Assembly (NCBI RefSeq): GCF_009937955.1
Contig: NZ_AP018439.1
Coordinates: 620,001-684,000 of the forward strand
Length of the DNA: 64,000 nt
Direction of reading: 5' to 3'
Origin: Undibacterium sp. KW1
GTDB lineage: Bacteria > Pseudomonadota > Gammaproteobacteria > Burkholderiales > Burkholderiaceae_D
The notes under the pieces were generated by a model. The model saw only the letters and a list, made by a program, of their open reading frames with translations, made no database searches and was not told the origin of the DNA. A program made the translations under genes and the position numbers. Positions 1 through 64,000 of the stretch are shown here, in pieces (within the stretch, counting starts at the first letter, position 1; each line of letters starts with the position of its first letter).

Positions 1-107
1 CCGCTGCGTTCTGCAAACAGGCCAGCCATGGCAGCAAACATCAATACCGGCGCATTGCGTATGGTCGATACCAGGATGCTGGAAAATTGAAAATCATCAA
101 ACATCAT
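1..107 (-). CDS. ABC transporter permease, second of pair (partial, 5' end only)
   Basis: Only the first 35 or so codons are in the window; the gene runs off the left edge. It starts with ATG at 107 and overlaps the stop of the upstream permease in an ATGA junction (104-107), a typical sign of translational coupling between two subunits of one membrane complex. The N-terminus (MMFDDFQFSSILVSTIRN) fits the NupQ/YufQ-like second permease that follows NupP in BMP-type nucleoside transporters. Family assignment rests mainly on position, since little of the protein is visible. Confidence 0.8.
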   Translation of the reverse strand, partial: MMFDDFQFSSILVSTIRNAPVLMFAAMAGLFAERS

Positions 108-1186
108 TTTTCCTTACGCTTGAGCAGGGCAGACAGGGCAGGGGCATACAGGTTTTCCATGGCACCGCAGAACAGGATGATCAAACCCTGGATAAAGATA
201 AAGGTCTCTGGCGGGATATTGGCTTTTTCCAGCGACAGATCAAAACCACCCTGTATCAGCGCACCAAACAGGATGGATGACAGCAGGATGCCGACAGGGT
301 GCTGACGCCCCATCAGGGCAATTGCGATACCGATAAAACCGGCACCGGCAGGGAAGTTCAGATTCAGGTAGTGGGTAGATCCCATGACAGAATTGACAGC
401 CGCCAGGCCAGCCAGCGCACCGGAGATCATCATCGTCACGATAATCGTTTTGCTGATGGAGATACCGGCGTAATGCGCCGCATGCTGGTTCAGGCCGGTC
501 GCGCGCAACTGGTAACCCCAGGTGGTGCGCCAGACGACAATGCCATAAATCACCAGCGCCACCAGTGCCAGTACAAAGCTGATGTTCAAAGGTGTTTCAC
601 CCAGCACAGGCAAGATGCCATTCAGCTTGGGCAACCACGACGCATCGGCAAACACGCGGCTGGCAGTATTTTGCTGGCCTGCCGGGATGAGGAAGCTGAC
701 AATCACATAATTCATCAAGCTGGCAGCGATGAAGTTGAACATGATGGTGGTCACTACCACGTGGCTGCCACGCCTGGCTTGCAGATAACCCGGCAGATAC
801 GCCCACGCCGCACCAAAGACAGCAGCACCCAGCATCGCCAGTGGAATCAGCAGCCAGCCCGGCAGGGACGAATCCAGCCACAGCAAGACCAGGGTCAGAC
901 CCAGGCCGCCCACATACATTTGGCCTTCGCTACCTATATTGAATAAACCGGCCTGCATGGCCACCGACACCGACAAGCCAGTGAAGATAAAGGTCGCTGC
1001 ATAAAACAGGGTGTAACCCAGACCTTCAGGGTTCAGCACTGCTGCGTTGATCAAAATGCCCAGGGATTCAACCGGGCTTTCACCGAGCAGATAAATCACA
1101 CCCGCCGCGACCAGTAAGGCGGAGAACAGGTTTAACAGCGGCAGGGCAAATGCGGTGGCCCAGCGTGGGAGGTCGGCTTGATTCAT
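104..1186 (-). CDS. ABC transporter permease, BMP/nucleoside type (NupP-like)
   Basis: A 360-residue hydrophobic protein with about nine or ten predicted membrane segments, of the branched-chain-amino-acid/ribose permease superfamily. The stretch GLFNIGSEGQMYVGGL near residues 82-97 is the conserved loop of NupP/YufP-type permeases, and the family length matches. It is the third gene of a minus-strand operon (ribokinase, binding protein, ATPase, permease, permease) and would form half of the inner-membrane channel. The substrate is probably a nucleoside, or possibly a free sugar; the sequence alone does not settle it. Confidence 0.92.
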   Translation of the reverse strand: MNQADLPRWATAFALPLLNLFSALLVAAGVIYLLGESPVESLGILINAAVLNPEGLGYTLFYAATFIFTGLSVSVAMQAGLFNIGSEGQMYVGGLGLTLVLLWLDSSLPGWLLIPLAMLGAAVFGAAWAYLPGYLQARRGSHVVVTTIMFNFIAASLMNYVIVSFLIPAGQQNTASRVFADASWLPKLNGILPVLGETPLNISFVLALVALVIYGIVVWRTTWGYQLRATGLNQHAAHYAGISISKTIIVTMMISGALAGLAAVNSVMGSTHYLNLNFPAGAGFIGIAIALMGRQHPVGILLSSILFGALIQGGFDLSLEKANIPPETFIFIQGLIILFCGAMENLYAPALSALLKRKEK

Positions 1187-1273
1187 CTTGGTTTGGTCGC
1201 TTGTCTGTGCTTATCTGTATTTGCTTTGTTTCTTATTGTGCCTGCTAAGGCTCAAACTAATTTGTCGCCTGCA

Positions 1274-2803
1274 TCAATGCGTATGTATGCCACCCATGAG
1301 GCAGCCTATCTCGGTCGCATCAAATTCTTCGGCTTTTAATTCACCAGTGATGGCACCACCAGAGATGACCAGGATACGGTCAGCCAGGGCACGCACTTCT
1401 TCCAGTTCTACCGATACCAGCAAAATAGCAATGTCAGCATCACGCATTGCCAGCAGGCGGGTATGCAGGCTTTCTATCGTGCCTATATCCACGCCACGGG
1501 TAGGCTGGCCGACCAGCATCAGTTTGGGATTGGAGGCAATCTCGCGCGCCATCACCACCTTTTGCTGGTTACCGCCAGACAGCAGAGCGATACGCAAATG
1601 CGGGTCAGCCGGGCGCACATCAAACTTGGCCAGCAAGTCTGTGCAATTTTTCAAAATGCTCTTGTAGTCCAGCAAACCAAAGGTCTTGCCCAGTTTTTTC
1701 TGGTAACCCAGGAAGCTGTTCATCATGACCGAGAAATTTTTGACAACGGCATCACGCAAACGGTCTTCCGGCACGTGGGCAATGCCAAGGTCGCGGAAAG
1801 TCGCTGGCAAGCCATCGGCATCCTTGCGGCCAGCAAAGGGCAAGTCCTTGCCCTGCATTTGCAGCTTGCCACTGGTGGGCAGGCGCATGCCGCTTAAAAT
1901 TTCCAGCAATTCACTCTGGCCATTGCCAGAGACACCGGCAATCGCGACGATCTCACCGGCGCGGATATTGAAACTGACATTCTTCAACAGGCTGACTTTT
2001 TGCGAGTTCACCAGGTTCAGGTCCTTGACCTCCAGCACTGTCTCGCCCGGCGCATAGGCAGCACGTGGCAAGTGGGTGACGATAGGGCGGCCCACCATCA
2101 TCTCGGCCATTTGCGCCGTCGTGGTGTCTTTGGTCGCGACTGAGCCGATGACAGCTCCACCGCGCATGACGGTGACCTGGTCGGTAATCTCTTGTATCTC
2201 TTGCAGCTTATGGGTGATCAGGATGATGGTCTTGCCCTGTTCCTTGAACAGGCGCAACACTTCAAACAGCGAAGCTGTCTCTTGCACTGTCAGCACGGCA
2301 GTCGGTTCATCAAGGATCAGGATATTGGCGCTGCGGTAAATCTGCTTGAGGATTTCCACCCTTTGCTGCACGCCGACAGACAAATCCTGTATCGTCGCCA
2401 GCGGATCCACATCGAGGGAATAGCGCTGGCAAATTTCGCGCAATTTTGCTTCAACTTCATGGCGCTTGGGTTTCAGGCGAAAGCCGCCTTCGGTACCCAG
2501 CATGACATTGTCAAGCACCGTCATGTTCTCGACGAGCATGAAATGCTGATGCACCATGCCTATGCCCAGGTTGATCGCTTCCTGGCTGTTGCGTATGTGC
2601 TGTTCTGCGCCATTGATGAGCAGCTTGCCGCTGTCGGCGCGGTAATAACCATACAGTATGCTCATCAGCGTGGACTTGCCTGCGCCGTTTTCACCTATCA
2701 CACCGTGGATGGAACCCGGCGCAATGGAAAAGCTCACATCACGGTTGGCCTGTACTGCACCAAAACGTTTGGAGATCTGCTGAAATTCGACTGCTGGCTG
2801 CAT
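1274..2803 (-). CDS. ABC transporter ATP-binding protein with two ATPase domains (NupO-like)
   Basis: A 509-residue cytoplasmic ATPase with two tandem ABC domains, as in ribose (RbsA) and BMP-type transporters. The first domain has Walker A GENGAGKST (about residues 37-45), a degenerate signature LSVGVQQR and Walker B ILILDEPTA. The second has a non-canonical Walker A GVSGNGQSE, in which the usual lysine is absent, followed by an intact LSGGNQQK signature. This one-good, one-degenerate P-loop layout is usual for the family. It energises the two permeases encoded just downstream; the gap to the next gene is 87 bp. Confidence 0.94.
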   Translation of the reverse strand: MQPAVEFQQISKRFGAVQANRDVSFSIAPGSIHGVIGENGAGKSTLMSILYGYYRADSGKLLINGAEQHIRNSQEAINLGIGMVHQHFMLVENMTVLDNVMLGTEGGFRLKPKRHEVEAKLREICQRYSLDVDPLATIQDLSVGVQQRVEILKQIYRSANILILDEPTAVLTVQETASLFEVLRLFKEQGKTIILITHKLQEIQEITDQVTVMRGGAVIGSVATKDTTTAQMAEMMVGRPIVTHLPRAAYAPGETVLEVKDLNLVNSQKVSLLKNVSFNIRAGEIVAIAGVSGNGQSELLEILSGMRLPTSGKLQMQGKDLPFAGRKDADGLPATFRDLGIAHVPEDRLRDAVVKNFSVMMNSFLGYQKKLGKTFGLLDYKSILKNCTDLLAKFDVRPADPHLRIALLSGGNQQKVVMAREIASNPKLMLVGQPTRGVDIGTIESLHTRLLAMRDADIAILLVSVELEEVRALADRILVISGGAITGELKAEEFDATEIGCLMGGIHTH

Positions 2804-2928
2804 ACTTGAGCGTTTCTTTAAATGGCGGTGTGCAAGGTCTTAAACATCAATCAGGGCGCATCGTATCCATCTCAGACACTCGCGCCCCCTGTCTACAAAT
2901 AACAAATCTGGTCAATGGCTACCCGGTA

Positions 2929-3933
2929 TCAGACCGGGCACTTATTGCCTTCACGGAAATCAACCACCTTGACCTTGCCATTGATAATGTCTTGCTTGGC
3001 CGCGTTGACACGTTTTTCCATATCAGCGCTGACGACGCTGCGGTTATCTTTGTCCAGTGCCCAATCGACGCCGCCTTCTTTCAGGCCCTTGAACTGGGTA
3101 CCGCTTTTCCAGTTGCCATTTTTTAACTGCATGAAACTGTCATAGATGGCCTGATCCACGCGCTTGACCATGGATGTCAGCATGCTGCCCGGGTGCATGT
3201 AGTTCTGGTTGGAATCAACACCAATACCGAGCTTGCCTTTTTCTTTTACCGCTTGCAAAGTACCCATGCCACTACCACCGGCTGCCGCAAAAATCACATC
3301 AACGCCGCGTTCAAACTGCGCGCGTGCCAGCTCGCCACCCTTGGCCGGGTCATTCCAGGCTGCCGTGGTCGTACCGACCATGTTCTGTACCACTTCTATC
3401 TTGGCTTCGGTCGCTTTTGCACCTTGCGCATAGCCGCAGGCAAAATTGCGTATCAGCGGGATATCCATGCCGCCTACGAAACCAACTTTTTTGGATTTGC
3501 TGGCAATCGCTGCTGCCACACCCACCAGGTAAGAACCTTCCTGTTCCTTGAACAGGACGGAGCTGACGTTATCGCCCGTGGCAATACCGTCTATCAGCAC
3601 AAACTTGGTTTTTGGGAATTCCTTGGCAATATTTTGTACAGCAGTCGCCTGGCCAAAGCCGATGGCCGCGATCAGATCCACATTTTTGCGGGCCAGATTG
3701 CGCAAGACTTGCTCAGTCTGGGTGTCGCTGGCGACTTGCACTTCCAGGTAATTCAGTTTGGTTTCTTTCTTGAAACGCTCAGCACCTTCGGATGCAGACT
3801 GGTTGAAGGACTTGTCAAACTTGCCGCCTGCGTCATAGATCACTGCAAATTTAAGGTCTGCAGCATAAGCACTGGCCGCGCCGCCGACAGCCATCAGGGT
3901 CGCCAGGGACAGGCAGATTTGCTTGAGTTTCAT
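2929..3933 (-). CDS. BMP family ABC transporter substrate-binding protein
   Basis: A 334-residue exported binding protein. Residues 1-24 are a signal peptide with cleavage expected after AYA, and the mature part starts ADLKFAVIYDAGGKFDKSFN, the classic BMP/Med (PnrA-like) N-terminus. No lipobox cysteine is present, so it should be free in the periplasm. A good ribosome binding site (AAGGAAA, about 7 nt before ATG) supports the start. It captures the substrate, probably a nucleoside, for the downstream permeases. A 6-bp inverted repeat (2922-2927 with 2933-2938) straddles the stop codon. Confidence 0.93.
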   Translation of the reverse strand: MKLKQICLSLATLMAVGGAASAYAADLKFAVIYDAGGKFDKSFNQSASEGAERFKKETKLNYLEVQVASDTQTEQVLRNLARKNVDLIAAIGFGQATAVQNIAKEFPKTKFVLIDGIATGDNVSSVLFKEQEGSYLVGVAAAIASKSKKVGFVGGMDIPLIRNFACGYAQGAKATEAKIEVVQNMVGTTTAAWNDPAKGGELARAQFERGVDVIFAAAGGSGMGTLQAVKEKGKLGIGVDSNQNYMHPGSMLTSMVKRVDQAIYDSFMQLKNGNWKSGTQFKGLKEGGVDWALDKDNRSVVSADMEKRVNAAKQDIINGKVKVVDFREGNKCPV

Positions 3934-4245
3934 GAAATTTCCTTCATCAGATGTCGTTGTGCTGTTGTGCTCACGAAGAGCATGCAGCGCCCAAATTAAA
4001 AACCATGTTTTCTGCTGCCACAGCCTGGGATTTGTAAAAAATCAAGCCAGTCTTGAAAGCCAGTGCAAGCCTAACATGGTGCAGACATTTCGTTTCAGCC
4101 ACGCGGGCGAAATTTTATCAAAAACAGTGTTCGAGCTGGTGGCCGGGCATGATTTGCTGCCGCTGCCCAATTTTGGTGCCGTTTTTGGCGGCGACCTGGT
4201 CGTAATACGTAATTTTTTAGCCTTTTAGCTTCGTCTCTTAGCTTA
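3934..4245. other. Intergenic region between ribokinase and binding-protein genes
   Basis: 312 bp without a convincing gene; the short reading frames have atypical composition. The ribosome binding site of the binding-protein gene lies at its left end. No clear terminator follows the ribokinase gene, so read-through is likely. The length leaves room for a second promoter, but I see no convincing -35/-10 pair. Confidence 0.4.
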
Positions 4246-5175
4246 TCAAGCAGCTTTCCTGACCGCCATGAAGTCCAGCACTTGCTGGCGCTGCGGTATG
4301 GATGTCTGTGCACCCAGCTTGGTGACAGTCAGTGCTGCCGTGTATTGCGCTTCACGGCTGGCATCAATGACGCTGAGCCCGTTTGCCAGGCCAACCGCAA
4401 AGGCGCCGACAAAAGTGTCGCCAGCAGCAGTGGTATCCACCACATCAACCTTGACTGCCGGGATGAACTGGCTGCCTGTGCTTTCAGTGATCAATGCGCC
4501 GTGCTCACCCATGGTCAGCAAGACTGTGCCCGTACCACGTTGCAAGATTTGTTCCGAGGCTGCTTTGGCGCTGGCCTGATCGACAACCGTTACACCACTC
4601 AATTGCGAAGCTTCAGTTTCATTCAGGATCAGGTAATCAACCTGGGCCAGCAATGCATCGCTCAGGTCTTGTGCCGGGGCCGGGTTCAAAATCACTTTAA
4701 CACCTTGGGCGCGGGCGATTTCTATCGCGCGGGTAACAGTAGGAAGTGGGGTTTCGAGCTGGCAAACCAGCAATTGCGCACCAGCGATGGTGGCAGTGGC
4801 TGCCTCAACCTGGGCCGGGGTCAGTGTCGCATTGGCGCCTGCCGCCAGGACGATGCTATTGTCACCGCCATCTTCTACCAGGATGCCTGCGACACCTGTA
4901 GCAACACCCGCTACCCGTGCCAGGTGGCTCAGGTCTATGCCTTCGGCAGCCAGGCAATCATGCGAAAAACTGCCAAAACCATCATCGCCTACTGCGCCGA
5001 TAAAACTGACCTGCGCGCCCTGGCGGGCAGCGGCTACCGCCTGGTTGGCCCCTTTGCCACCGGGAATCTGACAAAATTCGTGACCATGCAGGGTTTCGCC
5101 CAGTGCCGGCATGCGCGGCGTGCGAAAAACCAGATCCATATTGACACTGCCGACTACAGTGATGCGTGGCTTCAT
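4246..5175 (-). CDS. rbsK: Ribokinase
   Basis: PfkB-family kinase that phosphorylates D-ribose to ribose 5-phosphate. The N-terminus MKPRITVVGSVNMDLV and the substrate motif GGKGANQAVAAARQG are characteristic, and the C-terminal DTTAAGDTFVGA carries the catalytic aspartate and anion hole. I start at the ATG at 5175 (309 residues) because family members begin there and a GAGAA ribosome binding site precedes it; an upstream in-frame codon would add 15 unrelated residues. It is first in the operon with the BMP-type transporter, which suggests that the imported molecule yields free ribose. Confidence 0.93.
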   Translation of the reverse strand: MKPRITVVGSVNMDLVFRTPRMPALGETLHGHEFCQIPGGKGANQAVAAARQGAQVSFIGAVGDDGFGSFSHDCLAAEGIDLSHLARVAGVATGVAGILVEDGGDNSIVLAAGANATLTPAQVEAATATIAGAQLLVCQLETPLPTVTRAIEIARAQGVKVILNPAPAQDLSDALLAQVDYLILNETEASQLSGVTVVDQASAKAASEQILQRGTGTVLLTMGEHGALITESTGSQFIPAVKVDVVDTTAAGDTFVGAFAVGLANGLSVIDASREAQYTAALTVTKLGAQTSIPQRQQVLDFMAVRKAA

Positions 5176-5203
5176 GATGCTTGTTCTCGGTAAAAAGTTG
5201 TCG

Positions 5204-5229
5204 CGCAATCGTTTGCGCAATCGATTTCG
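5204..5229 (-). promoter_or_regulatory. Two overlapping LacI-family-type operators
   Basis: Two 14-bp palindromes with a central CG, CGCAATCGTTTGCG (5204-5217) and CGCAATCGATTTCG (5216-5229), lie 12 bp apart centre to centre, just downstream of the predicted -10 box of the rbsK-transporter operon. Each has one symmetric mismatch pair. Central-CG palindromes of this kind are bound by LacI/RbsR/PurR-type repressors. No LacI-family gene lies inside the window. Confidence 0.6.
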
Positions 5230-5230
5230 T

Positions 5231-5259
5231 ATTTAACTATGGAGCCTGTTTAACGTCAA
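5231..5259 (-). promoter_or_regulatory. Sigma-70-type promoter of the rbsK-transporter operon
   Basis: On the minus strand, -35 TTGACG (5254-5259) and -10 TTAAAT (5231-5236) are separated by 17 bp. The start site would fall within or beside the palindromes at 5204-5229, a classic repressor-blocked layout. Confidence 0.6.
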
Positions 5260-5428
5260 GCGCAATCTGATTTTTTGGTCAAAATTTGTGCAAAATCGCG
5301 GCGGGCAGGCAACCATTTTATGAATATTGTTTTCAGTCTGTTTTGCTGGCATCTTCAGCGTAGGAATTTGTTGCATTGCATCAGATCATCGCGCAATGAT
5401 AAATATCATTATTGCCAGAGAATTTCAT

Positions 5429-5626
5429 CTAATTTGCCAGCGCGGGCTGATTGTGGGGCTGTCGCGGGTGGATGTCAAATTTGGTTAGCCGTGGAGGCAG
5501 GGGCTGGGCGCAGGCGTAAATCTGGGTTTGTGCTTCAGGCTTGATCTCAACACCAACAAGCTTTTCACTTTCCAAATAAATCGATTCAGCCAAGGGATAC
5601 GTCGAAAATTGTGATAAATGGCTCAC
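5429..5626 (-). CDS. Small ORF of unknown function, possibly coupled to the gene upstream
   Basis: A 65-codon frame with a GTG start that overlaps the stop of the preceding frame as GTGA. The first half (SQFSTYPLAESIYLESEKLVG) has ordinary protein-like composition; the second half is rich in P, Q and H and looks less coding. It could be a short real protein coupled to the upstream gene, or a chance frame. I recognise no family. Confidence 0.25.
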   Translation of the reverse strand: MSHLSQFSTYPLAESIYLESEKLVGVEIKPEAQTQIYACAQPLPPRLTKFDIHPRQPHNQPALAN

Positions 5627-6002
5627 TTTTGCTCAAGTGCGTCCAACCTGGCTTGTATTATCTTTACCCGTTCCGGATAGCGATCTCCATCGATGCGGCC
5701 AAGAATTCGTTTTAATTGCATTGCATCGTAGTTGGCAAAATTGGGTGCCGATAATTTCTCTCGTTCTTCTTTTGCTTTTCCCCGTGGTGAAGTCAAAGCC
5801 CCATTCGTGTGACATTCGTCCGTCTCGGCGTATAGTTTCTTCACCCCGAATAGGAAGATAACAATTCCAATCACCACGAAGCCCAGGGCTTCCCATTGAC
5901 GCCAAGAGTTGGGTTCTGCATGCAAAAAAATAGGTATACACCCAGGCATGTCATCAGTGGACCCAACAGCCACCCGGGCAATTTTTCCCAAGGCAAAAAC
6001 AT
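5623..6002 (-). pseudogene. Small two-helix membrane protein gene with a homopolymer frameshift
   Basis: Two frames seem to encode one protein. From ATG at 6002 the first frame reads MFLPWEKLPGWLLGPLMTC and a first membrane helix, then stops early. A second frame continues with QWEALGFVVIGIVIFLFG, a second helix and an acidic/basic tail ending LDALEQK at 5623. They join in frame if the run of seven A at 5924-5930 (T on the coding strand) had one more base. Start codons for the second frame alone (TTG 5991, ATG 5949) lack good ribosome binding sites. This is a frameshift mutation, a sequencing error or slippage. Family not recognised. Confidence 0.5.
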
Positions 6003-6206
6003 GCAGAGCTCTTTCTTAAAGTCCTCGATGATGGTATTGAGTATAGCAAATGCAAATTAAACATTGAACGAAAAAACCTGCGTGCCATTTGGCTAATCTG
6101 TGCATAAGCATAAAAAACAATCAAGGTTTTCATTGGCCCACCTTGTACTTTCGCCCATAAACCCGATTTAATCCCCCAATCTATATCAAAACGGGAGAGT
6201 TCAACC

Positions 6207-6899
6207 ATGACAGCTCACATAGGCATAGTAGGCTGTTCCGCCGCAGGGGCGGCGCTTTGTTACCGCACCATCTGCGAAGAAGGGGCGGCCTTGATGGGCC
6301 CGCATGCCCATCCAGAAGTCAGCATGCATACACCTTCGCTGGCCTTGTACGTGGAATGTCTTGAGCGAGATGACAGGCAAGGCGTGGCTGATCTGATGCT
6401 GGTTTCGGCACGCAAACTGGCCGGGGCAGGGGCGGATTTTTTGATATGTCCTGACAATACGATACACCTGGCCTTTGATCTGGTACAGGCGGCTTCGCCC
6501 TTGCCCTGGTTGCACATTGCTGAAGAAGTCGCGGCTACTGCGGTGCAGCGCGGCTATCGCCGGGTAGGTATTACAGGAACAGACTGGCTCATGGGCAGTG
6601 AAGTTTATCCTGCCGTCTTGCGCAACAAGGGCCTGGATTTTGTCTTGCCAAATGCAAAAGACCGGGCGCGTTTGAACGGCATCATCATGGATGAACTGGT
6701 GTGTGGCATCATCAAGCCAGAGAGTGTGGGAGAATTTCTCACTATCATAGACAGACTCAAAGACGCTGGCTGCGATGCGGTAATACTGGGTTGCACAGAA
6801 TTGCCATTGATCGTTAATGACGACAATTCCAGTCTGCCCACTTTGGACTCCACCCGCCTGCTGGCGCGGGCAGCTTTGCGAAGAGCAATTGCCAGATAG
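6207..6899 (+). CDS. Aspartate/glutamate racemase family protein
   Basis: A 230-residue protein of the Asp/Glu/hydantoin racemase superfamily, preceded by a GGGAG ribosome binding site at 6192. The second catalytic region, ILGCTELPLI, is intact (C196). In the first region, ICPDNTIH, the residue usually occupied by cysteine just before NT is D83, with a cysteine two residues earlier (C81). Homologues such as E. coli YgeA have, as I recall, a non-cysteine residue at this position and favour one direction of reaction. The substrate is probably an acidic amino acid, but is unproven. It sits alone, with no clear pathway partners. Confidence 0.85.
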   Translation: MTAHIGIVGCSAAGAALCYRTICEEGAALMGPHAHPEVSMHTPSLALYVECLERDDRQGVADLMLVSARKLAGAGADFLICPDNTIHLAFDLVQAASPLPWLHIAEEVAATAVQRGYRRVGITGTDWLMGSEVYPAVLRNKGLDFVLPNAKDRARLNGIIMDELVCGIIKPESVGEFLTIIDRLKDAGCDAVILGCTELPLIVNDDNSSLPTLDSTRLLARAALRRAIAR

Positions 6900-7001
6900 C
6901 GGGAAGCAAGACGGCGCTTGCTCAGCCAGCACGCAAGCTCTCAACTGCCGTTTTCCTGGCACTGTTAGAATCGCAGTCCCACGACTTGCATCAACAAATT
7001 C

Positions 7002-7232
7002 ATGAGCAACGACACAGGTAATAAATTTCTATCTTTATGCCGGGCAGCCTATAAGCGCCAAGGCATGCGCATATTCTGCGCTGCGGCCATGATCGCGGTG
7101 GCTGCCTCTTACCGCAGCAAGCAGTTTGATGTGGATATCATGCTCAAATTGCTGGCGGTCACTGCGGGCTTTTTTCTGGTGGCAGTGGCGATTGAATGGC
7201 AGCGCGCGCGAGTCGCACAAAAAAAGGAATAG
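7002..7232 (+). CDS. Small hypothetical membrane protein
   Basis: A 76-residue protein with two likely membrane segments (about residues 21-36 and 47-65), a cytoplasmic-looking basic C-terminus (QRARVAQKKE) and no recognised family. It lies 102 bp after the racemase gene on the same strand, so co-transcription is possible but not required. Confidence 0.55.
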   Translation: MSNDTGNKFLSLCRAAYKRQGMRIFCAAAMIAVAASYRSKQFDVDIMLKLLAVTAGFFLVAVAIEWQRARVAQKKE

Positions 7233-7285
7233 CAAGAGCAGGGCATGCAATAGCGACTACATGCCAGCACAACGATCGATGAAAT

Positions 7286-7477
7286 CTACCAGCGTAACTG
7301 CGGCATATGGATGCCAGGCACTATACCAAAGGCAGACAGCACGATCACGATCAGCAAGACGATGAACAGCACGCGCACCACTTGTGCTACTGGTGCAGGC
7401 AAGGGCAGGAAACCAACCAGCCACCAGATCAGACCGAACACAACAAGGTAGATAATAAGATTGACGAGCTGAACCAT
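7286..7477 (-). CDS. Small integral membrane protein (Thivi_2564-like)
   Basis: A 63-residue, almost entirely hydrophobic protein with two helices separated by a short PLPAP turn (residues about 25-29). The pattern, with a second helix VLFIVLLIVIVLSAFGI, resembles the small Thivi_2564-type membrane proteins common in proteobacteria. Function unknown. Start ATG at 7477 with a purine-rich leader. Confidence 0.65.
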   Translation of the reverse strand: MVQLVNLIIYLVVFGLIWWLVGFLPLPAPVAQVVRVLFIVLLIVIVLSAFGIVPGIHMPQLRW

Positions 7478-7576
7478 GATTTACCTTTTAAAAAAACAGC
7501 GATGAAGTGACAAGCATAGGTACATCACTGACTCGTGAAACACGCGAAAATGGTGAACATATGCTTGCCTGTGGAT

Positions 7577-7900
7577 TTACTTCTGTGGCAAGACGACGAT
7601 AGTGTCACCTGGTTTGCCAGGTTCGCCAGTTTTACCTTTTTGACCGTCATAGCCTGGTGCACCTTTTTCACCTGTTGCGCCTTGCATGCCATCGGCGCCC
7701 GCAGGGCCTGTGGCTCCTACAGAGGCAGGTGTGCCTGTTGCGCCCGTGGCACCGGTAGCGCCAGTCGCTCCGGGTGCACCGGCAGGGCCGGGTACAGCCA
7801 CTGGAACTGCAACCGGCACGGCAACTTGTGCAGGTTGACGGTCACAGGCACTGGTCGCCATTACGCCAGCGAGTGTCAAAATCAGGATGGAAATTTTCAT
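7577..7900 (-). CDS. Collagen-like repeat lipoprotein
   Basis: A 107-residue protein starting at ATG 7900 (AAGG ribosome binding site; an upstream in-frame extension looks unrelated). Residues 1-18 form a signal peptide ending TSAC, a plausible though imperfect lipobox, so it may be lipid-anchored. After a [12 protein letters not shown] stretch come about 17 Gly-X-Y triplets ([13 protein letters not shown] and similar, then [13 protein letters not shown]), broken once by TPASV. Such triplets can form a short collagen-like triple helix at the cell surface. Role unknown; adhesion or envelope spacing are possibilities only. Confidence 0.75.
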
Positions 7901-8190
7901 GGGGTAGCCTTGGTTGATTAAATATCGGAACTTCATTAGCTTCAAGAGCGAAGCTGACATCCATCTGCATGCAGGCAGCGCCAGCACAGATATCGCAATG
8001 CTCACACAGCATGCGCGCAATAAAGCTGCCCATCCGTACGCTGACGAACATACCGGGCTGTTTATTTGACCTATATTGGCGATACCGGTAATACAAAGTG
8101 AAGTACAAAACTCTGATTAGCTGCACCGTAAAAGCAATTGCTGTGGCTGGCGGGGATGAAATGGATCCAAGAAATAGCTCAAAGAAGAGA

Positions 8191-8222
8191 AAAACCGCAG
8201 ACCTGTAAAGTCTGCGGTTTTT
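8191..8222. terminator. Rho-independent terminator, usable from both strands
   Basis: A perfect inverted repeat, accgcagac (8194-8202) with gtctgcggt (8210-8218) around a 7-nt loop, flanked by A and T runs. It lies just after the 3' end of the large minus-strand gene ending at 8303, which it most likely serves. Confidence 0.85.
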
Positions 8223-8227
8223 TTTTG

Positions 8228-8286
8228 TAATGACGATTGCTAATGACGATTGCTAATGACGATTGCTAATGACGATTGCTAATGAC
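8228..8286. repeat. 13-bp tandem repeat, four full copies
   Basis: The unit TAATGACGATTGC occurs four times exactly (8228-8279) and then partially (TAATGAC to 8286), between a gene end and its terminator. Copy number is probably variable between strains. Confidence 0.9.
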
Positions 8287-8302
8287 TGTTGGCTTAGTCA
8301 GC

Positions 8303-10189
8303 TTACTTGGTTTTTGCCTTCACCTGCGTTTTTGGCAAGGGGTTCAGCTCATTCCAGATATGACTGACAGTCACGGTATTACTCGTGTGGCAGCTAAAGC
8401 AATTGGTACCGCCTGCCCAGTTGATGTTCGAGCCCTGATGCACGGTTTCCATCGTGGTATTGGCCAGTCTGCTGGTACCGACCTGGTTGATGGCCGTGGC
8501 TGGTGGTTTGTCTGAATCAGGTGCGCGGCCACCCGTGGTCCAGGTTGAACCTATCATCAGGTAATTCTTGCGTACATCGCCTGGTGCCAGTTGTGAAATG
8601 ACGCTATTGTTGATCGACAACAAGTCAGTATTGGATTCAGGCGGGGTGATGACAGGGCCAGCATGGGTAGGGTCAGCCTGGCGTGGATTCTGGTCGGCTG
8701 CCGCGCCCCAGGGTTTCCAGCGTATGGTGTCATTCGGTTTGACTACGCAAGGCTTGGTCGTGTCGGTGCAAGTGATGCTATTGCCGGAAGCCTTGTACAG
8801 GGCCTGGTTGAAAGGGCCTGTTGCGCCATCCTGGCTGAACAGCCATTTACCCTTGGTGTTTTGCGGCACCAGTTTCTCTGCGCCGTTCACATCTATGTAT
8901 TTGTATTCGGCATTTGGCGTATTGTCCATGTGCTCAAAGGTTGCCCAGATCAACTCAGGATTGCCTTTTGCGCTGCCGACCACATGCGCACCGACCAGTG
9001 CCAGTTTGGTTTTTTTGTTTTTGACTGCGCCCGGTTTCAGCGATGCTGGCTGGTTGATGCTGACATCTGGTATTTCAGCATCGATGATGATGAATTTCTT
9101 TTTGGTTGCTTCATCAAAACCTGTCGTTTCTATCCATGCCAGCTTGACTTCAACAGCCAGCGCTTCTGGGGCTGCCAGGTCACGCAGTCCGGCTTTCTTG
9201 GCATAGGCAACCACGTCGGCCAATTCTTGTGCAGTGGTTGGATACATCAGGTTTGCCGGTGCATTCGGTTTTCTCTGCGTCAGGAAGTAGGCGAACAAAT
9301 CATTCGCGGCTATCGAGTAATACACCAGCGAACCATTTTGTGCGACCAGCACATTGCTGCCACCTGCCTGGCCTATGGTCATATCGACTTCATTACCTGC
9401 TGCATCCAGATAAATCAGGCCACCCTTGGCATCCCGCTTGAAGCTTTGCACGATATTGCTGTCGGTACTTGCCGCGGTCAGCAAGGCAGTTTGCTTTTTG
9501 GGCAGGCGCGCACGCAGGTTGGCAGCCAGATCAGTTTCTATCTGCTTGCCACCCTTGGCCAACAGGATGACCTTGCCAGTTGCACCTACTTCAGCATGAT
9601 CTATTTCTACCGTTTTACCAGCCTTGTTGAGCGTGGTTGCCTTGCCACTCGGTGCCAGCTTGGGCGGCAAGACTTCAAACAATTTGCCTGACTTGTCAAA
9701 TGCCACAGGCAGATTATTCGGCCCCAGTTGCCGCAGCAAAGGGCTGAAGTTCATTGCCTGCCTGGTCAGTTGTGGTATGAAGTTGCGCGCTCCATTGGCG
9801 GCTGGTGATACCCCATAGAAAGCTGAAGAAGAGAAGATATGATCGCCACCAGAGAGCCCTTTGGGTGTGGGTGAAGTCAGCCATAAAAACATCTGGTGTG
9901 ACCATTGATAAAAACTGCATGCCGACGCATCAGCAAAATTCACGCTGTCGGCAGCTTTGACCAGGCCACCGTTGGTAACACCGGCGGGCTCAAACCATTG
10001 CGCGAATGGAATTGGCGCCGGCCCACCGGGATTAGCCGGGGTAGAGGTAGTGCAGGTCGGCTTGGCATCCGGCGGCAGGATTTGTGCTTGTGCCAGCGGA
10101 CACAGGCAAGCCGTAGCCAGTAAAGAAATGCAGGTAGTCAGTTTCACTGCGTGGGCAGGCTTGCGCTGCTTGCGGTCAGACGTGTTCAT
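8303..10189 (-). CDS. Large exported protein with a single C-terminal haem motif
   Basis: A 628-residue protein with a long signal peptide (cleavage near AQA, residue about 36) and a secreted-type, repeat-poor body. Near the C-terminus is CFSCH (C597-H601), a CxxCH covalent haem c attachment motif, in the context GGTNCFSCHTSN. This suggests a periplasmic or outer-surface mono-haem protein. The body contains a VWWS-free, beta-rich sequence I do not recognise, including possible lipid- or sugar-binding segments (FAYFLTQRKPNAPANLMYP). No cytochrome partners or maturation genes are adjacent. Electron-transfer or oxidase-linked function is inference. Confidence 0.75.
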   Translation of the reverse strand: MNTSDRKQRKPAHAVKLTTCISLLATACLCPLAQAQILPPDAKPTCTTSTPANPGGPAPIPFAQWFEPAGVTNGGLVKAADSVNFADASACSFYQWSHQMFLWLTSPTPKGLSGGDHIFSSSAFYGVSPAANGARNFIPQLTRQAMNFSPLLRQLGPNNLPVAFDKSGKLFEVLPPKLAPSGKATTLNKAGKTVEIDHAEVGATGKVILLAKGGKQIETDLAANLRARLPKKQTALLTAASTDSNIVQSFKRDAKGGLIYLDAAGNEVDMTIGQAGGSNVLVAQNGSLVYYSIAANDLFAYFLTQRKPNAPANLMYPTTAQELADVVAYAKKAGLRDLAAPEALAVEVKLAWIETTGFDEATKKKFIIIDAEIPDVSINQPASLKPGAVKNKKTKLALVGAHVVGSAKGNPELIWATFEHMDNTPNAEYKYIDVNGAEKLVPQNTKGKWLFSQDGATGPFNQALYKASGNSITCTDTTKPCVVKPNDTIRWKPWGAAADQNPRQADPTHAGPVITPPESNTDLLSINNSVISQLAPGDVRKNYLMIGSTWTTGGRAPDSDKPPATAINQVGTSRLANTTMETVHQGSNINWAGGTNCFSCHTSNTVTVSHIWNELNPLPKTQVKAKTK

Positions 10190-10516
10190 GGTTTCCCTTT
10201 CGTTGGTTTTGTTTTGATGTGTCGGTAGTGTCGGTAGTGATGCGGATTTATCCGGGTACTACCGTAACTTTCAGTGTTGGCTGGGCTGCTGCTGCCCGTT
10301 CTCATTCGCACCCTTCATCTGCATTCGAAAGATTATCATTTTTTTATTTAAAATTATAAAAAAGATTAGACTTTATGTTAATTATTGTCATTTTCTGGCC
10401 TGCTCTGCGCAACCCAAGCTTGTCGCCGGCATTCAGGTTTAAATTTAAAAACATTTGTCTCATGTTGAAAACAATTGTTTATAATGTGAAGAAATCCCAA
10501 ACCGTCAGGCAAGAAC
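10190..10516. other. Divergent intergenic region upstream of psuK
   Basis: 327 bp separating the divergent haem-protein gene and psuK. The left part is unremarkable, the middle (10330-10390) is very AT-rich, and the right end contains the psuK promoter and palindrome. No gene seen. Confidence 0.5.
10469..10485 (+). promoter_or_regulatory. Palindrome overlapping the -10 box of psuK
   Basis: The 12-bp perfect palindrome AAACAATTGTTT (10469-10480) abuts a consensus -10 TATAAT (10480-10485), 32 bp before the psuK start. The -35 is weak (TTGTCT at 10455, 19-bp spacing), consistent with a regulated promoter. The HTH domain of PsuK itself is a candidate binder; this is inference. Confidence 0.5.
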
Positions 10517-11608
10517 ATGACAGCAACACCATCCAAAAAAGAACAGCTCTACCAGCTCATCGCTGCCCAACCTTTTATCTCGCAGCAAGAGCTGGCAGAC
10601 CAGCTAGGTTTGTCACGTTCTGCCGTGGCTGGGCATATCGCCGCGCTGATACGAGACAAGCGCTTGCTGGGCCGGGCCTATGTCTTGCCAGACCAGCGAC
10701 CAGTCGTATGCATAGGCGGGGCAAATATAGACCGCAAATTGCGTACCCTGGGGCCGGTGCAGATGGGTACCTCGAACCCGGTCAGCCAGCATGAAGCTTT
10801 TGGCGGTGTCGCCCGCAATATTGCCGAGAACCTGGCACGCCTGGGCATGCCAACACGCCTGTTGTGCGCGGTGGGTGACGATGCCGCCGGGCGTAGCATG
10901 CTCGATCATGCGCAATCCGTAGGCATAGATGTCAAAGCCTGTCTGCAGGCGGCTGGAGTGCATAGCGGCAGCTATACTGCCTTGCTCAATGATGAGGGCG
11001 ACATGGTGCTGGCATTGGCCCACATGGAATGCTGCGATGCCCTGACACCGGATTACCTGCACAGTCGCCAGACCCAGCGCGGCCACGCCGCTTTCACCAT
11101 CATCGACTTGAATTTACCGACAGATAGCATAGGCTTGTTATTACAAGAAGCGCATCAACAGGCGATGCCGCTGATGGCGGTTGCTGTGTCTGAACCCAAG
11201 ATGGCACGCCTGCCGCAGGATTTGCATGGCTTGCGCCTGCTGTTATTGAACCAGGGCGAATTCGCAGCTGCTGTCGGACATGGCATTCAAAGCCAGGCAG
11301 AACTGGAAGCAGCCTGCAAACAATTGCAGCAGCGTGGCGTGCAGGACATCATCGTCACCAAGGGCGTGGCAGGCGTAACTTTTACTGGCAGCAGTGGCAT
11401 GCAGCACATGCCTGCGCCATCAGCCAGTGTGCGCGATGCCACAGGTGCGGGCGATGCCTTTGCCGCAGGCGTAGCCTGGTCTTTGTGTAGCCAGCCAGAC
11501 GATCTGCGCCTGGCCTGTGAATATGGTTTGAAGCTGGCGAAACTGACGCTGGAAAGCGATGCGACAGTGGCGGCAACGATCAGCCCGACTATTTTTGAAG
11601 AAGCTTAA
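10517..11608 (+). CDS. psuK: Pseudouridine kinase with N-terminal helix-turn-helix
   Basis: A 363-residue PfkB-family kinase. Residues 1-60 form a winged HTH (QQELADQLGLSRSAVAGHIAALI), followed by the kinase domain from VVCIGGANIDRKL (about residue 63) with GGVARNIAENLARLG and the catalytic DATGAGDAFAAGVAW near residues 309-323. It phosphorylates pseudouridine to its 5'-monophosphate. The assignment is secured by the next gene, psuG, 52 bp downstream. The HTH-kinase fusion is known in PsuK-like proteins and suggests that the enzyme also regulates its own operon. Confidence 0.9.
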   Translation: MTATPSKKEQLYQLIAAQPFISQQELADQLGLSRSAVAGHIAALIRDKRLLGRAYVLPDQRPVVCIGGANIDRKLRTLGPVQMGTSNPVSQHEAFGGVARNIAENLARLGMPTRLLCAVGDDAAGRSMLDHAQSVGIDVKACLQAAGVHSGSYTALLNDEGDMVLALAHMECCDALTPDYLHSRQTQRGHAAFTIIDLNLPTDSIGLLLQEAHQQAMPLMAVAVSEPKMARLPQDLHGLRLLLLNQGEFAAAVGHGIQSQAELEAACKQLQQRGVQDIIVTKGVAGVTFTGSSGMQHMPAPSASVRDATGAGDAFAAGVAWSLCSQPDDLRLACEYGLKLAKLTLESDATVAATISPTIFEEA

Positions 11609-11660
11609 TAAATAACAATAAATACGCGACTTATCCTGTATTTCTAAAAAAGGAAACATC

Positions 11661-12587
11661 ATGCAATCTTATCTGGTCTTATCCGACGAAGTCCGTGCTG
11701 CCCGCCTGGCGGCCAAGCCTGTGGTGGCACTCGAATCCACCATCATTTCACATGGCATGCCTTATCCACAAAATGTGCAGACTGCACGTGAACTGGAACA
11801 AATCATCCGCGATGGCGGCGCCGTGCCAGCCACCATCGCCATCATGAATGGCAAAATCCATATAGGCTTGAATGACGAAGAACTGGAGCTGCTGGGCAAT
11901 TCGCCCGACGCCATGAAAGTCAGCCGCCGCGACCTGGCTTATGCACTGACCAATAACAAACTCGGTGCAACGACAGTAGCCGCCACCATGATCTGCGCCG
12001 CGCTGGCAGGCATAGAAGTGTTTGTCACCGGCGGCATAGGCGGCGTACATCGCGGTGCTGAAACCAGTTTCGATATTTCTGCTGATTTGCAAGAGCTGGC
12101 CCGCACCTCGGTTGCCGTGGTTTGTGCCGGTGCCAAATCCATACTCGACATAGGCCTGACGCTGGAATATCTTGAGACCCATGGCGTGCCAGTCGTTAGC
12201 GTAGGCCAGCCAGCCTTCCCGGCTTTCTTTACCGCCGACAGCGGTTACAAGGCAGACTTCCAGCTCGACACGGCAGAACAACAGGCAGAATTCATCCACG
12301 CCAAATGGAACCTGGGATTAAACGGCGGTATCGTCATTGCCAATCCGGTGCCGGTAGAATCAGCCATGCCCAAGGAAGAGATAGAATCCATCACCCAAAA
12401 AGCACTGCAACTGGCAGATGAGATGGACATCACCGGCAAGGCCATCACACCTTTCCTGCTGAACCGCATCAAACAAATGACAGAAGGCCGCAGCCTGGAA
12501 ACCAATATTGCGCTGGTCAAAAACAATGCAGTCGTCGGCACGCAATTGGCGCTGGCCTTGCATCACTTGCGCAAGCGTACGGTGTAA
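11661..12587 (+). CDS. psuG: Pseudouridine-5'-phosphate glycosidase
   Basis: A 308-residue protein matching PsuG along its length: [18 protein letters not shown] at residues 20-37, [16 protein letters not shown] and the [14 protein letters not shown] motif near residues 119-132. It cleaves the C-C glycosidic bond of pseudouridine 5'-phosphate, giving uracil and ribose 5-phosphate. A strong ribosome binding site (AAAAAAGGAAAC) precedes the ATG. Forms an operon with psuK. Confidence 0.95.
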
Positions 12588-12595
12588 AATTTTAT

Positions 12596-12616
12596 AGTGT
12601 GCGCCGTGCGCACCAT
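12596..12616. repeat. Solitary half-REP palindrome, family 1
   Basis: The sequence GTGCGCCGTGCGCACC at 12599-12614 matches one arm of the REP elements clustered at 23.2-24.1 kb. It lies just after psuG and can form a hairpin (GTGCG/CGCAC), so it may also protect or end that transcript. Confidence 0.7.
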
Positions 12617-12715
12617 GTCAATTCCTGGTAATGGCTGCAGTCCTGAAGCTTGTGCTGCGTCGATGATGTTGACATGATGTGGGCAGGGGGCCAGCTTGTT
12701 TTAAAAAACGGGGCT

Positions 12716-13624
12716 TCATTGCCCTGTCGTACAAGCCAGCCCTATCTGTTCATCGAGTCGCTTGTTGATCGTGATGCTGCAAAAACGCAATATGCTCATG
12801 CCTATCAGGGCTTTTTCATCCGGCTTGTCGCCGTGCTTGATGGTCTTTAACAGCACGACTTCCGGCAGGGTGAATTTTGCACCGCCAAAATCCAGCCTGG
12901 TGGGGCTAGTGTCTTTCTGTCCCTTGCCGCAGCCCGCAACACCGCGCACTACACAATCGTCTTCTGTTAAGGGACGACCCAGGTAGGCCGCTTCAAACTT
13001 ACTGCTGCCTGCGCCCGTGTCTATCATGCCCCAGACGGCGTCTTTGCCCTCTGCCGCGATCTGGGTAAACAGTTTGTTTTTCTTGAACCAGTAGGCCGTG
13101 CTGGTCTTATCCAGAGTGAAGGGGCTATTGGCGGGATTGACTGTCCAGCGTTTCTGGCTGAAGTCCAGTTTGATGGGCTTGTCGAAAACCAGCTGGGGAG
13201 AAATCATGCCTGCCACGCCTAACTTGGCGAGATCAGGATTGTCGGGGATGATGACCACCGTTTTCAAGTCTATATTCTGACCAGCCAGGGTCGCCTGCAA
13301 GACAGGTTGCATCTTGATGGGGACAGGGGTGCCCGCATGGTCTTTACCTGTGGCGACCACGGGTAGCCTGGCAGGGTCCAGGCCCAGCAGGCTGGCGGTG
13401 CTTTCGGTGATGACCTGGTTGCTGGAACCGGTATCGACCATCATCTTGATCGTCTTGTCGGCGACCTGTAATTCAACCGTGAAAAATGAAGCACGTTCAT
13501 CCCAGTTCAAGGGAATGTTCAAGACCTTGTCCAGTGGTTCTGCGGCGGTGGCGGGCAGGCTGGCGAGTGCAGCGAAGATGGCAGAGCAGGCAAGCAAACT
13601 GAAAGAGGCTGGAAACAGCTTCAT
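12716..13624 (-). CDS. Exported retropepsin/pepsin-like aspartic protease
   Basis: A 302-residue protein with a signal peptide (residues 1-27, ending TAA). Two aspartic-protease active-site motifs are visible, MVDTGSSNQVI at about residues 61-71 and GMIDTGAGSSKF near 199-210, so both halves of the catalytic pair are on one chain as in pepsins, with short bacterial lobes. Expected location is the periplasm or cell surface. Four or more cysteines in the C-terminal half (DDCVVRGVAGCGKG) may form disulphides. Substrate unknown; no neighbours suggest one. Confidence 0.8.
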   Translation of the reverse strand: MKLFPASFSLLACSAIFAALASLPATAAEPLDKVLNIPLNWDERASFFTVELQVADKTIKMMVDTGSSNQVITESTASLLGLDPARLPVVATGKDHAGTPVPIKMQPVLQATLAGQNIDLKTVVIIPDNPDLAKLGVAGMISPQLVFDKPIKLDFSQKRWTVNPANSPFTLDKTSTAYWFKKNKLFTQIAAEGKDAVWGMIDTGAGSSKFEAAYLGRPLTEDDCVVRGVAGCGKGQKDTSPTRLDFGGAKFTLPEVVLLKTIKHGDKPDEKALIGMSILRFCSITINKRLDEQIGLACTTGQ

Positions 13625-13725
13625 GGTGTGGTCCCCTGGAAAAAGTATGAGCCTGCTTTGACTTCAGGGGATCAGAAAGGTTCAGTGGCACTTGATCATG
13701 AATGCCGCCACAACCGGCGGCAGTG

Positions 13726-14244
13726 TCAGCTATTATCAAACTGCGGGTATTTGGCTCCTTCAAGCATGTCTGCTACTGAGCAATTCACGCCAGGCAATTT
13801 GTGCCAGCTTGGCTCGCCCTTGCTGGTTTGCATCATGTTTGCCCAGTGCAGGGTCGTGTTATCAGACGAGGTTGCCATCTGCATCTGGAATACCCATTGC
13901 TCTTCGAGTTTGCTCATGTGACCAAAACCGGTCACGGTACCCTGAAAGCGCTTGCTGCCAATAAAGCTGATTTGCACCTGGCCATTCGCTGTCACTGTAC
14001 CCACCATGCTGCGCTGTTGCGGTGATTGCGTCCTGCCGCTGGATTCTGGATCAAACATCAGGGCCGACGATACGCCCCAAAAATAACCGTTCTTATAGCC
14101 AGAGATATGCCAGACAGTCTGGTCACCCGTCCAGCTCAATACATTGTCGCTGCTTGAAAACTGCAATGCTGGCAGGTCAGGGTAAGTGACATACCAGTAG
14201 GTATCCGCCAGAAAATCCCAGGTAGTGCGATTGCTTGCAGACAT
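13726..14244 (-). CDS. Hypothetical protein, 172 residues
   Basis: No signal peptide or membrane segment; rich in W, Y, S and T with alternating polar/hydrophobic residues that suggest a beta-barrel fold (TWDFLADTYWYVTYPDLPAL at the start). Family not recognised. It lies between the aspartic protease and the patatin gene on the same strand. A clear purine-rich leader (AAGGAGT) precedes the start. Confidence 0.65.
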   Translation of the reverse strand: MSASNRTTWDFLADTYWYVTYPDLPALQFSSSDNVLSWTGDQTVWHISGYKNGYFWGVSSALMFDPESSGRTQSPQQRSMVGTVTANGQVQISFIGSKRFQGTVTGFGHMSKLEEQWVFQMQMATSSDNTTLHWANMMQTSKGEPSWHKLPGVNCSVADMLEGAKYPQFDNS

Positions 14245-14327
14245 GCTTGACTCCTTTGTTTGGTTGGAGACAAATTAAGAAACTGTTGTGGGCAATATGC
14301 CAGGGTAAATCATTTAAAACAGCTTGC

Positions 14328-15437
14328 TTACTCTTCCTGCGGCAACTCATGAATCACCAGCCCCGCATGGGGTGGTAAAGGTTTTTGCCACGACTTGTGG
14401 CGCAAGGCGCGTTTGCAGTCGTGGATACCGGCGGCCCAGCGGGCTTCCATGGTAGCCATGCTGAAATCGACATCCTTGAAATAATTGTCGTCCGGCAGTG
14501 CCTTCATGATCAGGTGGACGACGTTGATGGTATGGTCGCAGCCCATTTCCATCAGCGGCTTCAACTCTTCTTTTTTACGTTCTGATGCTGGCAGATGTTC
14601 AGTCAGTGTGCGTATGGCGCGCTGCAGGTCTTGTATGCGCTGGTAGATCAGCAACTGCTCTGCCGAACGGCTTGCATACTGTATGCTTTTATAGCGCGTC
14701 ATGGCCGCAGAGATCGATTCTGGACGGGTCTCTGACGGGTCCCACAGATCAATCATGAAGCACAGCGCATCTGCTTTTCTTTCTTCATCCAGAAAGACAT
14801 CAAGCGGTGTATTGGAATACACACCACCGTCCCAATAGGCACGATCGCCTATCTTGACTGGCGCAAAACCGGGTGGCAGGGCGCCGCTGGCCATGATGTG
14901 TTCAGGCCCCAGACGACCACGCTTGCTGTCAAACACCACGCCCTGGCCGCTGTCGATATCCACTGCGCAAATGCTGACGCGTATCGGGCCATCGTTGAGG
15001 TAATCAAAATCCACATATTTTTCCAGCGTGGCCTTGAGGGGGGATGTGTCGTAAAAACCTGCTTCTTCTATAGGTACCCTGGCATTGATATCCCAGGCTG
15101 CACCAAAGCGCGGCTTGAAAAAACCATTGACACCCTGAGTGATGGCGTTAAGAGTATTGAGGTTATTGGTCAGGTTCATCCATGGTGAGAAGGTCGGCCA
15201 GAAGCTGCCACGGCTGACGGCGTCGGGTGCCAGGCTGTCCCAGAAAGCACGGAGTTGGGTGAGACGCGTTTCAGGTGGGTTACCGGCAATCAGCGCACTG
15301 TTGATGGCACCTATGGAGGTACCTATGATCCAGTCCAGTGGCGTGTGTGCCTCATACAATTGCTGGTACACGCCTGCCTGATAGGCACCCAGGGCACCGC
15401 CACCCTGCAAAATCAATACGGTATCTTGATGACTCAT
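14328..15437 (-). CDS. Patatin-like phospholipase, RssA type with DUF3734-like C-terminus
   Basis: A 369-residue hydrolase. The oxyanion-hole motif GGGALGAYQ (residues 12-20), nucleophile elbow GTSIG (S41) and the catalytic aspartate in WDGGVYSNTP (about D203) form a complete Ser-Asp dyad. The C-terminal third, after about residue 230, resembles the DUF3734 extension found on many proteobacterial patatins linked to polyhydroxyalkanoate or lipid metabolism. Acts as an acyl hydrolase, probably cytoplasmic or membrane-associated. It follows a 65-codon gene by 8 bp, so the two are an operon. Confidence 0.9.
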   Translation of the reverse strand: MSHQDTVLILQGGGALGAYQAGVYQQLYEAHTPLDWIIGTSIGAINSALIAGNPPETRLTQLRAFWDSLAPDAVSRGSFWPTFSPWMNLTNNLNTLNAITQGVNGFFKPRFGAAWDINARVPIEEAGFYDTSPLKATLEKYVDFDYLNDGPIRVSICAVDIDSGQGVVFDSKRGRLGPEHIMASGALPPGFAPVKIGDRAYWDGGVYSNTPLDVFLDEERKADALCFMIDLWDPSETRPESISAAMTRYKSIQYASRSAEQLLIYQRIQDLQRAIRTLTEHLPASERKKEELKPLMEMGCDHTINVVHLIMKALPDDNYFKDVDFSMATMEARWAAGIHDCKRALRHKSWQKPLPPHAGLVIHELPQEE

Positions 15438-15445
15438 GTGCGGTT

Positions 15446-15643
15446 TCAGATGAATCCGCCGAGTTGCACCAGCTTGTGCTCCTCGCCATCATGGGTGACC
15501 GAAATCAGATCAACCTGGAAAGGGGCATTCAATTCATGGCGCAAATGTGCGCCCTGGCTGACGGCAGCCATAAAATCATCTCCCGCTTCTGTGGATTTGA
15601 CGATTTCTTTTTGTTCATTGCGGCTGATCAGGCGGTAGTGCAT
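15446..15643 (-). CDS. Small conserved-looking protein upstream of patatin
   Basis: A 65-residue protein from ATG 15643, chosen because a GAGGA ribosome binding site lies 5-9 nt upstream; a longer in-frame extension has no support. Sequence MHYRLISRNEQKEIVKSTEA, no membrane segment. Ends 8 bp before the patatin start. Function unknown; a small partner or regulator of the lipase is possible. Confidence 0.65.
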   Translation of the reverse strand: MHYRLISRNEQKEIVKSTEAGDDFMAAVSQGAHLRHELNAPFQVDLISVTHDGEEHKLVQLGGFI

Positions 15644-15840
15644 AAGTTCCTCGCGGAAAGAATAAAGTGAGTCTGGAATAATTCTGAAATGATGCCAGGA
15701 TGAGGCTTGCCGGGCTATTCTAGCACGCAGTTTTTGATGGCATGTGACAGCATGTAAAAAGCAAAAAACCATCTTTTGTAGCTAAACGTAAGTGTGCATG
15801 TTCAGAAAAATAAACGATGTCATAATGCTTCGCTTTATGA

Positions 15841-15891
15841 TGCCGGAAAAGCGGATTGATACTTGCGGTTCCGGCAGGTGACATTTTCCGG
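15841..15891 (+). promoter_or_regulatory. Leader with two mutually exclusive hairpins before the retron operon
   Basis: One arm, TGCCGGAAAA (15841-15850), can pair either with TTCCGGCA (15869-15876) or with TTTTCCGG (15884-15891). The second pairing covers part of the Shine-Dalgarno sequence of the first gene (GGAG at 15890-15893), so the leader could switch translation. A weak -10 (CATAAT, 15821-15826) lies upstream. Confidence 0.35.
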
Positions 15892-15900
15892 AGCATGGCT

Positions 15901-18900
15901 ATGCAAGGCATGATTAAAATGGTGAAGCTGGTTCGCACATCGCCCACAGAGCGGCATTGCGAAATCGAGTTGTCACAGGCACCGCAGGGTGAGGGTGCGA
16001 CCCCCTTATATCTGGTGAATGTGCGTGAAGGTCATCCTGATGCTGAATGGCAGGAAAGCACGAGGACCCCTTTCCCTGTCGCCCTGGGTCAGGCGCAAGT
16101 TTTGTATGCCCAGGTGTTAGCCAGCAAGCTCGAACAGGGTTTCGTGGATACATCTGTACCTCCATCCATTCCAGTTACTCCAGCAGCACAGGACCAGGTC
16201 AAGGCTGATGCCATGCAATGGGGCCACTCGTCGCAAACCCTGGTGCAAAAAATCAGTAAACCAGCCTCTGTATCCGGACAAGAAAAAATCCTGCTTGATC
16301 GCCTGCCGCCGCGCGCCTGGTCTGGTATGTCCAGGGCAGAGCGTACCCGCACTGTCTGGCGCATAGGCGAGCGCCGCCTGTCTGCCGCCGTGCCACGCCT
16401 GGTAGAACTATTGGGCAGCGCCGATGCCATGCTTGATTATTGCGTCGCCTATGCCATAGGGCGTTGCGGTGATGCCGGTGCCAAACAGGCCATGCATGAG
16501 CTGAGCCAGCGTTCCAAAGACGCGCATGTCAACCACATGGCGCGGCAAGCTTGGCTGGCATTGGCGACACCAGAAGAAGCACAGCAGTTTGCCCAGGATA
16601 TGATCACGCAATGGCCAATAGAGCTGCTTGCGGCCTGGCAAAAGGCGCAGCAGGCAAGGGACTTGCAAAAAGGCATGGATGAAGTCCTGCTGGCCTTGCT
16701 GTCTGCCAAGTCATGGGGTGCTTGGCGTCATGATGACTGGCTGGAGCAACTGGACATGATAGACCAGGCAGGCATTTCTTCACTGGCGCGGCATTTGCTG
16801 TTGCAGCAGTTGCGCAACCTGCCAGTGAATCTGCTGGTGTTCCGCGCCTTCCGCCATTTGTACAAAACTGCAGAATTCCGCGCCGATGCAGAACTGTTCG
16901 GCATCCTGCATCAGCGCTTTGAAAAAGCCTGGCCTTTGTTTTTGCTCAGTTCCAATACCAGCTATGTATATCTGGAAAGACGTTACGTCAGTTATGCCGA
17001 CGAAGTCAAAAAAACGAATACCCGGGTCGCCTATTCCAGCCTGACCCGTGATTACCTGCGCCGCCGCACCTGGCGCACATTGCGCCGCCTGGGCGAGCTG
17101 GAAAGTGCCGATTTCACCAGCATGGCAACGGGAGTATTGCTGGCCTGCGATGATGCCCATGCTGACAAGGCACACATACAAAGACTGGTTAACTGGAATT
17201 ACCAAAGCCGTTCTTACACGACAGAACTGCGCTTTCTTTCACCCTATGCCAGCTGGATGGTATTCAACCAGCTTGTGCACCAGCATGATAGCGACGTCAA
17301 GACCAGCCGTACCGCACTCAAATGGTGGATACCCGCAACGACAGATAATCTCGATTATCCACCGCGCACGAAACGGCAGGAAGCTTTCCCAAAACTATGG
17401 GATGCCGTACCAGAAAAATTGCTCTATCTGATGCAACACAGCCAGTGCCTGGGCGTACATGTATTTGCTGCCCGTGCCCTGGTGGATAACCAGGCTTACT
17501 GCCAACAATTGAGTGTGGAGCAGTTGCAGGGCTTGCTGCAAAGCGCCTATCTGCCGACCAAAGAATTTGCTTTTACCATCGTCAAGCAACGTTTTGCACA
17601 GCAAACGCCAGACCTTAACTGGCTGATGATTTTGCTGGCAACGGATTATCAGCCTGCTGCTGATTTTGCGCTGGGCTTTATCCGCAAGACGCCAGAGCTG
17701 TATGCGCAAGACGCTGGCCTGATCGTGGCGATGATCACCAGCCCGTCACAAGGCGTGCGCGAAACTTGCCGTTTGCTGGCGCATGCTACAACTGCTGCGA
17801 CACGGCTGCTAATCTTGAGCCGCCTGTCCATCTGGGCAAGGCAGACCACCATGGCGGCAAACCAGATCGACACTTTGCGGGATGACTTGCAATGGCTGAT
17901 CCAGCATGTGCTGGCAGAACAAGTCGCGCAATTGCCAGACCAGGATATTGCCTTCTGGTGTGATCTGCTGCAGTCAACGAACTTCTGGCAACAGGCGCTG
18001 GCGACCGATATCTTGCTGGCCCACCCGGCTGGCATCGCCCATGTTTCGCCGCTGACACTACGTGATTTATTGCAGGACGCTGATCCCGGCAGGCAAAGCC
18101 TGGGCAGCCGTTTGTTTGCGGCCTTGCCCGCCGACGTATTGCGCCAGCAGCCTGATCTGGTCGCGACCCTCGCAACAGCGCTGGATGCGCGTGTGCGGGC
18201 GGCCATGACACCGGTGATTACCCAGCTCGCTACAGATGCGACTTTTTCTGGAAAATTGCTGGCACACTTTATCGACGTCATCTTCCGTAGCGATAATACT
18301 GATGGTGAAGAGAGCGTACATGCCGACATCATCAACTGGTGCAGTGGCCCTTTGCTCACAGCAATAATGGCGCAGCCTGCGGATATGCAATGGCGTTTGT
18401 TGCAGGCCCGCAGCAAGGGGGCGCAAGAATTGGGTGCCATGCTGTTGATACAGGCAAGCGGCACATTGGCTGCCAGCCTCAGCGTCCTGCAATGGGCCTT
18501 GCTGGGCAGGCACGCCGTCTTGCAAGTGCGGCTGCGTGCCCAGCATTACTTCAACCAGCATGTGCCTGAAGTGCGCGCCAGCCTCAACGATGCACTGCGC
18601 ATACTCGATACCCGCTGGCCAGAAACCCGCTCTTTTGCGGCTGACTATTTTGCCCGCAATATCAGTGCTGACGAATGGTCGCTGGCCCAGTTGCTGGCTT
18701 TATGTGACCATCAGCAAGCTGCCATACAAAGACTGGGCAGGCAATTGATTACCCGCCATTTCCGTATGGAAGACGCCGCCGAATATGTATTGAGCCTCGC
18801 CCAGCATCCATCAGCCAACATGCAATTATTTGTCAGCCAGTGGCTGGAGCAAAGTGTGCAGGCATATGATGATATGCAGGCAGCACTTCATCATCTTCAG

Positions 18901-19206
18901 CAACTGCGCCCTTATTTTCTCAGTGTGCTGTCACATGTGAACAAGGCGCGCACGGTCAAGAACCGCGTGATCCGTTTCCTGCAGGATCAGGGTTTGCTGT
19001 CTGAAGCACATGCGCAATTTGTCGCACAGATTTTCACGCGTCAGGTATTGACCGTAGCGATACAGGACAAGGCGCAATACATTCTGGGCCTGACGCAATT
19101 GCAGGCAGCGTATCCGGCACTGGCTGAATCAGCCGACTGGCCCATGCAGCTCGTTGCTCCACGCCTGCATCAAGATATAGCCACCATTTCTGCGGAGTCT
19201 GTATGA
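15901..19206 (+). CDS. HEAT/ARM-repeat protein of the retron operon
   Basis: An 1101-residue cytoplasmic protein. I start at ATG 15901 because GGAG lies 7 nt upstream; TTG 15856 and ATG 15895 are worse spaced. The first 90 residues may be a WGR-like domain, though the WGR triplet itself is not visible. From about residue 140 it is almost wholly alpha-helical, with HEAT-like units such as AAVPRLVELLGSADAMLDYCVAYAIGRCG. No catalytic motif seen. It overlaps the SWIM gene in an ATGA junction, and the retron RNA and RT follow. As I recall, an ARM-repeat protein plus a WH-SWIM protein defines type XIII retrons; its role would be effector scaffold or sensor. Confidence 0.8.
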   Translation: MQGMIKMVKLVRTSPTERHCEIELSQAPQGEGATPLYLVNVREGHPDAEWQESTRTPFPVALGQAQVLYAQVLASKLEQGFVDTSVPPSIPVTPAAQDQVKADAMQWGHSSQTLVQKISKPASVSGQEKILLDRLPPRAWSGMSRAERTRTVWRIGERRLSAAVPRLVELLGSADAMLDYCVAYAIGRCGDAGAKQAMHELSQRSKDAHVNHMARQAWLALATPEEAQQFAQDMITQWPIELLAAWQKAQQARDLQKGMDEVLLALLSAKSWGAWRHDDWLEQLDMIDQAGISSLARHLLLQQLRNLPVNLLVFRAFRHLYKTAEFRADAELFGILHQRFEKAWPLFLLSSNTSYVYLERRYVSYADEVKKTNTRVAYSSLTRDYLRRRTWRTLRRLGELESADFTSMATGVLLACDDAHADKAHIQRLVNWNYQSRSYTTELRFLSPYASWMVFNQLVHQHDSDVKTSRTALKWWIPATTDNLDYPPRTKRQEAFPKLWDAVPEKLLYLMQHSQCLGVHVFAARALVDNQAYCQQLSVEQLQGLLQSAYLPTKEFAFTIVKQRFAQQTPDLNWLMILLATDYQPAADFALGFIRKTPELYAQDAGLIVAMITSPSQGVRETCRLLAHATTAATRLLILSRLSIWARQTTMAANQIDTLRDDLQWLIQHVLAEQVAQLPDQDIAFWCDLLQSTNFWQQALATDILLAHPAGIAHVSPLTLRDLLQDADPGRQSLGSRLFAALPADVLRQQPDLVATLATALDARVRAAMTPVITQLATDATFSGKLLAHFIDVIFRSDNTDGEESVHADIINWCSGPLLTAIMAQPADMQWRLLQARSKGAQELGAMLLIQASGTLAASLSVLQWALLGRHAVLQVRLRAQHYFNQHVPEVRASLNDALRILDTRWPETRSFAADYFARNISADEWSLAQLLALCDHQQAAIQRLGRQLITRHFRMEDAAEYVLSLAQHPSANMQLFVSQWLEQSVQAYDDMQAALHHLQQLRPYFLSVLSHVNKARTVKNRVIRFLQDQGLLSEAHAQFVAQIFTRQVLTVAIQDKAQYILGLTQLQAAYPALAESADWPMQLVAPRLHQDIATISAESV

Positions 19207-20861
19207 AGTTTGAATACCGCTATTTTGGCAATAGCCAGGTGAATGACAGCGCCACTGCCACCAGCTTGCAGTTCGCGCCTGACACTTTGCGCACACCCAC
19301 GTATTTTTCCGCCACCCTGCAACCCACGCTGGCGCTGGCTTACCGCGAAGCGATCAGTGCCATGCATGATGTGGTGGTGTCTGATCTGCGCACCCAGCCC
19401 AAGGACAGGACGGCTTACTTCGCCTGGCTGGCAGAGAATGAGGCCAGCCTGCTGGCAGATTTCATGGCACAGGAAAAAGAGCTGCGCGAAAAGATCACGC
19501 CGCTCCGTGCAGAACTGACCAAGGTGCAGAATCAAAAATATAGCCTCATGCAACCTTTCTACAAGGCGCAGCGCGAATACTTTGATTACCTGTACAAAGA
19601 AAACCGCGACATGTGGATCGTCCTTGACCCTGTCATCACCGTGCATCCCGACAAGGTGTTCTTTGAATGCTTCAGCCGTGATGAATCAACTTATGCCAGC
19701 CTGAGTTGTCGCCACAGTGTATTCAAACATCTGGGTGAATTTGCCTGCGGTACTACGAATATTGATTATTCGTCTGCGCTGTATGAAGAGTTCCAAAAGA
19801 TACGCGCCTATAAAGAAACCCGTTTTGAAATCCAGGCCGATGGCTTCCAGGTGCAAACCGGTCATGACGAGCAATACCATGAGGCCAAGATAGACTTGCC
19901 AGACAGCTGGATGCGCGGTTTTTTGCAAGTCAGCACTGCTATGTCCATGCCTGCCCACAAGCTCGATTTGCACCCCATGGATGTGCATAGCATCTGCCAC
20001 ATCCTGCGCCGCAAGACTGAGCGGGTAGGGCCGCGCTCGATACGCTTCATCCTTGAGCCGGGTAAGCCCATCACCATGCTGTTTGAGCCATGGGGTATCA
20101 AGCTGGTATGTCAGCGTTCTGTCTTTACCGGCAAAGAGGCCGCAGAGGTCAGGATATGGGGCCGCCGTCGCTTGCTGACACTGGAACGCCTGATCGCAGT
20201 CGCCGACAAGTTCAGCGTCATGCTCATGGGAACAGGTTTGCCCAGCTTCTGGATCGCCCATCTGCCTGACATGGATTACACCCTGGGCTTATCTGGCTGG
20301 ACAGCCAATGACTGGTCACGCGCCGGGCAATTTGATTTGCTGGCACCGCGCCTTGATGTTGATGACACGACGGCACAAGCCGTGGCACATGCCTTGTCTT
20401 CGCAATGGTCAGCCAGCACCGCCAGCCTGGCGCAGCAATTGCAACTCGACAGCAAACTCGTGGCATCTGCCTTGACCGGCCTCATGCAGGCAGGCCGCGT
20501 CGTCTATGACGCGGTGGATCAGCTAGCCCGCTGGCGCGACCTGGTGCGCGAACCCATCAATGTTGCCAGCCTGCGCTTTGCCAGTGAACGTGAAGCGCTG
20601 GCCGCACAACTCGTGCATAAAAACCTTTTGCTTGATTTGCAGTCTGCCCGCGTCGCCGGTGGTGGCATCGAATGGAAAGCCAGTGTCAGCGCGAGTATCA
20701 CGAATACCAAGAAACTCAGCAAGACCATGATCAGGCTGGACAACGATGACAGGCTGGTCGAAGGCAATTGCAGTTGCGATTACTACGTGCGCAACCGTAT
20801 GTTCCGTGGGCCTTGTGAACATATGCTGGCTATCAGGCAAGTAGCCAATAGCAAGCAGTGA
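19203..20861 (+). CDS. Winged-helix / SWIM zinc-finger protein of the retron operon
   Basis: A 552-residue protein ending in a SWIM zinc finger: C523, C525, C538, H540 in the pattern CxCx12CxH. Before it, residues about 395-450 look like a winged helix (SLAQQLQLDSKLVASALTGL, then MQAGRVVYD). The N-terminal 350 residues are unrecognised. SWIM fingers bind DNA or proteins, so the msDNA is a natural ligand. Its start overlaps the stop of the HEAT-repeat gene, so the two are translated together. The retron non-coding RNA begins about 50 bp after its stop. E. coli YehQ is a distant relative by domain content. Confidence 0.85.
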   Translation: MKFEYRYFGNSQVNDSATATSLQFAPDTLRTPTYFSATLQPTLALAYREAISAMHDVVVSDLRTQPKDRTAYFAWLAENEASLLADFMAQEKELREKITPLRAELTKVQNQKYSLMQPFYKAQREYFDYLYKENRDMWIVLDPVITVHPDKVFFECFSRDESTYASLSCRHSVFKHLGEFACGTTNIDYSSALYEEFQKIRAYKETRFEIQADGFQVQTGHDEQYHEAKIDLPDSWMRGFLQVSTAMSMPAHKLDLHPMDVHSICHILRRKTERVGPRSIRFILEPGKPITMLFEPWGIKLVCQRSVFTGKEAAEVRIWGRRRLLTLERLIAVADKFSVMLMGTGLPSFWIAHLPDMDYTLGLSGWTANDWSRAGQFDLLAPRLDVDDTTAQAVAHALSSQWSASTASLAQQLQLDSKLVASALTGLMQAGRVVYDAVDQLARWRDLVREPINVASLRFASEREALAAQLVHKNLLLDLQSARVAGGGIEWKASVSASITNTKKLSKTMIRLDNDDRLVEGNCSCDYYVRNRMFRGPCEHMLAIRQVANSKQ

Positions 20862-20914
20862 TGACAAGCAGTGAGAGACCCAGCATTACAAGTTTTTACA
20901 TCGTAGTTATTTAC

Positions 20915-21181
20915 AGGAGGTGAGCAGGACATTAGAATAGATTTTGGCAGGAAGGCTCTTGCAATCCGGATGGTGTATCGCCATCCATGTTTTTTGCTTA
21001 GCTATGCATCACTGAGTTTCTCTTCACTGTGCCGGAAACGACTACCGGCGTGATGACGATGTGGATTCCGTGAACCCCATCACGCCGGTAGTCGTTTCCG
21101 GCGTCGAGTGGAGCCTCTCAGTCTGAAGGCTCTTCGATGAGCTTCCTGCCGCTTTCCCTTCTTTTGTCTGGCTCACCGTTT
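20915..21181 (+). ncRNA. Retron msr-msd non-coding RNA
   Basis: A region without a gene that folds in the retron plan. The ends pair as a nested a1/a2 helix: 20919-20930 with 21166-21177 (12 bp, one mismatch), AGAA/TTCT in between, and GGCAGGAAG (20946-20954) with CTTCCTGCC (21142-21150), extendable to 21139. Inside, an msr-type hairpin GGATGG/CCATCC (20968-20973, 20981-20986, loop TGTATCG) resembles the second msr hairpin of retron Ec86 as I remember it. Then comes the msd: ACTGAG/CTCAGT (21011-21016, 21117-21122), CTTCACT/AGTGGAG (21022-21028, 21107-21113) and a perfect 25-bp stem (21031-21055 with 21078-21102) with a 22-nt loop. G20961 just after a1 is a candidate priming guanosine. The RT gene follows. 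Confidence 0.88.
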
Positions 21182-21268
21182 TTGATTTATTTGGAAAACG
21201 TGAATTCTTTTGTCGCTCTTTGATATTTGCTGATACCAGCGCGCCAAAAGAAAACAGAGACCAGCGTC

Positions 21269-23212
21269 ATGACACAACAACAGCAAGCATCTGTACAAAA
21301 CGCATCTGACAAACCCCTGTCACAGATGACACGCGATGAATTGTATGCCCACCTGCGCACGACCACCAAAGATGCCGTGGTCTTGCAAGAGATGCGCCGC
21401 CTTGGCTTCTGGCCTGCCGATAGTGGCAAGCCATCGGTGACCGACGAACTCATCACACGCGAAGCTGCACTCAGTAAAGAATTAAATGACTTGACGGCCC
21501 AGTTACGCCGCGTGCAAGACCCCAAGGCAGCCCTGCGCGACATGCGCAAGCAACGCATGGCAGCAGCAAAAGAAAAGCGCGAACTGACCAAACAAAAACA
21601 TGCGCAATTGCGCCACGCCAGGGCACTGGCATGGCAAGAAAAACGCCAGAACGACATAGGCTATCTGGGCGACGGCGTTTCCACTGGCTTGAATTACACC
21701 AGCACCAATACCGAAAAGCTGGCGCGTTATCAATTGCCCGCGCTGCAAAAGTCGCTGGACCTCGCAACGGCGATGGGCATACCACTGGCCGAATTGCGCT
21801 TCATGAGTTTCCAGCGCAAGGTCAGCCAGGTCAGTCACTACCAACGATTCGCCATTCCCAAAAAGACTGGTGGTCAGCGTTTTATTTCTGCCCCCATGCC
21901 GCGCCTCAAGCGTTGCCAGTACTGGGTGCTGGATCACATCCTCGCCAAAGTACCTTGCCATCCTGCTGCCCATGGTTTTTTGCCGCAACATTCCATACTC
22001 AGCAATGCCTTGCCGCACGTGGGGCAGGCCGTAGTCATCAACCTTGATTTGAAAGACTTCTTCCCCAGCATAGAATATCCACGCGTCAAAGGTGTTTTCA
22101 AATCACTGGGTTATGGCGACCAGATTGCGACCCTGCTGGGCCTGCTGTGTACTGAACAGGCAACAGAAGAAGTGCGTGTTGATACGCAAACATATTTTGT
22201 CGCTGGCGAAAAACGCAGCCTGCCACAAGGTGCGCCATCCAGCCCGATGATCACGAACATCTTGTGCCATACCTTGGACAAGCGCCTGCATGCGGCAGCG
22301 ACCAAGCTGGGTTTTGTATATACCCGTTACGCCGATGATCTGACGTTTTCCAGCAAGCAAAAAGAACGCCCACCGGTCGGCAAACTCCTGTGGCGCGTCA
22401 AACAGATCATCGCCGATGAAGGCTTTACCCTGCATCCCGACAAGCAGCACATCATGCGTCACAGCCAAAAGCAGGAGGTCACCGGCATCGTCGTCAACCA
22501 CAGCCCGACGATCGATGCCAAGACCCTGCACCGCTTCCGCGCCACCTTGCACCAGGTAGAAAAAAATGGTCCGGCTGGTTATCACTGGAATGGCAATACC
22601 GATGTCTTGTCAGCACTGGAAGGCTATGCCCGCTATGTCTGCATGGTCAATCCTGTAAAAGGTAAACCATGGCTGCAACGCATTAAGGCTTTGCGAGCGC
22701 AATATGCAGAGCAGTCAGCAACCCCGCAGTCAGCATTACGTCCGGTAAGGCCTACGCTACGCCAGCAAGTCGCCAGCGGCAAGACACCGCAAAGAGCAAA
22801 CGGCCAGGACTGGTGGCAAGTACAGCAAGCCGCTGCCCCCGTGCTGGAGCAAACTGCGCAGCAAGTGGCGGAAGAGAAGAAGGCTGTAAAACAAGCTGCG
22901 AAGGAAGAAAAGAAAGCTGCGGCAGCACCCAAAGCCTGGCAATTTGATAGCGCAAACAATAATGGCAATCAGGCAGCCAACGCGGCAAACCAATATACTG
23001 CGGCAGAAAAAAACAAACTCAGCAAGCGCCTCTATGGCACGCTGGGCCGCGTCTTTCAGGTTCTTTTGTGCACTATATTTTCAGCCAGCCTGCATAGCCT
23101 ATATCCGCTGACATTTGGCATCGCATTGGTTTCCTTGAGCCTGATCACTGGCCGCAGCAGCCTGGTGTGGGTCATGGTGATGCTGGCTTTGAGTGTGGTT
23201 TTGTTGAGTTGA
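21269..23212 (+). CDS. Retron-type reverse transcriptase with C-terminal membrane helices
   Basis: A 647-residue protein from ATG 21269 (an upstream in-frame TTG at 21227 is unlikely). Residues about 20-125 are charged and coiled-coil-like. The RT domain (about 190-450) has retron features: NALPHVG (NAxxH type), NLDLKDFFPSI with the first metal-binding aspartate, QGAPSSP, catalytic YADD (Y354-D357), and VTGIVVN. It should copy the msd part of the RNA just upstream into branched msDNA. After a K/A/Q-rich linker (about 545-580) come two hydrophobic helices near the C-terminus (LVWVMVMLALSVVLLS at the end), so the protein may be membrane-tethered, which is unusual for a retron RT. Confidence 0.9.
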   Translation: MTQQQQASVQNASDKPLSQMTRDELYAHLRTTTKDAVVLQEMRRLGFWPADSGKPSVTDELITREAALSKELNDLTAQLRRVQDPKAALRDMRKQRMAAAKEKRELTKQKHAQLRHARALAWQEKRQNDIGYLGDGVSTGLNYTSTNTEKLARYQLPALQKSLDLATAMGIPLAELRFMSFQRKVSQVSHYQRFAIPKKTGGQRFISAPMPRLKRCQYWVLDHILAKVPCHPAAHGFLPQHSILSNALPHVGQAVVINLDLKDFFPSIEYPRVKGVFKSLGYGDQIATLLGLLCTEQATEEVRVDTQTYFVAGEKRSLPQGAPSSPMITNILCHTLDKRLHAAATKLGFVYTRYADDLTFSSKQKERPPVGKLLWRVKQIIADEGFTLHPDKQHIMRHSQKQEVTGIVVNHSPTIDAKTLHRFRATLHQVEKNGPAGYHWNGNTDVLSALEGYARYVCMVNPVKGKPWLQRIKALRAQYAEQSATPQSALRPVRPTLRQQVASGKTPQRANGQDWWQVQQAAAPVLEQTAQQVAEEKKAVKQAAKEEKKAAAAPKAWQFDSANNNGNQAANAANQYTAAEKNKLSKRLYGTLGRVFQVLLCTIFSASLHSLYPLTFGIALVSLSLITGRSSLVWVMVMLALSVVLLS

Positions 23213-23220
23213 GTAGCCCG

Positions 23221-23297
23221 GTAGGGTGCGCCGTGCGCACCGTCTTTGAATAACAGCAATCGTATTTTTCAACGATGGTGCGCACGGCGCACCCTAC
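23221..23297. repeat. REP palindrome, family 1, copy 1
   Basis: Inverted repeat: GTAGGGTGCGCCGTGCGCAC at 23221-23240 pairs with its complement ending at 23297, around a 33-nt middle containing AACAGCAATCGTATTTTTC. It is immediately downstream of both the RT gene and the transposase gene, which converge on it, and may act as a terminator. Confidence 0.9.
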
Positions 23298-23307
23298 TAT
23301 CGGTGAT

Positions 23308-23853
23308 TTATTCACCAAAATCATGATACTCATTCATTGATGTGCTAATTCCCCACTCTGGTGACAATATTCCTTCTTTGACGTAGCGATGAAATGTGGA
23401 GTAAGACCAATCCCCTGCGCGTTTAACCAAATCATGCTTGACTGGATTCCAGTGAATGTAATCAACATGTCTGGCGAAATCTTCGTCATCCCGGATTTGA
23501 TGTTCCCAGAAACGACGTTGCCATATTCCGGATTCTCTTCTTGATGTACGGGACGAAGATAATTCTTCTACACCGAAATTCTTAGCGCACGCTTGCGTTA
23601 CCAGTCGTTTGATCATAGACCAGCGCATGGAGAAATCTGCATCGTCTTGAGGTAAAGTCCAGATGCAATGCAAATGATCGGGCAGTAATACCCAGGCATC
23701 AATCTCGAAAGGATGTGAAATGCGGGTTTGTTGTATCGCTGCGCGCAATGATAGCCGTATCGCAGGCTTGGTCAATATTGGTCTTCGGTGGAGGCTGGTT
23801 AAAGTAAAAAAATAACTTGCGCCTTTAATTCGCGACCGTCGATAGTTGGGCAT
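23308..23853 (-). CDS. REP-associated tyrosine transposase (RAYT, Y1 family)
   Basis: A 181-residue TnpA_REP/Y1_Tnp protein. It begins MPNYRRSRIKGASYFFTLT, carries the HUH metal motif in LLPDHLHCIWTL (HLH) and the conserved YIHWNPVKHDLV with the catalytic tyrosine region near residues 131-142. RAYTs nick REP hairpins with a single tyrosine and spread them. It is flanked by family 1 REP elements on both sides (23221-23297 and 23883-23958), the usual arrangement for an active or recently active RAYT. Confidence 0.93.
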   Translation of the reverse strand: MPNYRRSRIKGASYFFTLTSLHRRPILTKPAIRLSLRAAIQQTRISHPFEIDAWVLLPDHLHCIWTLPQDDADFSMRWSMIKRLVTQACAKNFGVEELSSSRTSRRESGIWQRRFWEHQIRDDEDFARHVDYIHWNPVKHDLVKRAGDWSYSTFHRYVKEGILSPEWGISTSMNEYHDFGE

Positions 23854-23882
23854 AAAAATATACGCTTAGAGTTCGCCATCTT

Positions 23883-23958
23883 GTAGGGTGCGCCGTGCGC
23901 ACCGTCTTTGAATAACAGCAATCGTATTTTTAAGAGTGGTGCGCACGGCGCACCCTAC
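23883..23958. repeat. REP palindrome, family 1, copy 2
   Basis: Same arms and almost the same middle as the copy at 23221-23297, with one small difference (TTTTTAAGAG instead of TTTTTCAACGA). It sits just upstream of the RAYT start, so the gene is bracketed by REPs. Confidence 0.9.
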
Positions 23959-24039
23959 GAAATTACACATATCGCGAATATTTTACGCTAACGTATTGAT
24001 TGCTTTTCATTGAGTGTGAGCGTAATTTAATAATATCCA

Positions 24040-24118
24040 GTAGGGTGTGCCATGCGCACCATTTTTTTGATCAACAGCAATCGTATTTTTCAACGATGGT
24101 GCGCACGGCGCACCCTAC
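24040..24118. repeat. REP palindrome, family 1, copy 3
   Basis: Left arm GTAGGGTGTGCCATGCGCAC carries two changes relative to the other copies; the right arm (to 24118) is unchanged. About 80 bp of unique sequence separates it from copy 2. Confidence 0.88.
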
Positions 24119-24127
24119 ATAGACCCA

Positions 24128-24877
24128 TCACTTGCGGCCAGCAAAAGCACTATTGAGGCGCTTGACCAGATCACGGTTCATGGCTTTGGTATCGCTATTC
24201 CAGTGCCGCATGTTTTGCTGGATTTCTGCGTATTGCGCATCGGCGATACTTTGCTCACCTGCCTGCAAGGCCCAGAGGGCATATTCAACGCGCGTCTCCA
24301 TGCTGCCAAAACGGGCTACCGCATCAGCAAAGGTGGTGCCTGCTTCTTGCTGGCGGCTGGCTGCTACATAGGCCCTGCCAAGCAACAGGGCTTGCTGTTC
24401 TGGCCTGTGATTGGGCTGGTCTTTGCTTACTGCCAGTAGCAAAGTGATGGCCTCTTCAGCCTGACCATGCAAGATCTTTGCTTCGGCGGCATTCATGCGG
24501 ATGACCGCGTCACTGGCAAAAGGCCCTTGCAGGCAGATATCATATTGTTGCACTGCCTTGGCAGTATCACCGGCATCCAGATAGGCATTTGCCAGGCGCA
24601 TCTGGTTTTGTGCTGTTGGCACCAGATCAAAGGCCTGCTGTGCTTCACGCAGCTCGCGGCCAGGGTTCAGGCTTTTGGCGGCGGCAATCACGGTCTTGCG
24701 CATGCCGCGCTCCAGGCGCGATTCTGGCAAAAATACTGCAAAGAAATACACCGCGCTACCCAGCAAGGGAAACATGAATAAAATCATCAGCCAGTACATT
24801 TCGCGTTTGTTGCGCATGGCGTGCACCGCAAAAAACAGGGCGATGAGAAAATGAAAACCTGCTCCGATATATGGCAT
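24128..24877 (-). CDS. TPR-repeat membrane protein with PLDc_N-like N-terminus
   Basis: A 249-residue protein. Residues 1-50 contain two membrane helices (FHFLIALFFAVHAMRN and YWLMILFMFPLLGSAVYFF) like the cardiolipin-synthase N-terminal domain, so the bulk faces the cytoplasm. The rest consists of tetratricopeptide-like helices (NQMRLANAYLDAGDTAKAVQ; YDICLQGPF; ALLLGRAYVAASRQQEA). TPRs act as protein-binding scaffolds. No partner is evident; it is transcribed alone, 10 bp from a REP element at its 3' end. Confidence 0.75.
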   Translation of the reverse strand: MPYIGAGFHFLIALFFAVHAMRNKREMYWLMILFMFPLLGSAVYFFAVFLPESRLERGMRKTVIAAAKSLNPGRELREAQQAFDLVPTAQNQMRLANAYLDAGDTAKAVQQYDICLQGPFASDAVIRMNAAEAKILHGQAEEAITLLLAVSKDQPNHRPEQQALLLGRAYVAASRQQEAGTTFADAVARFGSMETRVEYALWALQAGEQSIADAQYAEIQQNMRHWNSDTKAMNRDLVKRLNSAFAGRK

Positions 24878-25127
24878 AAAAATAAGTGGTAAAAATAGAG
24901 GGCAAATGCATCCTGTACATCTGGAAGTATCCAGCTAATGTGTGCAGATCAGGATGCAACAGGGAGGTAAAACAGTCTAAAACAGCCTAAAAAACAGCGT
25001 AGCGAGACTGCCAGCTATCATTTTACCATCAGACGAAAGAGGGGGAGCTTGATTCCTGCTGGCCGTGTTCAAACGATCACGGCCAGTCAGCGTGGGGGGC
25101 AAAAATGCAGGTCAGCCTGGGTCAGAT

Positions 25128-25598
25128 TTATTTATAGATGCCGCAAGCAAAATAAATCTCATCTACCCGTTCTACATAAGTACTTTTTTGCTCCAGCGCC
25201 TTGGTTACAGGGTTTGGCCATTTGTAATCGACCCAGCCTTTGCCCTCTTTGCTGGCTGCCACTTCATTGATTTTTTTGACGAAGAAAACACCATCGCCAT
25301 CACGCAATTCACCCAGGGGTTTGCCTAGCAATTTGGGGTTGCCACCATGGGCGAGGGTGACACCGCCAGGTTTGACCGTACCGGCAAACACATACAAATC
25401 CTTGTAAATGAACTGCCCCTTGGGGTCATTCACCGCGGCATAGGTTTTTTCAGGACCATTCGCTTTGTAGTAGGTAACGACCTTTTTGATCATGTCGATT
25501 GCTTCTTGTGCAGTCGCATGGTCGGCGGCAAATGCGCTACCCTGGGCAAGCAATGACAGGGATAAAGCGACAAGGATGTTTTTGAAAAATTGTCTCAT
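25128..25598 (-). CDS. Exported single-Cache-domain protein
   Basis: A 156-residue periplasmic protein: signal peptide to about residue 24 (ending AFAAD), then a small Cache domain with the typical features AAVNDPKGQFIYKDLYVFA (residues 58-76) and GWVDYKWPNP. Stand-alone Cache proteins of this kind bind small ligands, and many are fused to chemoreceptors, but here no signalling domain follows. The final segment YVERVDEIYFACGIYK is typical of the family. Ligand unknown. Confidence 0.85.
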   Translation of the reverse strand: MRQFFKNILVALSLSLLAQGSAFAADHATAQEAIDMIKKVVTYYKANGPEKTYAAVNDPKGQFIYKDLYVFAGTVKPGGVTLAHGGNPKLLGKPLGELRDGDGVFFVKKINEVAASKEGKGWVDYKWPNPVTKALEQKSTYVERVDEIYFACGIYK

Positions 25599-25846
25599 GA
25601 TGTCTCCGGTATGTGTTTTTATGGCGTGGCCAAATGCCTGACCGTAACGAGCAACGGCGAATCCAGAGTAGGCTTTGCAGGCTGGTTTGGCAATACAAAG
25701 ACCACACTTTTTCTTTCAGCATCGGGCTACAAGAAAACAATACCAGATTTCCATGTGGAAATGTTGATGTTTTTTTCAGCAGCTTTGTGAATCAATGTGA
25801 CGGCTATCCGTGGCTATCAGTGGCTATCAATGTGTATGATTGGCGA

Positions 25847-26611
25847 TCACACAGGTTTTTGTTCAGCACTAAACAGCTTGATGTCACTCAATAACCCAGC
25901 TACCGCAGTATCGATGATCTGCTGCCCCAGTTCTATCGTCGCCAGGCTGGAGTCGGCACCGATGCGGCCATCCGGGAAACGGGCGCGGTAATCGAGGGCA
26001 TCAAGGATGGGGCCAGTCGGCGGAATTTTTGGTGTCAGCTCTACCTGACGCACCTGCTCAGGGTAAGCAGCGTAGGTGACCGCGATTTCTGAGGGAGTCG
26101 CATGCGAGCCATGGCCAACCGGGAACATCTCATGGCATAGCGGCGCAACGCCAGGCAAATCCCACCAGTTCCTGAGTTTCAAGGTCAGCGGGCAAGCCTT
26201 GTTGTTGTACGAATAATGCGAATAAATTTGCGAGAAAGCCGCCTCAATGGTGGCGATATTGCCACCGTGGCCGTTCAAAAAATAAATGTGGTCGAAGCCA
26301 TGGCGCGCCAGCGACAAGACCCAGTCTTCAATCGCCGCCATGAAGGTTGAAGGGCGCAGCGAAATCGTCCCGGCAAAGCCCAGGTGATGCTGCGCCATGC
26401 CGATGTTGAAGGTGGGTGCCAGCATCATGGCCTGGCCGTTTTGCTGGGCGATTTTTTCGGTGGCAGTGGCGATGATCTCTGGACACATCCAGTCAGTCCC
26501 CAGCAAACCCATGGGGCCGTGTTGCTCATTCGAGCCTATGGGGATAATGACGGTTTTGGACGTGTTCAAAAAAGCCGTGATTTCGGGCCAGGTGGAGTAG
26601 GCGAGACGCAT
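25847..26611 (-). CDS. Creatininase family amidohydrolase
   Basis: A 254-residue protein of the creatininase/mycofactocin MftE superfamily. Metal ligands are visible in GSNEQHGPMG (E28, H30), LGTDWM (D39), LNGHGGN (His near residue 114) and the later HATPSE. These enzymes hydrolyse small amides, such as creatinine or formamide derivatives in riboflavin and cofactor metabolism. No creatine pathway genes or mycofactocin genes are adjacent, so the substrate is open. A stand-alone gene with upstream space of about 500 bp. Confidence 0.88.
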   Translation of the reverse strand: MRLAYSTWPEITAFLNTSKTVIIPIGSNEQHGPMGLLGTDWMCPEIIATATEKIAQQNGQAMMLAPTFNIGMAQHHLGFAGTISLRPSTFMAAIEDWVLSLARHGFDHIYFLNGHGGNIATIEAAFSQIYSHYSYNNKACPLTLKLRNWWDLPGVAPLCHEMFPVGHGSHATPSEIAVTYAAYPEQVRQVELTPKIPPTGPILDALDYRARFPDGRIGADSSLATIELGQQIIDTAVAGLLSDIKLFSAEQKPV

Positions 26612-27109
26612 GGGGTTACTTTCAAATCGGGGTGGGCTGTGTAGTGCTGATTCGCCCGCTGTGGGTTAGCTACGGACGACAAAATTCGCAGCCATCATCT
26701 TGCCGCAAATTTTGAAAATCGCCAAATTTTTTTATCTCACACGTCATCGCATGGATTGCGATGGATGGAGGGGTAAGGGAATCAGGAATCAGGTTAAGGG
26801 AATCAAGTTAAGGGAATCAGGAATCAGCCGGGCTAGAACTGGATTAAATTCATGTACATTCAAAATCAATCCTGGATTAAATCGATTTATATCCAGAACT
26901 AATCGTGGATGAAATTGAGGCATGGTCAAGGAAAATCAAACAGGGCATGCGCACTGCATGGTGACAAAAAATACTTAACATCAGGCCAAATCTTTGCACT
27001 AGAATTCAAGCACAGCGACAAATACGGTTGCTTTTTTTGATGCTTTGGATAGTTCAAAAATCCATCAGCTTCATCCTTCATTTATCTTTGCCAGACCAGG
27101 AGTTTCAGC
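26612..27109. other. Intergenic region with short imperfect direct repeats
   Basis: 498 bp with no gene. At 26772-26826 the words TTAAGGGAATCA and GGAATCAG recur in three imperfect units; at 26838-26905 the word GGATTAAAT/GGATGAAAT recurs (three times). These may be degraded repeats or multiple binding sites. The ribosome binding site of the DUF1428 gene is at the right end. Confidence 0.5.
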
Positions 27110-27463
27110 ATGAGCTACGTTGACGGATTTGTACTCGCAGTGCCCAATGCCAACCGGGAAGCCTATCGCCTGTATTCGGAAAAAACCTCGCCGGTGTTCA
27201 AGGAATACGGCGTGCTCAGCATTGTCGAATGCTGGGGCGATGATGTGCCACCCGGCAAGCTGACTTCTTTCCCCCTGGCCGTGCAATGCAAGGAAGATGA
27301 AACCGTGGTCTTTTCCTGGATGACCTGGCCATCAAAAGAAGCGCGCAATACCGGATGGGAAAAAGCCATGCAGGACCCGCGCCTGAACCAGGAAGCCAAT
27401 CCCATGCCCTGCGATGGAAAACGCATGATTTATGGTGGCTTTGAGGTGATGGTGGAGTTGTGA
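27110..27463 (+). CDS. DUF1428 family protein
   Basis: A 117-residue protein beginning MSYVDGFVLAVPNANREAYR, the DUF1428 N-terminus, and ending GKRMIYGGFEVMVEL, which also fits. These small cytoplasmic proteins adopt a ferredoxin-like (dimeric alpha/beta barrel) fold and have no established reaction. A single gene with a good start; no operon partner. Confidence 0.92.
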   Translation: MSYVDGFVLAVPNANREAYRLYSEKTSPVFKEYGVLSIVECWGDDVPPGKLTSFPLAVQCKEDETVVFSWMTWPSKEARNTGWEKAMQDPRLNQEANPMPCDGKRMIYGGFEVMVEL

Positions 27464-27506
27464 TTTGTTGACGAGTGCCGGATGAAAAATTGTCGGGCGT
27501 AGTGGC

Positions 27507-27607
27507 GTAGGTTGGGCTGCGGGTTATCAGCCCAACACTCGGCCTCAGCCATCGTATACGTCATTTGAAAGCCCAGTGTTGGGCTGATAACCCGTAGCCC
27601 AACCTAC
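27507..27607. repeat. Palindromic repeat, family 2, copy 1
   Basis: GTAGGTTGGGC at the left and its complement GCCCAACCTAC at the right, with an inner pair CCCAACACT/AGTGTTGGG. Total about 101 bp. Further degenerate half-copies follow to about 27670. Confidence 0.88.
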
Positions 27608-27672
27608 GAGTTAGCGAGATCCAACCCAACTTACAACGCGTAGTCTGGCGAGGCGTAGCCCAACCTACAACG

Positions 27673-28131
27673 CTACACATCAATGAACAGGTAATCACCA
27701 AAGCTATCCTTCAGTGCGACAGCTCTTGCCATCAATGATTTGAGACCTGTATTTTCACTTGATGGGAGCTTTTTGTATGCGATGTATCGTTCGATTAAAC
27801 CGCAGATGTCAGCGCTGAAATAATGAACAAATAATTGCGTGCCTTCCTGTTGAAGCAGGATGTCATAATGCGCTTCGTAGCAACTGAAATTCAGGTAAAT
27901 ATAATCACCAATACTCGCCATTCCAACCCAGTGTACAGCGTTGTAGGTTGGGCTACGCTTCATCAGCCCAACACTCGGCCTCGGCCATCTTATACGTCAT
28001 TTGAAGGCCCAGTGTTGGGCTGATAACCCGTAGCCCAACCTACATATCTGCATTTCTGATAGTGTTAATTGCTCTGCACCGTAATCAACATCAGCAGTCC
28101 TGCTCCACAAGACTGGTAAACGAATTTTCAT
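27673..28131 (-). pseudogene. Small gene split by a palindromic repeat insertion
   Basis: From ATG 28131, overlapping the LysR stop by one base, a frame reads MKIRLPVLWSRTADVDYGAE and about 10 more codons, and then enters the family 2 repeat at 28043. On the other side of the repeat a frame continues with protein-like sequence (VHWVGMASIGDYIYLNFSCY onward) to a stop at 27673. The ATG nearest that second part lies inside the repeat. The simplest reading is one gene of about 115-120 codons interrupted by a repeat of about 101 bp. The second part may still be translated as a 96-residue chimera. Family not recognised. Confidence 0.6.
27943..28043. repeat. Palindromic repeat, family 2, copy 2 (inside a gene)
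   Basis: Same structure as the copy at 27507-27607: GTAGGTTGGGC ... GCCCAACCTAC with the inner CCCAACACT/AGTGTTGGG pair. It separates the two halves of the small gene at 27673-28131. Confidence 0.88.
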
Positions 28132-29063
28132 CAGCTTATTTCTCCTTTGGTTGTCACAGGCAAGACCCCAAACTTCTGTTCATACAAACCCACCAGCCAA
28201 TCCACAAACACCCGCACGCGTGGTGATAGCTGGCGGCGGTAGGGGTACAGCGCCGTAACCGGCAAGGGTGGGCTCTGCCAGTCTGCCAGCACTTCTACCA
28301 GACGGCCATCGCGCAAGGCGTCGGCGATGTGGAAGCGCGGCAGTTGTATCAGGCCGCAGCCAGCAAGGGCGCAGGTCACATAGTTCTCGGCATCATTGAC
28401 TGTCATCCAGCCGCCGACGTCAAATTCCTTCACCCGGCCGTCGATATTGAGCACGATGGGATAGTCTATCGCGGTCGTGCTGGAAAAGAACCTGACGGCC
28501 TGGTGCAACATCAAATCATCCGGGTGATGTGGTGTGCCAAATCTGGCCAGATAGGCAGGGCTCGCGCATAGTACTTGCGGCATCAGTGCCAGTCGGCGTG
28601 CTACCAGAGTTGAATCTCGTGGGTTGCCGCCGCGTATCACGCAATCAACACCTTCGCGCACCAGATCGACCAGGCGGTCACCACTGCTGACCACCAGGTC
28701 TATGCCGGGGTAGCGCTCACGAAACTCATGTATGCGTGGCAGCACCACTTGCGTCGCATGGGTGCCATGCATATCGACCCGCAAGACCCCACGCGGATTG
28801 GCGGCCACATGGCGCATCGATGCCTCGGCATCATCAAGTTCACTGATGATATGCACGCAACGCTCATAAAAAGCCTGGCCGTCCAGCGTGGTGCGCACCT
28901 GGCGCGTGGTGCGCTCGAGCAGACGAGTGCCCAGGCGTGTTTCCAGCTGCTTGATGGCATGGGTGGCGCTGGCCCGGGGGATGTCCAGCATATCCGCTGC
29001 CCGGCTGAAACTGCCGGTTTCAACGATGCGGGTAAACAGTTGCAGGGTGTCCAGTTTGTCCAT
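28131..29063 (-). CDS. LysR-family transcriptional regulator
   Basis: A 310-residue LTTR. HTH at residues 1-60 (LQLFTRIVETGSFSRAADML, then DIPRASATHAIKQLE), followed by the periplasmic-binding-protein-like effector domain from about residue 90. It is divergent from the SDR gene at 29185, with 121 bp between, the usual setting for an LTTR controlling its neighbour. An inverted repeat ACAGAC-N6-GTCTGT at 29144-29161 lies in that gap near the SDR start. Effector unknown. Confidence 0.93.
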   Translation of the reverse strand: MDKLDTLQLFTRIVETGSFSRAADMLDIPRASATHAIKQLETRLGTRLLERTTRQVRTTLDGQAFYERCVHIISELDDAEASMRHVAANPRGVLRVDMHGTHATQVVLPRIHEFRERYPGIDLVVSSGDRLVDLVREGVDCVIRGGNPRDSTLVARRLALMPQVLCASPAYLARFGTPHHPDDLMLHQAVRFFSSTTAIDYPIVLNIDGRVKEFDVGGWMTVNDAENYVTCALAGCGLIQLPRFHIADALRDGRLVEVLADWQSPPLPVTALYPYRRQLSPRVRVFVDWLVGLYEQKFGVLPVTTKGEIS

Positions 29064-29184
29064 GATTGTTGAGCTGTGTTGAATTATGTTCTGAGTTTAT
29101 CAGTATTTATCTTGCTGGGTTGAATGCTTAAAGTGTGAACCAGACAGACGCATCAGTCTGTGCAATCTGGATTAAGGAAAAAAC

Positions 29185-29925
29185 ATGAACAATGAAATAA
29201 CAAAAACCGCCATCGTCACCGGTGGTTCACGCGGCATAGGGCAGGCCATCTCCCTGCGCCTGGCGGCAGATGGTTTTGCTGTCGTCGTCAATTACGCAGG
29301 CAATGTGAGCAAGGCGCAGGAAACTATCGGCGCCATACAGGCGGCAGGGGGCAAGGCTATCGCCGTGCAGGGCGATGTCAGCAAGCCTGAAGATGTGGCG
29401 CAATTGTTTACCACCGCCAAAGAAGTGTTTGGCCGCATAGATGTGGTCGTCAACAGTGCTGGCAGCATGACGATGACCACCATCAACACCAGCAATGTTG
29501 ATGCCTTTGACAAACTCATCGCCATCAATTTGCGCGGCACTTTCCTGGTACTGGCACAGGCGGCGCAGCATGTAGAAAAGGGCGGGCGCATCATCGCACT
29601 ATCGACCAGCGTGATCGCCAAATCCTTTCCTGCCTATGGCCCCTATATCGCCAGCAAGGCAGGAGTAGAAGGTTTGGTGCATGTGCTGGCCAATGAATTG
29701 CGTGGACGCGATATCACCGTCAATGCGATTGCCCCAGGGCCGGTAGGCACTGAGATGTTCTTTCAAGGCAAAACGGAAGAGCAGGTCAGTAACATCGCCA
29801 GGATGAATCCCATGGAACGCATAGGCACGCCAGCAGAAATTGCATCAGCGGTTGCCTTCCTGGCTGGCCCTGATGGTGTATGGGTCAATTCACAAGTATT
29901 ACGTGTCAACGGCGGTTTCGCCTAA
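29185..29925 (+). CDS. Short-chain dehydrogenase/reductase
   Basis: A 246-residue classical SDR. Cofactor motif TGGSRGIGQA (about residues 13-22), NSAGS near residue 91, catalytic Ser in LSTS and YIASK (Y-x3-K). It ends with the common VNGGFA. NADP(H)-dependent reduction of a ketone or oxidation of an alcohol is expected. It is followed after 21 bp by a tautomerase gene, and both are probably under the divergent LysR. Substrate cannot be told from the sequence. Confidence 0.93.
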   Translation: MNNEITKTAIVTGGSRGIGQAISLRLAADGFAVVVNYAGNVSKAQETIGAIQAAGGKAIAVQGDVSKPEDVAQLFTTAKEVFGRIDVVVNSAGSMTMTTINTSNVDAFDKLIAINLRGTFLVLAQAAQHVEKGGRIIALSTSVIAKSFPAYGPYIASKAGVEGLVHVLANELRGRDITVNAIAPGPVGTEMFFQGKTEEQVSNIARMNPMERIGTPAEIASAVAFLAGPDGVWVNSQVLRVNGGFA

Positions 29926-29946
29926 TTTATTTTAAAGGAAATAATC

Positions 29947-30159
29947 ATGCCATTTGCCAATTTCAAATTCCCTGAAGGCATCATCGATGCTGCCCGTAAA
30001 GAAGAAATCATTCACCGTACCACCACCATGTTTGTCGAATATTTCGGCGAAGGCGTGCGCCCCTATACCATGGTGCTGGTCGAAGAAGTGACCGATGGTG
30101 GCTGGGGCAGGGCGGACGAGACCCTGACCCTGGAAAAGATGGGGATGAAGGGGAAGTAA
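29947..30159 (+). CDS. 4-oxalocrotonate tautomerase family protein
   Basis: A 70-residue protein beginning MPFANFKFPEG, so removal of Met would expose the catalytic N-terminal proline (P2) typical of the family. The body fits the beta-alpha-beta fold, and a WGRADE segment is visible. It lies 21 bp after the SDR gene, preceded by AAAGGAA, so the two form an operon. The tautomerase may act on an enol intermediate of the same pathway; that is inference. Confidence 0.85.
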   Translation: MPFANFKFPEGIIDAARKEEIIHRTTTMFVEYFGEGVRPYTMVLVEEVTDGGWGRADETLTLEKMGMKGK

Positions 30160-30178
30160 CTCTTAGGTTAAGTTTCTT

Positions 30179-30294
30179 GTAGGTTGGGCCGGGCCTCGCT
30201 AGGCTACGGGTTATCAGCCCAACACTCGGCCTCAATCAACGTATGCGTCAATTAAACGCCCAGTGTTGGGCTGGTAAACCGTAGCCCAACCTAC
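30179..30294. repeat. Palindromic repeat, family 2, copy 3
   Basis: Same outer arms (GTAGGTTGGGC, GCCCAACCTAC) and inner CCCAACACT/AGTGTTGGG pair, with about 15 extra bases in the left half. It sits 20 bp after the tautomerase gene. The following 196 bp to the next gene contain no evident feature. Confidence 0.85.
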
Positions 30295-30490
30295 AATGCT
30301 AGAAAGGCCCGGCCCAGCCTACAAATTTCCAATCATCAGCCTCATCAATATGACACGGCGCGTTTTGAAATTAGCAAATTCAAGACTATATTGTTTATTG
30401 GAATCGCGTTGATTTGTCCGCGCAAATGTCCACAGTGCAAGTTGCAACATACTCGGGACCATGCAAGCAAAGCCATATTGAGGAGCCCCC

Positions 30491-31195
30491 ATGAAAACTG
30501 CCCTGATCATCCACCACGTCGCTTTTGAAGATGCGGGCAGTTTTCTTGCCCTGCTGAAAGAGCAGGATTTCAACATTCAGGAAGTTAACGCCTGTACCCA
30601 GGGCTGGGCTGCGCTAGACCCGCTGGCGGCCGATGTGTGCATCGTGCTGGGCGGCCCTATCGGTGCCTACGAAGATGACAATTATCCCTTCTTGTTGCAA
30701 GAGGTGTATTTCCTGCAGCAACGCCTGCATGCAGACTTGCCCACGCTGGGCATCTGCCTGGGGGCGCAAATCATGGCGCGTGCGCTGGGGGGCAATGTTT
30801 ATCCGGCGGCTGCCAAAGAGATAGGCTGGTTTCCGCTGAAGATGACAAACGAGGGCAAGGACACGCCAGTGCGGCATTTTGATGCAAGGCATTGCAATAT
30901 GTTCCACTGGCATGGCGATACCTTCGATTTGCCGCAGGGCGCACAATTGCTGGCATCGAGCGAGGCTTGCCACAACCAGGCATATAGCTGGGGCAAACAT
31001 GGTCTGGCATTCCAGTGCCACCCGGAGGTCACGGCATCAGGGCTGGAAGCCTGGTATGTCGGGCATGCCTATGAAATGGCACATGAGAAATTATCGATAG
31101 CGCAGATGCGCCAGCAGGCCGCTGCGCATGCGCTGGACCTCGCACATCAGGCACGTTTGTTCTTTACTGAATGGCTGAGAGTATGCGGAGTGTAA
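30491..31195 (+). CDS. Class I glutamine amidotransferase (GMP synthase-like)
   Basis: A 234-residue protein with the GATase class I triad region: nucleophile in LGICLGAQIMA (Cys near residue 85) and histidine-glutamate in FQCHPEV (near residues 175-181). No synthetase domain is attached, so it belongs to the stand-alone GMPS-like group that often acts on gamma-glutamyl compounds or has unknown substrates. AGGAG precedes the ATG at 7 nt. Confidence 0.88.
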   Translation: MKTALIIHHVAFEDAGSFLALLKEQDFNIQEVNACTQGWAALDPLAADVCIVLGGPIGAYEDDNYPFLLQEVYFLQQRLHADLPTLGICLGAQIMARALGGNVYPAAAKEIGWFPLKMTNEGKDTPVRHFDARHCNMFHWHGDTFDLPQGAQLLASSEACHNQAYSWGKHGLAFQCHPEVTASGLEAWYVGHAYEMAHEKLSIAQMRQQAAAHALDLAHQARLFFTEWLRVCGV

Positions 31196-31241
31196 TGCTG
31201 ATTTCAAAGACGGCATGGAACCAGGGCCTGTAGGCATTTAC

Positions 31242-32132
31242 TCACCATGGCTGGCTGGCAAATTCTTCCACCAAAAAATCCAGCAAGGCCCGCACCGCAG
31301 GCGACAAGTGGCGACGTGAAGGGAAGAGGGCATAAATAGTCATGGGCGGTGCCGTCCACTCCGGCAAGATGATTTGCAAATCACCCTTGTCCAGATGATC
31401 ACCCATCAGGTAAGTCGGCAACAGGGCGATGCCGGAGCCGGCCAACACCGCCTGCAACAACACCGTCGCATCATTGGCACTGAAGTGGCTGGCGATATCG
31501 GTTTGCACATGCTCATCCCCACGCACAAAGCGCCAGGTATTGCGGCCATAATTGGCATGGCTTAAACAGCGATGGGCAGGCAAGTCCTGCGGGTGTTGTG
31601 GCACACCCGCCTGCTGCACATAAGACGGCGCGGCGACCAGCACAGAGTCACAGATCGCAAGTGGCCGCGCGATCAACAAAGGATCAGGCTCGCTGCTGAT
31701 ACGTATCGCCAGGTCTATGCGCGCCTCAACCAGGTTGACGGTGCCATCACCGACATGCAGGTCTATTTTCAGCAATGGATGTTGCGCCAGGAACTTGCTG
31801 ATGACACGCGCCAGATGACCAAAGGCAAACGAGGTACTGCAAGTCAGCCGCAATTGCCCGCGCAATTCTGCATCATCGCTGCGGGTTTCTTCTTCTATAT
31901 TTTCCATCAACGCCAGCATTTGCTGGCTGCGGCGCAGGCATTGTTCACCCGCATCCGTCAACGTCACGCTACGCGTGGTTCTTTGCAGCAGGCGGGCATT
32001 CAGCCAACTTTCCAGCTCACTCACATAACGCGTCACCATGGCACGCGACATGTCCAGCTTGTCTGCCGTGGCGCTGAAGCTGCCACTGGTCGCCACCTCG
32101 CAAAACACCCGCATCGCTGTCAGTCTGTCCAT
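31242..32132 (-). CDS. LysR-family transcriptional regulator
   Basis: A 296-residue LTTR of the CrgA/DmlR-like subgroup, beginning MDRLTAMRVFCEVATSGSFS with HTH to about residue 60. It is divergent from the metallo-beta-lactamase-fold gene at 32267 across 134 bp, and so probably controls it. Confidence 0.93.
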   Translation of the reverse strand: MDRLTAMRVFCEVATSGSFSATADKLDMSRAMVTRYVSELESWLNARLLQRTTRSVTLTDAGEQCLRRSQQMLALMENIEEETRSDDAELRGQLRLTCSTSFAFGHLARVISKFLAQHPLLKIDLHVGDGTVNLVEARIDLAIRISSEPDPLLIARPLAICDSVLVAAPSYVQQAGVPQHPQDLPAHRCLSHANYGRNTWRFVRGDEHVQTDIASHFSANDATVLLQAVLAGSGIALLPTYLMGDHLDKGDLQIILPEWTAPPMTIYALFPSRRHLSPAVRALLDFLVEEFASQPW

Positions 32133-32266
32133 GATCTATCTGCCATTTGCTCGAATATTGAAACAGTTATGTGCATTTTAGCTGGTTTATCTGGCTAAAA
32201 AATGAAATTAAACTGCAAGCACTGAATCAATACAGATTCAAAACCCCTTAAAATCTGGAGCCCACC

Positions 32267-33130
32267 ATGCTGCGCACTACCATCCTGGCCACCACCCTCG
32301 CTGTCACTTTTGCCTCTGCCGAGGCAGCAACACCCTTGCAAGTCAAAGTCTATAACGCTGACGGCAATAGCTTTAATGTCAACTCCACCCTGGTCTATGG
32401 CGAAAAAGAAGCCATGGTCATTGATGCCGGTTTCACCCGTGCAGATGCCTTGCGCATCGCTGCCAATGTGCTTGATAGCGGCAAGCAACTGAAAACCATA
32501 CTCGTCAGCCAGGCTGATCCTGATTATTACTTTGGCGTAGAAACCCTCAAAGAAATCTTCCCGCAAGCCGATGTTGTCGCCACACCCGCCGTGCTGGAAA
32601 AACTGACAGCCAAAGTTGCAGGTAAGGTCGCTTTCTGGGGCCCAAAGATGGGCGCGAATGCACCGCGCACACCAGTCCTGCCAAAAGCCTTGAGCGGCAA
32701 TAGTCTGACCGTGGATGGCCAAGTGGTCGAGCTGCGTGGCAACCAAGGTTTGCTGGCACACCGCCCTTACTTCTGGATCCCTTCCATCAAAGCCATCGTC
32801 GGCAACATAGGCGTATTTGGTAACCTGCATGTATGGACAGCAGATACCCAGACCGTGGCAGAACGTAGCGCCTGGGTCGCACAACTGGATGAAATGGCTG
32901 CCTTGCAACCAAATACTGTCGTGCCCGGCCACATGAAATCTGGCACCGCCGTTGATATCAGCGCCATCACTTATACCAAGGCTTATTTGCTGTCGTTTGA
33001 GAAAAATGCAGCTGCGACCAAGACCGGAGCAGAGCTGATTGATGCCATGAAAAAAGCCTATCCTGATGCGCCACCAGGTTTGTCTCTGGATATTGGTGCG
33101 AAGGTGAATAAAGGTGAGATGAAGTGGTAA
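32267..33130 (+). CDS. Exported MBL-fold protein with degenerate metal site
   Basis: A 287-residue protein with a signal peptide (cleavage near AEA, residue about 22) and the metallo-beta-lactamase fold. The usual HxHxDH metal motif reads SQADPDYYFG near residues 85-94, so only one aspartate and no histidine of the motif is kept; a later VVPGHMKSG histidine remains. The family does include members with this substitution pattern, so it may bind metal differently or be non-enzymatic. Periplasmic. Likely regulated by the divergent LysR gene. Confidence 0.82.
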   Translation: MLRTTILATTLAVTFASAEAATPLQVKVYNADGNSFNVNSTLVYGEKEAMVIDAGFTRADALRIAANVLDSGKQLKTILVSQADPDYYFGVETLKEIFPQADVVATPAVLEKLTAKVAGKVAFWGPKMGANAPRTPVLPKALSGNSLTVDGQVVELRGNQGLLAHRPYFWIPSIKAIVGNIGVFGNLHVWTADTQTVAERSAWVAQLDEMAALQPNTVVPGHMKSGTAVDISAITYTKAYLLSFEKNAAATKTGAELIDAMKKAYPDAPPGLSLDIGAKVNKGEMKW

Positions 33131-33163
33131 GTCTGGTTCAGTCAATTCACTAGAACGTTATCA

Positions 33164-33190
33164 AACATGGCGAACATTGTTCGCCATGTT
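33164..33190. promoter_or_regulatory. Perfect 12-bp hairpin between MBL and SnoaL genes
   Basis: AACATGGCGAAC (33164-33175) and its exact complement (33179-33190) around a 3-nt loop. No T-run follows, so it is a poor terminator; it may be an mRNA-stabilising hairpin or an operator. It ends 24 bp before the next start codon. Confidence 0.55.
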
Positions 33191-33213
33191 GCTACCTGCG
33201 AAGCGTAAAAAAT

Positions 33214-33603
33214 ATGAGCAACCTCGATATCATCAAGAGTACATACGAAGGTAAGACCTCGGAAGAAAACGGCAAGAACCTCCAACACTATCTGGCGACA
33301 GACGCCAGTTGGACCGAGGCGAAAGGTTTTCCCTATGCCGGAACTTATATTGGCTTCGCCGACATACAAAAGAATGTCTTCTACCGTCTCGCCACAGAAT
33401 GGCTGGACTACAAATTCACCGTAGAAGATTACGTCGCCAGCAGCGACAAGGTCGTAGCTTATGGCACTTATAGCGGTACGCATAAGGCGAGCCAAAAATC
33501 TTTCACAGCCAGAGTCGCCCATCTATGGCAATTAAAGGATGAAAAGATCATCCGCTTTGAGCAGTTTGTGGATAGCCACAGCGTTATTGTTGCAATGACC
33601 TAG
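33214..33603 (+). CDS. NTF2-like / SnoaL-type protein
   Basis: A 129-residue protein with the cone-shaped NTF2-like fold pattern: an N-terminal helix (DIIKSTYEGKTSEENGKNLQ) and C-terminal beta strands ending HLWQLKDEKIIRFEQFVDS. Such proteins are small-molecule isomerases, binding proteins or unknowns. It is 83 bp from the MBL-fold gene on the same strand and converges on the next LysR gene, 6 bp apart. Confidence 0.85.
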   Translation: MSNLDIIKSTYEGKTSEENGKNLQHYLATDASWTEAKGFPYAGTYIGFADIQKNVFYRLATEWLDYKFTVEDYVASSDKVVAYGTYSGTHKASQKSFTARVAHLWQLKDEKIIRFEQFVDSHSVIVAMT

Positions 33604-33609
33604 GTCGCG

Positions 33610-34476
33610 CTACACCCCACGCCGCTCACTCAACCCCTGCATAATCTCATTCGCCAGACACTCCGCCGCAGGCGAATTATTTTTGCGGCCCTTGATCAAC
33701 ACAATGTCCAGCGGCGCTATTGGTTTCAATCCTTCCGCTTTCCCCAGCCGTACCAGATGTGCTGGGACGCTGCATTCGGCCAGTGCGGCGATCGCCAGGC
33801 CTGCTTCTACCATCGCGAGTATGCCTAGCAGGCTGGGGCTGCTGTAGGTGGAGTAATACGGCAGATTGCTTTTTTCCAGCGCTGCCAGGGTATGGGCGCG
33901 GGCGACGCAGCCTTTGTCGTACAGGGCGACTGGTAGTGGGCTTTTCTTCCAGACGGCGTGTTTTTCTGCGCCTACCCAGACCATGGGTTCACGGCGTATG
34001 AAGGCACCGTCGAGGCCTTCATCGCGGGTGACGAAGGCCAGGTCGATGGCACCTTTCTTAAGTAGAGGTCTAAGTAGCAGGCTTTGCAGGCACACCAGCT
34101 CTATTTCTACGCCAGTAAATCTCTTGGAAAACCGCTCCAGCACAGCGGGCAGTAGCGAGGATACATAATCATCCGGTGAACCCAGCACCACCTTGCCCAC
34201 CACTTGTTGTGTACGTAATGCATTCAGTGCCGCCTGCTCAGTCTGCAATAACTGGCGTGCATAGGGCAACAGGGTTTCACCTGCGAGCGTCAGGGCGATG
34301 CGCCGGGTATGCCGTTCAAACAGGGGTTGGCCCAGACTGGTCTCAAGCTTGCTGATCTGCATGCTGACTGCGGCCTGTGACCTGTGCACTGCTTCTGCCG
34401 CGCTGACAAAGCTCAGGCGTTCGGCGGCCAGCACAAAGGTGCGCAACTGGCTGAGGTTGAGTTCAGATAAATTCAT
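33610..34476 (-). CDS. LysR-family transcriptional regulator
   Basis: A 288-residue LTTR; HTH at about residues 4-62 (LSFVSAAEAVHRSQAAVSMQ), effector domain after residue 90. Divergent from the EamA transporter gene with 96 bp between; probably its regulator. Confidence 0.92.
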   Translation of the reverse strand: MNLSELNLSQLRTFVLAAERLSFVSAAEAVHRSQAAVSMQISKLETSLGQPLFERHTRRIALTLAGETLLPYARQLLQTEQAALNALRTQQVVGKVVLGSPDDYVSSLLPAVLERFSKRFTGVEIELVCLQSLLLRPLLKKGAIDLAFVTRDEGLDGAFIRREPMVWVGAEKHAVWKKSPLPVALYDKGCVARAHTLAALEKSNLPYYSTYSSPSLLGILAMVEAGLAIAALAECSVPAHLVRLGKAEGLKPIAPLDIVLIKGRKNNSPAAECLANEIMQGLSERRGV

Positions 34477-34572
34477 GATTCAGTTATTCGAAAGTATGAC
34501 TTCAATTTAATCAGCTTGTCTGATGCATGGACAAAATTCATGATAGCGCAATAATCAATCAGAGAGCAAAAC

Positions 34573-35502
34573 ATGCCTGCGCCATCAGCCGCCATTCCTT
34601 ACAACCGCAAGGCCACACTGGCGTACATCGCCGCCATGCTGATGCTGGCAACGCTGGGGATTTTTATTCATGAAGCTGGTCTGGATGCGGTGACGACGGT
34701 ATTCTTCCGCTGCCTGTTTGCCGCCATCGCGCTGGCACTGTATTGCGCTTACAAAGGCATGTTTGTCGCTACCAATTTCTCACGCAAGAACCTGGGGCTG
34801 GCAGTATTTGGCGGTGTGCTCATGGTGGTGAACTGGGTGACCTTTTTTGCAGCGATACAGCGCATAGGCATCTCGGTCACCACGATTGTTTTTCATGTGC
34901 AGCCGTTTATCGTCCTGCTGTTGGGAGCAGTGCTGTTCCGTGAAAAAATCGCCACCAATAAACTGGCCTGGATATGCCTGGGCTTTGCCGGACTGGTGCT
35001 GGCCTGTGGCTTGCAAGTGAGTGGAATACAGCTGAGTGGGCAAATAAATAAGCAATACCTGACAGGTTTGCTGCTGACACTGACAGGTGCCTGCGCCTAC
35101 GCCGGTGTGACCCTGACCACCCGCGCCATGCGCAATATGCCAGCACATCTGATTGCACTGATACACTGCCTGGTGGGCATGGTCTTGCTGGCCGGTTTGG
35201 TCACTATCCCGGTTGATGGCATCAGGATGCAGCAATGGGCATGGCTGGTAGGGCTGGGCCTGATGCCTACCGCGCTGGCCTATGTCTTGATCTATGGCGC
35301 ATTACCCAAAATGCCTACGACGGCAATTGCGGTGCTGACCTTTATCTATCCGGCGACGGCGCTAGGTGTGGATTATCTTGTGTATGGGCAACACATTAGT
35401 CTGCTGCAAATGGCGGGACTGATGCTGATCGTGCTGGCCAGCCTGGGTGTGAACTTGAACTGGTCGTGGTATGCAGTCAGGCAGAGGCTGGCAGCTTTGT
35501 GA
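34573..35502 (+). CDS. EamA/DMT-family transporter
   Basis: A 309-residue protein with ten predicted membrane helices in two EamA repeats, characteristic of drug/metabolite exporters (RhaT/YdcZ-like size). A plausible promoter lies at 34516-34544: TTGTCT, 17 bp, CATGAT, and the intervening TTGTC/GACAA inverted repeat could bind the divergent LysR protein. Inner-membrane; exports an unknown metabolite. Confidence 0.9.
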   Translation: MPAPSAAIPYNRKATLAYIAAMLMLATLGIFIHEAGLDAVTTVFFRCLFAAIALALYCAYKGMFVATNFSRKNLGLAVFGGVLMVVNWVTFFAAIQRIGISVTTIVFHVQPFIVLLLGAVLFREKIATNKLAWICLGFAGLVLACGLQVSGIQLSGQINKQYLTGLLLTLTGACAYAGVTLTTRAMRNMPAHLIALIHCLVGMVLLAGLVTIPVDGIRMQQWAWLVGLGLMPTALAYVLIYGALPKMPTTAIAVLTFIYPATALGVDYLVYGQHISLLQMAGLMLIVLASLGVNLNWSWYAVRQRLAAL

Positions 35503-35557
35503 CACCCAGGGTTTGTTCAATTCACCTGCTTATCTACGTCTATTTACTTAGGTCTGC

Positions 35558-36286
35558 TTATCTACGTCTATGCAGCGTCGCCCAGGGCACTTCATGATCA
35601 TGCTTGCCCGCGACTATGACGTTACCGTCTATGTCCGATACTCCACACAAACCCACTCCCTGTGCTTTGAAACCCAGGCGTTCCTGATGTTCGCTGTAGT
35701 CGATGCGGTCGTGATGATGACCGTGGAAGCTGCGGCTCACGCGCATGCTGCGGGCCAGTTCATCGATGGTGGCAAAGCCGTGCGGGTGGGCACTGGGGGC
35801 TTCATGCGTGACCAGGATGTCGGCACGCTGGCTGGCGAGGTAGTTGTAGTCGGTAGGGAAGATGGAACTGTAATGCTTGCGCGGCAAGCCATCACGCCAG
35901 CGGTTTTCTTTACCTGCTTTCTGCGTATATTCTCTTTGCGTCTGGAATTTCTTTGGCCCCGGCGGCATCCAGATATGACCCCTGAACACACCACCCAGAC
36001 CGGCGATGCGGTAACCGGCAACATCAACTATGCGCCCATGCAGGTTGCGGCCAGCCAGGGCTGAGCCAAACAGGTGGTCGTAGTCGGCATCGGTATCTGT
36101 GTCATGGTTGCCGTGGATATACCAGACTTCAGTCAGATCAACGATGGCTGCCAGCTCGATTTCCAGCGGCTGGCGAGCTTGCAAATCTCCGAGGAAGATG
36201 ATGGCGGCAGGGCGTTTGTCCAGCACCGCATCAATCACATGCTGGAAATTACCGTGGGTGTCGCCGCAAAAAAAAATAGCTTGCAT
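35558..36286 (-). CDS. Metallophosphoesterase
   Basis: A 242-residue calcineurin-like phosphoesterase with all metal motifs: GDTHG (residues 8-12), GDL (33-35), GNHD (59-62), THE, and GHHHD near residues 195-199. Cytoplasmic, no signal peptide. Substrate unknown; candidates include nucleotides and phosphoproteins. Confidence 0.9.
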   Translation of the reverse strand: MQAIFFCGDTHGNFQHVIDAVLDKRPAAIIFLGDLQARQPLEIELAAIVDLTEVWYIHGNHDTDTDADYDHLFGSALAGRNLHGRIVDVAGYRIAGLGGVFRGHIWMPPGPKKFQTQREYTQKAGKENRWRDGLPRKHYSSIFPTDYNYLASQRADILVTHEAPSAHPHGFATIDELARSMRVSRSFHGHHHDRIDYSEHQERLGFKAQGVGLCGVSDIDGNVIVAGKHDHEVPWATLHRRR

Positions 36287-36431
36287 AAAAGTGCATTTAA
36301 AATAGTGGCGAATCGAAGACAGCGCCGCAAGAGTTCAGATGCAAAGAATATACCTGAGAAACAAATTCAAATAAGATACAGGTAACAAATATATTTTTGA
36401 AATTCCACATTCGTGTTTAGGTAAATCAATT

Positions 36432-37022
36432 ATGTCACTATGGAAATGGATCGTTGCCGCAATCATCCTGTTCTTTGCTGTACAACACTGGCGTAATCGT
36501 CCTTTGCCAGTGCCACCAGGCAGTATCGCGCCGAATGACCCTGTACAAACCTCAGGCTCTGGCAAGGCTTACGATCAAAATAATTACAAGCTGACTGCGC
36601 TGGCAGACTTTACGGTAGAGGCACGCGTCTTGTCGAAGCAGACTTATTCATCTGACCGCGAAGCCGAGCTGGCCCCGGTAGATCTGGCGCTGGGATGGGG
36701 TTCCATGTCTGATACGGCGGTGCTTGATCAGTTGTCGATAGGCCAGAGCAACCGTTTTTATTTCTATCGCTGGGAAAAAGAGCCACCAAGGCCACCTGCA
36801 GAAATCGCCACCCACAGCGCGAACATGCATTTGATACCCACCACGCCCGCGCTGGAAAAAATCATGAAAGATGTGCGCGTCGGCCAGGTCGTCAAGATAC
36901 GCGGCCAACTGGTTGAGGCCAAAGCTGCCGATGGCTGGCACTGGCGTTCATCCCTGACCCGTGATGACACCGGCGCAGGTGCCTGCGAATTGATCAGGGT
37001 AGAAGCGATTGAGGTGAAGTGA
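36432..37022 (+). CDS. Membrane-anchored hypothetical protein
   Basis: A 196-residue protein with an N-terminal anchor (LWKWIVAAIILFFAVQHW) and a soluble domain probably facing the periplasm. The later segment VVKIRGQLVEAKAADGWHWRSSL suggests an OB-like fold with a conserved WHW pattern. Function not recognised. Confidence 0.72.
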   Translation: MSLWKWIVAAIILFFAVQHWRNRPLPVPPGSIAPNDPVQTSGSGKAYDQNNYKLTALADFTVEARVLSKQTYSSDREAELAPVDLALGWGSMSDTAVLDQLSIGQSNRFYFYRWEKEPPRPPAEIATHSANMHLIPTTPALEKIMKDVRVGQVVKIRGQLVEAKAADGWHWRSSLTRDDTGAGACELIRVEAIEVK

Positions 37023-37261
37023 GCCTGAGATAAATTGATAATGAGTAATAAATTTACAAATTAGTTCTGCCAGGCAGTGCCCTGAGGATAAAAATCCAGT
37101 ACTTTGTCCAAAAATATAGCACCATGTATCAAAAGTGAGGACACTTTGAAAATTGTTGTGTCTGTTTCTCCCCAAATTTTGCTGCGTGGGATGCAGGTAC
37201 AGGCTGCCCGGTGGGATGCATTACCCCGCCCCGGCAGCATAATCATTCAAGGAAATGTTAC

Positions 37262-38086
37262 ATGCCCTCAGTTTCTGTTTTCACTCCCGCCAGATATGTC
37301 GCCACGCTGATGCTCACGCTGCTCATGATGTCCGCACATAGTAGCCAGGCACAAACGCAGGCCAGCTTATCTGCAAGTATGCCTGCAAGTGCACCTGCCA
37401 GTACGCCCGCAAGCTCATCCGCAAGCGCGGCTGAAGCTGCAGCAGAAGAATTTCAAAGTGTAGAAGTCAAAGCCGTCAGGGACCCCGCCATCATGCCGTA
37501 TAAGGTGGCGTATGAGCTGATGTCCAAAGTACGGGCGGCAAGCAAAGACAAGGTGCAGATACAGATACGCATCACCTCGGCAAAAACTCACGCACCGGTA
37601 CCCAACCTCAGTATCTACCTTGACGGCAAGAGTACCCACCAGCAGCTCGACATTTCAGCAACCGGTTTTGTCAACGTACCGCTGGACCAGGCCGCCTATG
37701 CCGATGGTGCCGAGTTTGTGACCAACCAGAAAAAAGGCTCGATGGAAGTTCATGTCCTCCTGCTACCCAAACTGCCGCAAGATGTCTTCAAATATGCCGA
37801 CATCAGTGAAAGCATAGAGGCTGCACAAATGGCCATCAACGAACTGGTACCCTGGTATTTTCGCCTGTTCATGCCCTCGGTCAATAGCATAGGTATTTGC
37901 TATGCAGGACAAAACCAGACTGTGCTGGTCAAAGGCAGTGAAGAACAGCAATTGCCCGCTAACAGTGACGCGACCGACCCTCTCAAAAACAAAGTCCATT
38001 GCGCCCGCTTTGCAGCCAAGGATGTTGCCAAAGAAAAGGGTAACCTCATCATGCCGGCAACTGGCTGGCAGGCGATTTATATGTGA
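37262..38086 (+). CDS. Exported protein of unknown function
   Basis: A 274-residue protein starting at ATG 37262 (AAGGAAA about 8 nt upstream; upstream in-frame codons look non-coding). Signal peptide to about residue 31 (ending QAQ), then an Ala/Ser/Pro-rich spacer, then a folded domain with an early beta-rich segment (KVQIQIRITSAKTHAPVPNL) that resembles an Ig-like or carboxypeptidase-regulatory-like fold. No enzyme motif seen. Confidence 0.72.
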   Translation: MPSVSVFTPARYVATLMLTLLMMSAHSSQAQTQASLSASMPASAPASTPASSSASAAEAAAEEFQSVEVKAVRDPAIMPYKVAYELMSKVRAASKDKVQIQIRITSAKTHAPVPNLSIYLDGKSTHQQLDISATGFVNVPLDQAAYADGAEFVTNQKKGSMEVHVLLLPKLPQDVFKYADISESIEAAQMAINELVPWYFRLFMPSVNSIGICYAGQNQTVLVKGSEEQQLPANSDATDPLKNKVHCARFAAKDVAKEKGNLIMPATGWQAIYM

Positions 38087-38105
38087 AGCCTGGTGCAAGC
38101 CACAA

Positions 38106-40100
38106 TCATGTTTTTTGCGGAACCCGGATACCGATCAAAGCTGGATTGATTTTGGACATGGGTACCGCACTTTCCATGGCGATGGCAACAGCGACATACG
38201 CTGGCGTGGTGGTGCTAACCTGGTCTATGACATCCTGTATGGCAAGGGCATAGGCGATGGGCCATTCATCAGGACTGGCGCAAAATCTTTCTATCGTGGG
38301 TTGCAAGGCAGGCCAAAAATTCTTGAGGTAATTGAGCGGTGTGTCTGACGCCGGAAAGCCACTGGGCAAGCGTGGCTTGCCAAATTCTGCACTGCCCATG
38401 GTGTTGCTCACATGCTTGAAGAGTGCGTGCAGGTCGGGCCTGTCTTGCAGTTTTGCGCCATTGCTTTCGGCTGCGCCACATATCATTGACCAGACTGAAT
38501 ACTGGCTTTCTGCCAATGGACGGTTGATGGCATCGCCCATAAAGTAGCTTGTGCCATCTTCGCATTCCACCTTGATGATTGCCGCATTTCCAGATGGCGT
38601 GCCATGCATTTGAGCCCGTGCGCTCATCTGGCAGGAAAAACCAGCCAGCGCACCCAGCATGCTCAACAGCGATTCTATGTGCACGCCCTTGTCATTTTTC
38701 ATGGCTTCCATCAGGCGCTTGAGAATTTCTCTACCACCCAGTCTGGCACCGATCAAGGGCTCGGTTTTCCGGCGCTCGCTGATGGCTGCCAGCAGGGAAT
38801 CTGCTACAGCATCAGTCGTGGTGGCAGCGCTGTGGGTTTGCATCTGGTCAGCTTGCACAGGGGATGCTGCTTGCGGAAATGGCCGCCTGGTCGTTGGATT
38901 GAAATACATGTTCAGCAGAGGGATCAGGGCGCAAAAATTTGCCAGTGCGGACAAGTTCAGGCTTAACAAGCTTCTTTTCATTGTCCTGTCACGGATGATC
39001 AACGTTGTGCTGTACAGAACATGCTTCACCTCTATGCTGCCGATATCGTTTGCATTGATCACCTTGTTTGCAGTCATGAGCTGGGTCTTGCGTACTTTTA
39101 AGGCAGAAAAATCCAGGCTTGCGCCTTGTTCATATTTTTCCAATAAATGTGGAAAAAGGATTTTTTCCTGCAATTGACGCAGGCGGGTCAGCAGTTCACC
39201 CATATTAGCGATATTGTTGGGGATGATCAGTTCAGTGCTGCGGGAGCTACGGTTTTTTAAAATCAGGCAATCATTGAGTCGCCCGGAAAAAAGCGCCGCC
39301 ATGCTGGTGCTGTTACGTGCGTGATTCTCATAAATGCTGAGCTCCGTCGAGAAGCTGATCAATCCGGCCTCCAGAGGGCCCTGTACGGTCAGGCCTTTTT
39401 CATAAACATGTACTTGGTAGTTGAACTGACTGACAATCAAGAGCAGCGAAGGTGTGAGAAGGAGAATGCCGAGCAAAAAAACCGGCCAGGACGCAATGGT
39501 CCAGCCCATCGCGAGTGGCAAATAAGAGAAAATCAGGAGCAAGTAATGCAATTTCTGCAGCGACCAGTTTTTCTGGTAGCTGGCGACCAGAGGCCCCAAT
39601 GCGGCAGCTGTGAATTCGTCGGCAAATTTTTTCTTGCGTGCATGTGCAACTTGAGTCATGCGCAACAGCAGATACAAAAGCAGGATAAGAAATGGCATCC
39701 ACAAGGCATTGCCGATGAGGTAATCGATCAACCTGATGCGGTAGCCAGGCAAGGGTGTGGGCAGCATGCCGTTTTGCTGCAGCTCTTTGATACGCTCTGG
39801 CGACAAGGGGTAATAGTCAGTCGGACTGCCCTTGACGCCCATGACAAATCCTTCATCTGTAATGTTATATGGGAGTAAAAACACGTCAGTGCGCAAGCGC
39901 CTGCCCAGATATAAGACTTCGCCATCATTCCCGCGTGCGCTGGTATTTGCCACCCAGTCGATTTCATAATTTGAGTTGACGACACTGGCCTGTGCATTGG
40001 CACCGTATAAACAAAATAAAACAAATAAGCAGATGGGCAGTAAACGAAAAATTGGAAGAACGGCAGGTCGCAAGGGGATTTCCTGAAAAAGGGCAGACAA
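38106..40100 (-). CDS. Large membrane protein, DUF6585-like middle
   Basis: A 664-residue protein with an N-terminal signal/anchor helix, a periplasmic stretch, then further membrane helices (about residues 124-145, 180-225). The central cytoplasmic part with YEKGLTVQGPLEAGLISF resembles the DUF6585 family. The C-terminal 200 residues are separate and unrecognised. Converges on the previous gene with 19 bp between. Function unknown. Confidence 0.7.
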   Translation of the reverse strand: MSALFQEIPLRPAVLPIFRLLPICLFVLFCLYGANAQASVVNSNYEIDWVANTSARGNDGEVLYLGRRLRTDVFLLPYNITDEGFVMGVKGSPTDYYPLSPERIKELQQNGMLPTPLPGYRIRLIDYLIGNALWMPFLILLLYLLLRMTQVAHARKKKFADEFTAAALGPLVASYQKNWSLQKLHYLLLIFSYLPLAMGWTIASWPVFLLGILLLTPSLLLIVSQFNYQVHVYEKGLTVQGPLEAGLISFSTELSIYENHARNSTSMAALFSGRLNDCLILKNRSSRSTELIIPNNIANMGELLTRLRQLQEKILFPHLLEKYEQGASLDFSALKVRKTQLMTANKVINANDIGSIEVKHVLYSTTLIIRDRTMKRSLLSLNLSALANFCALIPLLNMYFNPTTRRPFPQAASPVQADQMQTHSAATTTDAVADSLLAAISERRKTEPLIGARLGGREILKRLMEAMKNDKGVHIESLLSMLGALAGFSCQMSARAQMHGTPSGNAAIIKVECEDGTSYFMGDAINRPLAESQYSVWSMICGAAESNGAKLQDRPDLHALFKHVSNTMGSAEFGKPRLPSGFPASDTPLNYLKNFWPALQPTIERFCASPDEWPIAYALAIQDVIDQVSTTTPAYVAVAIAMESAVPMSKINPALIGIRVPQKT

Positions 40101-40379
40101 GGGCAGATAAGGGTAGGTGCAGGTACTGCTGTAAAAGCTGATCAGGCATCAGTATGCCATTGAGCGGCCACACTTGCCAGGCGACCCAGCGGCAGTTTTG
40201 TCAGAAAGCAGCTCTGGAATTGTTCTTTTTTTACTTGTCTTGTTGTAATATGAGCAGCATTTTGCTGGGCAATGTTGTCATGCAGTGACAGGGTCGGGCA
40301 GGTGCATCGCGCATCTTTGCATAATGCACGTACATATTTTTTTGCCAATGGCATGCAAAATATACATAAAGGAATGTTC

Positions 40380-42074
40380 ATGAAGATATCTTCAACCCTG
40401 CTCGCAGTATGCAGTCTCCTCATTCTGGGGCCAGTCGCTGCGGCAGAAGACTTCGCTGCAGCCGCGCAAAAAGTCGCCAGCGCCCGCATCAGCAGTGCCG
40501 CGATTCCTGGCTTGGTGGTCGTTACCGTAAATGGCCAGGAGCAAAAAATACAGGGCTTTGGCCTGGTCACCAATGGTACCGATGGCAAAAAACAGTCTCA
40601 CCTGCCCGATGCCAATACCGTTTTTGAAATCGGCTCAGTCAGCAAAACCTTCACTGCCTTATTGCTGGCAGACATGCACGCGCGTGGCGTGCTCAAGCTT
40701 GATGATACTGTGGCAGCGCTGCTACCTGCCTACACCATACCGCAATATCAGGGCCGTGCCATCACCCTGCTGGATCTGGCTACTCAGACTTCAGCTTTGC
40801 CACGGATGCCTGCGAATCTCTTGCCCAGGCAGGCGGACAACCCTTATGCAGATTACTCAGAGAATAATCTGCGCGATTTTTTGCGCAGCTATCAACTGAC
40901 ACGTGCGCCAGGCGCAAAGTATGAATATTCCAACCTCGGCTTTGGCTTGCTGGGCCAGACATTGTCTGCGCGAGCTGGCAAGTCTTATGCAGAGCTGGTG
41001 CAGGAGCGCATTGCCAAGCCGCTGGGAATGGCAGATACCGGCATCGCCCTGACTGCCAACATGCAAAACAATCTGGCAATTGGTCATGATGCTCAAGGCA
41101 AGACTGTCGCCAACTGGGACATGCCCACACTCGCAGGTGCAGGGGCCTTGCGTTCCAGCGCACAAGACATGCTGCGCTATTTGCAGGCACACATGCATGG
41201 TGCCAATGTCAAAGTACCGGCAGGTTTGCAGCTGGTACAACAGCCACAACGTACTACCGGCATGCCGGGTTTGCAGATCGCTTTGGCCTGGCATGTGCAA
41301 AGTGTGCGCGGTCAGACTGTGGTCTGGCATAACGGCATGACGGGCGGTTATGCATCCTTCATCGGTTTTACGGCAGATGGCCAGCGTGGTGTCGTGGTGC
41401 TGGCCAATGCCAGCGTCAATGTTGATGACATAGGCATGGCAGCTTTGCTGCCCGCAGCGCCTGCTGCCGATGTCGGCAATACAGCCACCGACAAGCTCAG
41501 CGCGAAACAACTGGCAGAATACTCAGGGCGCTATCAGCTTGCCCCTGGTGCCATCCTTAACATCAGCGCCGGGCCAGATGGCCTGTTGGCGCAATTGACA
41601 GGGCAGCCACAGGCGCCAGTATTCCCGCGCAAGAAAGATGAATTTTTTTATAAAGTGGTTGAAGCCAGCCTGCAATTTGAGCGTGATGCCAATGGCAAGA
41701 TACAGTCAGTGACCCTGCACCAGAACGGCCATGCCTCGCCCGCACCGCGCATAGGCGAGGCTGCTCCAGAAGCGGCTTCAAACGCAAGCAGGCGTACAGA
41801 AATAAGCCTGCCTGCTGAACAGCTTAAACAATATGTCGGCAGCTATACTCTGGCACCCGGCTTCAAACTCATCATCAGCGAACAGTCAGGCCAGCTATTT
41901 GCGCAGGCCACAGGCCAGGGCAGCAATGCTATCTTTGCCGAGGCAAAAGACAAATTCTTTTTAAAGGTCGTCGATGCCCAACTGAGCTTCCAGCGCCAGG
42001 CCGATGGCAAGATCAGCGGTCTGGTACTGCATCAAAATGGCCGCAATATGCCGGGGCCGCGTGATGCGGATTAG
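40380..42074 (+). CDS. Class C beta-lactamase-like serine hydrolase
   Basis: A 564-residue exported protein from ATG 40380 (AAAGGA upstream); signal peptide to about residue 21 (ending AAA). The SxxK nucleophile is S86-V-S-K89, the YxN motif is in YEYSNLGFG, and the HxG-like motif is in HNGMTGG. After the hydrolase domain come two repeats of a DUF3471-like beta domain (about residues 360-455 and 475-564), each ending in LHQNG plus a proline-rich tail. Likely a periplasmic peptidase or esterase; resistance function is not implied. Confidence 0.88.
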   Translation: MKISSTLLAVCSLLILGPVAAAEDFAAAAQKVASARISSAAIPGLVVVTVNGQEQKIQGFGLVTNGTDGKKQSHLPDANTVFEIGSVSKTFTALLLADMHARGVLKLDDTVAALLPAYTIPQYQGRAITLLDLATQTSALPRMPANLLPRQADNPYADYSENNLRDFLRSYQLTRAPGAKYEYSNLGFGLLGQTLSARAGKSYAELVQERIAKPLGMADTGIALTANMQNNLAIGHDAQGKTVANWDMPTLAGAGALRSSAQDMLRYLQAHMHGANVKVPAGLQLVQQPQRTTGMPGLQIALAWHVQSVRGQTVVWHNGMTGGYASFIGFTADGQRGVVVLANASVNVDDIGMAALLPAAPAADVGNTATDKLSAKQLAEYSGRYQLAPGAILNISAGPDGLLAQLTGQPQAPVFPRKKDEFFYKVVEASLQFERDANGKIQSVTLHQNGHASPAPRIGEAAPEAASNASRRTEISLPAEQLKQYVGSYTLAPGFKLIISEQSGQLFAQATGQGSNAIFAEAKDKFFLKVVDAQLSFQRQADGKISGLVLHQNGRNMPGPRDAD

Positions 42075-42242
42075 TCCGCTTCACAGCTTGCCCCACGCTT
42101 AGCGGATAGTCGAATACAGCAGCCTGAGTGGCGAATGTAAGTTTGCCACTTTGTGACCAACAGATAATCGCTTTTATCAGTCTCATATCCGTCAGACTTT
42201 GCAACTACCAGTTGCCTATGCAGCCGCTGTCCAAACTATCCG

Positions 42243-42271
42243 GGCTGAAAGTTATCCATAGTCTTTCAGCC
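42243..42271. other. Intergenic 9-bp hairpin
   Basis: GGCTGAAAG (42243-42251) and CTTTCAGCC (42263-42271) around an 11-nt loop, between the beta-lactamase-like gene and the YdjM-like gene. No T-run, so its role as terminator is uncertain. The remainder of this 281-bp gap holds nothing clear. Confidence 0.4.
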
Positions 42272-42355
42272 ACTTCACACCCACCGCACACACACTTCAC
42301 ACTGCAAGACTAAGCTGGCGCATCTTTATTAGCTGCCACTTGGCTACCTTCACCG

Positions 42356-42940
42356 ATGTCTTCTTTGCTGGCTCATGTCGCTGCTGGCCTGACGCTGTAT
42401 TTTTGCCGCAGGGATCAGCGGCCACGGCTGCATGTCAATATGGCTCTGCCGGTCTTGCTGGCGATTGCTCCTGATTTTGATTATTTTGGTATCTGGTTTT
42501 TTCATCTGCGCTATGAACAGCGCTTCACGCATTCGCTGCTGTTTTGCCTGATGACAGGCGCAGTTGCTTGTTACCTTGTTCGCCGCGTCGGACGGCAATC
42601 GCCTGCCATGCCGGGTTTCTGGATATTGCTGTTGGCGGCATGCTCACATCTCTTGCTTGATATGCTGGTAGGACGGGCTCTGCCTTTGTTGTGGCCGTTT
42701 GTAACAACTGAGTTTTCCCTGCCCCTGGTGTTGCTGCCAGGGGCCTCACATACCGGGCTGGTCAGTTATGCTTTCTGGCGCAACCTGATCATGGAAGCGT
42801 GCCTGCTCTTGCCCATGCTGGCGGCCATGGTGATGCTGGTGCGACGCGTACCTGTGCGGAGCTACATGCCAGAAATCCTGCTGGTACTGGCGATGTGGTC
42901 AGGCCTGGTCTTTGCCGGAGGGCGGCTTGTAACTATCTGA
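42356..42940 (+). CDS. YdjM-like membrane-bound metal-dependent hydrolase
   Basis: A 194-residue polytopic protein with the DUF457/YdjM pattern: N-terminal LLAHVAAGLTLYF, then LAIAPDFDYFG and RFTHSLLF, the conserved His/Asp residues of the family near the membrane interface. Four or five helices. Family members are called metal-dependent hydrolases by similarity; a reaction has not been established for most. The ribosome binding site is weak. Confidence 0.8.
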   Translation: MSSLLAHVAAGLTLYFCRRDQRPRLHVNMALPVLLAIAPDFDYFGIWFFHLRYEQRFTHSLLFCLMTGAVACYLVRRVGRQSPAMPGFWILLLAACSHLLLDMLVGRALPLLWPFVTTEFSLPLVLLPGASHTGLVSYAFWRNLIMEACLLLPMLAAMVMLVRRVPVRSYMPEILLVLAMWSGLVFAGGRLVTI

Positions 42941-43273
42941 TAGTTTACGCCAGCATCATGGACAATTTTTTAACCTATACCTTGTTTTTAGTGGTAATAC
43001 CACTTTAATTAATTGTAAGTATTGGTATTGTTATGGTATCTGAATTGTTTAACCTGTTTTTATCCTTACGCCCCACAGTTTTTACTTTCCAAAGCCCGAT
43101 GTGCTGAATTGGACTCTTACTTTGTAACAATATTTTGTTTCAAAAAAAACCACTTGACCGCCTGATATTTAAGCAACATCGTTGCTTCAGTTTCTGCTCA
43201 AAATGAAACAGGAACGACGAAAGTGACCCCACAAAACCGGGGCATTTATCTATCAACAGTTCAGGGGAATAGG
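42941..43273. other. Upstream region of chitinase gene 1
   Basis: 333 bp, AT-rich, without a gene. Holds the palindrome at 42990-43004 and the leader of the chitinase gene; no confident -35/-10 pair was found. Confidence 0.45.
42990..43004. promoter_or_regulatory. Palindromic operator-like site before chitinase 1
   Basis: AGTGGTAATACCACT, 6-bp arms around AAT, followed by TTAATTAATTG. A diverged version of the same block lies upstream of the other chitinase gene at 48382-48404, suggesting a common regulator. Confidence 0.5.
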
Positions 43274-45286
43274 ATGAGACATAGAACTGGAATTCGCATT
43301 AATCACCTCATGCTCAGTCTGGTCGGCGGTATGCTGGCAGCCTGCGGCGGAGGAAGTAACACCAGCAGTTTGACAGACACACCGAAGGCCGGTGCGCACA
43401 TGGCGATGCCGCCAGCAGAGGTGCCCAGCAGTTGTGCAGTCTGGAGCAGCACTCAGGTTTATACCCAGGGTAATTGCGTTACCTATCAGGGCGTAACCTA
43501 TAAAGCCAAGTGGTGGACGCAGGGGAATGTGCCAGGCACAGAACAGTGGGGACCATGGGAAGTAAGCACGGTCACGCCAACACCGACCCCAACTCCGACA
43601 CCTACGCCGACGCCTACTCCGACGCCAACGCCGACGCCCACTCCTACGCCTACATCAGGGTGTGCGCCTTATGTGGCAGGAACCAGTTATCTGGCAGGCA
43701 GTGTCGTCAGCAATGCCGGTGGCTATTATCGCTGCGATGTCGCGGGTTGGTGTTCTACCGGTGCTTCTGCTTATGAGCCCGGTGTAGGTTGGGCCTGGAC
43801 CAGCGCCTGGACTGCGGTGACTGTCAGTGCCTGCCCAACGCCAACACCAACGCCAACGCCAACGCCAACGCCAACGCCAACACCAACACCAACACCAACA
43901 CCAACACCAACACCAACACCAACACCAACACCAACACCAACACCAACACCAACACCAACACCAACACCAACACCAACACCAACACCAGTCGGTGGCCGCG
44001 AAGTTGGCTCCTACTTTGCACAATGGGGTGTGTATGGCCGCGGCTATGAAGTGGCAGATATCCACACCACGCAGACACCAGTCAATGGCGTCCAGACCAG
44101 CATCGCTGATCAACTGACCTTCATTAACTACGCCTTTGGCAATGTGTATGCAAAAAATGGCGGCTATGAATGCGATATGGTGACCAAGGCAGAGACCGGC
44201 AATAACGTGCCGGCACCAGCAGATGCGGGTACCGGTGGTGATGCCTTTGCCGATTACCAGCGTCAGCCAGCACGCACCGTCGATGGCAAAACCATACCCT
44301 GGGACGCCAAGCTCACCGGCAATTTTGCGCAACTGAAATTGTTGAAGGCCGCGCATCCGAACCTGAAAGTCTTTATCTCACTCGGTGGCTGGACCTGGTC
44401 GAAGTTCTTCTCTGCCGCAGCGAAGACGGATGCCCTGCGCAAGCAACTCGCGAAGTCTTGCGTCAAGCAATTCATCGCAGGTGATTTGCCGGTGCAGGAT
44501 GGCCGCGGTGGTCCTGGTGCAGCCAAAGGTGTGTTTGATGGTATCGACATCGACTGGGAATACCCAGGCGGTGGCGGGCAGCCGTATAACACTTTTGATG
44601 CTGTCAACGACAAACATAACTTCACTTTGTTGATGGCAGAATTCCGTGCGCAACTCGATGCGCAAGGGGCTCTCGACAACAAGCGTTATGCGCTGACTGC
44701 AGCGATAGGCGCGGGCACTGAAAAAATCGCCCAGACCGAGCCTGCCTTGTATAGCCAGTACATGGATTGGGTGAATGTCATGACCTATGACTTCCATGGC
44801 GGTTGGGAAAACACCACCAACTTCCATTCACCGCTGTACCATGACCCTGCAGACCCATCCACGGGTGTGCTGGCCAAGTACAATAGTGATGATGCGATCC
44901 AGGCTTTGGTCACCGCTGGCATGCCACGCAATAAGATCTTGCTGGGCATTCCATTCTACGGGCGTGGCTGGAAAGGCGTCAGTGCCGGGCCAAATGGAAA
45001 CGGCCTGTACCAGGCAACTGGTGGGCCAGCGCCGGCTACTTATGAAGCAGGGATAGAAGACTACAAGGTCTTGAAAAACAAGACCGGTACGCGCACCCTG
45101 CATCCGGTGACCAAGCAACTGATGTTGTTGACCAATAATGGCGAATGGTGGAGTTATGATGACCCTGCTGTCATTGCCATTAAAATGAAGTATGTGCGTG
45201 ACCAGAACCTGCGTGGCGCATTTACCTGGGAGCTTGATGGCGATGCCAGCGGTACCCTGGGTAGCGAAGTCTGGAAAGGGCGATAA
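43274..45286 (+). CDS. GH18 chitinase, lipoprotein with two binding modules
   Basis: A 670-residue protein from ATG 43274 (AGGGGA about 8 nt upstream). Signal peptide ends in the lipobox LAAC, so it is probably a lipoprotein. Residues about 45-95 form a CBM5/12-type module (AKWWTQGN), followed by a Thr-Pro linker, a second module (CAPYVAG ... [10 protein letters not shown]) and a long Thr-Pro linker of about 50 residues. The GH18 domain has [11 protein letters not shown] with catalytic E429 and later MTYDFHGGW. Hydrolyses chitin at the cell surface. A strong terminator follows at 45328. Confidence 0.94.
43835..43986. repeat. Hexanucleotide microsatellite coding for Thr-Pro
   Basis: About 25 copies of a 6-bp unit, CCAACG then CCAACA, in frame, encoding the Thr-Pro linker of the chitinase. 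Expansion or loss of units would change linker length without a frameshift. Confidence 0.9.
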
Positions 45287-45327
45287 GCCTGATTAGTGGA
45301 ATGGTATAGTCCATTAATAGTGTAGGG

Positions 45328-45369
45328 CTGCGGGTGTGATGAACAATACCATCACATCCGCAGTTTTTT
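45328..45369 (+). terminator. Rho-independent terminator of chitinase 1
   Basis: A 14-bp stem with one G-T pair (45328-45341 with 45350-45363) and an 8-nt loop, followed by six T. It lies 42 bp after the chitinase stop and rules out an earlier start for the following gene. Confidence 0.9.
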
Positions 45370-45386
45370 CAGCGAGAGGAAAGTAC

Positions 45387-46427
45387 ATGAATGCACAACT
45401 TGGTTTGCATGCGCCAATAAAGCAAACAGCCCAGCCCATGAGCGATGAATGGCGTCGCTGGATCGCAGAAAATTTGCTGCTCGGCGCGCACCCGGCAACC
45501 CTGGAAAATGTCTTGCAAAAAAATTCTTTCAGCCTGCACACAGCACGACTGGAAATCAGTGCAGCTTTATCCAGTCCCTATTTTCAAGGCGTGCAAAGGC
45601 TCAAGAACCGACTCGACAAGCGTGACTGGGTATTGGCCATCTCGGCCAAACTCGATCAGATAGAACCGATGACGCTGGAGCGCAAACAGCAGTTATCCGG
45701 TGAACAGTTTTTGCATGACTATTACCAGCAAAACCGCCCCGTCATCATTACCGGCATGCTGGACGATTGTCCGGCGCGCAGCCGCTGGAACCTGGCCTGG
45801 TTCAGCGAACATTTTGCCGAGCGTCAGGTGGAAGTGCAATTTGGCCGCAATAGCGACGCCAATTATGAAATGAACAGCATCGCCCACAAACGCCAGATGT
45901 GCTTTGGTGAGTATGTCGATCTGGTAGAAAAAAATGGTCATAGCAATGACATGTACATGACCGCGAATAATGATTCCAGCAACCGTAAAGCACTTAATGA
46001 ACTGTGGGAAGACGTGCCTTCATTGCCAGAGTATCTGAAGACCGATCAGGGCAAGCAGGGTTTTTTCTGGTTTGGCCCGGCGGGCACGATTACGCCTTTC
46101 CACCATGACCTGACCAATAATTTCATGATGCAGATCATGGGACGCAAGCGCGTGAAACTCATCGCGCCATGCCACCTCGCCAAACTGCAAAATGAACGCC
46201 ATTGCTTTACGCCAGTCGATGGCCGCAACATCGACCTGACACGCTTCCCTCAGATGCGGGATGTGCCTGTGCTGGAATGTGTATTGGAGCCGGGCGAGAT
46301 ATTATTCCTGCCTGTGGGATGGTGGCATTTTGTAGAATCACTGGATATTTCTGTCACCATCGCTGCGACAAATTTTCGCTGGGATAATGACTTCTTCAGT
46401 AATTACCCGGCCAATCACGACTTTTGA
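45387..46427 (+). CDS. Cupin-like (JmjC-type) oxygenase domain protein
   Basis: A 346-residue protein; start ATG 45387 with GAGGAAA at 7 nt (earlier codons fall in the terminator). The C-terminal two thirds form a cupin/JmjC barrel of the Fe(II)/2-oxoglutarate type: HxD at H239-D241 (FHHDLTNNF), distal histidine H314 in GWWHFVE. The N-terminal 100 residues are a separate helical part. Such proteins are hydroxylases of protein side chains or small molecules. It sits between the two convergent chitinase genes; any link to chitin is unproven. Confidence 0.85.
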   Translation: MNAQLGLHAPIKQTAQPMSDEWRRWIAENLLLGAHPATLENVLQKNSFSLHTARLEISAALSSPYFQGVQRLKNRLDKRDWVLAISAKLDQIEPMTLERKQQLSGEQFLHDYYQQNRPVIITGMLDDCPARSRWNLAWFSEHFAERQVEVQFGRNSDANYEMNSIAHKRQMCFGEYVDLVEKNGHSNDMYMTANNDSSNRKALNELWEDVPSLPEYLKTDQGKQGFFWFGPAGTITPFHHDLTNNFMMQIMGRKRVKLIAPCHLAKLQNERHCFTPVDGRNIDLTRFPQMRDVPVLECVLEPGEILFLPVGWWHFVESLDISVTIAATNFRWDNDFFSNYPANHDF

Positions 46428-46454
46428 TCAACAGTCTTTCATCATAAGAAAACT

Positions 46455-46487
46455 GCGCTTGCGGCGTATGCCGGAGCGCTTTTTTTT
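46455..46487. terminator. Terminator between convergent genes
   Basis: An imperfect stem, GCGC ... CGGC-GTAT-GCCG ... GCGC, followed by eight T on the plus strand and preceded by four A, so it may serve both the cupin gene and, less well, chitinase 2. Confidence 0.6.
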
Positions 46488-46500
46488 GTATCGGTTATCC

Positions 46501-46532
46501 ATGCCTTGCCTGTCATCTGACAGGCAAGGCAT
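46501..46532. other. Perfect 15-bp hairpin near the 3' end of chitinase 2
   Basis: 46501-46515 and 46518-46532 are exact complements with a 2-nt spacer (4-nt loop in practice). No T-run on either side. A transcript-end stabiliser or processed terminator is possible. Confidence 0.55.
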
Positions 46533-46539
46533 TTCTACA

Positions 46540-48231
46540 TCAAGGCAAGGTTTTCAAGACAGCCTTGGTCGGCGCCGAGAAGTTGTAGCCGTCATGTTTA
46601 TCCCAGTTGATAGACCAGGTCATGACCCCTCTGAAGCCAGGGTAAGCCTGTTTGGGGACGATGGTGCCGCAGTTCAGCAACTTGGTTAAACAGTTCAGCG
46701 CATTGCTGACATCTGCTGACGTGGTAAAGCCGGAATTGGCTGAACTACGGCCAGACGGCACACCAAAAGCAACCTGGTCAGGACGCAAGCCGGCAAAGCT
46801 ATTACCGCCATAGGTAAAGCCCTCGATCAGCATTTTTGCCGTGCCCACCAGTTGGTCTGCCGAGCCTGCCCTGAGTGGTGCAGACTGGTAAGGTGTGTAG
46901 ATATCGCCATTGTTGTAATACTGTGGGTGCAGGATAGTCAGTTCATCGCGCAGCGCATTGATGATGGGGATATACGCACCCCAGATTGAGCCGTAAGAAG
47001 TGAAGCCACCTTCCACATATACCCATTCCGGTGCCATCGACAGGTAGAAGTTTGCCCCGACTTTGGCTTTCAGTTTTTTGACAGCGACCGGCAGATAAGT
47101 CTGGATAGCGGCACCCTGCGCCACGCCGTTTTCAAGATCAAGATCAATACCATCAAAACCATATTTACTGATGATGCCGTACAGGCTGTTGGCAAAGTTG
47201 GTTGCCTCTGCATCAGAGCCTACCGAGACTGAGCCATTCTGGCCGCCCAGTGATAGCACGACTTTTTTGCCTTGCGCCTGCTTGGTCTTGATGTCTGCAA
47301 TAAATTGCGCTTCGCTACCCGCACCTGGGTCCAGCGTAAAGCTCACATTGCCACCGCCTGCATTGTCACCGAACGAAACGACGATCACATCCCAGTCATT
47401 GCTGACTTGCGCGATAGGATAGGTATTTCCGCTCGGGTTCGTAAAGTTGTGCCAGTAACCGACCAGTGCATGCTTGGCCAGGCCAGGGACGGGCGTGGGA
47501 GTCGGAGTTGGTGTGGGCGTGGGCGTCGGCGTTGGTGTCGGGGTAGGCGTTGGTGTTGGGGTAGGCGTCGGCGTTGGTGTCGGCGTGGGTGTTGGGGTAG
47601 GTGTCGGCGTAGGGCAGGCACTTGATGTGACTGAGGTCCACGCACTTGTCCAGGCCCAGCCTACACCAGGCTCATAAGCCGATGCACCGGTTGAACACCA
47701 GCCCGCTACATCGCAACGATAAAAGCCACCCGCATTGCTGACCACTTTTCCAGCGGCGTATTGGGTGCCAGCGACGTATGGAGAGCAGCTTGGTGTTGGT
47801 GTCGGAGTTGGAGTTGGTGTGGGGGTAGGCGTAGGTGTCGGGGTTGGTGTCGGCGTTGGGGTTGGTGTAGGAGTCGGCGTTGGTGTTGGAGTAGGGGTAG
47901 GCGTGGCATCACAAGCCCCTTTGCCTGTCCAGGGTTTACCGCTTCCAGACGCGCCGCTATTGGTCGCGGGGTTTTCATTTTGCGTCCACCAGTTTGCCAC
48001 ATAATTATTGCCACCTGTACTGACCAGGGCACCGCCGTTGTAGGCCGTTGCTGCATCCCAGGCCGCATAGCATGCTGTAGAAGCCACTGCTGGCGGAGCC
48101 TGTGGCGGCGTGTTTGCCTGCCCATTGCCTGCTGCACTGCCACTGCCACCACCGCATGCAACCAGCAAGCTACCGCTCGTCGCACACACCAGCATGTTTT
48201 GAATCAGGTTTCTTAAAGTTGTATTTTCCAC
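46540..48231 (-). CDS. GH18 chitinase (ChiD-like) lipoprotein with two binding modules
   Basis: A 563-residue protein with a lipobox-type signal (LLVAC), a CBM5/12-like module ([10 protein letters not shown]), a Thr-Pro linker, a second module almost identical to that of chitinase 1 ([20 protein letters not shown]), another linker and a GH18 domain. Catalytic motif is [11 protein letters not shown] with E367. The catalytic domain differs from that of chitinase 1 and resembles the ChiD type, so the two enzymes are likely to be complementary on chitin. Confidence 0.93.
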
Positions 48232-48710
48232 TGCCGTCTCCCCCGTGATTTTGTGAATTCAGAAAATGTGTTTATTCCCCCAGATACATTCTTGATACGC
48301 TTGCCCTTGCTGCAGACAAGCGCTCAGGATTCAAGCATGTAGGCCTTGAATTTGGACGTCAACTGGTTTTGTTTTTATCTTGCCACTTAGATACCACTTA
48401 ATTGACAGGCAACAAGATGCAATGGAAATAAGAATCAGGTAAACAGTATGTGCCTGGCTTTGACTGTTCCTTGATCAGACCAGCCCTGACAGTTTGCAAC
48501 AGTGGTATTAGCGCTTTTTTATCAGCATGGATGATTGCTGATGGGACGATGTTGAATACAGGTACAGCACCAGCTTGCGCAGGCGCTGGAACGGGCCTGT
48601 GACCTGTTATCTATTGGGTGGCTGGGACTGGGTGCTGCCCTGATGTGGTGAGCCAGATGTGCTGGACAATCAGGCTGGATTGCCAGTCTCAGAGCTGCAC
48701 AGGTACAGGC
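48232..48710. other. Upstream region of chitinase gene 2
   Basis: 479 bp without a gene. Contains the block at 48382-48404 shared with chitinase 1, and the word AGTGGTATTA at 48501-48510. No clear terminator for the binding-protein gene at its right end was seen. Confidence 0.5.
48382..48404 (-). promoter_or_regulatory. Operator-like block shared with the chitinase 1 upstream region
   Basis: GCCACTTAGATACCACTTAATTG here compares with GTGGTAATACCACTTTAATTAATTG at 42991-43015: the core ATACCACTT and the AATTG end are common, and both are preceded by GTTTTTA. About 150 bp before the chitinase 2 start. Confidence 0.4.
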
Positions 48711-49508
48711 TCACTCCTGGTACTTTTCAAATAATTTCGTCAATGTACCCTGGCGCTCAAGCAAGGTGATTGCCGCCCTGATCTTCTTCGCATCTTCCAC
48801 TGCCAGGGTTTTTGACAGTATCATGTAAAGCTCATCTTTCAGCATCACCTTGGGTAGCAGTCTGATCTGGCCTTCCAACCCTGCCTGCCGTATTTCTGCA
48901 GCGATGCCGGGCGAGCGGTGGCAATAAAAGCGGCCCCTGCGCGCAAGCAATTTGTTCAGGTTGGATCTGGATGAGACTGCGCTGGAATCGACTTGCAAGC
49001 CACCGAGATTCTTCAAGCGTTCATTGATGGCATAGTTATGCATGGATAGGATAATGCCATCCTTGCCAAGCTTGCGTATGTCATCCCAGCTTGATACCTG
49101 TATGTCGTCGTCGGCGCGCACCGCCAGCAGGTAATTGACAGAAATAATAGGCGTATCGATGTAGTCGTAGAGCAGGGCGCGTTCTTTGGTATGCAGCACG
49201 CCGCAAATCGCATCAACAGGCCCGGCCATGATCCTGACCAGCGGCAGCCATTTCTGGTCGCCGACAAATTTAATGCCGGGCTCCACTGCCTCTATGGCCC
49301 GCATGATGTCAATACATATACCGCCAACAGCAGGTTTGCCGTCTTGTACTATAGCGATGAATTTGGGGGCAGACGCTTCTTGCGCGGCTGTCCTGATCAG
49401 GCTTTGCGCACTGGCAGGCCCGGCAAAAAATAACAGGGAGGCCATGAGCAGTAGAAAGCACCCTGCGCTTTTAATACTCAATGCGAAGCAAGCCAGGTAT
49501 CGCCTCAA
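48711..49508 (-). CDS. Periplasmic substrate-binding protein (SBP family 3)
   Basis: A 265-residue protein using a TTG start at 49508, chosen because GGAGG lies 7 nt upstream and a normal signal peptide (RRYLACFALS to ASAQ) follows directly; a longer in-frame version would put 21 odd residues before it. The mature part has the amino-acid-type binding-protein fold (ICIDIMRAIEAVEPGIKFVG, YDYIDTPIISVNYLLAV). No transporter genes are adjacent, so it may be an orphan binding or sensory protein. Confidence 0.8.
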   Translation of the reverse strand: MRRYLACFALSIKSAGCFLLLMASLLFFAGPASAQSLIRTAAQEASAPKFIAIVQDGKPAVGGICIDIMRAIEAVEPGIKFVGDQKWLPLVRIMAGPVDAICGVLHTKERALLYDYIDTPIISVNYLLAVRADDDIQVSSWDDIRKLGKDGIILSMHNYAINERLKNLGGLQVDSSAVSSRSNLNKLLARRGRFYCHRSPGIAAEIRQAGLEGQIRLLPKVMLKDELYMILSKTLAVEDAKKIRAAITLLERQGTLTKLFEKYQE

Positions 49509-50054
49509 TTCATTGCCTCCGTTTTTATATTTATTAGCGTCGCATCTCGGTTCGATTTTAGCCAGAGACAAGCTTGCGAGCGCTTTTCATTATTGTACGC
49601 CAGCGTATGCGCGATGTCGCTGTGATTCAAGAGAACAGGATTTCATCTGCCACACCAATAGCACCTGAACTGCTCTGCTGTGTAACACAGGACCAAAACA
49701 GGGCAGGCCAGCGTTCAGTGCCTCTGGATTGCGCATATCCCCTGGGAAACGCCATTCCCACCACATTGTCCCCGTTTGCTTTGCGAACCAGGCCGCTTAC
49801 TTCTCTGTGCCATATGGATTTTCTGCAGAAAAATGTTGCATGTAAAGATACATCATTATTTTTTCTTGATCATGCAAAATGGTAAAGCTGAATTAAATCA
49901 ATTCATTACTTTAAAAATTCAGACAGGACTTGGTTGTTCATGACTTCTGCGCATCATTGATTGATGTTGACTGGTATTGATCACTCGCGCTCAGCTTGGC
50001 AAAGTTAGTGCCGGGAACAACATCAAACATTTTCTGTTCCCCCGCTTTTGCTGA
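49509..50054. other. Intergenic region left of the STAND locus
   Basis: 546 bp with no convincing gene. The right end (49961-50077) is one copy of a direct repeat that recurs at 57826. Confidence 0.5.
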
Positions 50055-50077
50055 TCAAGATAATTCATCATTCATTT
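49961..50077. repeat. Direct repeat A (left copy) flanking the STAND locus
   Basis: About 117 bp, roughly 80% identical to 57826-57941, same orientation. It covers the 3' end and downstream region of the STAND gene. Shared words include ACTCGCGCTCA, TGCCGGGAACAA and CATTT..CTGTTCCCC. Confidence 0.8.
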
Positions 50078-53000
50078 CTTCAGGGCTGAGCTGCCAGACT
50101 ACAGGCCAGTTGTTTTCATCCATGGCACTCCATTTCAAATAGCGCCATGCGTTTCCGCTTACATGCAATAAGACGTTGGTAGTGGGAATCCAGGCAGCGG
50201 CACCACCGTCGATGATCGTACTGACGCGTAGTGTTTGCCCAGTGACTGCATCCCACAGGCGCACGGTGTTGTCGTCTGACGCCGAGAGCACGCTATGCCC
50301 ATCAGGTGAAAACATGTAAGACCTCACCCAGTCCGCATGTCCAGCAAATTCCTTTAGCAGTGTGCCGGTGGCGGTCTCCCACAGGCGTAGGGTATTGTCG
50401 TTTGAAACCGAAAGCACGCTATGCCCATCAGGTGAAAACGCGCAGGACGTTACCGTATCCGCACGTCCAACGAATTCCCTAAGCATTGTGCCGGTGGCGG
50501 TCTCCCACAGACGCAGGGTGTTGTCGTTTGAAACCGAGAGCACGCTATGCCCATCAGGCGAAAACGCGCAAGATATCACCCAATCCGTATGTCCAGCAAA
50601 CTCCTTTAGCAGCCTGCCGGTGGTGGTTTCCCACAGGCGCATCGAGTTGTCGTCTGAAGCCGAGAGCACGCTATGTCCATCAGGCGAAAACACACAGGAC
50701 CTCACCGTATCCGAATGTCCCACAAACATCCGTAGCAGCGCGCCGGTGGCGGTCTCCCACAGGCGCAGGGTATTGTCGTCTGAAGCCGAGAGCACGCTAT
50801 GTCCATCAGGCGAAAACACACAGGACCTCACCGTATCCGCATGTCCCACAAACTCCCGCAGCAGTGTGCCGGTGGCGGTCTCCCACAGGCGCAGGGTCTT
50901 GTCGGTTGACGCCGAAAGCAGGCGATGCCCATCTGGAGAAAACACACAGGATCTCACCCAATCCCCATGTCCCACAAATTCCCGTAGCAGTCTGCCGGTG
51001 GCTGTCTCCCACAGGCGCAGGGTATTGTCGTCTGACGCCGAAAGCACGCTATGCCCATCAGGCGAAAACGCGTGGAACATCACCCAATCCGTATGTCCAA
51101 CAAACTCCGTTAGCAGCGTGCCGGTAGCTGTCTCCCACAGGCGCACGGTTTTGTCGTCTGACGCCGAGAGCACGCTATGCCCATCAGGCGAAAACACACA
51201 GGACCTCACCCAATCCGTATGTCCAACAAACCCCCGTAGCAGCGTGCCGGTGGCGGTCTCCCACAGGAGGAGGGTCTTATCGTCTGACGCCGAGAGCACG
51301 CTATGCCCATCAGGCGAAAACACACAGGACCTCACCCAATCCGTATGTCCAACAAACTCCCGTAGCAACGTGCCGGTGGCTGTCTCCCACAGGCGCACAG
51401 TCTTGTCGTTTGACGCCGAGAGCAGGCTACGTCCATCAGGGGAAAACGCGCAGGATGTTACCGTATCCGCACGTCCAGCGAATTCCCTAAGCAGCGTGCC
51501 GGTGGCTGTCTCCCACAGGCGCAGGGTCTTGTCGTCTGACGCCGAGAGCAGGCTATGCCCATCAGGTGAAAACGCGCAGGACGTTACCGCATTCGCATGT
51601 CCAACAAACTCCCTAAGCAGCTTACCAGTGGTGGTCTCCCACAGACGCAGGGTATTGTCGTCTGAAGCCGAGAGCAGGCTACGACCGTCAGGCGAAAACG
51701 CGCATGACGTCACCGTACCCGCATGCCCCACAAACTCCCGTAGCAGCATGCCAGTGGCGGTCTCCCACAGGCGCATGGTGTTGTCATGTGAAGCCGAGAG
51801 CAGGCAATGTCCGTCAGGCGAAAACGCGCAGGACGTTACCGTACCCGCATGTCCAGCAAACTCCTGTAGCAGCGTGCCGGTGGCGGTTTCCCACAGGCGC
51901 AGGGTGTTGTCGTCTGAAGCCGAGAGCACGCTATGCCCATCAGGCGAAAACGCGCAAGACGTTACCCCAGACGTATGTCCATGTAACCAGGCTAATTTTC
52001 TTTGGGCTTTCATATGATGCCCGGGCGGTACCCAAGCCGCCCTGATTCCTGACGCCACCTGTGGCCGCATCTGACTACCATCTACCGCTGCTTCAACCCA
52101 GCTGCTATCCGCCAATTCACAATGCAGCAACTCTGCCTGCTCGCAACTACTGTGATCAAACACGGCAGCGCGCAAATCGACGTTCCAGAACTTGGCGCGT
52201 CGCAAATTGCCGTGGCTGAAGTTGCAGCCTGCCAGATTCAGACGACGATGTGTCTGGCTGCCAGGCAGGGGCTCTTCACTACGACTACCAAAGCGCCAGT
52301 CGCTCAGGTCTGCGCCCTGCAGGTCCATGCCATCCAGGCGCGGTACGGGCCAGCCTGAAGTGTGGGCTCGCAAGCCGTAGGCCAATTGCAGTTCACTAGC
52401 CAGCGCCAGGTAAGGGCTACGCCATGCTGCCAGTGTTTGCAAGGGGCCTGGCCCGCCAACATCCGGGTCCCATTCAGCCAATAGCTGCCCCAGAAAGTCC
52501 AGTGTTTCGTCACTGACCATGGGCAGGCGCCAGTCCTCGCGCGCATTAACGCTGTGACTGCGCAGCGCCTGTAACAAATACTCTGCCAGGAAGAATTCTT
52601 GCAAGGATGTATGGGCGAATTCAAAGCGACTCTCTTTGCCCTCCACATCGACACGCTTCAGGAAGGTGGAATTGCGTAAATCTTCCTGCAATAGATCACG
52701 TGGCTTGGTTTGAAAGTCTTCATGCGGGCCTTGTTGCGCCAGCCACTGACCCAGCCAGCTTTCCAGTTGTCTGGCTGTGATGCCTTTGAGTTTGTTGCGC
52801 CAAAAATGTGCTGCCAATGCACTCGCCAACGACAGCTTGTCTTCTGGTTGAAAACTCTGTTTCTCTTTGTCGCGGATCAGCCATTGTTTGGCTACTTCAC
52901 GGTATAAGGTGGCACCCGTGACACGCTTGCCCTGAGCGCGCCACTGTTCCAGCATGGGCACAAAGTCGGCCACCAGTTTTAATGTGAAGGGCCGGCCGGC

Positions 53001-55142
53001 CAGCTCACGCAGGTTGTGCACCGCCTCAATCTGCGCCATCAACTGCTCAATATTGTTACTGGGAAATACCGCCGTCATATAGCTGCGTATCTGCTGCTCT
53101 GTCAGCGGTTGTAATAGCAGGGCACGGTATTGGCTTTGATTTTGGCTCCCCCGGTGTTCTCCGGTCAAGTGATTGTCTTGCTCAGACAGTGAGCGAAAAA
53201 ACTGGGTGCGACAGCTCAGCAGCACACGTGGCGGTTTGCTCTGTTTTTTGGTTTTTTGCCGCTCACGTGCCTCGGGCAGCACACGCAACAAATTGGCTGT
53301 AAAACTCAGGCCTTGCTTGTCACCTATGCGCGACAGCACTTCATCAAGTCCATCAAAAATCACCAGTGCACCACTATCTATGCTGTCCACGACATCTTCA
53401 TAAGTGGGCAGTACTCCATCGGTTTGCAAATAACCGTTACGCAAGCAGTCGCTGATGGTTTCTTGCAGTGTTGGTACTTTGCCTGGGTGTTGCGCACTCG
53501 CAGCCAGCAAAGTGTCCACTTTGCGCAAGTCAAAATACAGTGCGGCTGGACTATCGATGTTCAGTCTGCGCTGCTGCTGCAGGTGGGCCGTCACACGCTG
53601 TAGTGTGGTGGTTTTACCCATGCCGTATTCACCAAGCAGGGCATAAATGGGGCGTTCTTCTGGCTCATTTAACCAGGTCAGGATGTCATCAAATGCCACG
53701 ACCTTTCTGGGGTCATTTTCTTGGCCTTCGTGGTGACCTGCAGCTCCCAAAGCATGCAATTCTGCACGATAACCATACTGGCCACTTACCAATGGCTTGC
53801 CGTCATCAATGACGTCGAGATGGGCGCGTTCAAGACACTGACGACGCAAAGCCAGTGCGGCAAGCTTGTCGGTGGCGACGTTTGTTGCTGAATGTGGGCG
53901 TTCTGCATCTTCGGCAATGTCACCATACAGTTGCCCGTCACCGAGCATGGCCTTGATCACCATCGCTGCATTGGCTGCTGCAAGTTTTTGCTTGTTCTCT
54001 TTACCTTCAACTTTATTGCCATCGGCAAAGTCGCATATGGCTTTAACAACTATCCAGTCCACCGTTGTATCGTCGAGCGCTTTGGCTACGCCAGCGGCTT
54101 CCATTTCGCCACCGACGATGCCCGCTGGCCCTGCTATGGCTTTCAGTTTTTCGCGATAGTCGTAGTTGTCCACCAGTTTTTCGCCGGTCAGCATGCCGCC
54201 AAATTCCAGTGTGGGCCAATCAGGTTTGCTGTGATCATGTTTATTGCGAATATCAAGAGTTTCAAGCGTGCGCACCAGGCGACGTGAGGCGGGAGGGCGG
54301 TCACCGGCCAACGTGAAGCTGCCATTTTTGTTGATGCGTGTTGCCTCATAGTCCACGATGAATTTGGAAACCAGCACGTCCCCCACTTTTTGCTTTTGCT
54401 CGTCAACACCAAAGGCAATGCCGACGCTGATAATGGCTGCGGGCTTGTAGGCCTGATGCAAATCACTGGCAGTGCGTTGCGACTCTCTATTACCCTGGCG
54501 GCTATGGTAGTGAAGCACGCGCACATTGCCATGTTGCCCCAACTCATCGACGCTGACCGCTTGACCGGAGTGGTGTTTGTTGGCGACGGGCGGCGTGCTG
54601 TCGCCCGCCCAGAAGGTCTTGCGCACGGCGGCAAACTCGTTCTCGTTGTAGGTGATCAGCGCTACCACAGGGGCTTCGCCAACAGGCATGCCGGTCTGGC
54701 CTATGATGAGGCGGTTTTCTGGTATGGCGCTCAGCCCCTCCAGTTCTGCAATGGCAGTTGGTGGCGGGCCAGTGAACCACAGTCTGCGGTTGGCCGTGCC
54801 CTGGTCTTTGGCACCCACATAGGTAAAATCCAGTGACATGCCTTGCGCCTGTGCAGCGTCGGTAACGGTGCGCAACAGCTTGGACAGCTGTGCACTGGCA
54901 CCCTTGGTTTCGGCCATGGGGAACAGCGTCGTATGCAGGGTTTTGACCACGACTGAGCCTTCATCATCCAGGCTTTGCAAGAGTTTGTCGATCAGTTCCC
55001 GTGCAGCCGGACTGAGCTTGTCTTGCAGGCGGCGCACCACATTATTGGCCTGCGCACGGCTTAATTTGCGTAGATTGGCTGACGAGCTTGCCTGATCTGC
55101 CAAGCCTTCGTGAGCGGTGGAGGATGATTTCCGGGTTGCCAT
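50055..55142 (-). CDS. STAND NTPase: phosphorylase-like domain, NACHT, pentapeptide-like region, 14 WD40 repeats
   Basis: A 1695-residue protein, start ATG 55142 with AAAGG upstream. Residues about 1-110 are an unknown helical domain. About 150-405 is a purine-nucleoside-phosphorylase/MTA-nucleosidase fold, with GGEMEAAG near 343-350 and VKAICDFADG near 370. The NACHT ATPase follows: Walker A GEYGMGKTTT (about 503-512), Walker B LVIFDGLDEVL (about 592-602). About 935-1035 is pentapeptide-like, and about 1047-1640 holds 14 WD40 repeats of 42 residues. In the NLR model, the WD40 part senses a trigger, the NACHT assembles and the phosphorylase domain acts, for example by consuming a nucleotide. 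Antiphage function is inferred. Confidence 0.9.
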   Translation of the reverse strand: MATRKSSSTAHEGLADQASSSANLRKLSRAQANNVVRRLQDKLSPAARELIDKLLQSLDDEGSVVVKTLHTTLFPMAETKGASAQLSKLLRTVTDAAQAQGMSLDFTYVGAKDQGTANRRLWFTGPPPTAIAELEGLSAIPENRLIIGQTGMPVGEAPVVALITYNENEFAAVRKTFWAGDSTPPVANKHHSGQAVSVDELGQHGNVRVLHYHSRQGNRESQRTASDLHQAYKPAAIISVGIAFGVDEQKQKVGDVLVSKFIVDYEATRINKNGSFTLAGDRPPASRRLVRTLETLDIRNKHDHSKPDWPTLEFGGMLTGEKLVDNYDYREKLKAIAGPAGIVGGEMEAAGVAKALDDTTVDWIVVKAICDFADGNKVEGKENKQKLAAANAAMVIKAMLGDGQLYGDIAEDAERPHSATNVATDKLAALALRRQCLERAHLDVIDDGKPLVSGQYGYRAELHALGAAGHHEGQENDPRKVVAFDDILTWLNEPEERPIYALLGEYGMGKTTTLQRVTAHLQQQRRLNIDSPAALYFDLRKVDTLLAASAQHPGKVPTLQETISDCLRNGYLQTDGVLPTYEDVVDSIDSGALVIFDGLDEVLSRIGDKQGLSFTANLLRVLPEARERQKTKKQSKPPRVLLSCRTQFFRSLSEQDNHLTGEHRGSQNQSQYRALLLQPLTEQQIRSYMTAVFPSNNIEQLMAQIEAVHNLRELAGRPFTLKLVADFVPMLEQWRAQGKRVTGATLYREVAKQWLIRDKEKQSFQPEDKLSLASALAAHFWRNKLKGITARQLESWLGQWLAQQGPHEDFQTKPRDLLQEDLRNSTFLKRVDVEGKESRFEFAHTSLQEFFLAEYLLQALRSHSVNAREDWRLPMVSDETLDFLGQLLAEWDPDVGGPGPLQTLAAWRSPYLALASELQLAYGLRAHTSGWPVPRLDGMDLQGADLSDWRFGSRSEEPLPGSQTHRRLNLAGCNFSHGNLRRAKFWNVDLRAAVFDHSSCEQAELLHCELADSSWVEAAVDGSQMRPQVASGIRAAWVPPGHHMKAQRKLAWLHGHTSGVTSCAFSPDGHSVLSASDDNTLRLWETATGTLLQEFAGHAGTVTSCAFSPDGHCLLSASHDNTMRLWETATGMLLREFVGHAGTVTSCAFSPDGRSLLSASDDNTLRLWETTTGKLLREFVGHANAVTSCAFSPDGHSLLSASDDKTLRLWETATGTLLREFAGRADTVTSCAFSPDGRSLLSASNDKTVRLWETATGTLLREFVGHTDWVRSCVFSPDGHSVLSASDDKTLLLWETATGTLLRGFVGHTDWVRSCVFSPDGHSVLSASDDKTVRLWETATGTLLTEFVGHTDWVMFHAFSPDGHSVLSASDDNTLRLWETATGRLLREFVGHGDWVRSCVFSPDGHRLLSASTDKTLRLWETATGTLLREFVGHADTVRSCVFSPDGHSVLSASDDNTLRLWETATGALLRMFVGHSDTVRSCVFSPDGHSVLSASDDNSMRLWETTTGRLLKEFAGHTDWVISCAFSPDGHSVLSVSNDNTLRLWETATGTMLREFVGRADTVTSCAFSPDGHSVLSVSNDNTLRLWETATGTLLKEFAGHADWVRSYMFSPDGHSVLSASDDNTVRLWDAVTGQTLRVSTIIDGGAAAWIPTTNVLLHVSGNAWRYLKWSAMDENNWPVVWQLSPEEMNDELS
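50230..52010 (-). repeat. 126-bp tandem repeats encoding the WD40 array
   Basis: Fourteen units, each encoding FSPDGHSVLSASDDNTLRLW and its following ETATGTLL segment. Units differ at only a few positions, mostly in the blade loops (H/R, D/N, TV/WV). Fourteen corresponds to two seven-bladed propellers. Confidence 0.9.
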
Positions 55143-55646
55143 GATGCGCCTTTGGTTGATGTTGCTCAGTGGGGACGCTTAATCTTAGAACTATCCAACT
55201 CATTAATCAAGAAGTATTGGTAGCATTGGGTTGTATTGATAAATAATTGCATATTAGATAATTTATGAAATTGCATCTTGATGCTAATGATGTTATCTAT
55301 AAGCCAACAGGAGAGATGTGCGCCAAAAAAATAGTCAGTAGTATTTCGGTATGAAAGAGGCGCATTGGTGCGGGCAGCAAGAGCAAATTGATATATGCCG
55401 TTGTCGTAAGGGATGTAGATGCTCGTGGTAGTCAAGTCCTTCCTGAATCGTTTCACGGAAAAGAGGTACCTTATTAATACGATTCTGGGGTTACAGGTGT
55501 GAACTATGGATTTTGTATCGCATATCTTTATCCAGCGATATCATGATAAGTATGAATTGCAATTTTACTGACAGTATGGGGTGCAAATGGTTGGCAGGTT
55601 TTATGTACACGCGCCCAGCACCTGAAAAATTCTAACGGAAAATAAT
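55143..55646. other. Divergent AT-rich intergenic region in the STAND locus
   Basis: 504 bp, clearly AT-richer than its surroundings, separating two divergent genes. A 96-codon frame on the minus strand (55166-55456) and a 21-codon frame on the plus strand (from 55507) were considered and not accepted. Probably contains both promoters. Confidence 0.45.
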
Positions 55647-57689
55647 ATGACAATGAACAGTTCTGCACCTGCCACTGGGGTAGTGGATGGCACGGTGGAT
55701 ATGGTGCTGGGCATGCTGAGCCAGTATGCAGTAAGCCTTGATACGAAAAATTTCACGGCTAGCCTGTATGCAGAATCGCTGTTGTACATGATTTATTGGT
55801 TCCATCGCCTGCGTGATCCCATCCGCAAGAATGGGATCGAAGATTGCGTAGCCAGATACCTGGACGTAGCCAGTCAATCGGCAGTAGTGAAAGCCTTATT
55901 GTCGGATCAGACGCTGAAAGCTCAGGCAAAACAACGCATTGATCAGGGCGTCATGGTTCGCAAAACGGTTGATGTGCTTGTCATGCGCGATGGGCAGAAT
56001 GGCAGGGAATTCCTGGCTCTGGACAGAACAGTATTTCCTGAGGGCATCACTCTGCCAGGTGGCTTGCTGCAAGATGAAGATGAACAAAACGAAATTGGAA
56101 TTCCAGCCAATATTTTTGCAGCACTCCGGGTAACCGGCAGCAAAGTGTTCGGATCTGCAGCGCCAGAATATGGGATTGCAGAAGCAGGTGGACGCAAATA
56201 CTATTTTGTGCGGAGCAAGGCAGAAAGCAAAGCCAAAAACGAAGCCCGCATCTACATGGACAGAACCGTTACTCACGGATATCGCGACCATCTCAAAGAA
56301 ATTGCTGTTCCATCTGACCCTCGTCACATCGTCGATACGATCGGATTTCTCGTAGAAATTTCCGACACCGAAGACGTTCATGGCAGGTGGCTGCCTGAGA
56401 GCGTGATGACGACACCGTATGCGAAAGAAGGCTCCTTTGCCTTTGGTCATCACAAACAAATTGCCGCTGCGCTGCTTGCGAAAAATTTTACAAAAACGCA
56501 GGGTATTTCCCATCACGAATGGATACGGGAGTGGGTCAGGAACCCGGTGGACTTATACCGCGGATTGCGGGCACGGTTTGAGTCGCATGACAACAATCTG
56601 GACACCCCAGTTCTGGAGTTGCTGCCAGTGGTCGACTATTTCCGCAGCCAGATGACACTTCCGGCGATGGACGAGAAGTGCCGTGATAATGCCGCACTTT
56701 CTTTTATGCGTGAGCAGTTGCTGCATAAATTCCATCACGTCACCATACAGAATGGTGCGATGTGCCCGTATGCGCCAACCTTGCGCATCCTGTTTGAAGC
56801 GGTCGGCTTCTTTGACGTCGCATGCCGCACCGACAAAAACCTGAGTACCCATTTTCAAAAGAAATATTGGTACCGTTATGAAGAGCTGATGCGCCGGATT
56901 CCTGAAGTCATCATCATCCCGACTTTCGACAATATTTCTGCGACTGACCTCATGAAGATAAGGGGCACGCCAGTGTATTTTATCGGCGTATCTACCGAGC
57001 CTGTGTATGTCGATGAGTTCTGGCAATCTCCGCTCGAATTCCTGATTCATGATCTGAACCATGCCTGGAAGATGATGGACATGGACGACAGATTTTTCAA
57101 GCATAGGCCTGAAGTCAGCAGGGATGAGTTGATCAGTAAATCCAATGCCTTTATCCGTGAGTACTTCCCGACGATCGCCATACAAAAAACGGACACGGAA
57201 GAGCAAAAGGAAATGAAAAAACTCAAGAAAATTTTGCTGTTTGAAGTCGGGCATGAAGACGCCAGACCACTATTGCCAGCGATCGTCAGCGAAGCGCTGC
57301 TGGAAGATGAGGGTTATGAATTCCCGGACATTGTCGTCCGTTATGATGAAGACGGCAAACAGGCTTATCTGGAACAACGCACCATACCCGGCATCACAGC
57401 GCTCTCTTACGTCAGGCATAAACTGCAGCACGGCTTCTTTGACCAGACTGATTCGCAGAATATACAAATCGTCTCGCCCAAGTATCGCAGCGTGGAATGG
57501 ATAGTCAAGGCAACAGAAGAATTGCTGACTGAGATGCAGGCAACAATCCCACCCGCCGTGCAAGCAGAAGGTTTGACAGAATACCTGACCCGTCAGGCTT
57601 GCTCCAGGGGACCGACTATTCTTCATGCACCGGAAAACCTGGACCCGGCTGTAGAAGAATATGGAGATGGAACGGTGTCAAAGGAATAG
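55647..57689 (+). CDS. Unrecognised 680-residue protein with a Nudix-like region
   Basis: A long cytoplasmic protein with no membrane segment. Residues about 100-240 show a Nudix-like layout (FLALDRTVFPEGITLPGGLL) but the catalytic REUXEE box is missing, so this part is probably non-hydrolytic. The central part includes EFLIHDLNHAWKMMDMDD near residues 465-482, whose HDxxH could bind metal. I recognise no family. It is divergent from the STAND gene within the same repeat-flanked block, which suggests a related defence or accessory role; this is inference only. Confidence 0.75.
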   Translation: MTMNSSAPATGVVDGTVDMVLGMLSQYAVSLDTKNFTASLYAESLLYMIYWFHRLRDPIRKNGIEDCVARYLDVASQSAVVKALLSDQTLKAQAKQRIDQGVMVRKTVDVLVMRDGQNGREFLALDRTVFPEGITLPGGLLQDEDEQNEIGIPANIFAALRVTGSKVFGSAAPEYGIAEAGGRKYYFVRSKAESKAKNEARIYMDRTVTHGYRDHLKEIAVPSDPRHIVDTIGFLVEISDTEDVHGRWLPESVMTTPYAKEGSFAFGHHKQIAAALLAKNFTKTQGISHHEWIREWVRNPVDLYRGLRARFESHDNNLDTPVLELLPVVDYFRSQMTLPAMDEKCRDNAALSFMREQLLHKFHHVTIQNGAMCPYAPTLRILFEAVGFFDVACRTDKNLSTHFQKKYWYRYEELMRRIPEVIIIPTFDNISATDLMKIRGTPVYFIGVSTEPVYVDEFWQSPLEFLIHDLNHAWKMMDMDDRFFKHRPEVSRDELISKSNAFIREYFPTIAIQKTDTEEQKEMKKLKKILLFEVGHEDARPLLPAIVSEALLEDEGYEFPDIVVRYDEDGKQAYLEQRTIPGITALSYVRHKLQHGFFDQTDSQNIQIVSPKYRSVEWIVKATEELLTEMQATIPPAVQAEGLTEYLTRQACSRGPTILHAPENLDPAVEEYGDGTVSKE

Positions 57690-57825
57690 GTGTTGTCGTT
57701 CACAGATAGTGCCAGCGCTCGGACTTGCACTACCTGTGGTTTTCAGAGATTTTTAGGACAAGGCAGGTGTTATTGTCCCTTGATCACAATGAGCACCGCC
57801 TACTTGCCAGGATACCCAGCACCAC

Positions 57826-57941
57826 TTGATGTTGATTGGCGTTGACTACTCGCGCTCAACTTGGCGAGGTCGATGCCGGGAACAATATCAAGCATTTGCT
57901 GTTCCCCGTTTTACTGATTAAGATCATTTATCATTCACCAT
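57826..57941. repeat. Direct repeat B (right copy) flanking the STAND locus
   Basis: Roughly 80% identical to 49961-50077. On the minus strand it looks like a decayed 3' end of a second STAND-type gene (GAATGATAAATGATCTTAATCAG against GAATGATGAATTATC at the real gene end). Homology ends where the truncated gene at 57931-58020 loses its own sequence. Confidence 0.78.
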
Positions 57942-58020
57942 TTGCATGATGATCTGCGCGTGCCATCACCCCTTCGACGTACTGTCGCAACACTTCTATT
58001 TCGGTTACGCTGGTTGCCAT
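57931..58020 (-). pseudogene. Truncated N-terminus of a small protein gene
   Basis: From ATG 58020, with a good GAGGAAA ribosome binding site, a frame reads MATSVTEIEVLRQYVEGVMA and RADHHANGE and stops at 57931. The last residues come from direct repeat B, so a longer protein was probably cut at about residue 26. The start resembles small proteins (about 110 residues) that I have seen near mobile or accessory loci, but I cannot name the family. Confidence 0.5.
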
Positions 58021-58276
58021 ATTTTCCTCAAACTAGAGCACAACACCGAACCCGGTCATTGCCAAAGCCCGCACATAGCGAGCAGATGGAATGCACGGGA
58101 AAGATGCAGCAGTACTGCCAGTGAACCTTGTATTTCTTTTTCTATCTGCGTTTGATGACTTACGCCTGTTTGTTGATTTGCACTGAAAATTGCCCCACTT
58201 TGCTGGATAAATTGCATCTAAAATTGACCCATGTTTAGCACACAATCCTACTTATCTTGATGAGTCGGGAGCAGGA

Positions 58277-58610
58277 GTGATTGACGTGGCATTACATGGT
58301 ATTATTCGACGCTGGCACATTCGTGACCAGATTCCATTACGTGAGATCGCCAGACGACTGGGCATCTCTCGCAACACTGTCCGGCGCTATCTGCGCTCTG
58401 AAGTCAGAGAGCCAGCCTATGCGGATCGGCAAACAACAAGCGCCATCGATAAATATGCATTACAGCTTTCAAGCTGGCTTAAAACCGAAGCGGGTAAAAT
58501 CGTAAGCAGCGACGAAGCTTAAAGCAGCTTCATCTCGATCTGAAAGAACTGGGATTTGAGGGGCCGTATGAGCGGGTGGCCGCCTTCGCCAGGAAGTGGA
58601 AGGTGGATCA
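58277..58610 (+). pseudogene. istA: IS21-family transposase (IstA) remnant
   Basis: A GTG-start frame encodes a HTH_38-type domain (IRRWHIRDQIPLREIARRLG, ISRNTVRRYLRS) and stops at 58522. The sequence LKQLHLDLKELGFEGPYERV and AAFARKWKVD, typical of IstA, continues in the -1 frame to about 58605, so a deletion or frameshift has occurred and most of the gene plus istB is missing. Pieces resembling IS21 ends (for example AAATTGACCC near 58212) lie upstream. Confidence 0.85.
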
Positions 58611-58752
58611 AACTGACAGGGTCAATTCAGCTAGCAAACGCACAGTTAAGTGAAAAAAGTTCAGACTTGAATGAAAATCGACAATGGTTATTGTGCGATT
58701 GCTAATGTCCGGCTGTAGAATCCCTCATGCAACAATCTATGCAAAAAGTCGC

Positions 58753-58781
58753 TTGCATAAATCACTGTTTTTTTATACAGT
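58753..58781 (+). promoter_or_regulatory. recA promoter
   Basis: -35 TTGCAT (58753-58758), 17-bp spacer, -10 TACAGT (58776-58781). The -10 overlaps the LexA box. Confidence 0.75.
58765..58780 (+). promoter_or_regulatory. LexA (SOS) box of recA
   Basis: CTGT-N8-ACAG, the canonical SOS box of proteobacteria, with an A/T-only centre except for none; it covers the spacer and -10 of the recA promoter, so LexA would block transcription until DNA damage. Confidence 0.9.
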
Positions 58782-58849
58782 ACTGCAAATCGCAGGAAAT
58801 TAAGCCTGTATTCCTTTTTCCACCCGCCGCTTATTGAATGAAAGAATGT

Positions 58850-59890
58850 ATGGACGATAAGAAACCAGAAAATGCCTCAGAAAAAGCAAAGGCACTTGCA
58901 GCAGCGCTGGCACAGATAGAAAAGCAATTTGGTAAAGGTTCGGTCATGCGTATGGCCGACGGTGAAGTGGTGGAAGAGGTGCAGGTTGTTTCTACTGGTT
59001 CTCTGGGCCTGGATATCGCGCTCGGCGTTGGTGGCTTGCCACGTGGCCGTGTCGTTGAGATTTATGGCCCTGAATCTTCTGGTAAAACCACATTGACGCT
59101 GCAAGCGATTGCTGAAATGCAAAAGCTGGGTGGTACTTGTGCGTTTATCGATGCTGAGCATGCTTTGGACGTTGGTTACGCTCAAAAACTGGGTGTGAAT
59201 CTGTCTGATTTGCTGATTTCCCAGCCTGATACCGGCGAGCAAGCGCTGGAAATTACTGATGCGCTGGTGCGTTCTGGTAGTGTCGATCTGGTGGTTATTG
59301 ACTCAGTTGCGGCCCTGACGCCACGTGCAGAGATTGAAGGCGACATGGGTGATTCTTTGCCTGGTTTGCAAGCGCGTCTGATGTCTCAGGCTTTGCGTAA
59401 GCTGACTGGCAGTATCAAGCGTACCAATACTCTGGTAATCTTTATTAACCAGATCCGTATGAAGATTGGTGTCATGTTTGGTAGCCCAGAAACGACAACT
59501 GGCGGTAATGCGCTGAAGTTTTATGCTTCCGTACGTCTGGATATCCGCCGCACTGGCTCTATCAAGTCTGGTGATGAAGTGGTGGGGAATGAAACCAAGG
59601 TCAAGGTAGTCAAGAATAAGGTGGCACCACCATTCAAGGAAGCGCACTTTGACATCATGTATGGCGAAGGTACTTCCCGCGAAGGCGAGATTCTGGATCT
59701 GGCAGCCGATGCCAAGATCATAGAAAAAGCTGGTGCCTGGTATAGCTATAACGGTGAGCGTATCGGCCAGGGTAAGGACAATGCACGTACTTATTTGAAA
59801 GAACGTCCTGAGCTGTCGTTTGAAATTGAAAACAAGGTGCGAGAACATCTGGGCGTGCCTTTGTTGTCAGCAGTAGCGACTGCTGAGTAA
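58850..59890 (+). CDS. recA: Recombinase RecA
   Basis: A 346-residue RecA, start ATG 58850 ([20 protein letters not shown]); an ATG 12 bp upstream lacks a better ribosome binding site. Walker [10 protein letters not shown], Walker [11 protein letters not shown], loops L1/L2 with the [14 protein letters not shown] segment, all intact. Forms filaments on single-stranded DNA for homologous recombination and for LexA self-cleavage. Regulated by the SOS box at 58765. Confidence 0.99.
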
Positions 59891-59963
59891 GTTATAGCAC
59901 TGAGTTGAAGCGCTGAGTTTTAGCGTTAAACTGCAACACTGTCAGTACCATAAGTTTTGTATC

Positions 59964-59996
59964 ATGCCGGTTGGTAGCTGCCAACCGGCATTTTTG
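59964..59996 (+). terminator. recA terminator
   Basis: An 11-bp perfect stem ATGCCGGTTGG/CCAACCGGCAT (59964-59974, 59981-59991), 6-nt loop, followed by five T. It lies only about 10 bp before recX, so recX depends on read-through or an own promoter, the usual way of keeping RecX far below RecA. Confidence 0.9.
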
Positions 59997-60006
59997 CTTT
60001 TAAAGT

Positions 60007-60465
60007 ATGAAAAAACCTGCCATTAGCCTTAAAGCGCGAGCCTTGCGTTATTTATCCATGCGGGAACATAGTCGCATGGAGCTGGAGCGTAAACTGGCAC
60101 GCTATGCGGAAGAGGGCGATGACGTAGCTGCCGTGCTGGATTTTCTGGAAGCGGCCAAGTATTTGTCTGGCGAGCGGTTTTCTGAATCGCTGGTGAACCG
60201 GCGGCAGGCGAGGTTTGGCAATAACCGTATCCTGGCGGAACTGCAAAGCCATGGCCTGGATGCGCAGGATATAGAAAACGTCAAGGAGGACTTGAAAGAA
60301 TCTGAGGTAGAGAGGGCGGTTCAGGTCTTGCACAGGAAATTCCGGCATGCGCCGCAAGATCATCAGGAAAAAATGAAGCAGGCGGCGTTTTTGCAGCAGA
60401 GGGGTTTTTCCAGCAGGGCGACACAGGCGGCGATGCGGGTGTTGCGGGATGAGGATGATGAATAG
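60007..60465 (+). CDS. recX: Regulatory protein RecX
   Basis: A 152-residue RecX with its typical three-helix repeats and the N-terminal [20 protein letters not shown]. It limits RecA filament growth. Follows recA after the terminator, the standard order. Confidence 0.96.
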
Positions 60466-61261
60466 TATTCACAATTCAACATACTCACAATATCAATAAT
60501 ATCGCCCCAGCGTAAGCTGAGGTTCAGCGGCGTTTGTTCACCTTGGTTGCGGATCAATTATTTGTATAAACTCAAAAATCCTGAATAAGACCCGTGCAGA
60601 TTCGGCTGTAAAGGTATTAACACGATGGATTCCTGCCTGCGCAGGAATGACGAAGTGGAGGACATTTTTATTATTGAAGCCGGGACATTGATTGAAGCCC
60701 AGACATTGGGTTGATAAGCCGCAACTTGGTGAGTCCAATTCGATCTGCGAAAACTTGGCTTTAAGCAGTCCGATACTCGGCACGGAAACTACGCATACGT
60801 TTATAAACGCCCAGTGTTGGGTTGATGGAGCTTGCTCTGGCGAGGCTCCGCATTAAGCTGCAGAGGTGATAAGAAACGGATAAAAGCAGCCTGATGAACC
60901 CAGTCCTTGTCTGTAAAGTAAAACTTCGGCCTGGATTTTGAAATAACAGGCATTGGTTTGCGGCATAAATAAGCACACCTTTCAATTGGATACAGGTATT
61001 GCAAGAACAGACATTTACCTGATAATCACCCGGTTTTCTTCTGCCAAACCACAAAAAACTTAATTTTCTGCTTAGATTTCTGCATAAGCATACTCAGAAA
61101 ACTGCTTAAATTGTAGTCATATGATGAGTTCCCGGCTGGTCTGTGCTAAACTCTGCTGGTTTTTTTGCAGGGCCGCAGGAGCGGCTGTTATCGTAGAAGC
61201 TGCGGTAACGACACGCAATTGTGGCTATTTATTCAGTATTTTGGTTTAGCCGCCAGCAGGC
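60466..61261. other. Intergenic region with degraded repeats
   Basis: 796 bp with no gene. At 60629-60648 is the hairpin ATTCCTGC-CTGC-GCAGGAAT, the widespread dispersed element whose minus-strand reading gives VIPAQAGIH. At about 60771-60826 is a degenerate copy of the family 2 palindromic repeat (CCCAGTGTTGGG half kept). The rest is unremarkable. Confidence 0.6.
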
Positions 61262-61849
61262 ATGATGCCCTTATCTTCGTCAATCAAGCGACGCGCCCTG
61301 AAGCATACGCGTACTATCCAGATCGAAGCGTTCGCGCGCGATGATGGATTGTGGGATCTTGACGCCCGTATCACTGACTATAAGCCTCGCGATATCACCC
61401 TCGCATCCGGCGTGCGCCCGAATGGCAGCGCGCTGCATGACCTCAGCCTGCGCATTACCATTGATTTGCAATTGACCATCGTTGATGTGGAAGCGTCTTC
61501 GGATGCCGTACCTTATCCGGGTTATTGCGAAGTCATTACTCCAGATTATAAAAAACTCATCGGTTTGAATTTGTTAAGACAGTTCCGCCAGGGCGTGAAA
61601 GAGCGCATGGCTGGCGTGCATGGCTGCACCCATCTGACGGAAATGGCGCAAATTCTGCCTACGGCTGCTGTCCAGGCTTTTGCCGGGGACGTGATCGATA
61701 CGCGCGACGGTGCGACTGATTACGGCCAGCAGGCGCAACAACCTTTTCAACTTGATCGCTGTCACGCCCTTCGTACTGACGGGCCGGCGGTTGTTCAATA
61801 TTACCCGCGTTGGGCAAAAGCATCACCTGACGTGAAATCACCCAGCTAG
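61262..61849 (+). CDS. DUF2889 family protein
   Basis: A 195-residue protein that matches DUF2889 along most of its length (RTIQIEAFARDDGLWDLDAR; ITDYKPRDITLASG). The reaction is not known. It lies between recX and sucC, a conserved neighbourhood in Burkholderiales. Confidence 0.92.
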   Translation: MMPLSSSIKRRALKHTRTIQIEAFARDDGLWDLDARITDYKPRDITLASGVRPNGSALHDLSLRITIDLQLTIVDVEASSDAVPYPGYCEVITPDYKKLIGLNLLRQFRQGVKERMAGVHGCTHLTEMAQILPTAAVQAFAGDVIDTRDGATDYGQQAQQPFQLDRCHALRTDGPAVVQYYPRWAKASPDVKSPS

Positions 61850-61895
61850 TTTGTTTGTTTAATTATTTATACCTCAGTGTCTGAAGGGAAGTCGT

Positions 61896-63065
61896 ATGAA
61901 AATTCATGAGTATCAGGGTAAAGAAATCCTCCGCAAATTCGGAGTGACAGTACCACGCGGTATTCCATGCCTGTCTGTTGACGAAGCTGTCAAAGCGGCT
62001 GAAACGCTGGGCGGACCAGTCTGGGTTGTCAAAGCACAGATACACGCCGGTGGCCGTGGCAAGGGTGGTGGCGTGAAAGTCGCTAAATCCCTGGAACAAG
62101 TGCGTGAATACGCTGACGCGATTCTGGGCATGCAACTGGTCACGCATCAGACCAGTGCTGAAGGTCAAAAGGTTCGTCGCCTGTTGATCGAAGAAGGCGC
62201 AGATATCAAAAAAGAACTGTATGTCAGTATGGTCACTGACCGTATCAGCCAGCGCGTGGTCTTGATGGCCTCCAGCGAAGGCGGTATGGATATTGAAGAA
62301 GTGGCAGAAAAACATCCAGAACTGATCCACAACCTGGCAATCGACCCGACCAATGGTCTGCAAGATGCTGAAGCTGACGACATTTCCCGTAAAATCGGTG
62401 TGCCTGAAGGCTCTATCGCTGATGCGCGCGTACAGTTGCAAGGTTTGTACAAGGCCTTCATGGAAACTGACTGTTCCCTGGCTGAGATCAATCCTTTGAT
62501 CCTGACTGGCTCAGGCAAAGTCATCGCACTTGACGCGAAATTCAATTTCGACTCCAACTCTTTGTTCCGCCAACCAGAAATCGTTGCTTACCGCGATCTG
62601 GATGAAGAAGACCCAGCTGAAATCGAAGCTTCCAAATTTGACCTGGCTTACATCTCCCTCGACGGCAATATCGGCTGCCTGGTGAACGGTGCTGGTCTGG
62701 CGATGGCAACGATGGATACCATCAAACTGTTTGGCGGTGAACCAGCCAACTTCCTCGACGTAGGTGGTGGCGCGACAGCAGAAAAAGTCACTGAAGCCTT
62801 CAAGATCATGTTGAAAAACCCAGGCCTGAAAGCCATCCTGGTCAACATTTTCGGCGGGATCATGCGTTGTGACGTGATCGCTGAAGGCGTGATCACTGCA
62901 TCCAAAGCTGTGTCCCTGAAAGTGCCACTGGTTGTGCGCATGAAGGGTACTAACGAAGATATCGGCAAGAAGATGCTGGCTGACTCTGGCCTGCCTATCA
63001 TCTCGGCAGACACGATGGAAGAAGCAGCACAGAAGGTTGTTGCAGCTGCTGCAGCTCAAGCTTAA
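61896..63065 (+). CDS. sucC: Succinate-CoA ligase, ADP-forming, beta subunit
   Basis: A 389-residue SucC starting [17 protein letters not shown], with the ATP-grasp N-terminal half and the C-terminal CoA-ligase half containing [11 protein letters not shown]. Together with SucD it makes succinate and CoA-dependent ATP in the TCA cycle. Purine-rich leader (GAAGGGAAG) upstream. Confidence 0.98.
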
Positions 63066-63083
63066 TAATCGCAAGGAACAGAT

Positions 63084-63965
63084 ATGTCCATCCTGATCAA
63101 TAAAGACACTAAAGTCATCACCCAAGGTATCACTGGCAAAACTGGCCAGTTCCATACTCGCATGTGCCGCGATTACGCGAACGGTAAAAACTGTTTCGTC
63201 GCTGGCGTGAACCCGAAAAAAGCTGGCGAAGATTTCGAAGGCATCCCGATTTTTGCTAACGTATCTGAAGCGAAAGCAGCTACTGGCGCGACCGTTTCCG
63301 TGATCTATGTTCCACCAGCAGGTGCAGCCGCTGCCATCTGGGAAGCTGTTGAAGCTGACCTGGACCTGGCAATTTGCATCACTGAAGGCATCCCTGTCCG
63401 TGACATGATGATGTTGAAAGACCGTATGGCTAAAGCCGGCAGCAAAACAAAATTGCTCGGCCCTAACTGCCCAGGTCTGATCACACCAGACGAAATCAAG
63501 ATCGGTATCATGCCAGGTCATATCCACCGTAAAGGTCGTATCGGCGTGGTTTCCCGCTCTGGTACTCTGACTTATGAAGCCGTGGGTCAATTGACGGCAT
63601 TGGGTCTGGGTCAGTCTTCTGCTGTTGGTATTGGTGGTGATCCTATCAATGGTCTGAAACACATCGACATCATGAAGATGTTCAATGATGATCCAGATAC
63701 TGACGCTGTCATCATGATCGGTGAAATCGGTGGTCCTGATGAAGCGAATGCTTCTTACTGGGTACGCGACAACATGAAGAAGCCGGTTGTTGGCTTCATC
63801 GCCGGTGTGACTGCGCCTCCGGGTAAACGCATGGGCCATGCTGGCGCGCTGATCTCTGGCGGTGCTGATACTGCACAAGCCAAGCTCGACATCATGGAAG
63901 AATGCGGGATCAAGGCCACTAAAAACCCGTCAGAAATGGCGCGTTTGTTGAAAGCCATGCTGTAA
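63084..63965 (+). CDS. sucD: Succinate-CoA ligase, ADP-forming, alpha subunit
   Basis: A 293-residue SucD, 18 bp after sucC with AAGGA before its ATG. MSILINKDTKVITQGITGKT is the CoA-binding Rossmann N-terminus, and GHAGALISGG holds the histidine that is phosphorylated during catalysis. The gene is complete, ending 35 bp before the window edge. Confidence 0.98.
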   Translation: MSILINKDTKVITQGITGKTGQFHTRMCRDYANGKNCFVAGVNPKKAGEDFEGIPIFANVSEAKAATGATVSVIYVPPAGAAAAIWEAVEADLDLAICITEGIPVRDMMMLKDRMAKAGSKTKLLGPNCPGLITPDEIKIGIMPGHIHRKGRIGVVSRSGTLTYEAVGQLTALGLGQSSAVGIGGDPINGLKHIDIMKMFNDDPDTDAVIMIGEIGGPDEANASYWVRDNMKKPVVGFIAGVTAPPGKRMGHAGALISGGADTAQAKLDIMEECGIKATKNPSEMARLLKAML

Positions 63966-64000
63966 GCTGGCAGCGGTAAATAAGCTTTAGATGAAAAAGA

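Follow-up and report, generated by a model that had tools for sequence, protein, structure and literature searches.

Characterised retrons are phage defences and their effectors are usually named after an enzyme domain, whereas the retron-like locus of Undibacterium sp. KW1 described here, within the 64,000-nt stretch that was analysed (the window), contains two large helical or DNA-binding-type proteins in which Pfam recognises no enzyme effector. What could the effector of such a retron be, and how would it be held in check? Judged from its sequence, the locus is a type XIII retron, in which a reverse transcriptase (RT) with its own covarying RNA stands beside the two large proteins. The type is reportedly part of the retron classification of Mestre and colleagues from 2020.

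Layout and type assignment

The four parts follow each other on the same strand (Table 1), as read from the open reading frames and the RNA analysis. A first-pass annotation had read the locus as a complete retron of four parts, of type XIII, comprising a HEAT/ARM-type protein and a WH-SWIM protein, and had named a PADLOC search of the window as a check. All three proteins match the type XIII models, and these models together with the predicted structures bear the proposal out. Its further suggestion, that RT and msDNA restrain the two proteins or that the SWIM finger binds msDNA, is a putative mechanism; the PCNA-like fold of the SWIM protein, the hydrophobic RT tail, the WGR-like start of the HEAT protein and the promoter-like boxes described below go beyond that annotation. 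The SWIM gene overlaps the WGR/HEAT gene by 4 nt (ATGA). The WGR/HEAT frame offers in-frame ATGs at 15895, 15901, 15910 and 15919, of which 15901, the start originally chosen, is the best because a GGAG at 15890-15893 is placed 7 nt before it. As in PADLOC type XIII, the RNA is located between the SWIM gene and the RT gene, and it is found within this gap at each of the 28 loci aligned; the PADLOC model names, in contrast, mention neither a clamp fold nor a hydrophobic RT tail.

Table 1. Features of the retron locus, in window coordinates
Feature	Position	Strand	Evidence
WGR/HEAT protein (PADLOC WGR_XIII)	15901..19206	+	PADLOC E 2.6e-265; AF2 model
WGR-like start of WGR/HEAT protein, beta sheet plus helix	15910..16134	+	reading of DSSP elements in AF2 model
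SWIM protein, 552 aa (PADLOC SWIM_XIII)	19203..20861	+	open reading frame; PADLOC E 4.4e-216
PCNA-like clamp fold, residues 34-367 of SWIM protein	19302..20303	+	predicted model
Winged-helix region, residues 388-445 of SWIM protein	20364..20537	+	AF2 secondary structure; weak Pfam winged-helix/HTH matches
SWIM zinc ligands C523, C525, C538, H540	20769..20822	+	homologue alignment; Pfam SWIM
Promoter-like boxes TTTACA 20910-20915, 17 nt, TAGAAT 20933-20938	20910..20938	+	consensus match and conservation only
msr-msd RNA, conserved core	about 20945..21150	+	28-locus alignment, covariation, covariance model
a1 arm GGCAGGAA	20946..20953	+	28-locus alignment, covariation
msr hairpin	20968..20986	+	covarying helix 3
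msd long hairpin, predicted reverse-transcribed part	21011..21122	+	covarying helices 5-9
a2 arm TTCCTGCC	21143..21150	+	pairs with a1
Retron reverse transcriptase, 647 aa (PADLOC RT_XIII)	21269..23212	+	PADLOC E 6.1e-187
Hydrophobic C terminus of RT, three segments, residues 592-646	23042..23206	+	hydropathy

In the open-licence literature the search for type XIII retrons returned PMC11953036 alone, which gives a PADLOC listing for a Variovorax; absence from print is not implied. PMC12548924 gave no hit for XIII, SWIM, HEAT or WGR, PMC7159879 none for SWIM, PCNA, WGR, MolR or clamp, and PMC7824862 was of no help. For retrons combined with sliding clamps or PCNA, two papers came up that seem unrelated judging by their titles, and for retrons with membrane anchors five, among them a review of phage defence (PMC11676413).

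The msr-msd RNA

The sequence from 20862 to 21268 folds at -159.1 kcal/mol (z -7.34), with 0 of 100 shuffles as low, and the covariation among the 28 aligned loci is far above that of slid and shuffled controls, which together rule out a chance structure. The conserved fold, whose absence among homologues the first-pass annotation had named as a refutation of its reading, is therefore present. The alignment was built from the 32 motif-bearing loci after omission of the near-duplicates L029, L030, L032 and L033; L041, without the RNA motif, is one place with L052. Helix 1, formed by a1 and a2, shows changes on both sides in 11 of its 14 pairs, and helix 3 has 100% of cells paired, with such changes in 4 of 8 pairs. 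The covariance model recovers the RNA in 3 of 3 type XIII loci from outside the set on which it was built. Rfam gives no match at gathering score over the whole window. A second copy in the genome was also considered and discarded: there is a single strong match, at the retron locus, and the next best has an E of 0.11.

The RNA had initially been delimited at 20915-21181. A structured RNA does lie there, but its extent has to be reduced to the conserved core, the first 30 bases of the former interval overlapping the promoter-like boxes. That interval also included an outer inverted repeat (20919-20931 and 21165-21177), the 5′ side of which is upstream of the likely transcript start. TTTACA and TANAAT are invariant in the 7 aligned loci of the genus Undibacterium, and with these boxes upstream of the RNA, RNA and RT appear to have a promoter-like element of their own. 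The RNA resembles those of the characterised retrons (Ec86, Ec67, Ec78, Ec83, Eco8 and Kva2) in its a1/a2 arms and msd hairpin. The invariant G20954-G20955, placed directly after a1, is the candidate for the branch guanosine, and the DNA product would comprise the msd hairpin plus the bases as far as a2, with an upper limit of about 130 nt.

The three proteins and their predicted structures

Retron RTs are characterised by a YxDD motif plus NAxxH and VTG. The KW1 protein contains NALPH (246-250), YADD (354-357) and VTGIVVN (404-410), read directly; all 35 aligned RTs have A247, H250, YADD and VTG, and nearly all have N246. Its core is related to that of the characterised retrons, and its profile matches the solved Ec86 RT with an E of 1.2e-61; unlike them, it has an extra N-terminal part and a hydrophobic C terminus. 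The PADLOC match ends at residue 545, leaving this tail outside. By hydropathy the tail contains transmembrane-like segments, and under stricter settings it was called in 110 of 120. Among the seven control RTs, L003 has a frame of only 209 aa. L071, L073 and L079 carry flags for stops within the matching region, though the ends of their frames resemble that of the unflagged L072 (which is one place with L002). The control RT L053/L074 was omitted because it terminates at a stop within the core; for L004, tblastn found no match. The C terminus of the RT is likely a membrane anchor, and it could alternatively provide soluble packing or an oligomer surface. At the divergent locus L052 (genome G736), SWIM protein and RT are present, and the RT tail and the R1 RNA are both absent.

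In the AF2 model much of the SWIM protein adopts a two-domain clamp fold, followed by the predicted winged helix. Domain 1 is less certain, with pLDDT blocks of about 39-88 between residues 131 and 230. Each of the four elements corresponding to channel helices has conserved basic residues. The protein is termed PCNA-like, and not a PCNA, because sequence homology to clamps is not recognisable: a PDB sequence search with its profile gave no PCNA chain at E <= 1, and at E <= 10 neither the 7 Pfam families matched by the window's protein nor the 25 listed, out of 46, for 46 SWIM members include a clamp. It also differs from PCNA sliding clamps in an identity of about 6-12% among the matches listed, in a long-helix insertion at about residues 60-140, and in the fused winged helix and SWIM finger; the formation of a ring around DNA is putative. 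The zinc ligands, of the form CxCx(n)CxH, do not vary among the 46 homologues aligned. PF04434 is listed for 45 of the 46 at the loose limit of E <= 10 (best 1.9e-6), and the window's protein itself, at 18.9 bits, stays just below the Pfam SWIM cut-off of 19.6.

For the partner, structure prediction (mean pLDDT 87.8) gives a WGR-plus-HEAT solenoid, with N-terminal strands at residues 6-14, 20-28, 39-46 and 53-56 and a helix at 64-80 assigned by DSSP. Pfam WGR matches 3 of 44 homologues at E <= 0.1 (best 2.9e-6), the window's own protein not being among them. The 50 Foldseek rows listed are helical solenoids (CAND1, PP2A-A, importins, mTOR, TRRAP) with an rmsd of at least 13 Å, so the protein has only the repeat type in common with them. 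A hidden enzyme was rejected on these rows and on Pfam, which recognises no catalytic domain. The WGR-HEAT/SWIM pair may conceivably derive from an E. coli MolR/YehQ operon.

Proposed restraint and release, and alternative functions

Our preferred reading, put forward tentatively, is that the RT and its predicted msDNA likely restrain a two-protein effector with a PCNA-like clamp, in a complex that the RT tail likely anchors in the membrane. Such a system would likely protect its host from phage infection. In this model, the RT would make msDNA from 20945-21150, and RT, RNA and msDNA would bind the WGR-HEAT/clamp-SWIM pair and hold it inactive. A phage function damaging the msDNA or the complex would set the pair free, and the clamp-SWIM protein, steered by the WGR and HEAT parts, would then close on DNA, halting phage or host replication or transcription, with the result that the infected cell yields no phage. 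The whole complex would likely be tethered at the membrane through the hydrophobic C terminus. Doubtful as it is, a more specific version may be stated for type XIII at large: a membrane-tethered immunity in which the RT would anchor the msDNA complex at the inner membrane, and infection would free a SWIM-tipped clamp of PCNA fold, placed on DNA by WGR-HEAT, that stops replication.

The locus might instead serve host DNA maintenance or repair, with the clamp-fold protein and its WGR/HEAT partner acting at breaks or forks and msDNA as signal or decoy, which we consider unlikely. WGR and PCNA folds are familiar from DNA repair and replication, and within the large-genome Undibacterium group the locus is inherited at one site: all 5 other loci retain the upstream neighbours, and 4 of the 5 also the downstream ones (in the remaining one the contig stops at that point). 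Housekeeping fits this mostly fixed site as well, the flanks showing no obvious defence island. Against it, RT_XIII-type loci are patchy (8 of 43 genomes of the genus, 29 of 371 of the family), locus L056 of the congeneric genome G040 has none of these flanking genes, the characterised retrons are defences, and in 170 of 171 pairs the HEAT partner has diverged more rapidly than the SWIM protein and RT, which suits conflict. The large-genome relative G041, where RT_XIII has no match, offers no clean empty site: its best matches to the two flanking genes, at 71% and 49% identity, stand about 0.6 Mb apart. Searched with the SWIM protein for signs of mobility, phages gave no match, viral contigs one short match, and plasmids 7 records, one of which, a 2.8 Mb Methylobacterium replicon, spans most of the query.

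A repair role is also favoured by relatives of the SWIM protein that adjoin DUF6493 proteins in four genomes, a Streptomyces, a Diaphorobacter, an Asticcacaulis and Undibacterium sp. KW1, where no RT was seen and the covariance model found no R1-type RNA; such a SWIM protein therefore works without a retron somewhere. The SWIM proteins of both settings are homologous (hhalign columns 139-546, probability 99.9, E 1.7e-34) and each gene lies beside one large gene, but in the DUF6493 pairs the order is reversed, with SWIM first. No relationship of the DUF6493 partner to the WGR-HEAT protein was seen, the profile comparison giving a probability of 0.4 and no similarity.

Another arrangement of a type XIII retron, to which we assign a rather low chance, would have the SWIM finger or winged helix bind msDNA, the WGR-HEAT protein be toxic and the clamp fold act as a non-encircling scaffold. 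The invariance of the CxC/CxH ligands agrees with it, and the clamp may be a structural relic since its sequence escaped recognition; the lack of a recognised catalytic domain in the HEAT protein, the basic residues kept in all four channel-helix equivalents, and the stronger conservation of SWIM than of HEAT argue against it. That RT and RNA form a retron beside two unrelated upstream genes is very improbable, promoter-like boxes of their own notwithstanding, as the three genes are arranged alike at all 21 loci compared, from several genera and two classes (L052 and L053 left out) and PADLOC already treats the proteins as one system.

The predicted PCNA-like clamp and the likely membrane anchor of the RT give type XIII two concrete, testable parts, and the RNA alignment with its covariance model provides an msr-msd model of the type, usable to find and test further members. 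Clamp and anchor suggest a defence by clamping DNA, not by cutting it or by degrading metabolites. If true, no earlier retron would have had an effector of clamp fold or an RT anchored in the membrane, and the effector would be drawn from a wider clamp-SWIM family whose members also act next to DUF6493 proteins, with no RT.

Composition and distribution of the locus

The first-pass annotation had described a retron locus made of a HEAT protein, a WH-SWIM protein, an RNA and a reverse transcriptase (RT), and this reading is upheld: the PADLOC type XIII retron models match the HEAT, SWIM and RT proteins, each at E ≤ 6.1e-187, and the gap contains a covarying RNA. Pfam alone shows little: the RT has RVT_1, and HEAT_2 and SWIM stay below threshold. 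The locus, on a contig of 6,557,365 bases in a genome of two contigs, is a new member of an already catalogued retron type.

Features of the locus and of its downstream flank (window positions)
Feature	Position	Strand	Remark
HEAT protein	15901-19206	+	open frame
SWIM protein	19203-20861	+	open frame
Gap with structured RNA	between SWIM gene and RT gene	+	407 nt
Ribosome-binding-like AGGAGGTGAG	20915-20924		start codon not found close downstream
Outer inverted repeat	20919-20931 / 21165-21177		around the RNA; overlaps promoter spacer and AGGAGGTGAG
RT	21269-23212	+	open frame
REP-like palindromes (GTAGGGTGCGCCGTGCGCACC)	23221-23297, 23883-23958, 24098-24118		also genome-wide
REP-associated tyrosine transposase gene	23308-23853	-	NCBIfam NF047646, E 6.2e-58; flanked by REP-like palindromes

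The three-gene order is conserved in 21/21 loci compared. RT_XIII matches were found in 8 of 43 genus genomes (E ≤ 1e-100), in 29 of 371 family genomes (1e-120) and, the own genome counted, in 6 of 397 genomes of the phylum sample (1e-100); one of these six, G064, was rejected as type XIII, its SWIM_XIII match being absent. Among named relatives, the SWIM protein occurs at 88-97% identity in Undibacterium and in a Burkholderiales MAG. Among the other five large-genome Undibacterium loci the upstream neighbours are kept in 5/5 and the downstream ones in 4/5, the contig of L009 ending there; at the locus of G040, from the same genus, none of these flanking neighbours is present. In G736 a divergent type XIII-like set (L052, 1255-10826) has a SWIM protein together with a repeat protein of 2149 aa that looks HEAT-like by eye; its RT, of 432 aa, has its ATG 3 nt after the SWIM stop.

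The AF2 model of the HEAT protein (mean pLDDT 87.8) has a WGR-like sheet-helix unit at residues 6-80; from there to about residue 1078 it is a solenoid, largely helical but for small beta elements. Among the Foldseek matches listed are parts of the mTOR solenoid and helical scaffolds, for example CAND1, PP2A-A and importins; Pfam WGR was found in 3/44 homologues. In 170 of the 171 pairwise comparisons among 19 loci, the HEAT protein has a lower identity than both the SWIM protein and the RT core; the means in the six large-genome loci (window, L005-L009) are 74.9%, 91.8% and 90.9%, respectively.

SWIM genes next to DUF6493 genes lie on Streptomyces, Diaphorobacter and Asticcacaulis plasmids, no RT being seen in the annotation of about 19 kb each. 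These SWIM proteins, with the one of a like pair in the own genome, are clearly homologous to the type XIII SWIM protein, and PADLOC SWIM_XIII matches the three tested among them; therefore, a SWIM_XIII match alone is no proof of a retron. The own genome has such a relative without an RT seen, followed by a DUF6493/DUF7824/DUF7825 protein (L054, G000:C1:4143000-4158000, 6938-11123), among neighbours that by eye resemble acyl-CoA metabolism and sensor genes. It also holds a second retron-like RT of 524 aa (L055, G000:C1:5738000-5753000, 6929-8503; PADLOC RT_other, E 6.8e-143), directly 3′ of a glutathione S-transferase-like gene (by eye), and 68 copies of the REP-like palindrome with at most one mismatch (reversed control, 0). 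The palindrome pair directly after the RT stop of the type XIII locus could be a terminator.

Structure and likely start of the RNA

Over an alignment of 28 loci RNAalifold predicts 67 pairs, 43 of them with at least one compensating change. In an energy-free count of the same structure, 94.4% of 1873 cells are paired versus 35.6-44.9% with partners slid 1-3 columns, a share that favours the structure because it was derived from those same sequences. The covariance check over homologues did find a conserved fold: cells changed on both sides number 250 versus 32-53 in the slid controls, a large excess, and for all five measures 0 of 500 shuffles came up to the structure. A covariance model of the RNA finds it in 3/3 type XIII loci outside its building set (L075, L077, L098), in 0/4 loci having a SWIM gene without an RT seen, and not in the divergent L052; in the own genome its single strong match is the type XIII locus.

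A CTTGCA motif is present in the gap of 32 of 33 loci examined, and in 29 of the 33 it is preceded by a −10-like box, whose distance takes either of two set values: 8 genus loci have TANAAT at −25 and 21 have TATACT at −33; L038, L039, L040 and L041 lack such a box. Combined with a −35-like box it scores 7 to 10 of 12 against the consensus, with the minimum in L017 and L018. TTTACA and TANAAT are conserved in 7 aligned genus loci while the spacer between them varies; therefore, transcription of the RNA likely starts near 20945. The outer inverted repeat, which by eye seemingly covaries within the genus in the 28-locus alignment, extends upstream of that likely start and would form in read-through transcripts only.

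The hydrophobic tail of the RT and a proposed mode of action

A profile built from 35 RTs recovers the solved Ec86 RT (E 1.2e-61), and the motifs NAxxH, YADD and VTGxxVN are conserved. After the RT core come a conserved FRxxAAxGxAPWxxWWQPA motif and a linker of low complexity; the C terminus beyond them is hydrophobic, a character that is kept while its residues vary. Using a 17-residue window and a mean Kyte-Doolittle value of at least 1.5, this tail was found within the last 110 residues in 119 of 120 mutually related RT homologues, the best 120 of 6273 matches, and elsewhere in 2/120; residue-shuffled proteins were positive in 423 of 2400 cases. With 19 residues and 1.6 the counts were 110/120 and 0/120. 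Among control retron RTs, taken with another model from 150 genomes of the order and from two further RT places of the own genome, the tail occurs in 3/3 type XIII RTs (L075, L077, L078) and in 0/7 others, of which one is a short frame (209 aa) and three are stop-flagged. The alphaproteobacterial RT of L098 has it; those of L052 and L055 do not. Judged by its hydropathy, the tail is likely a membrane anchor.

The recognised parts of the locus all suggest a link to nucleic acids (msr-msd RNA, predicted PCNA-like clamp fold, winged helix, zinc finger and WGR-like unit), and no enzyme other than the RT was recognised among its proteins. By analogy with known retrons, the RT-msDNA would restrain the pair of WGR/HEAT and SWIM proteins in a complex likely positioned at the membrane through the RT tail, and infection would release the pair. 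The clamp-fold effector may then act on DNA as a road-block, the simplest reading of such a fold. A role of the locus in host repair is a serious rival to this restraint-and-release scheme. Neither the predicted clamp fold nor the RT tail was found described for type XIII in the open-licence literature searched; both are features of type XIII as sampled here.
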